Assembly (NCBI GenBank): GCA_003222835.1
Contig: QHXE01000606.1
Span: 1 to 12,253 of the forward strand
DNA from: Acidobacteriota bacterium
Lineage (GTDB): Bacteria > Acidobacteriota > Blastocatellia > Pyrinomonadales > Pyrinomonadaceae
Reading direction: 5' to 3'
Length of the DNA stretch: 12,253 nt
Shown: in pieces, positions 1 to 12,253 of the stretch
Layout of the letters: the number at the start of each line of letters is the position of its first letter
Position numbering within the stretch: position 1 is the first letter of the stretch
Notes under the pieces: generated by a model
Told to the model about the DNA's origin: nothing
The model's database searches: none
What the model saw: only the letters and a program-made list of their open reading frames with translations
Position numbers and translations under genes: made by a program

Positions 1-846
1 CTCTACCCGAATCCCGCTGCCAAACACATCTCGCCCATCATCAATAAAAATCTTCGTCGGCCGGTCCGGTGGCGCGTTAAACGGTATCTCCATTTCGATT
101 CGCCCTGTTGTCCCCAGGAATTGCATCCGTTGATACGGCACCATCTGCGTGCTGCACGTGAACACCGCTTGCCCCGACGGAAATTCCAATATCGCCGAAG
201 TCAGCCGGTCCGTCCTGAAATCCGGATCCCGCTCAATCAATCCCAGCACGCTCACCGGCTCCGCGCCAAAAATAAAACGCGAAGTCGTAATCGGGTAGCA
301 CCCGATGTCCATCAGCGCGCCTCCACCCCATTCCACTTTGTTTCGCACGTTCTCCTGATCGCGGTTGAAGTAGCTGAACGCGCCTACGATCGCCCGCAAG
401 TCTCCAATCACCCCTTTACGAATCAGTTCGCGCGTCCTCAGCCATTGCGGGTGCGTCTTCACCATGAAAGCCTCGCCGATTTTCACCCCGCGCCGGTCTC
501 GCACTTCCAGCAGCGTTCTCGCCTCCGCTACGGACAAGCTTATCGGCTTCTCGCACAGCACATGTTTCCCGGCCTCCGCCGCTTGGATGGACCACGGCAC
601 GTGCAAGTGATTTGGCAACGGGTTGTAGACTGCTTCAATCTCCTCATCCGCCAGAAGCTCTTCGTATGACCCGTACGCTTTCGCTATGCCCAGCTTTTTC
701 GCCGCGTCTTTCGCTTTCTTCAAATCCCGCGAAGCAATCGCCGCAATTTCGCTCGACTCTCCTTTCTGCATCCCCGGAATTACTTTCTTTGTGGCAATCG
801 ACGCCGCCCCCAGCACGCCCCACTTCACCTTCCCCAGATTCGCCAC
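1..846 (-). CDS. Gfo/Idh/MocA family NAD(P)-dependent oxidoreductase, partial (C-terminus off the left edge)
   Basis: This encodes the first 282 residues of a dehydrogenase that oxidises or reduces a sugar-type substrate with NAD(P). The N-terminal Rossmann fold shows a glycine-rich stretch WGVLGAASIA (residues 9-18). It is followed by AIASRD (36-41), where Ser-Arg after the second strand often goes with NADP preference. The family signature EKP lies at 99-101 in HVLCEKPIS, and the substrate-domain motif GGGALMDIGCYP at 174-185. The closest styles I recall are D-xylose or glucose dehydrogenases, but the substrate cannot be read from sequence. The start is GTG at 846, chosen because GGAGGG lies four bases upstream and an in-frame TAG lies a little further up. 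Family members usually have about 330-340 residues, so roughly 50 are missing. It is divergent from the peroxiredoxin gene. The family call is certain; the substrate is unknown. Confidence 0.93.
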   Translation of the reverse strand, partial: MANLGKVKWGVLGAASIATKKVIPGMQKGESSEIAAIASRDLKKAKDAAKKLGIAKAYGSYEELLADEEIEAVYNPLPNHLHVPWSIQAAEAGKHVLCEKPISLSVAEARTLLEVRDRRGVKIGEAFMVKTHPQWLRTRELIRKGVIGDLRAIVGAFSYFNRDQENVRNKVEWGGGALMDIGCYPITTSRFIFGAEPVSVLGLIERDPDFRTDRLTSAILEFPSGQAVFTCSTQMVPYQRMQFLGTTGRIEMEIPFNAPPDRPTKIFIDDGRDVFGSGIRVE

Positions 847-850
847 TTTT

Positions 851-856
851 CCCTCC
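851..856 (-). promoter_or_regulatory. Ribosome binding site deciding the GTG start of the MocA-type oxidoreductase
   Basis: On the minus strand GGAGGG sits four bases before the GTG at 846. No ATG in this frame lies between the GTG and the upstream in-frame TAG, so this site fixes the start. Confidence 0.7.
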
Positions 857-920
857 GCCTCAATGCCACTTCTATCACGCCGGGCTGCCCTATCCAACTC
901 TTCCTACGCGCTGGTTTGGC

Positions 921-929
921 TGTTATCAT
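921..929 (+). promoter_or_regulatory. Possible extended -10 promoter for the peroxiredoxin gene
   Basis: TGTTATCAT contains TG, one base, then TATCAT (five of six matches to TATAAT). The best -35 at the usual distance (TTCCTA, 901-906) is weak, so activity would rely on the extended -10. It would give a leader of roughly 58 bases containing the GC palindrome. Confidence 0.3.
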
Positions 930-993
930 CGCGCCTGAGGCTTGCGCCGAGCGCGGGCCCGCGCGACCGTACTCTTAAAGGAGGATAGTTCGT

Positions 994-1560
994 ATGCGCA
1001 AAGGAATCACCATCCTGTTGTTCGGGATGCTCGCTCTGGGCGCGCCGCCGGCCGCCAACCGGCTGTGGGGGCAAGCGGAGAAGAAAGACGCCATGCCCGA
1101 TCCCGCAGTCAAGGTCGGAGACATGGCGCCGGATTTTACGCTGATGGACACGCACCGCAACCAAGTGTCCCTGCATGACTTCCGAGGCAAGAAAAACGTG
1201 GCCCTGGCATTTTACATTTTCGCCTTCACCGGTGGTTGAACCAAGCAAATGCAGAACTTCCAGCAGAACCTGGCAAAGCTGGAAGCTGCAGACACCCAGG
1301 TCTTGGGTGTTAGCATGGACAGCGCCTTCAGCAACGCGGCATGGGCCGAAAAAATCGGCGTCACTTTCCCCCTGCTAAGCGACTGGGGCGGCGACGTCAC
1401 CAAGCAGTACGGCCTTTACAATCCAAAATACAAAGCAGCTCGCCGCGTCAACTATCTCATCGACAAGAGCGGTAAAGTCGTCGAAATGCAGATCGACAGC
1501 GACGCCGTCGACCCAACCAAAATCGTCACCCTCTGCGAGCGCCGCAAGACCAAAGAATAG
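994..1560 (+). CDS. Exported AhpC/TSA-family peroxiredoxin, probable selenoprotein (in-frame TGA = Sec82)
   Basis: This is predicted to reduce peroxides in the periplasm. Read through one TGA (1237-1239), the frame gives 188 residues. Residues 1 to about 28 are a signal peptide: Arg-Lys, then a hydrophobic run ending near WGQA. The redoxin fold follows: VGDMAPDFTLMD, then the active-site strand AFYIFAFTGG-[TGA]-TKQM. In peroxiredoxins the site is PxxxTxxC. Here the Thr is residue 79 and the TGA occupies the Cys position, while the usual Pro is Ile75. The conserved active-site Arg is probably Arg150 or Arg151 before VNYLIDKSGKV. Cys181 (TLCERRK) near the C-terminus could resolve the selenenic acid. 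AAAGGAGG nine bases before the ATG supports the start. The simpler alternative is a TGC-to-TGA nonsense mutation. The intact 103-codon downstream frame and the SECIS-like hairpin argue against it. The next gene starts seven bases later and may be co-transcribed. Confidence 0.85.
1237..1239 (+). other. In-frame TGA at the peroxidatic cysteine position, probable selenocysteine codon
   Basis: The TGA lies between FAFTGG and TKQMQNF, exactly where the T-x-x-C motif of peroxiredoxins needs its catalytic cysteine. Frame and homology continue without a break to the TAG at 1558-1560. Replacement of a catalytic Cys by Sec is the usual pattern in bacterial selenoproteins. Confidence 0.78.
1250..1290 (+). 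promoter_or_regulatory. SECIS-like hairpin downstream of the TGA
   Basis: An outer stem TGCAG (1250-1254) pairs with CTGCA (1286-1290). After a two-base AA bulge, an inner stem CTTCCAGC (1257-1264) pairs perfectly with GCTGGAAG (1278-1285). The apical loop is 13 bases (1265-1277) with G as its second base, and 25 bases separate the TGA from the loop. As I recall the published bacterial SECIS rules (loop 3-14 bases, a G in the first two loop positions, 16-37 bases from the UGA), all three are met. A SelB-GTP-Sec-tRNA complex would bind here. A short competing stem (CCAG 1260-1263 with CTGG 1270-1273) is possible. Confidence 0.7.
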
Positions 1561-1567
1561 TCTACCC

Positions 1568-2791
1568 GTGGGAATCGCGCACACTGAGTTGCGTGCCTTG
1601 CTGATTGCAGGCCTTCTTCTGGCCGTCTTGCGGCCTGACCATCCTGCCATTGAGGTTGGCGAGGATCGGTTGCTCAGTGTCGACGGCCCCGCTAAGCCGC
1701 TTTGGGAATCGCATTTGAGTGCGGACCCCAGCAACCCGAATCACCTGCTTGTCGGTGTGATCCAATTCGATTCTCCGAATGGAAACGACCGCACATGTGT
1801 TGCTTGGACATCGTTTGACGGCGGCCAGCATTGGATTCGGCGCTCTCTTCCTGTCCAGTGCTGGGGTGATCCGTGGGGAGACATATTGCAGGATGGCTCA
1901 GCGATCATGGTGATGCTGGGCCACATGGAGGGCCAGGAAGATAACGCTTTCTTGTTTCGATCGCCTGACGGGGGGCGTACTTGGCCCGATACCCCGTTGG
2001 GGCTTGGGGCTCACCGCGATCACCCAATGGTTATTGCCCAGGGCAATCAGGTCTACGTCGTGTCAGCGCAAGGTGTGCGGAATAGCGCAAATCAACACAG
2101 AAGTACTGTCTCCGTTGTCCAATCGCAAGATGGCGGAAAGACTTTCAGTCGACCTACACGGGTGATCGCGAGCAACGCCGGCTACGAAGCAACAGGACCG
2201 GCGCTTCTCAGTGATGGTACGTTCGTTGTTGGCTTTCACGATCACCATCGTCAGGGCAGCGACAAATGGCTCGTTAGGCCCCGTTCATGGATGCTTCGGT
2301 CGGCCGATCAAGGGCGAAGCCTTTCCGAGCCACTCCTGATCTCTGAATCGTGCGAGTCACGTGGGGGGTGGCCGTCGATGGCGGTGGATGGCAAGGATCG
2401 CCTTTTCTGGCTCTGCATCGCTGAGAAGTTCAACGGGGTTCTCGTTCAACGTTCGGATGACCGAGGCGAGTCGTGGTCGGAACCCCTGCGCCTGAATCGC
2501 AGCGAAACCGCGCGTACGTTCACGCCGAGCATCACTGTCAATAAGGACGATGTCATCGGTGTGAGCTGGTATGAGATTCACGATAAGAATTGTTTCGATG
2601 TCTATTTCACGGCTTCACTTGATGCCGGGAAAACGTTTCTGCCAGAGGTTCGAGTGTCGAGCGCGACCTCCTGTCCCGACACACCTCAAAATAGAGGAGT
2701 CTTCTCAGACGGACTCTTTCATGTCGTTTGGTCCGATGCCCGCTCGGGCATTTACCAACTCCGGACCGCAACGGTCAGCGTGAAGCATTAA
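1568..2791 (+). CDS. Exported Asp-box (BNR) repeat beta-propeller protein, sialidase superfamily
   Basis: The 407-residue product carries six Asp boxes of the form S-x-D-x-G-x-x-W/F/L. They are SFDGGQHW (82-89), SPDGGRTW (132-139), SQDGGKTF (186-193), SADQGRSL (245-252), SDDRGESW (296-303) and SLDAGKTF (350-357). Their spacing of about 50-60 residues indicates a six-bladed beta-propeller like that of sialidases. Residues 8-21 form a hydrophobic run that reads as a signal peptide, though no clean cleavage site follows. I do not see the sialidase RIP-type N-terminal arginine motif, so sialidase activity is not established; a lectin, another glycosidase or a binding role fits as well. The GTG start gives the longest credible product but lacks a good ribosome site; the TTG at Leu8 is an alternative. 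It begins seven bases after the peroxiredoxin stop, which suggests translational coupling. No clear terminator follows in the 100 bases before the convergent rhamnosidase. Confidence 0.82.
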   Translation: MGIAHTELRALLIAGLLLAVLRPDHPAIEVGEDRLLSVDGPAKPLWESHLSADPSNPNHLLVGVIQFDSPNGNDRTCVAWTSFDGGQHWIRRSLPVQCWGDPWGDILQDGSAIMVMLGHMEGQEDNAFLFRSPDGGRTWPDTPLGLGAHRDHPMVIAQGNQVYVVSAQGVRNSANQHRSTVSVVQSQDGGKTFSRPTRVIASNAGYEATGPALLSDGTFVVGFHDHHRQGSDKWLVRPRSWMLRSADQGRSLSEPLLISESCESRGGWPSMAVDGKDRLFWLCIAEKFNGVLVQRSDDRGESWSEPLRLNRSETARTFTPSITVNKDDVIGVSWYEIHDKNCFDVYFTASLDAGKTFLPEVRVSSATSCPDTPQNRGVFSDGLFHVVWSDARSGIYQLRTATVSVKH

Positions 2792-2891
2792 CTCCACGTC
2801 AGTCGGTATGCGCTCCTGAGCAACCGCCTAACAAGCTTCCCCAAACCGATAGTTGCCCCTCGGCGCGTGGCAAACGCTAAATACTTAGAAC

Positions 2892-5663
2892 TCAGGGGCG
2901 TTTCCCTCCTGGCAAGACGCTCTCGAACTCATATTTCCCCGATCCCACTTCCACGACTACATCATCGCTCACCTGCCGCGCTCCCGAAAGATCCGCGCGC
3001 CCCGTCAACGGCTTCCCTCCCTCGCTCACCCCTTCGAGCTTCGCCTTTGGCAGCCGTACCGTCGCCGTCGTATTCGCCGGGACTTCCACATGCAACACTG
3101 TCTTTCCATCACCGAGTTTCCAGCCCGACTCCACGTGTCCATACAGGGTCTCCACCGACGCCTTTGCATACGTCAATCCGCCACCCGGCCTGGGTTGGAT
3201 CAAGAGGTGCTTGTATCCTGGCTGCTTCTCATCGATCTCAATCCCCGCCACCACGCGGTACATCCATTCGCCAATCGCTCCGTACGCATAATGATTAAAC
3301 GAATTCATCGAGGGATTCTGAAAGCTGCCGTCGGGCTTTGTCCCATCCCATCTTTCCCAGATGGTTGTCGCGCCTTTGGTCACCGGATACAGCCACGAGG
3401 GGTATTCCTTCCGGTTGAGGAGCAGGTAAGCCTCATCCAAATAGCCGTAATCGCTCAGTGCCTGGCACAGCACTGGCGTCCCAAGAAATCCAGTGGTCAA
3501 ATGGCCGAATTTTCGCACATCCGCCGCCAGTCGCGCCGCCGCCTCCGGTCTCATGGTTTCAGGCAGCAGTTCGAACGCGAGCGCCAGCGCGTATGCCGTC
3601 TGCGTGTTCGAGGAGAGCCTTCCTTTGGACGTCACGAACTCTTCCTGGAACGCGCTCTTGATTTTTTCTTCCAGGCTTTCGTATTCCGCGGCGTCTTCTG
3701 TTTTCCCCAGCGCTTTTGCCGTTTTTGCCAGCAGGGCGGTCGAGCGCGCAAAATAGGCGGTCTGAATCAGGTCCTTGTCCGTGGTCGCTCCCGGATAATC
3801 CGCCCTGGTCGTTGCGAATGCCAGCCAATCCCCAAAGCTGGATCCGCTTTTCCAGAGGTAGCTTTCCCCGGCCTGGCGTCGCATGTACTCCACCCAAGCC
3901 TTCATGCTTGGATACTGTTCCTCCAGAATTCGCTTATCCCCAAACGCTTGGTACACCGTCCACGGCAGCACGACCGCCACGTCCGCCCAACCCGCTGACG
4001 CCGCTTCCCCTTTCCGCGTCTCGTGGGATAGCACATTGGGGATCGCAAACGGCACCGCTCCATCATCCTCCTGGTCCAGCGCCACGTCCTTCAGCCACTT
4101 GGTATAAAACCCCGCGGTATCGTGATTGAACGATGCCGTCCCCGCAAACACTTGCGCGTCCCCCGTCCATCCTAGCCGTTCGTCGCGCTGCGGGCAGTCC
4201 GTCGGCACGTCTACAAAGTTGCCTTTCTGGCCCCAAAGAATGTTGTGCTGCAATTGATTCAGCAGCGAGCTGGAGCTTTCAAAATTTCCCGTCCTGGCCA
4301 TCGCGGAATGCACCACCACTCCGGTAAAGTCCTCCGGCTTCACTTCGCCGGGCCAGCCGCTCACGGCCACGTAACGGAACCCCTGAAACGTGAAATGCGG
4401 CTGATAAATCTCCGGCCCTTGCCCTTTGGTCGTGAAGCGAATCTTTTCCTGCGCCGAACGCAGATTCTCTGTATAGAAATTCCCGGCACCGTCCAGCACC
4501 TCCGCATGCCGCAAAGTAATCGTCGTCCCCGCGGGCGCATTCACGCGGAACTTCACCCAGCCCACCATGTTCTGCCCCATGTCGATGACCGTGTCGCCTG
4601 CTGGTGTCTTCAGTATTTTCGCTGGCTGGATCTCTTCGATCTCCTTTACCGCGGGCCCTGCCTGCGCCACCACTTTGGCCTTCGGCGCGTCTATCACCGT
4701 TACGCTTTTCCATTCCTTATCGTCGTATCCGGCTTCCTTCCATCCCGTTTTCTCCAGCCGCGCGTCGTACACTTCTCCGTTGTAAATGTCAGACTCCAAT
4801 ATCGCTCCAGTCGACGCTTTCCACTTCTCGTCGGTTCCCACAATCTCCTGCGTCCCATCGGTGTACCGAATCACCAGTTGCGCCAGCAGCGCTAGCTTTT
4901 TGCCGTAGCTGTTTCTCTTGCCACCCCAGGCAATCCTTCCGCGGAACCATCCATCCCCCAGCATGGCTCCCAAGCAGTTCGTCCCGTTCTTCAACACGCC
5001 GGTCACGTCGTAGGTCTGGTATTGGTAACGAAAATCGTACGACGTCCATCCTGGCGTGAAATATTCATCACCAACGCGGTTCCCGTTCAGTTCCATTTCG
5101 TAAAGCCCCATGGCCGTGGCGTAAAGGCGCGCCCGCTCCACTTTCTTTTTCACCGAGAACTCTCTCCGCAGCATCGGCGCCGGATTCGATTTCGCCTCAT
5201 CCTCCTCCAGGTTCGGCGTAATCCATTTCGCTTTCCAATCCACCGGATCCAACAGTCCCATCTCCCAGTGCGCGGTCTTGCTCCAAGCCGTCAAATGCCC
5301 GTGGTTGTCCGCAACGCGCACCTGCCAGTAATAAACCTTCCCGCTTTCGAGCGCGGGCCCTCCGTATTCCACTTGGATGGATGCATCCGACGTCTGCTTT
5401 CCGCTTCCCCAAATCGGCTTGCCCTTCGCCAAGTCTGCCTCCGACGCGGCTACCCGCACTTCGTAACTGCTTTGCGCCACTCCCCGTTCCGAACTCTCCA
5501 GTTGCCAGCTCAGCCGCGGTTTCCGCACGTCGATCCCTGCCGGATCCACTTTGTACTCGCACCGCAAGTTCTTCACCGCAAGTGGCGTCTCCGCGCGTCC
5601 TGCTCCGGCGCTAGCCAGCACTACTGCAATTACCCAAGCCGCAGTGATCGGTTTCCAGTTCAT
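2892..5663 (-). CDS. Secreted alpha-L-rhamnosidase, glycoside hydrolase family 78
   Basis: This 923-residue enzyme should remove terminal alpha-L-rhamnose from plant glycosides or polysaccharides by the inverting GH78 mechanism. Residues 1-24 (MNWKPITAAWVIAVVLASAG to GRA) are a signal peptide with likely cleavage at GRA/ETP. Fibronectin-like and beta-sandwich domains follow, for instance around GDGWFRGRIAWGG. The (alpha/alpha)6 catalytic barrel then carries the acidic signature DCPQRDERLGWTGD (489-502), and TTIWERWDG (WERWDG at 769-774) followed by SFNHYAYGAIGEWMY. The Glu of WERWDG matches the proposed general base. A C-terminal beta domain closes the protein. The frame is open to an ATG at 5729, but AGAGGAGG five bases before the ATG at 5663, plus the signal peptide starting there, decide the start. 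It is divergent from leuC across a motif-rich gap, so regulation by a sugar-responsive factor is plausible. Confidence 0.95.
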   Translation of the reverse strand: MNWKPITAAWVIAVVLASAGAGRAETPLAVKNLRCEYKVDPAGIDVRKPRLSWQLESSERGVAQSSYEVRVAASEADLAKGKPIWGSGKQTSDASIQVEYGGPALESGKVYYWQVRVADNHGHLTAWSKTAHWEMGLLDPVDWKAKWITPNLEEDEAKSNPAPMLRREFSVKKKVERARLYATAMGLYEMELNGNRVGDEYFTPGWTSYDFRYQYQTYDVTGVLKNGTNCLGAMLGDGWFRGRIAWGGKRNSYGKKLALLAQLVIRYTDGTQEIVGTDEKWKASTGAILESDIYNGEVYDARLEKTGWKEAGYDDKEWKSVTVIDAPKAKVVAQAGPAVKEIEEIQPAKILKTPAGDTVIDMGQNMVGWVKFRVNAPAGTTITLRHAEVLDGAGNFYTENLRSAQEKIRFTTKGQGPEIYQPHFTFQGFRYVAVSGWPGEVKPEDFTGVVVHSAMARTGNFESSSSLLNQLQHNILWGQKGNFVDVPTDCPQRDERLGWTGDAQVFAGTASFNHDTAGFYTKWLKDVALDQEDDGAVPFAIPNVLSHETRKGEAASAGWADVAVVLPWTVYQAFGDKRILEEQYPSMKAWVEYMRRQAGESYLWKSGSSFGDWLAFATTRADYPGATTDKDLIQTAYFARSTALLAKTAKALGKTEDAAEYESLEEKIKSAFQEEFVTSKGRLSSNTQTAYALALAFELLPETMRPEAAARLAADVRKFGHLTTGFLGTPVLCQALSDYGYLDEAYLLLNRKEYPSWLYPVTKGATTIWERWDGTKPDGSFQNPSMNSFNHYAYGAIGEWMYRVVAGIEIDEKQPGYKHLLIQPRPGGGLTYAKASVETLYGHVESGWKLGDGKTVLHVEVPANTTATVRLPKAKLEGVSEGGKPLTGRADLSGARQVSDDVVVEVGSGKYEFESVLPGGKRP

Positions 5664-5668
5664 CCCAG

Positions 5669-5676
5669 CCTCCTCT
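5669..5676 (-). promoter_or_regulatory. Ribosome binding site deciding the rhamnosidase start
   Basis: AGAGGAGG on the minus strand lies five bases before the ATG at 5663. Starting at the upstream ATG at 5729 would bury the signal peptide behind 22 mostly charged residues. Confidence 0.75.
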
Positions 5677-5726
5677 GAGGCCGCCATCCTACATCTTCTT
5701 CGTTCCTTAGCAATCGCCAAACTGTT

Positions 5727-5822
5727 CAAAATCCTTTATCTACAACACTTACGAATCTCCACCGCAAGTGCTGCAAACAAAAGACTTACCGTTTGTCTAA
5801 AGTCTTTAGATGCAACACTTAC
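5727..5822. repeat. Operator-like motif cluster upstream of the rhamnosidase
   Basis: Two direct copies of a 26-base unit at 5727-5752 and 5797-5822 match at 20 of 26 positions, including an identical final CAACACTTAC. Between them lie an inverted relative GCAAGTGCTG (5764-5773, 8 of 10 to the inverse) and a direct relative AAAGACTTAC (5780-5789, 8 of 10). The first direct copy and the inverted copy are 21 bases apart centre to centre, two helical turns. This looks like a set of binding sites for one regulator; its identity is unknown. Confidence 0.5.
5796..5810. promoter_or_regulatory. Perfect 15-base palindrome, possible operator
   Basis: TCTAAAG-T-CTTTAGA is a perfect inverted repeat of two seven-base arms around one central base, overlapping the second 26-base repeat unit. 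It lies about 135 bases upstream of the rhamnosidase start and about 195 upstream of leuC. Size and symmetry fit a dimeric repressor or activator site. Confidence 0.4.
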
Positions 5823-5962
5823 AAAAACATGGGGGGTGGGGTACCCTTCCCATTCCGGAACTTGCCCCTCTCTCACCAATCCGGCCAACACCGGCCACTC
5901 GTCGTTTTCACGGGACACCGGTCACGAGTCGCGGATCATGCCTGTTTTCAAAGCTCGTACAT

Positions 5963-5990
5963 TTGCCTCTCCCAGCAGGAGTGCTAGAAT
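5963..5990 (+). promoter_or_regulatory. Probable leuC promoter with extended -10
   Basis: TTGCCT (5963-5968), a 16-base spacer and TAGAAT (5985-5990) preceded by TGC form a sigma-70-like extended -10 promoter. Transcription would begin near 5996-5998, only about 8-10 bases before the leuC ATG. Confidence 0.45.
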
Positions 5991-6005
5991 CCGAATGGAA
6001 ACTCC

Positions 6006-7430
6006 ATGACTCCTAAAACGCTCTATCAAAAAATCTGGGACTCCCACGTCGTTCACGAGCAACCCGGCCAGCCCGCCATCATCTATATTGACCGCCACCT
6101 CATCCATGAAGGCACTTCGCCCCAGGCTTTCGCCGGACTTCTCGCCGAAGGCCGCAAAGTCCGCCGCCCCGATCTCACCTTTGCCGTGATGGACCATTCC
6201 GTCTCCACCACGGACCGCACGCTGCCCATTCTCGATAACGACGCCAAGCTCCAGTTCGATGCGCTGGAGAAAAACTGCCGCGAATCCGGCGTCCGCCTCT
6301 TTGACATGAACAGCAAGAATCAGGGCATCGTGCACATCATCGGCCCGGAACTGGGCATCACGCAGCCCGGCCAAACCATTGTTTGCGGCGACAGCCACAC
6401 TTCCACGCACGGCGCTTTCGGCACTCTGGCCTTCGGCATTGGCACCAGCGAAGTTGAGCACGTTCTCGCGACACAGTGCCTCGTGCAGTCGCGCTCGAAG
6501 ACGCTGCACATTCTCGTCAATGGAAAGCGCCCCAAAGGCGTCACCGCAAAAGATTTGATTCTCGCCATCATCGGAAAAATTGGCATTGGCGGTGGCAACG
6601 GTCACGTCGCCGAATACGGCGGCGAAGCCATCCGTGCCCTTTCGATGGACGGACGCATGACTGTCTGCAACATGAGCATCGAAGGCGGAGCGCGCGCCGG
6701 CATGATCGCGCCGGATGAAACCACGTTCGCTTATCTCGAAAGCCGTCCCTTTGTTCCGCGCGGCAAAGCGTTTCAGGAAGCCGTCGAGCGCTGGAGAACA
6801 CTGCGGAGCGACGACGGCGCAAAGTTTGATATGACCATAGAGCTGCACGCCGAGCAGATCGCACCGCAAGTTACCTGGGGCACGAATCCCGGCATGGTTA
6901 CCAGCGTCACCGCGCGCGTCCCCGATCCGCACGATTTCAAGGATCTCAACGATCAGAAGGCCACGGAAAGCGCGCTGAAATACATGGGCCTCAAATCCGG
7001 CACGCCCATCGTGGATATTCCCGTGGACCGCGTGTTCATCGGCTCGTGCACCAATTCTCGCCTCGATGATCTGCGCGCCGCCGCGCATTTTGTCGCCGGA
7101 AAGCACGTGGCAAAAAACATCAAGCAGGCGCTGATTGTCCCCGGCTCCCGTGGCATCAAATCGCAAGCCGAAAAAGAAGGCCTCGACAAAATCTTCCGCG
7201 ACGCCGGCTTTGAGTGGCGCGATGCCGGCTGCAGCATGTGTATCGGCATGAACGCCGACGTCCTGCCGCCGCACGAGCGCAGCGCCAGCACGTCGAACCG
7301 CAATTTTGAGGGCCGCCAGGGCAAAGACAGCCGCACGCACCTGGTCAGCCCGGTTATGGCCGCCGCCGCCGCAATTGCGGGTCATTTCGTGGATGTACGT
7401 TCACTCGATGGCGTCGCACCAGTGGAGTAA
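6006..7430 (+). CDS. leuC: 3-isopropylmalate dehydratase large subunit
   Basis: With LeuD this subunit isomerises 2-isopropylmalate to 3-isopropylmalate in the cytoplasm, the second step from 2-ketoisovalerate towards leucine. The 474-residue product is full length for bacterial LeuC. Aconitase-family signatures are present: [11 protein letters not shown] (61-71), [13 protein letters not shown] (127-139) and [14 protein letters not shown] (144-157). The three ligands of the [4Fe-4S] cluster are Cys348 in GSCTNSR, and Cys409 and Cys412 in CSMCIGMN. The C-terminal NRNFEGRQG (431-439) is also typical. The ATG at 6006 matches the usual LeuC N-terminus ([11 protein letters not shown]). Its upstream sequence is poor in ribosome-site character, and the promoter lies so close that the mRNA may be almost leaderless. 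It heads an operon with a small membrane protein and leuD. Confidence 0.98.
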
Positions 7431-7434
7431 CGCT

Positions 7435-7638
7435 ATGCGTATCGCTCTCCTATCCGTCATGTTCATCACAGCAGTCATCTGGGTGGTTTTGGAGGTCCGA
7501 CACAGCAATCGATTTGGCATAGATAGAGGCCCAATGCCGTCGCGCACTCGCAATTTGCTTATGTTGATCTCTTTCATCGCGGGCGCTGCGCTGACGTTCT
7601 GGGAAACACAACACGGAAACACCCTGTTCTACCAGTGA
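7435..7638 (+). CDS. Small two-helix membrane protein of unknown function between leuC and leuD
   Basis: I do not recognise this 67-residue product. It has two hydrophobic segments, residues 3-21 ([19 protein letters not shown]) and 41-56 ([16 protein letters not shown]). They are joined by a basic loop with Arg22, Arg26, Arg31, Arg37 and Arg39. By the positive-inside rule the loop faces the cytoplasm and both ends face outward, a helical hairpin in the inner membrane. Its ATG lies four bases after the leuC stop, with GGAG seven bases upstream overlapping the end of leuC, so it should be translationally coupled. The leuD start follows 19 bases after its stop. The frame is open further upstream inside leuC, but the ribosome site and the hydrophobic N-terminus favour this start. 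LeuC and LeuD are soluble, so any functional link to them is not evident. Confidence 0.72.
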
Positions 7639-7657
7639 ATCGGAGGACCTAGAACAA

Positions 7658-8299
7658 ATGCAACCTTTCAGTACGCACACCGGTATGGTGATGCCGCTTG
7701 ACCGCGTCAACGTCGACACCGATCAGATGGTGCCGAAACAATTTCTGAAGGCGCTGACGCGCGAAGGATTTGGCCGGATACTTTTTTACGATTGGCGCTA
7801 CCTTCCTGGCGAAAAACCGAATCCGGAATTTGTGCTGAATTTTCCGCGCTACAAAGGCGCTTCTGTTTTGCTCGCGCGCGCCAATTTCGGCTGCGGCTCC
7901 AGCCGCGAGCACGCACCCTGGGGCGTGAAAGACTACGGCTTTCGCGTGGTCATCGCGCCGAGCTACGCGGACATTTTCTACAACAATTGTTTTAAGAACG
8001 GCATCCTTCCCGCAACATTGTCCGAAAATGAAATCGAAGAACTCTTCAAGCGCACGGAAAAAGAAGAAGGCTATTCGCTCACGGTCAATCTGCCGAACCA
8101 AACCATCGCGGACAAGCACGGCCTCATGTTCAAGTTTGAAATCGCGCCGTCGCGCAAAGAAGTCTTGTTGAAAGGCCTCGACGACATCGGCACGACGCTG
8201 CAGCACGCCGCCGAAATTGACGCGTACGAAAAAGCCCACGCCGCCACCGCCACCATGTACGACCCCGTCGACGTAAAGTACTACTCGAACGGTCGCTGA
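7658..8299 (+). CDS. leuD: 3-isopropylmalate dehydratase small subunit
   Basis: This is the swivel-domain partner of LeuC, which completes the active site of isopropylmalate isomerase in leucine synthesis. The 213-residue length is normal for LeuD. Near the N-terminus, [17 protein letters not shown] (15-31) is the family's substrate-loop region. [12 protein letters not shown] (77-88) is the hallmark aconitase swivel motif with the conserved Ser-Ser-Arg-Glu-His. [20 protein letters not shown] is also highly typical. GGAGG (7642-7646) lies 11 bases before the ATG. It is third in the leuC-orf-leuD unit; leuB and leuA are not in this window. The stop codon TGA is part of an eight-base-pair inverted repeat. 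Confidence 0.98.
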
Positions 8300-8323
8300 G
8301 CAGTTTTTGCACAACCTGCTCAG
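8296..8323 (+). repeat. Inverted repeat spanning the leuD stop codon
   Basis: CTGAGCAG (8296-8303) pairs perfectly with CTGCTCAG (8316-8323) around a 12-base loop, and includes the TGA stop. No T-run follows the 3' arm, so it is not a standard intrinsic terminator. It may act as a pause or mRNA-end stabiliser. Confidence 0.45.
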
Positions 8324-8372
8324 TGTCCCTGAAGTCCGGACCCGAATGCAGCGAGGGGCATGTCGAAAACAA

Positions 8373-8404
8373 GAACGGGGAAGGCCGGATGGCCTTCCCC
8401 GTTC
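8373..8404 (-). terminator. Strong intrinsic terminator of the TonB receptor gene, perhaps acting in both directions
   Basis: GAACGGGGAAGGCC (8373-8386) and GGCCTTCCCCGTTC (8391-8404) form a perfect 14-base-pair stem with a four-base loop. On the minus strand the stem is followed by TTGTTTTCG, the U-rich tail expected for a terminator of the receptor gene ending at 8463. The plus-strand exit is not T-rich, but the stem may also halt transcription from leuD. Confidence 0.75.
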
Positions 8405-8412
8405 GAATGCGA

Positions 8413-8428
8413 CGGTTCGTTCGAACCG
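8413..8428. repeat. Inverted repeat between the terminator and the receptor stop
   Basis: CGGTTCG and CGAACCG form a perfect seven-base inverted repeat around TT. It is one of four inverted repeats in the 170-base convergent zone; its function is unclear. Confidence 0.4.
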
Positions 8429-8448
8429 CCGCGGATGAACTACGTGGC

Positions 8449-8464
8449 AAGCGGCTAGCCGCTT
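8449..8464. repeat. Perfect 16-base palindrome at the receptor stop codon
   Basis: AAGCGGCTAGCCGCTT is fully self-complementary and overlaps the TAA stop (minus strand, 8465-8463) of the TonB receptor. It could form a short hairpin in either transcript, or only reflect chance GC symmetry. Confidence 0.4.
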
Positions 8465-11400
8465 ACCAATCGATGGTTATGCCGAACTGCAGCCGGCGGG
8501 CATTATTGCCCTGAACGTTTCCATTCAAGTTTCCACAATCCGACGACCCTATCACGCCCCAGCTGGACGGGGCGCCGGCGTTGAAGCAGGGCTCATTCGG
8601 CTGCATGTGATTGAGCACATTGGTGGAATCAAAGTGCAAAGAACTGCTGAACCGCTCAGTGACCCTGATTCTCTTGCTGAGGCCCAAGTCCAGGTTCCAG
8701 AACGGAAAGCCGCGGATCGGAAAGGCTCCAGCTTGTCCATCCAAACCGAGGAGGGGGTTGCGGACTAGGTCGCTGAATGTCCCGCCGTTGGCTGGGCAGG
8801 TGGCCAGGACTGCTGCCTGGCTCAAAATGTTTTGGCCTGCTCCGGAGGTGCCGCAGTCGGTGCCGTTCACGGAGCCTCCAGTCACGTTCTGATGGCGGGT
8901 AGCGGTGTAACTGAAGTTCCCCACCATATTCTCGTTGGCTCCTACGTAGGCGGTGTTGCATTCGCCCAAGCTTCCGCAGTTGCCGTTTGCCGTTTGGAGC
9001 TGGACCGGGAAGCCACTACCGTAAACGAATAGCGGCGAGATATTCCAGCCACCTAGCACGCGGCCGAGCACCCCCTTTTGGCTCGAGAAGAACGGAGGGG
9101 CATAGTTGAAGAAGAGGTTGAAGTTGAATTTTTCGTCGTAGCTCTGCGGACCATACTGGGCATGCAAGTTCCAGGGATCGATGGTGGCAAAGGAGCTGGT
9201 GGCCTGGACAACGTTTCCTGTGCCGAGGGCCTTGGACATGGTGAAGTTGGTCTTCATGGTCAGGCCATGCCATTCCGTGAGAGTCAACTGCAGGAAGCCG
9301 GCGTTGTAGTTGCCATAGCCGTTGCTCACGGTGGTGATGACGGATGGCGCTTGACCATTGGCTCCGAAGGAGCTGTTGATGGGATCGCTTGTAAAGGTCC
9401 GGCCGAAGGTGAAGGAGCCGGCATTGGAGACGCCGGCCCAGGCATCGAACGGGTCAGAGACGCCCATGTTGCCAACATTGTTCGTGACAAAGGCTGTGGT
9501 GCAATTGGCGAAACCCCCGCAATAGCCTGGCTTGAGTGCGGCTTCAAAGAAGGGCTGCTTGGGGATGCTGCTCAGGTCAGTTCCGTAGTTGGTCGCAACC
9601 ATCACGTTTTTCCAGGCATTGGCGAAGCTCTGCCCGTTCAGGGTCAACATGTAGGGAACTGCGGTCAGGCTGTAATATTCAATTTCATTGGAAATTTTGC
9701 GGCCGATATAGCCGGCCTCGGCCAGGATTTTCGGACCGAACTGGTGCTGGATGGTAAAAGTGAATTCATCTGACCTGTTCGGCTTGAAATTCGCGTCGAC
9801 GGTTTCGCCCGCCCCAGTGGCGACGTCGTTGACACCGGGATACCACGGCTGTGGCAGGTTCGTACTCGGCGCGGGCAGCGGCGCAGTTGTTCCGTCCACA
9901 CCGACTCGGAAAGTGGTATTTGGGTTGCCTCCGCAGCCGCCCGTGATGCGGTTGGGACCGCCGCAGGTGTCGGGTTGCAACAAACCCGGAGTGAGCAGCG
10001 GAACCAGGAGGGGGTTGACCCCGTTGATCCGGCCAAAGATGCGAGCGTAGCCGCCGCGAACCACGGTATCCTTCGTGAAGTTCCAGGCGATTCCGACGCG
10101 GGGGCTGATTCCGCCGTAGAACGGGTCATAGGGATACTTGGTGTGGTTTACGACGTTGCGGACCGATGCAAAGCCAACGTTTGGCGCATAGGCGATGCCG
10201 TCAAGCGCAAGCTCCTTTTCCTTCTGAAAGAAGTCTTCGGCGCGGAAAATGTGGCCCGATGAGTCCACCATAACCGACTGGACGCCACCCGTGGTCTCGT
10301 AGGGGGGCATTTCCAGAGTGTAGCCAATGCCGTAGTTCAAGGTGAACTTCGGCCTCATTCGCCAACTGTCCGTCCAGTAGAGGCTGTATGTGGGCAGGAT
10401 GCTGTGGCCCGTTATTGGTGGCGACGACATACAGCCGGACGTAGCGGCGATGCCGGAGATGGCACACGACGTGATGGGGTTGAGGGGTAAGCCAGTGGAA
10501 ACCGACCCCAACCCGCGCGAGAAAAGACCCTGGCTCGAATCCACCATGCCCAGAACCATCGAGTAGAGGTTCCCATATTTGTTCGCAGAGGTGATGCCGG
10601 CAGGGACATAGCATGTAGCCGCCGTCTCGCACATTTTAATGCCGAGTGAGTCGAGGCCCACGCCATTGCCTTCTCCGATCAGATACTGCTCATAGGTGTT
10701 GATGGAACCGCCGTTGTCGTTCCGCTTGTGGGTGTCAACGTTGCGCTGGTAGCTGCCGCCGAACTGGAAATAGTGGCCGCCTCTCAACCAAGAGACGTCG
10801 TCGCGATACATGGTGTCATGGCCGTTCCAATAGCGCGTGCGAACGCTCTGGTTGTTGGTGTTGTAGGGAATAAACACGTTGTTGGAGTTTTCGCCGCCGA
10901 TTTCCAAGGCTGCCGGGTATCCGGCAACGTTGGGCACGCCGCTGGGAGAACCATAGGCCCACCAGTTCCGGGTAAAGCTAAAGTGGAAGTCGTTGGTGAG
11001 GCCGGGCCGAATGTCTTTGGTCAAGCCAGCGGTGTACAACCAAGTATTCTGAGGCTTACTGCGGATTGCCGCGTACTGGCCGTTGGTGTCGCCGGGGAAG
11101 AATCCGCCCACATCCCATTGGTTGTTCACAGTGTTGGTCAACTTGTAGTAGTGGTAGGTGCCATTGAAGTGCCAACCTTTGGTAGTTGCCGGATTGCGGA
11201 GTGGCGATGGAACCTGTATACCCGCAATAGTTTAAACCGTCGCCCTTGGTGCAGTCGTTGGGCGTAGGCAGGTAGGTGCTCCACAGAGTGCTAATCACGG
11301 GATTAAGACCCAAGCCACGCGGGTCACAGCCCCCTGTTCCTGTGCATGGAATGACGGTGCCTTGGGGTATCGTCCCGCCAGCGCATCCCTTACTACTGAC

Positions 11401-12253
11401 GCACGTCGCGGCATTCGCGGCGTAGCTCGTGGATGTTCCCGGCATGGTGGTGGCCGTGGGGTTTAGGTTGATGACCTCCCCATTGAGTTGCAGTAGGCCC
11501 GCACGCATCGCCGCAGTTGGCATGGTTCTCGTGAAGGTTGAAGCCTGCGGGAAACGGAAGCCCTCGTACAGACCGAATATAAACCAGTCTCCGCCCAAAA
11601 ATTTCGAATGGGGGATTTTTCCGCCAGCATCTGCCCCAAAGCGGCTGAAATGCGAGCTAACCAACGGGAACGGGGCCCACTGGCCCGCGGCGTTCTTGTG
11701 GTTATTGTTGTCCCACGAGTTGGACCCGCCAAAAGTAGTATCCTGGTAATAGTCGTAAACACCACCGTGCAAGGTGTTGGTGCCGCGCTTCGTCACGATC
11801 TCTACCTGGCTGCCGGCGCCACCGGTGAAGTCTGCAGTCTGGTTTGCCGTCGAAACCTTGAACTCCTCCACGCTGGCGACAGGGAGGGGAATGACCGCCG
11901 ATGGTGTCTGGTTGAAGCCAGCGCTGTGCATGGCGCCTGTGCCTCCGGCGGTTTCCCCACCAAAGCCTGCGATATAAGTGTTGTTGTCTCCGCTCATATC
12001 GTCGGTAGCAAAGCCGCCATCCACCAGGAACGAGTTTTGGTCAGAAGCGGCCCCGCCGACGTTGCCATTAATGTTCTGCCCAGGCTGAAGGACGGCCAGG
12101 GTCGATGCGTCGCGGCTGGTATTCGGCAGGTTATTGAGGGTGGCGCCGCTGAGGGTCGCGCCAACAGTCGCGCTCATGGTTTGCAACTCGGCTCCCGCCG
12201 AATAGGTCACCTCGACGGTCTGCGAAACTGAGCCGACCTCAAGCACAGCGTTT
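8463..12253 (-). CDS. TonB-dependent receptor, Oar/carboxypeptidase-regulatory type; N-terminus off the right edge, one internal frameshift
   Basis: This encodes an outer-membrane beta-barrel that would import large substrates, possibly glycans, powered by TonB. About 1262 residues are visible. The window starts in VGSVSQTVEV, which usually follows the carboxypeptidase-regulatory domain, so the signal peptide and that domain are missing. The plug region includes LNNLPNTSRD, the stretch QNSFLVDGG, and VEEFKVSTANQTADFTGGAGSQVEIVTKRGTN. Barrel strands follow, ending in RRLQFGITIDW with the terminal aromatic residue typical of outer-membrane proteins. The first part is read in one frame (12252 to about 11182) and the rest in another (about 11180 to 8463). 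Both belong to one protein: GNYQ in the first frame joins GWHFNGTYHYYKLTNTVNN in the second. One extra base near 11178-11184 explains it. It may be a true mutation (pseudogene) or an assembly error. The call as a receptor is secure; the substrate is unknown. Confidence 0.9.
11178..11184 (-). other. Frameshift site in the TonB receptor gene
   Basis: On the minus strand the frame changes around TACCAAAGG. Dropping one base, for example one A of AAA (11178-11180), gives a continuous SGNYQGWHFNGTYHYY. The old frame runs on as nonsense to a stop at about 11056. The new frame is open upstream only for about 20 codons. Confidence 0.75.

Follow-up and report, generated by a model that had tools for sequence, protein, structure and literature searches.

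Does the in-frame TGA that interrupts a peroxiredoxin-like reading frame in an acidobacterial genome mark the end of a broken gene, or does it encode the catalytic residue of a selenoprotein? The question arises in a stretch of 12,253 nucleotides, referred to here as the window, for which an initial annotation made from the sequence alone proposed an exported peroxiredoxin with selenocysteine (Sec) in place of the peroxidatic Cys. The features with which the question begins are the following.

Positions 994 to 1560, plus strand: Sec-peroxiredoxin gene, ATG to TAG, 188 codons when the TGA is decoded as Sec, assigned from the reading frame and an AhpC-TSA match.
Positions 1237 to 1239, plus strand: UGA codon for selenocysteine (Sec82), with TGA at the same codon in relatives.
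Positions 980 to 984, plus strand: Shine-Dalgarno-like GGAGG, 9 nt before the ATG, the same stretch also occurring 5' of the gene in the related locus L002.

Read directly, the frame from 994 to 1560 holds a single in-frame TGA, at 1237–1239, corresponding to residue 82. The read-through product matches Pfam AhpC-TSA above the cut-off (E 2.7e-36; 124.7 bits against a cut-off of 26) and also Redoxin (E 1.5e-23), and in alignment residue 82 lies opposite the active-site Cys of solved peroxiredoxins. The initial annotation was therefore right that the only in-frame TGA falls on the peroxidatic position and that the redoxin frame runs on to residue 188, and its gene boundaries were correct. It had also foreseen that ordinary annotation would split the gene into 81 and 103 residues. 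Calling of open reading frames under table 11 does exactly this (81 and 103 aa), and among the best 120 of 7958 matches in the protein database, 97 are the orphan C-terminal piece, 100–110 residues long, with a start at, or close to, the Met that follows the UGA. This exposes a recurrent annotation error: the gene is broken at the codon for its catalytic residue, and the searched protein database contains chiefly the orphaned second part. On the evidence set out below, 994–1560 is very probably a working selenoprotein gene of peroxiredoxin fold. The best-supported point is the maintenance of this codon for Sec; the chemistry, the location and the partner of the enzyme are inferred.

A scan of genome_contigs yielded 44 loci, the 29 closest of which (L001–L029) come from records whose titles name Acidobacteria or taxa of that phylum. 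TGA stands at the codon for position 82 in all 29, at 46–98% identity; the 15 more distant loci (L030–L044) carry Cys at the site, are CxxC proteins, or have alignments that do not cover the site. When 29 of the 30 loci fetched from a phylum search were added (L165 repeats L002 and was dropped), TGA occupied the site in 58 of 58 loci scored, 57 of them distinct (L184 repeats L029), at 39–98% identity; these relatives are the nearest by choice, and the position of the TGA was checked in the fetched loci only. The check suggested at the outset, whether homologues have Cys or TGA at position 82, thus returned TGA throughout the family and Cys in eight full-length database homologues (P0006, P0011, P0022, P0027, P0031, P0040, P0042, and P0055). 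An in-frame UGA where homologues have Cys, as expected of a selenoprotein, is therefore what was found, and it lies opposite the active-site Cys of peroxiredoxins, in keeping with the proposal of Sec at the peroxidatic position.

The downstream half of the gene is also under purifying selection. Comparison of the window with 12 relatives gave dN/dS values of 0.02–0.17 after the TGA and 0–0.16 in the mature part before it (rough values, as several dS exceed 1), and the low values after the TGA indicate both translation of the downstream part and selection on it. An unrooted tree built from 57 Sec rows and 8 Cys rows, in which long branches were flagged, requires six Sec/Cys changes, at least three of them forced by well-supported branches, which suggests that Sec and Cys have been exchanged more than once. 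When 297 genomes were searched with the Cys homologue P0031, 27 matches in 25 genomes reached E<=1e-30, and each of these matches contained one TGA.

Beyond the codon itself, the argument draws on the active site and on both ends of the protein.

Positions 1216 to 1239, plus strand: active-site segment IFAFTGGU (residues 75–82), the signature PxxxTxxU with Ile replacing Pro.
Positions 1444 to 1446, plus strand: Arg151, presumed catalytic Arg.
Positions 1534 to 1536, plus strand: Cys181, candidate resolving residue.
Positions 994 to 1080, plus strand: probable export signal at the N-terminus (residues 1 to about 29), from a hydrophobic stretch and low pLDDT.

The T-x-x-C motif named in the initial annotation stood as far as the Thr and the Sec position are concerned, but it is only part of the signature PxxxTxxC/U, whose Pro is Ile here and Ile or Val in 56 of 58 rows (57 relatives and the window); both this loss and the hairpin described below were absent from that annotation. 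Residue 75 is V in 33 rows, I in 23, P in one, and S in one, and T79 and G81 are each present in 58 of 58. Arg151, which from the alignment we take to be the catalytic Arg of peroxiredoxins, is R in 57 of 58 rows; the 58th (L024) is cut by a contig end, leaving R151 in all 57 complete rows. Cys181 has the same distribution (57 of 58, with L024 cut) and is invariant in a 33-row alignment. It is the only other conserved Cys, every other Cys column being common to at most three of the 58 rows, and its presence in 57 of 57 complete rows differs from the 1-Cys AhpE group, which is defined by having no second conserved Cys. The earlier suggestion of a possible resolving Cys181 is thus upheld as to conservation, which makes the residue a candidate for that role.

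The suggestion of an exported enzyme fared similarly. A hydrophobic 12-mer (mean Kyte-Doolittle >=1.6) lies within the first 40 residues in 56 of 58 family members, the exceptions being L189 and L014, whose starts were chosen by rule; this N-terminus argues for export, which we consider probable. An AlphaFold2 model (pLDDT 86.5) has residues 1–4 and 6–31 under 50, places residue 82 at the start of helix 82–91, and places residue 181 within a C-terminal helix (175–187). The top PDB fold matches are AhpE of Mycobacterium tuberculosis (TMt 0.85–0.89), followed by Sulfolobus Bcp4 and Bcp1.

Taken together, these features would fit an enzyme that is exported via its N-terminal signal and whose Sec82 attacks peroxide within a pocket formed by Thr79 and Arg151. 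The resulting selenenic acid would be resolved by Cys181 of the C-terminal helix, from the same or the partner subunit, giving a Sec82–Cys181 bond, and the enzyme would be restored by a thiol donor outside the cytoplasm. We regard this combination of signal-led export, peroxide attack by Sec82, resolution by Cys181, and an extracytoplasmic thiol donor as probable. The loss of the signature Pro could have altered the chemistry, and a less probable alternative keeps the Sec reading but makes the product an exported thiol:disulfide or other oxidoreductase rather than mainly a peroxidase; the Pro loss and the C-terminal Cys would then reflect a shift in function. The near-universal replacement of Pro by Ile or Val speaks for this alternative, as does Val at the same position in seven of the eight Cys homologues (P0042 keeps Pro), together with the retention of Pro in five of six distant Cys peroxiredoxins (L030–L033, L035, and L037). 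Furthermore, no NCBIfam model reaches its cut-off for the window protein, the best being NF006960 with 86.9 against 140 bits. It is opposed by the retention of Thr79, Sec82, and Arg151 in all rows that reach that far, by a closest fold that is the peroxiredoxin AhpE, and by a motif that is TxxU and neither CxxU nor UxxC. Peroxidase activity is the preferred reading of the gene.

For Sec to be inserted at UGA in bacteria, a suitable hairpin should follow the codon. SECIS elements are judged by the distance between the UGA and the loop and by a G among the first two loop bases.

Positions 1257 to 1285, plus strand: SECIS-like hairpin with an 8-bp stem (1257–1264 paired with 1278–1285) and a 13-nt loop (1265–1277), G at the second loop position.

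The hairpin starts 17 nt downstream of the TGA and has a UGA-to-loop spacing of 25 nt, so a SECIS-like hairpin is present shortly 3' of the UGA, with modest covariation. Synonymous codons were resampled within each of 33 genes out of the 58. The 13-codon segment beginning four codons after the TGA had a mean z of -1.89, and p<=0.05 was reached there in 61% of the 33 genes. In the other 11 segments the share was 3–18%; the value of 18% occurred twice, in the segment at the TGA, which overlaps the hairpin segment, and in one that starts at codon 16. Within the subfamily of the window protein (37 rows, 30 distinct), 95% of stem cells pair, and two pairs have changes on both sides. That count of covarying pairs was reached in 139 of 500 shuffles, whereas the paired cells and the covariation score were reached in none of 500; the loop-closing pair 1264–1278 fails in nine of the 30 distinct sequences. 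In a second subfamily (20 rows, of which 17 are distinct), another hairpin follows the TGA at a closely similar distance. Its loop is 3 nt long, 86% of its cells pair, and three pairs have changed on both sides (reached in 24 of 500 shuffles), but the number of pair types is not raised (reached in 347 of 500). L029 fits neither hairpin and stands outside both alignments. Rfam at gathering thresholds found no match over the window, which says little on SECIS hairpins. The evidence that this hairpin acts as a SECIS element is good but not conclusive.

The Sec machinery, named at the outset as a further check, was sought in the genomes of 29 relatives and proved to be present in most of them, but incomplete in some. 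SelA and SelD lie above the cut-off in 29 of 29, SelB in 28, and a tRNA-Sec with anticodon TCA was found in 23. Two profile searches gave no SelB above the cut-off in G015. No tRNA-Sec was found in G003, G006, G018, G019, G020, and G026, in a search of draft assemblies that scored 100 candidates per genome; a tRNA-Sec DNA query returned only 24–30-nt pieces, in two of these six. The Rfam tRNA-Sec model alone is above its cut-off in 26 of 29 relative genomes, but its best matches in the six are classed by ARAGORN as tRNAs for Ser or Leu. Among 14 control genomes, the numbers above the cut-off were one for SelA, two each for SelB and SelD, and five for the tRNA-Sec family. The structure and the machinery of the relatives point to a mechanism in which UGA 1237–1239 would be read as Sec by tRNA-Sec(UCA), brought by SelB on the hairpin at 1257–1285.

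Two side observations concern the machinery genes themselves. The SelD matches (L135–L164) hold an in-frame TGA, counted anywhere within the match, in 26 of 29 genomes, so SelD is probably a selenoprotein too; the matches without TGA, in G003, G010, and G019, miss the start of the profile. In addition, G009 carries two tandem tRNA-Sec genes (L063 and L074), 259 nt apart from start to start.

Sec insertion competes with termination at UGA codons in general. It is therefore conceivable, though we judge it improbable, that the UGA mainly terminates and yields an 81-residue peptide when selenium is scarce, as a selenium-dependent switch. The truncated product would be without the active site, and nothing was found that points to a function for it.

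Reading of the UGA as Trp or another standard residue, through a changed code or leaky read-through, is more improbable still. It draws on six database proteins with W at position 82 (P0003, P0008, P0009, P0013, P0021, and P0023), together with S in P0005 and L in P0010. All six W rows are labelled with the source jgi, which would fit gene calls made with TGA translated under table 4. Furthermore, W is incapable of peroxidatic chemistry, TGA serves as the stop codon of some genes of the family (e.g., L003 and L005), and tRNA-Sec(TCA), SelA, SelB, and SelD are present in most or all of the 29 relatives. Three further database proteins (P0002, P0004, and P0007) are without the stretch around the UGA, possibly because gene callers took the stop to be intronic; these three enter neither the Sec count nor the Cys count. 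Finally, a nonsense mutation, pseudogene, or sequencing error, for which the stop under table 11 is the sole point in favour, has next to no probability given TGA at the same codon in 57 relatives from other records and purifying selection after it.

Maintained Sec at this position places the gene within a known type of enzyme. Among selenoproteins, the Sec peroxiredoxin family (TxxU) is well established: Table 1 of a 2006 survey counts 12 (PMC1794560), and a 2016 survey gives 91 proteins in 78 organisms (PMC5029168). A 2026 review places Prx (TxxU) beside PrxU of Eubacterium acidaminophilum and describes PxxxTxxU as highly conserved (PMC13188914). The use of Sec in the phylum is likewise on record: the 2006 survey gives four selenoproteins of three families for Acidobacteria (PMC1794560), and three known selenoprotein genes were given in 2025 for Occallatibacter riparius (PMC12013277). 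The present peroxiredoxin may be among the proteins counted (PMC1794560; PMC12013277). Searches of the open-licence PMC literature revealed no description of the acidobacterial form.

The window protein resembles PrxU and Prx (TxxU) in its AhpC-TSA domain and in Sec at the TxxU peroxidatic position (PMC13188914; PMC5029168). Unlike PrxU, it is without the signature Pro and has a probable export signal and one conserved C-terminal Cys, and the NCBIfam PrxU equivalog NF040737 scores it at 70.9 bits, well short of the cut-off of 270. AhpE of M. tuberculosis (Rv2238c), besides being the closest predicted fold, forms with 2ywn the two closest solved structures by sequence (32–34% identity); however, it uses Cys, PDB titles describe it as a 1-Cys peroxiredoxin, and its match to the family profile ends at position 165, before Cys181. 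The BCP/PrxQ proteins (3hjp, 3drn, and NF006960) form the next group by fold and give the best NCBIfam profile, yet under its cut-off, and their resolving Cys sits elsewhere than Cys181. Thus, Sec peroxiredoxins and Sec use in the phylum are known, whereas the Pro loss, the C-terminal Cys, the probable export, and the low NCBIfam scores set this form apart.

Of 297 sampled genomes of the phylum, 256 had a match to the peroxiredoxin query at E<=1e-10. Ranked by score, the top 46 rows (43 genomes) contain exactly one TGA each; the first row without a stop is at rank 47, and both kinds occur lower down. A close match to the Sec-peroxiredoxin gene (>=116 bits) is present in 30 of the 297 genomes. 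SelA was found in 192 of the 297 at E<=1e-60 and in 191 above the cut-off; it accompanies the Sec-peroxiredoxin gene in 28 of 30 carriers, against 164 of 267 other genomes (Fisher p 1.7e-4; counted by eye). The two carriers without SelA are G169, which has SelB above the cut-off, and G294, which does not. SelA is thus common without the Sec-peroxiredoxin gene, and these genomes have other selenoproteins. AhpC-TSA matches that hold one TGA, anywhere in the match, were counted separately and, with the present gene among them, number three of 17 in G002, four of 15 in G004, four of 14 in G023, and six of 31 in G028; with SelD added, G028 would exceed the six-gene mark for selenoprotein-rich organisms as used in the 2016 survey (PMC5029168).

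A broader, tentative reading, plausible rather than probable, is that some soil Acidobacteriota use selenium for envelope peroxide defence through an exported, 2-Cys-like Sec peroxiredoxin subfamily without Pro (30 of 297 genomes), alongside further Sec-redoxins in the same genomes. According to the overall figures of the 2016 survey, more than three quarters of selenoprotein-rich bacteria are anaerobes (PMC5029168). The present results place Sec peroxiredoxins in soil Acidobacteriota, against the mostly anaerobic selenoprotein-rich bacteria of that survey. If the broader reading is true, some soil Acidobacteriota are selenoprotein-rich, and selenium-dependent peroxide resistance would be directly testable. 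The family also offers a natural series (Sec, Cys, missing Pro, and invariant second Cys) with which the separate contributions of selenium and Pro to peroxidase chemistry can be tested.

The neighbourhood of the gene gave no conserved partner among the 29 related loci. LeuC lies near the gene in 11 of 29 and leuD in 10 of 29, all among L001–L013, and the other 18, including L003, L007, and some short contigs, have no match to any of the six window neighbours. An ORF with BNR repeats (sialidase-like) occupies 1568–2791 of the window, its first possible start 7 nt after the peroxiredoxin stop; none of the 29 loci contains a counterpart. With the leu genes confined to L001–L013 and the BNR gene without counterparts, no partner was found to be conserved. 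Downstream of its intact gene, L007 holds a partial and decayed second copy (2739–2854), which corresponds to the C-terminal region of the Sec-peroxiredoxin. On the minus strand of the window, 8463–12246 contains what we read as a receptor-like gene, without an NCBIfam match, in two overlapping frames of 922 and 398 codons; in L010 the counterpart is open throughout, in one frame of 1186 codons, and the window copy thus looks frameshifted.
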